Assembly (NCBI GenBank): GCA_003545625.1
Contig: DODH01000283.1
Coordinates: 2,149 to 7,652, forward strand
DNA from: Nitrospina sp.
GTDB taxonomy: Bacteria; Nitrospinota; Nitrospinia; Nitrospinales; VA-1
Direction of reading: 5' to 3'
DNA length: 5,504 bases
A model generated the notes under the pieces. That model saw only the letters and a list, made by a program, of their open reading frames with translations. It did not search any database and was not told the DNA's origin. A program made the position numbers and the translations under genes. Shown here one piece after another: positions 1 through 5,504 of the stretch. Each line of letters starts with the position of its first letter. The stretch's first letter is position 1.

Positions 1-1275
1 AGGAGATAGAGGTTGAGCCATTGGAGGGGAGACTGCAGGGGGGGCAGATTCTTGATTTTCCCGGGCGAGAGTGAACCGATTGTCCCCATCCACATGTCCT
101 TCACGAAACTTCTGGATTTCCGGTGCAAGGTTTTCAATCTGAACCGTGTCCGTTCGGGTGGAAACCATAGCCCGGTAAATCTCATTTTCAAGTTGACGCA
201 CATTTCCTGGCCAGCTATACCGAACCAGGGCTTCCAACGCGTAGGAGCTGACAGTGGGGATTTTTTTTGTAATGTCCAATTTATATTTTTTAAGAAAATG
301 GTTGATCAGGATAGGAATATCCTGCCCCCGATCCCTTAAAGGGGGTATTAATATCGAATAGACTACCAACCGGTAATACAAATCTTCACGGAACTTTCCT
401 TGGCGGACCGCATTTTCCAGGTCTTTGTTTGTGGCAGAAATGATTCTTAAATCCACCTGTATTTTTTTATTGCTACCGACCCTCTCGAAACTTTTATCCT
501 GTATAAAACGTAAAAGTTTTACCTGCATTTTTGGAGACATCTCCCCCACTTCATCCAGAAAAAGGGTGCCGCCATTGGCCACCTCCAGTTTTCCCATTCG
601 GGAATCATCGGCACTTGTAAAAGCTCCTTTTTCATGGCCGAAAAACTCATTCTCCTGGAGCTCTTCGGGGATAGCGCCACAATTGATCGCGACAAAGTCC
701 CCCATCTTGTAGGCACTGTTAAAATGAAGGGCTTTCGCCACCAACTCTTTGCCGGTACCACTTTCTCCGTGGACGAAAACATTAATGTTGATTGCCGAAA
801 CCTCATCAATCTGGGCAAACACCTGCTGCATTGCATCACTCTGCCCTACAATATTTTTATAGGAATAGGTTTTCTTCAGCTCTCCCTGCAAACGTTGGAT
901 CTTGTTGACCATCGTATGCATTTCGATGGCCCTTTCGACATTTGTTTTCAAGCGAACCTTATCCACCGGTTTCGCCATATAATCAAACGCCCCTATTTTC
1001 ATGGCTTCCACGGCGGAATCCACCGCGTCATTTTCTGTCACCACCAAAACCGGAATGTCCCGGTTCGCGAGCTTCAGGCGTTTGAGAATATCCAACCCCG
1101 CAGACATGTTGATGTCCAAACAAATCGCGTCGGGGTTTTCATCCAGCATATTCAGGCAAAGTTCGCCGTTGTCAAAAACTTTAACCCGGTAACCCTGATC
1201 CCGAAGCCATCCCGCCATCATTTTCCGATGGGGGGTGTCCGTATCCACAACAAATAATAGTTCTTTAGTTGCCAT
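1..1275 (-). CDS. NtrC-family sigma-54-dependent response regulator, C-terminus cut by window edge
   Basis: The frame is open from an ATG at 1275 to the window edge (425 codons, no stop). Residues 1-120 are a receiver domain with phospho-acceptor Asp54, Thr80 and Lys102 of the KP motif. Residues 140-390 are an AAA+ sigma-54 activator domain: Walker A GESGTGKE (170-177), GAFTSA loop (217-222), Walker B LFLDE (238-242), sensor I SATN (280-283), an arginine-finger-type segment FREDLYYRL (295-303) and WPGNVRQLEN (355-364). A Pro-rich linker follows, and the expected Fis-type HTH would lie beyond the edge. The family hydrolyses ATP to open sigma-54 promoter complexes after phosphorylation by a sensor kinase; no kinase gene is in view. 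Three oddities: the acidic pocket reads DTD (Thr12 for a usual Asp), the loop after Asp54 is about two residues short and lacks the usual MPG, and GAFTGA is GAFTSA. A possible Shine-Dalgarno AGGA lies close to the ATG. The gap to the upstream nuclease gene (1276-1376) shows no convincing promoter or terminator. The target genes cannot be told. Confidence 0.93.
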   Translation of the reverse strand, partial: MATKELLFVVDTDTPHRKMMAGWLRDQGYRVKVFDNGELCLNMLDENPDAICLDINMSAGLDILKRLKLANRDIPVLVVTENDAVDSAVEAMKIGAFDYMAKPVDKVRLKTNVERAIEMHTMVNKIQRLQGELKKTYSYKNIVGQSDAMQQVFAQIDEVSAININVFVHGESGTGKELVAKALHFNSAYKMGDFVAINCGAIPEELQENEFFGHEKGAFTSADDSRMGKLEVANGGTLFLDEVGEMSPKMQVKLLRFIQDKSFERVGSNKKIQVDLRIISATNKDLENAVRQGKFREDLYYRLVVYSILIPPLRDRGQDIPILINHFLKKYKLDITKKIPTVSSYALEALVRYSWPGNVRQLENEIYRAMVSTRTDTVQIENLAPEIQKFREGHVDGDNRFTLARENQESAPPAVSPPMAQPLSP

Positions 1276-1376
1276 GATCCTGTAAACAAAACTCCCTATA
1301 ATATTTTTCTACAACTATGCTGGACTGATGAATCCCTACCCTATCATATCGGCAAACCCGGCTACTGTGCCCGCCA

Positions 1377-2057
1377 TCATTTTATCTCGCATCTTTGAGA
1401 AACCCTGTAGCCCAAGGACTCCGCATCAAGCAAATTTCCAAAATTGATATAGCCCTTGGTATCTTTAGGATAGCCCTTGCATTCCGGCCATTCATAGATC
1501 CGGGTTTTAGGGTCGCCCAGCAAGCCATAACTCAAAAACAGGTCATAGTCCATATGCTCCGGTTTGGTTGGGGGAAGGGGGAGCCTATTTTCCCGGCGGA
1601 ACTCCCAAGGCGGAACAGGAGTTTCCTGAACCCACAGACCAAGATTTTTTTTCCAGGCTTTATATTCCAGCTTTTCAAGAAAACTGCTGTGGGGGTGCTT
1701 CACCCTGTAATGCCAAGCCAGCCCTGCTTTGAGCATTTCCTCATTCAACAATTTACCATCGGGCAAAAACACCTCTCCAATCAAGCGGCCATACTTGTCC
1801 TTAAAGGTGTAGTTCACCCGCACCGTTTTCTCCAGGGCCAAATCCACTGCCAACCTTCGGGCTGGCTTGCCAAACGGCTGACCCATTTCCGGAGCATCAA
1901 TATCCGCCAAACGCACCTTGTATAATCTATCGCGTTCCGTCTTTACCGTTAACGTGTCCCCATCCTGGATCTGAACCACTTCGCCATTTACCGTCTTCAA
2001 CTTTGCTTGCGGCACCAGAAACAGCATCAACACTAATAAACTTGTTTTGATTCCCAT
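1377..2057 (-). CDS. Exported staphylococcal-nuclease-like protein with C-terminal Cys-containing domain
   Basis: The product is 226 residues. Residues 1-18 form a short signal-like segment (Lys4, then a hydrophobic run 6-16) without a clear cleavage site, so export or membrane anchoring is likely but unproven. Residues 24-142 match the SNase fold. The counterparts of the catalytic and calcium residues of S. aureus nuclease are all visible: Asp34 in DGDT, Arg49, Asp54 and Glu57 in RLADIDAPE, and Arg91 in KYGR. The GLW...PVPPWEFRR segment (140-154) is typical of bacterial secreted SNase proteins. The tail (about 180-226), with IYEWPEC (187-193), the FGNLLDAESLGYR block and Cys223, resembles the small Ada-type metal-binding tail found on some SNase proteins; the usual His before the first Cys appears to be Glu189. 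The family cleaves DNA and RNA with calcium; the substrate here is not known. No Shine-Dalgarno precedes the ATG, but a promoter-like sequence ends six bases before it. It lies 153 bp downstream of the regulator gene on the same strand. Confidence 0.9.
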   Translation of the reverse strand: MGIKTSLLVLMLFLVPQAKLKTVNGEVVQIQDGDTLTVKTERDRLYKVRLADIDAPEMGQPFGKPARRLAVDLALEKTVRVNYTFKDKYGRLIGEVFLPDGKLLNEEMLKAGLAWHYRVKHPHSSFLEKLEYKAWKKNLGLWVQETPVPPWEFRRENRLPLPPTKPEHMDYDLFLSYGLLGDPKTRIYEWPECKGYPKDTKGYINFGNLLDAESLGYRVSQRCEIK

Positions 2058-2063
2058 AACAAA

Positions 2064-2092
2064 ATTCTACACCGGCGAGCCGCCGGTGGCAA
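2064..2092 (-). promoter_or_regulatory. Sigma-70-like promoter of the nuclease gene, predicted leaderless
   Basis: On the minus strand, TTGCCA (2092-2087, five of six matches to the -35 consensus) and TAGAAT (2069-2064, five of six, preceded by TG) are separated by exactly 17 bp. Six bases separate the -10 box from the ATG at 2057, so transcription would start at or next to the A of the start codon. This fits the absence of a Shine-Dalgarno sequence. Function is inferred from sequence only. Confidence 0.55.
2071..2087. repeat. GC-rich inverted repeat inside the nuclease promoter spacer
   Basis: ACCGGC (2071-2076) and GCCGGT (2082-2087) are perfect inverted arms around a 5-base centre. The dyad fills the spacer between the putative -35 and -10 boxes, so it could be an operator. 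Read on the minus strand, it is followed by GTAGAATTTTGTT, so it could instead be a weak terminator for the upstream regulator gene. The sequence alone does not decide between these. Confidence 0.5.
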
Positions 2093-2111
2093 TGGGGCGG
2101 TGACGCTAATA

Positions 2112-2122
2112 CCCCTGCGGGG
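2112..2122. repeat. Small GC hairpin in the regulator-nuclease intergenic region
   Basis: CCCC (2112-2115) and GGGG (2119-2122) pair around TGC. No T-run follows on either strand, so it is not a standard terminator. It lies in the 153-bp gap between the regulator gene and the nuclease gene. Confidence 0.3.
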
Positions 2123-2204
2123 CATGAAAGCTAATGAGGGGATATAACACGCGACCGCCAAAGGCATAGAACATTTAGGCTGAGATACGCTATTGCTAGT
2201 TGCC

Positions 2205-2218
2205 CCCTCGCTAGAGGG
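2205..2218. repeat. Hairpin overlapping the regulator stop codon
   Basis: CCCTC (2205-2209) and GAGGG (2214-2218) are perfect inverted arms around GCTA, and the TAG stop of the regulator gene (2213-2211) sits in it. No T-run follows on the minus strand, so a rho-independent terminator is not supported. It may protect the mRNA 3' end or be incidental. Confidence 0.35.
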
Positions 2219-3239
2219 AACGCTCAATCATGAACCGGACATTGTCATTGGTGTTGGTGTATTCGATCTTTATTTTTGGGTATTTGGACTGAAACACACG
2301 AAACACCTCATCAACAAAGCCCTGGCCTACAGTAGAAATACCTTTAAAACCTAAAATTACATGTTTAAACTTCTCCAACCCCAAGCAAATGCGCCGAGCC
2401 TGCGAACGCGAGACATAGCGTTCATCGCCCAACATGCTCAGCACTACTTCAATATGGGTCTTGTCAAACTTGAGCAGCCCCTCAGAATCTTCCCCTGTAT
2501 ATTCTGCAAATACCTCCTGTAAATTTCTTTTCGAATCCAGACTTATGATCATTTCCAAGCCAGTTCCGGATTTTTGCGAAGCTTGGCCCGTTTCTATAAA
2601 CCAGTCTTCTTCCGAATTATCTCTTGCATAAGATATTCCTCTTGTAAAGATATGAAAGTAATCGAAGGCCCGGGAAGTGAAAAAGATGCCCTCACCGGTA
2701 TGGTTATCCGGGTCGGTGGTGAATTTTCCCTTTGAAAGATGCAGGGCACTTTCTCGCTCGTCCCCCAGGCCCAAGGCGTTCTTGATCTTTCTGAAAATTC
2801 CAATACCATTATCCTTAATTTTTATTTTCACTGAATCAGATTCCCATTCCGCACGTATCACTACAAAGGTTCCCTCTGAATGATCGATGGCGTTGTTGAG
2901 CATTTCCAGAAAACCGTATTCGCAAATATCCCGAACATTCTTTGGTAGCGTTTCAAAATCCTGTAAAAAGTTTTCTTTCCAGACTTTATCTTCGGCGACC
3001 CCGTCTTTCAAAGAAACCACCACCTCTTTATCTTTTTCTGTCTTTAAGAAATAGCGCGCTTGCCGGGTCGTGCCGGATTTTATGATCTTTCCATCCCGCA
3101 ACAACCGATTCAGATGCCGGTGGACGGTCGTGCGACTGCACGAAAAAGCCTCCGAGGTTTTGGCGACGATATTTTTCGGGTGCACCGGTATTTTCGCTAA
3201 AAGATAGCTGCGAATTTCTTCCGCCTGGTTCTTGACCAT
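2211..3239 (-). CDS. Winged-helix / GHKL ATPase / STAS-like DUF4325 regulator, probably autoregulatory
   Basis: The product is 342 residues from the ATG at 3239. Residues 1-66 look like a winged helix-turn-helix; the segment from Asn23 to Leu65 includes SCSRTTVHRHLNRLL as a likely recognition helix, followed by a basic wing. Residues about 85-235 are a GHKL ATPase: an N-box ending NNAIDHSEG (115-123), a G1 box DNGIGI (143-148) and a TGEGIFF lid motif (181-187). No phospho-acceptor His domain is seen, so it is not a classical histidine kinase. Residues about 255-342 match the STAS-like DUF4325 domain (SRSQARR 277-283, VGQGFVDEVFRVF 304-316). The place taken by the phosphorylatable Ser in SpoIIAA-type STAS domains reads GQG. 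Gly297 stands where I recall Asp being usual (LDF). AGGA (3249-3246) lies six bases from this ATG. The longer frame to TTG at 3302 starts within the -35 box and is rejected. DNA-binding regulation of its own promoter is inferred; the signal and other targets are unknown. It has no paired kinase or sigma factor nearby. Confidence 0.85.
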   Translation of the reverse strand: MVKNQAEEIRSYLLAKIPVHPKNIVAKTSEAFSCSRTTVHRHLNRLLRDGKIIKSGTTRQARYFLKTEKDKEVVVSLKDGVAEDKVWKENFLQDFETLPKNVRDICEYGFLEMLNNAIDHSEGTFVVIRAEWESDSVKIKIKDNGIGIFRKIKNALGLGDERESALHLSKGKFTTDPDNHTGEGIFFTSRAFDYFHIFTRGISYARDNSEEDWFIETGQASQKSGTGLEMIISLDSKRNLQEVFAEYTGEDSEGLLKFDKTHIEVVLSMLGDERYVSRSQARRICLGLEKFKHVILGFKGISTVGQGFVDEVFRVFQSKYPKIKIEYTNTNDNVRFMIERSL

Positions 3240-3245
3240 TTTGAA

Positions 3246-3249
3246 TCCT
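3246..3249 (-). promoter_or_regulatory. Shine-Dalgarno AGGA that decides the regulator start
   Basis: AGGA on the minus strand lies six bases upstream of the ATG at 3239. This supports that start over the TTG 63 bases further upstream, which overlaps the promoter. Confidence 0.7.
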
Positions 3250-3293
3250 ATATTGCAACTAGTTATAAATATTATTATAACTAGTTGCAATAT
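3250..3293. promoter_or_regulatory. Perfect 19-bp inverted repeat, likely autoregulatory operator
   Basis: ATATTGCAACTAGTTATAA (3250-3268) and its exact reverse complement (3275-3293) flank a 6-base AT spacer. Each arm contains the self-complementary core AACTAGTT with partly symmetric flanks (TTATAAC and GTTGCAA half-sites), so the element reads as two inverted copies of one 16-bp site. It covers the promoter spacer, the whole -10 box and the expected transcription start, and it ends next to the Shine-Dalgarno sequence. Bound protein there would be expected to block transcription. The first gene downstream encodes a winged-helix protein, the natural candidate binder. An RNA hairpin is less likely because most of the upstream arm lies before the start site. 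Confidence 0.8.
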
Positions 3294-3302
3294 GCCTGTC
3301 AA
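3274..3302 (-). promoter_or_regulatory. Perfect consensus sigma-70 promoter of the regulator gene
   Basis: TTGACA (3302-3297) and TATAAT (3279-3274) match the consensus at all twelve positions with the ideal 17-bp spacing. Transcription would begin near 3267, giving a leader of about 28 bases containing AGGA. Such a strong promoter upstream of a regulator gene, overlapped by a large palindrome, suggests that it is normally repressed. Confidence 0.85.
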
Positions 3303-3306
3303 TCGG

Positions 3307-3325
3307 GATAATTCAAGGAATTATC
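3307..3325. repeat. Second perfect palindrome just upstream of the -35 box
   Basis: GATAATTC (3307-3314) and GAATTATC (3318-3325) are perfect 8-bp arms around AAG. The centre is about 49 bases upstream of the predicted start of the regulator transcript, a usual place for an activator site. Its sequence is unlike the 3250-3293 operator, so another protein may bind there. No T-run follows, so it is not a terminator. Confidence 0.5.
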
Positions 3326-3327
3326 TT

Positions 3328-3356
3328 AAAAAAACGCTATATACAGATGATTAGCG
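3328..3356 (-). terminator. Putative intrinsic terminator downstream of lgt
   Basis: On the minus strand, CGCTA (3356-3352) and TAGCG (3339-3335) form a 5-bp stem with a 12-base loop, followed at once by seven T (3334-3328). The stem is short, so its strength is uncertain. The position, about 85 bases after the lgt stop and before the regulator promoter, is right for ending the hemB-lgt transcript. Confidence 0.45.
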
Positions 3357-3357
3357 A

Positions 3358-3392
3358 TTATAACTACATAATTTATCTATTATATCTAGTGG
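3358..3392. promoter_or_regulatory. Degenerate operator-like sequences upstream of the regulator
   Basis: TTATAACTA at 3358-3366 matches the first nine bases of the 16-bp operator unit exactly, and TTATATCTAGTGG at 3380-3392 matches 11 of 13. The surrounding region (3303-3400) is AT-rich, which raises the chance of accidental matches. They may be auxiliary binding sites or decayed copies. Confidence 0.25.
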
Positions 3393-3440
3393 AGTGTGTG
3401 TTTGCAGGGGGTTACAAATAATGGAAATAACGGGGAGGGT

Positions 3441-4259
3441 CTAGGCCGTTTTTCTCGACCTGAGAATCAGGAAAGTGCCTGCGATCAACAGGAAAATACT
3501 ATAAAAACTGCCTCGGCTGAGGTCCATAATAAGCGGCGCATCGGGCTCTCTAAACTGTTCTCCAAAAATCCGTACCACCGCATAGATCGCTAGGAATTCT
3601 CCCGTCAATCTTCCCGGAGATGCCAGGACATCGGTCTTCCACAACCGCCATTGGCTGTATACCAGTAATAAGGCCCCTTCCAGTCCGGCTTCGTAAAGTT
3701 GGGAAGGGTGACGTGGAGCAATTTGTTCCAAAGGCGTTCCCAGCAGGGAAGCGCTTTGAGGAAAGATCACCGCCCAGGGAACCTGGGTGACCTTGCCCCA
3801 CAGTTCCCCGTTGATGAAATTGGCGATGCGTCCGAGCAAAATTCCCGGCGGCACCAGAGGGCATAACAAGTCGCCGAGTTGTAGAAAAGAAAGTTTCAGT
3901 TTTTTCGCCACCCACCAGCAGGCCACAAGCACACCGATGAACCCGCCGTGACTGGCCATTCCTCCCTTCCAAACCTGGAATATGATCCAGGGTCGGTTGA
4001 GCGTGTCGTCCAGCGCATAGAACAACATGTATCCCATTCGCCCGCCCAGCAAAACCCCGATCATCATGGCGGTGATGGTGAACGACTGCTGTTCGGGGGT
4101 GAGCGTAGCCTTGCCATGTTTACAAAAAAGATGCAGGAGCCACATCCCGGCCAAGAAGCCCAACGCATAGGCCAGTCCGTAATAACGGATACCAAAATTC
4201 TCTGTGAACTGGAAAAGAAAGGGATCTAAATCATGAACCCAGTATTCGGTTTTAGACAC
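3441..4259 (-). CDS. lgt: Prolipoprotein diacylglyceryl transferase
   Basis: The product is 272 residues, a normal length for Lgt. The enzyme moves diacylglycerol from phosphatidylglycerol to the lipobox cysteine of prolipoproteins in the inner membrane, the first step of lipoprotein maturation. Diagnostic sequence: GGRMGY (72-77), MASHGGFIG (101-109, counterpart of E. coli His103), the family signature GRIANFINGELWG (143-155) with Arg144, Asn147 and Glu152, HPSQLYEA (184-191), and EQFREPD (234-240), where Arg237 corresponds to E. coli Arg239. Several hydrophobic segments run through the chain, the last at about 252-266, followed by a basic tail RSRK. The start is GTG at 4259; AAGAGG lies 11 bases upstream and no in-frame ATG nearby competes. 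It follows hemB by 57 bp on the same strand without an evident terminator, so co-transcription is likely. Confidence 0.96.
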   Translation of the reverse strand: MSKTEYWVHDLDPFLFQFTENFGIRYYGLAYALGFLAGMWLLHLFCKHGKATLTPEQQSFTITAMMIGVLLGGRMGYMLFYALDDTLNRPWIIFQVWKGGMASHGGFIGVLVACWWVAKKLKLSFLQLGDLLCPLVPPGILLGRIANFINGELWGKVTQVPWAVIFPQSASLLGTPLEQIAPRHPSQLYEAGLEGALLLVYSQWRLWKTDVLASPGRLTGEFLAIYAVVRIFGEQFREPDAPLIMDLSRGSFYSIFLLIAGTFLILRSRKTA

Positions 4260-4270
4260 GGCGGGACAAA

Positions 4271-4276
4271 CCTCTT
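4271..4276 (-). promoter_or_regulatory. Ribosome binding site for the GTG start of lgt
   Basis: AAGAGG on the minus strand lies 11 bases before the GTG, a slightly long spacing. There is no in-frame ATG or other start between it and the first conserved Lgt residues, so it supports the GTG. Confidence 0.5.
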
Positions 4277-4316
4277 ATCAAGTTGGAAGGCCCACTAGGC
4301 ACCGGCTAGGGGAAAA

Positions 4317-5288
4317 TTACTTTTGTAAAATTGAAGCGGCATCGATAGCGCCATAGGTGAAGATCATATCCGCGCCAGCCCGACGCAGGCTGATGAGCGA
4401 TTCTATCAGACAGCTTTCATAATCGAGCCAACCTTTTTCGGCGGCGGCCTTGAGCATGGCATATTCTCCACTGACATGGTAGGCGGCAATGGGGAGTGCG
4501 GAAACCTCACGTGTTAACCGGATGATATCCAGATAAGGCAGGCCGGGTTTGATCAGCAACCAGTCCGCGCCTTCTTCTTCATCCAGCGTGATTTCCCGTA
4601 TCGCCTCACGGGCATTAGCCGGATCCATTTGATAGGTTTTTTTATCTCCCTCTTTGGGAGCGGAATCGAGCGCATCACGAAACGGCCCATAAAACGCCGA
4701 AGCATATTTCGCGCAGTAACTGCAAATCAACACATCCTGAAACCCGGCATCGTCCAGAGCCCAGCGTATGGCCTCGACCCGGCCGTCCATCATATCGGAA
4801 GGCGCTACCACATCGGCTCCCGCCTGAGCCTGGGCCACTGCCATTTCGGCAAGCAGGGGGAGTGTCTCGTCATTCAGGATTTTGCCGTCTTGTACCAATC
4901 CATCATGTCCATCACAAGAATAAGGATCCAGTGCTACATCGGTGATAACCAGCATGCCGGGAATCGTTTTTTTTAATTCCTTTACCGCCCGTTGTAGCAG
5001 TCCGTTGGGATTAATGCTTTCCTTACCCTCGGAATTTTTCAACGAATCGTCCAAAGCAGGGAAGAGGGCCACTGCCGGAACCCTCAGATCAAATGCCTGT
5101 TGGCAGTCGGCGACAAGCTGGTCGATGGAAAGCCGTGAGATGCCCGGCATCGAAGCAATTGGGCTACGAAGATTATTTCCCTCCTGGACAAAAGCGGGCC
5201 AGACCAGATTGGCCGGACTCACCACCGTTTCCCGGATCAGTCCGCGAATGGCCGGATTCAGTCTGTTTCTACGCGGTCGTTGAATCAT
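4317..5288 (-). CDS. hemB: 5-aminolevulinate dehydratase (porphobilinogen synthase)
   Basis: The product is 323 residues, full length for HemB. It condenses two molecules of 5-aminolevulinate into porphobilinogen in the cytoplasm, an early shared step of heme and other tetrapyrrole synthesis. The N-terminus QRPRRNR...RETVVSP is typical. The two Schiff-base lysines are Lys194 in YCAKYASAFYGPFR and Lys247 in LIKPGLPYLD. The metal-site segment DVALDPYSCDGHDG (117-130) has Asp where zinc enzymes carry cysteines; Cys125 is the only Cys in it. This is the Asp-rich class, with DGHDG as in cyanobacterial and plant enzymes, so magnesium rather than zinc dependence is expected. PSDMMDGR (163-170) is also conserved. 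The ATG at 5288 fits the family start, but no Shine-Dalgarno sequence precedes it. A tRNA terminator isolates it from the upstream gene, and lgt follows 57 bp downstream, probably in the same unit. Confidence 0.97.
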   Translation of the reverse strand: MIQRPRRNRLNPAIRGLIRETVVSPANLVWPAFVQEGNNLRSPIASMPGISRLSIDQLVADCQQAFDLRVPAVALFPALDDSLKNSEGKESINPNGLLQRAVKELKKTIPGMLVITDVALDPYSCDGHDGLVQDGKILNDETLPLLAEMAVAQAQAGADVVAPSDMMDGRVEAIRWALDDAGFQDVLICSYCAKYASAFYGPFRDALDSAPKEGDKKTYQMDPANAREAIREITLDEEEGADWLLIKPGLPYLDIIRLTREVSALPIAAYHVSGEYAMLKAAAEKGWLDYESCLIESLISLRRAGADMIFTYGAIDAASILQK

Positions 5289-5299
5289 AACTGTATCTT

Positions 5300-5328
5300 A
5301 TTGTAGTTAAAGGCGGTTTACCAGTATA
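5300..5328 (-). promoter_or_regulatory. Weak candidate promoter for hemB-lgt
   Basis: TACAAT (5305-5300, five of six matches to the -10 consensus) lies 11 bases before the hemB ATG. The hexamer 17 bp further upstream (TATACT, 5328-5323) matches only three of six -35 positions. If used, the leader would be about five bases long. TAAGAT (5300-5295) is a rival -10 that would make the mRNA leaderless. A promoter is expected here because a terminator lies just upstream. Confidence 0.3.
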
Positions 5329-5364
5329 AAGAAGGATAACGAATCAAATTGGCCTTTGCAACCT

Positions 5365-5398
5365 AAAGCAAAACCCTGCCGAGAATTCGACAGGGTTT
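5365..5398 (-). terminator. Intrinsic terminator of the tRNA-Asn transcript
   Basis: On the minus strand, AAACCCTGTCGA (5398-5387) pairs with TCGGCAGGGTTT (5382-5371) through 12 continuous pairs around an ATTC loop; the tail reads TTTTGCTTT. One pair is a G-U wobble in the minus-strand RNA, while the plus-strand RNA would have a C-A mismatch there, so the stem favours minus-strand transcription. It separates tRNA-Asn from hemB. Confidence 0.8.
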
Positions 5399-5408
5399 AT
5401 AGATTTAT

Positions 5409-5424
5409 GCCCCTAAAAAGGGGC
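5409..5424. repeat. Short hairpin between tRNA-Asn and its terminator
   Basis: GCCCCT (5409-5414) and AGGGGC (5419-5424) are perfect 6-bp arms around AAAA. It begins six bases after the encoded CCA in the direction of transcription. Only ATAAATCT follows on the minus strand, so it is a poor terminator by itself. It may help 3' trailer processing or add to termination with the next stem. Confidence 0.45.
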
Positions 5425-5430
5425 GAAAAC

Positions 5431-5504
5431 TGGCTCCGGTGAGAGGACTCGAACCTCTAACAACTCGGTTAACAGCCGAGTGCGCTACCATTGCGCCACA
5501 CCGG
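5431..5504 (-). tRNA. tRNA-Asn (anticodon GTT), one base short at the window edge
   Basis: On the minus strand a full cloverleaf can be drawn: a D stem GCGC/GCGC, an anticodon stem CTCGG/CCGAG with loop CTGTTAA (anticodon GTT at 5473-5471), a variable loop TTGTT, a T stem AGAGG/CCTCT with loop TTCGAGT, a discriminator G and an encoded CCA (5433-5431). The acceptor stem pairs CCGGTG with CACCGG; the last base, A on the 3' side, would need a T at 5505, one base beyond the window. The mature length would be 75 bases. Confidence 0.97.

What the first reader, a model, noticed from the sequence alone, without database searches (positions are those of the whole stretch)
3250..3302. 44-bp perfect palindrome embedded in a perfect consensus promoter of an HTH-ATPase-DUF4325 gene
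Two exact 19-bp inverted arms around 6 bases overlap the spacer, the -10 box and the predicted start of a promoter that matches TTGACA-17-TATAAT at every position. Each arm is itself built around AACTAGTT, so the element looks like two inverted copies of a 16-bp operator. The gene it controls begins with a winged helix. This suggests a strongly expressed but tightly autorepressed switch whose release may depend on the GHKL ATPase and STAS-like domains of the same protein.
Basis: partly seen in the sequence, partly recalled or inferred. Interest (0 to 1): 0.8.

Follow-up and report, generated by a model that had tools for sequence, protein, structure and literature searches.

The report
Self-targeting operator array before DUF4325 switch
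In front of a regulator gene of a Nitrospina-like bacterium lies a perfect 44-base mirror-image sequence that belongs to a regularly spaced row of sites which relatives keep in front of the same gene, most likely because the protein switches its own gene off; I found no study of this protein family, so the row gives it a first testable function.

Summary
In detail: a perfect 19+6+19 palindrome (3250-3293) overlaps a TTGACA-17-TATAAT promoter before a 342-residue winged helix-GHKL-DUF4325 gene, here called HGD. Shuffles gave arms of at most 11. The palindrome is two near-palindromic 16-bp sites with centres 22 bp apart; TAGTTATAA-like copies stand upstream in 22-bp steps, the last 83-85 bp from the promoter copy. 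A 22-bp repeat precedes the gene in 14 of 14 close family members, window included, against at most 1 of 12 for neighbouring genes. Exact 16-mers occur only at this promoter in seven genomes. Outer half-sites change in mirror fashion: ten two-sided changes, none one-sided. Of 20 distant homologues, 12 on viral contigs, 14 have repeats at 21-24 bp. Best reading: an autoregulatory operator array bound cooperatively by HGD; binding, repression and ATP-controlled release are inferred. The closest studied analogue, CapK/CapS, uses two proteins; HGD is one chain and lacks the STAS phospho-serine (Gly/Ala in 71 of 71). Two genomes keep such an array without the gene, which is unexplained.

The parts
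3250..3293 (.). 44-bp perfect palindrome (19-bp arms, 6-bp centre), containing sites P1 and P2
3275..3290 (-). P1, 16-mer TTGCAACTAGTTATAA, overlaps the -10 box
3253..3268 (-). P2, 16-mer TTATAACTAGTTGCAA, overlaps the start of transcription expected from the -10 box (inferred, about 3267); CTAG centre 22 bp from that of P1
3297..3302 (-). -35 box TTGACA (exact in 11 of 12: window and 11 relatives)
3274..3279 (-). -10 box TATAAT (exact in 10 of 12), all but its last base inside P1
3358..3366 (-). Upstream site U1, TAGTTATAA, 83 bp from the P1 copy
   Evidence: coordinates counted
3380..3388 (-). Upstream site U2, TAGATATAA (8 of 9), 22 bp from U1
   Evidence: coordinates counted
2211..3239 (-). 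HGD gene, 342 aa: winged helix - GHKL ATPase - DUF4325 (STAS-like)
3042..3239 (-). Winged-helix part (residues 1-66); predicted recognition helix is residues 36-48
2529..3041 (-). Linker and GHKL ATPase domain (residues 67-237), SpoIIAB/RsbW-like fold
2214..2468 (-). STAS-like part with DUF4325 (residues 258-342); Gly/Ala where SpoIIAA has its phospho-serine

Best explanation
The element is the promoter-proximal end of an autoregulatory operator array for the HGD protein. Dimers of HGD, through the N-terminal winged helix, bind two near-palindromic 16-bp sites that lie 22 bp (about two helical turns) apart and cover the -10 box and start of a consensus promoter. Further HGD molecules bind phased TAGTTATAA half-sites upstream, the nearest about eight turns away, so that an oligomer on one face of the DNA, possibly with a loop, shuts RNA polymerase out and holds HGD at a low level. 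The nucleotide state of the GHKL domain, read by the STAS-like domain, probably controls oligomerisation and so release. Shown: the sites, their spacing, their conservation, their mirror-fashion change, and their restriction to this promoter in the genomes searched. Inferred: that HGD itself binds, that it represses, that it forms dimers and oligomers, that ATP and the STAS-like domain control it.
For: Motif-free test: a 9-mer direct repeat (8 of 9 or better) at exactly 22 bp in 14 of 14 close members (window and 13 relatives of 65% identity or more; shuffle mean 0.7, maximum 3 in 30) and 6 of 11 middle homologues (mean 0.4, maximum 2). Same test upstream of neighbours in the same loci: sigma54 regulator 0 of 11, SNase 0 of 12, lgt 1 of 12, hemB 0 of 7; HGD 13 of 13. 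In 12 of 12 (window and 11 relatives) copies matching TAGTTATAA at 7 of 9 or better stand 83-85 and 105-107 bp from the promoter copy, in 11 of 12 also at 127-129; -35 is TTGACA in 11 of 12, -10 TATAAT in 10 of 12. In seven genomes 32 of 34 matches of the paired motif (up to 2 mismatches; some overlap or are one place read on both strands) lie at this promoter, the reversed control pattern gave 7; exact 16-mers occur only there. Three outer half-site pairs: 36 of 36 cells paired, 10 two-sided and 0 one-sided changes. Of 20 distant homologues (8 from genomes, 12 on IMG/VR contigs) 14 have direct repeats at 21-24 bp (shuffle mean 1.6, maximum 5 in 100; the bin was chosen); the motif RKTKAYAA, drawn from these same sequences, occurs 24 times (mean 1.8, maximum 5). 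The predicted recognition helix is the best-kept part (mean 96% to the window in 11 relatives; linker+GHKL 71%). Model with mean pLDDT 90.
Against: No binding, expression or start-site data. An activator of its own promoter could leave a similar upstream trace, though P1 on the -10 box argues for repression. The outer half-sites change in step while the recognition helix hardly changes, which site-by-site selection does not predict. Over the whole palindrome 19 of 228 cells are unpaired and 5 changed on one side, and one measure, further pair types, is below the shuffles (7 against 9.3; 499 of 500 at least as high). Of 14 close members 2 (L019, L038) have no good P2. Spacing 12 is also raised among close members (8 of 14, shuffle mean 0.6). 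Five of 11 middle homologues fail the 22-bp test. Among the 20 distant ones, L041, L043, L044, L063, L073 and L077 have no repeat at 21-24, three of the 14 positives (L067, L072, L076) are not of the motif type by eye, and spacings 9-12 and 33-36 are also raised (5 of 20 each, shuffle means 1.7 and 1.3). G055 and G056 keep an array without the gene.
Confidence: 0.77

Rival explanations
1. The palindrome acts as an RNA hairpin (attenuator, terminator or stability element) in transcripts reading in from lgt upstream.
For: The two arms fold into a 19-bp stem, -24.4 kcal/mol against -6.5 +/- 2.1 in shuffles; the four less symmetric relatives folded (L004, L006, L007, L015) still fold better than most shuffles, z -2.5 to -3.9 (6 of the 12 aligned sequences were folded). 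Pairs change on both sides.
Against: From the consensus promoter only the 3' arm would be transcribed. No U-run follows and no terminator-like site is called there. In L004, L006, L007 and L015 the stem is far weaker (-7 to -12.8 kcal/mol) while site spacing persists. A hairpin does not explain the upstream direct repeats.
Confidence: 0.07
2. The sites bind another host regulator; HGD is only the regulated gene.
For: Direct binding by HGD is not shown; the motif resembles the -10 box itself.
Against: Arrays go with the HGD gene in different neighbourhoods (next to lgt in the window group, next to SUMF-like/lipoprotein genes in L023) and on viral contigs. Elsewhere the paired motif is near background: of 195 genomes 21 have it, 16 of them at HGD; the reversed control pattern hit 5 of 195.
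Confidence: 0.12
3. The perfect symmetry is a mutational product: replication template switching keeps converting one arm to match the other, so that the long palindrome says little beyond the two sites. (This can be true together with the best explanation.)
For: Ten two-sided and no one-sided changes in the outer half-sites, with variants scattered on a tree many of whose forks are weak. Such conversion is described for RNA hairpins (PMC8794818, abstract and part of the introduction seen) and for quasipalindromes in E. coli (PMC7202029, search listing only).
Against: It cannot account for the phased upstream array or the kept promoter. Other pairs of the palindrome do carry one-sided changes (5 cells).
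Confidence: 0.3
4. The array is mainly a nucleoprotein landmark (one per chromosome, partition- or damage-sensing-like) and autoregulation is secondary.
For: One array per genome in the seven searched, apart from two weak matches; an ATPase beside its own array; arrays without the gene in G055 and G056.
Against: In the close members the array is built into the gene's promoter; no partition-like partner was looked for or seen.
Confidence: 0.08

Closest known systems
CapK/CapS, controllers of anti-phage operons (EMBO J 2026, PMC13373217)
   Same: A GHKL kinase of the anti-sigma type, STAS domains and HTH parts in one circuit; CapS binds palindromes built of TTAA half-sites that overlap promoters, represses its own promoter and appears to oligomerise along DNA (abstract, sections 7, 9, 11 and found passages read).
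   Different: Two proteins there (HTH-STAS-GHKL and STAS-wHTH); here one chain in the order wHTH-GHKL-STAS-like, Gly/Ala at the aligned acceptor position, a 22-bp phased array, and window neighbours that are not immune genes by Pfam; wider neighbourhoods were not scanned for immune systems.
SpoIIAB/SpoIIAA and RsbW/RsbV anti-sigma switches
   Different: Fused to a winged helix in one chain; acceptor serine absent; no sigma-factor partner known.
Autorepressors with operator arrays at helical phasing (general class, recalled)
   Same: Operator over the -10 box of the protein's own promoter, accessory upstream sites in phase.
   Different: The DNA-binding part is joined to a GHKL ATPase; a similar layout recurs with other motifs in distant members of the family.

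Membership tests
HTH-GHKL-DUF4325 family | DUF4325 domain above its cut-off at the C terminus | tested here: met
   PF14213, 51.2 bits against cut-off 23, residues 280-334
HTH-GHKL-DUF4325 family | GHKL ATP-binding motifs | tested here: met
   HATPase_c 29.1 bits against 26.4; N116, D143, G145, K170, G171, G182 in 71 of 71
HTH-GHKL-DUF4325 family | N-terminal winged helix | tested here: met
   Model helices 5-16, 24-32, 36-48 and strands 52-55, 62-65; Pfam HTH hits are all below cut-off
CapK | Domain order HTH-STAS-GHKL | tested here: not met
   Order here is HTH-GHKL-STAS-like
CapK/CapS | capS (STAS-wHTH) directly downstream of capK | tested here: not met
   Downstream gene is an SNase-domain protein in the window, with its relative downstream in 7 of 7 loci L001-L007
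SpoIIAA/CapS-type phospho-acceptor STAS | Conserved Ser/Thr at the start of the second STAS helix | tested here: not met
   Gly 56, Ala 15 of 71 at residue 307; the position is assigned by motif and by the ranges of the fold match, not by a printed structural alignment
SpoIIAB/RsbW-type kinase | Kinase activity on a STAS protein | not testable with these tools
   Fold match only
Autorepressor with operator at its own promoter | Conserved operator over the promoter of the regulator gene | tested here: met
   Two sites 22 bp apart over the promoter in the window and 11 of 13 close relatives
Autorepressor with operator at its own promoter | Binding of the protein and repression | not testable with these tools
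   No wet data

The most novel reading that the evidence does not exclude
HGD proteins form a widespread class of one-chain, ATP-gated DNA-array switches, for which I found no description: the kinase and STAS modules that elsewhere act as separate partners by phosphotransfer are fused to a winged helix and work without the acceptor serine, by nucleotide-controlled oligomerisation on a phased self-operator that evolves with the protein, in chromosomes and prophages alike.
Probability: 0.35. Interest if true: 0.78.

Novelty: new variant of a known kind. Interest (0 to 1): 0.62.

Why it matters
Pfam lists DUF4325 as a domain of unknown function, and full-text searches of the held library found the term in two papers, seen only as listings. 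The array gives the family a concrete, cheap prediction: self-binding and autorepression at phased sites, with a motif for each clade. If right, it shows the anti-sigma kinase/STAS toolkit rebuilt as a single-chain transcription switch, a counterpart of CapK/CapS. The mirror-fashion change of the half-sites also makes this promoter a small natural test of operator coevolution against template-switch conversion.

Tried and rejected
Regulon: near-matches of the 16-mer away from the gene (nine of the off-locus rows were fetched, L079-L087) lay inside open frames of 90 aa or more in 7 of 9; some frames look like conserved enzymes by eye, no family search was run on them. The count per genome stayed below the reversed-pattern control in six of seven genomes; in G002 it was 30 against 27. 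So no regulon is claimed; degenerate sites cannot be excluded.

RNA element: Rfam at gathering thresholds found only the tRNA in the window.

Phage and plasmid relatives: the window protein found no relative in viral contigs and the L044 protein none in the annotated plasmid and phage collections at E 1e-5; an alignment query found 17 loci in viral contigs.

Known families: PADLOC gave 3 weak hits, best E 0.0059; NCBIfam 22 families, all far below their cut-offs; PHROGs phrog_3364, unknown function; the PDB sequence search VraS at 5.6e-6 and nothing else below 0.03.

Rows dropped before counts: the palindrome alignment A4 holds 12 of 14 close members; L019 and L038 were left out. For L015 the anchor was wrong and was set by hand. 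The 20 distant upstream regions hold 12 of the 17 viral loci: L075 (near copy of L076) was removed; L064 and L078 (copies of L063 and L077), L062 and L068 (contig begins at the gene) were not put in; of the genome homologues L058 and L061 and the weak hits L031-L035, L037 were not put in. Start codons of the distant members were chosen by me. A3 holds 43 of the 120 listed homologues (7,484 scored), the window and 27 loci. In the tree, unknown residues of L038 were deleted. For the window row the upstream string ends one base late (it includes the A of ATG), so its distances from ATG there are one too large; distances between sites are unaffected, and coordinates in 'parts' were counted.

Literature: no paper held the combination Nitrospina + transcriptional regulator + autoregulat + palindrom or direct repeats + 22 bp + autorepress + winged helix; helix-turn-helix + GHKL + STAS domain + autoregulat gave one, the CapK/CapS paper.

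Full report
What is there. The window comes from a Nitrospina-like bacterium: the seven best orthologues of the gene lie in MAGs titled Nitrospina, Nitrospinaceae or Nitrospinota, at 75-79% identity. Five protein genes lie on the - strand in the order hemB, lgt, HGD, SNase, sigma54 response regulator, an order found in 6 of 7 loci L001-L007; L002 ends before lgt. The palindrome 3250-3293 is exact, its arms of 19 are far beyond shuffles (maximum 11), and it overlaps the only 12-of-12 promoter match in the window.

The palindrome is the near end of an array. Read on the gene's strand, the window and 11 relatives each have two 16-bp sites (P1 over the -10 box, P2 just downstream), CTAG- or TTAG-centred, with centres 22 bp apart, and TAGTTATAA-like copies upstream at 83-85 and 105-107 bp from P1, in 11 of 12 also at 127-129. 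The window lacks the 127 copy. 83-85 bp is about eight turns at 10.5 bp, and 22 bp about two, which suggests binding to one face of the DNA. A motif-free test for direct repeats at every spacing from 10 to 40 gives 14 of 14 at 22 bp; the next highest is 8 of 14 at 12 bp. The same test on four neighbouring genes gives 0 of 11, 0 of 12, 1 of 12 and 0 of 7 at 22 bp.

Symmetry and its limits. P1 and P2 are inverted copies at 16 of 16 positions in 7 of the 12 and 15 of 16 in an eighth; in L004, L006 and L007 it is 13-14 of 16, and L015, set by hand, is also imperfect. The outer half-sites mirror each other in all 12: TTGCAA (window), TTACAA (2), TTACCA (6), TTATAA (3). Three pairs carry ten two-sided changes and no one-sided change. 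For the whole palindrome 91.7% of cells pair, the covariation score is 0.170 against 0.103 in shuffles (0 of 500 reach it), but 19 cells are unpaired, 5 are changed on one side, and further pair types are fewer than in shuffles (7 against 9.3). The rows are related, so shuffle counts are not probabilities. The variants are scattered on the protein tree, many of whose forks are weak. L022, at 52% protein identity, keeps 18 of 19 dyad pairs with other half-sites. Either a symmetric protein complex is selecting, or template switching copies one arm onto the other; both may act.

Specificity. In seven orthologue genomes 32 of 34 matches of the paired motif (up to 2 mismatches) are at this promoter, against 7 for the reversed control pattern, and exact 16-mers occur nowhere else. 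Of 195 relatives, 33 have the protein (E up to 1e-20); the paired motif (up to 1 mismatch) occurs in 21 genomes, in 16 of them at the HGD gene; the other five are G026, G055, G056, G073 and G174; the reversed pattern hits 5 genomes.

The family. Distant homologues (about 33-45% identity to the window), 8 from genomes and 12 on viral contigs, often carry the same kind of layout with another motif. GTTGACAA repeats, which contain a TTGACA, precede L030, L042, L045 and L046; GTTTACAA-type repeats precede L069, L070 and L071. In L041, L043 and L044 an inverted pair GTTGACAACT ... AAGTTGTA, arms 30 bp apart start to start, encloses what reads by eye as a promoter. Direct repeats at 21-24 bp occur in 14 of 20 (shuffle mean 1.6, maximum 5); three of these (L067, L072, L076) are not of the motif type, and spacings 9-12 and 33-36 are raised too, 5 of 20 each. 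Part of the signal is the -35 hexamer itself. Motif class and recognition-helix sequence go together by eye (SRTTVHRH with TAGTTATAA, SRQA.NKH with GTTGACAA, SR.Y.N with AAGTTGTA); I did not test this.

Comparison with known systems. CapK/CapS (PMC13373217; abstract, sections 7, 9, 11 and found passages read) is the nearest studied circuit I found: an anti-sigma-type GHKL kinase, and a STAS-wHTH repressor that binds TTAA palindromes over promoters including its own. HGD uses the same kinds of parts in one chain and another order, without the acceptor serine. It may work like CapKS; it is not a CapK by domain order or by its downstream neighbour.

Open point. In L023 (genome G044) the HGD gene stands between a SUMF-like gene and a lipoprotein gene, the array between SUMF and HGD. 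In G055 and G056 the same two neighbours flank about 140-150 bp that hold four TAGTTATAA-like sites, a 22-bp pair in each and a second such pair in G055, and no HGD gene; no HGD was found in these genomes at E 1e-3 and only short DUF4325 frames occur, but both are MAGs of unknown completeness. In G054 the order differs: HGD lies upstream of SUMF and lipoprotein. The gene was probably lost and the array left (inference); that it is still readable in two lineages whose flanking proteins are 68-84% identical is not explained.

Verdict. Autorepression by HGD is the best reading (0.77; lowered by 0.01 after the recount), with binding, direction of control and signal unproven.

Noticed in passing
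L047:4657-4805 and L048:4839-4978 (genomes G055, G056): TAGTTATAA arrays without the HGD gene, between the SUMF-like and lipoprotein genes that flank the gene in L023 (G044).
   Followed up: partly
window 1377-2057 (-): An SNase-domain gene follows HGD; its relative also lies near HGD in 5 of 11 middle homologues (L021, L026-L029), without lgt in the stretch examined, but no SNase was found in the stretch of the close relative L009.
   Followed up: partly
window 2529-3041: The GHKL part of HGD changes much faster than its winged helix and STAS-like part.
   Followed up: partly
upstream of the sigma54 response regulator (window 1-1275) and its orthologues: Direct repeats at 21 bp in 5 of 11 upstream regions; not looked at.
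   Followed up: no
G054:C47:8522-8833 (L036): A second, partial HGD copy with an internal stop just downstream of the full gene.
   Followed up: no
L062-L078: HGD homologues lie on viral contigs (IMG/VR), several with repeats next to the start codon; their gene neighbourhoods were not studied.
   Followed up: partly
window 5431-5504 (-): tRNA-Asn (GTT), cut by the end of the window.
   Followed up: no
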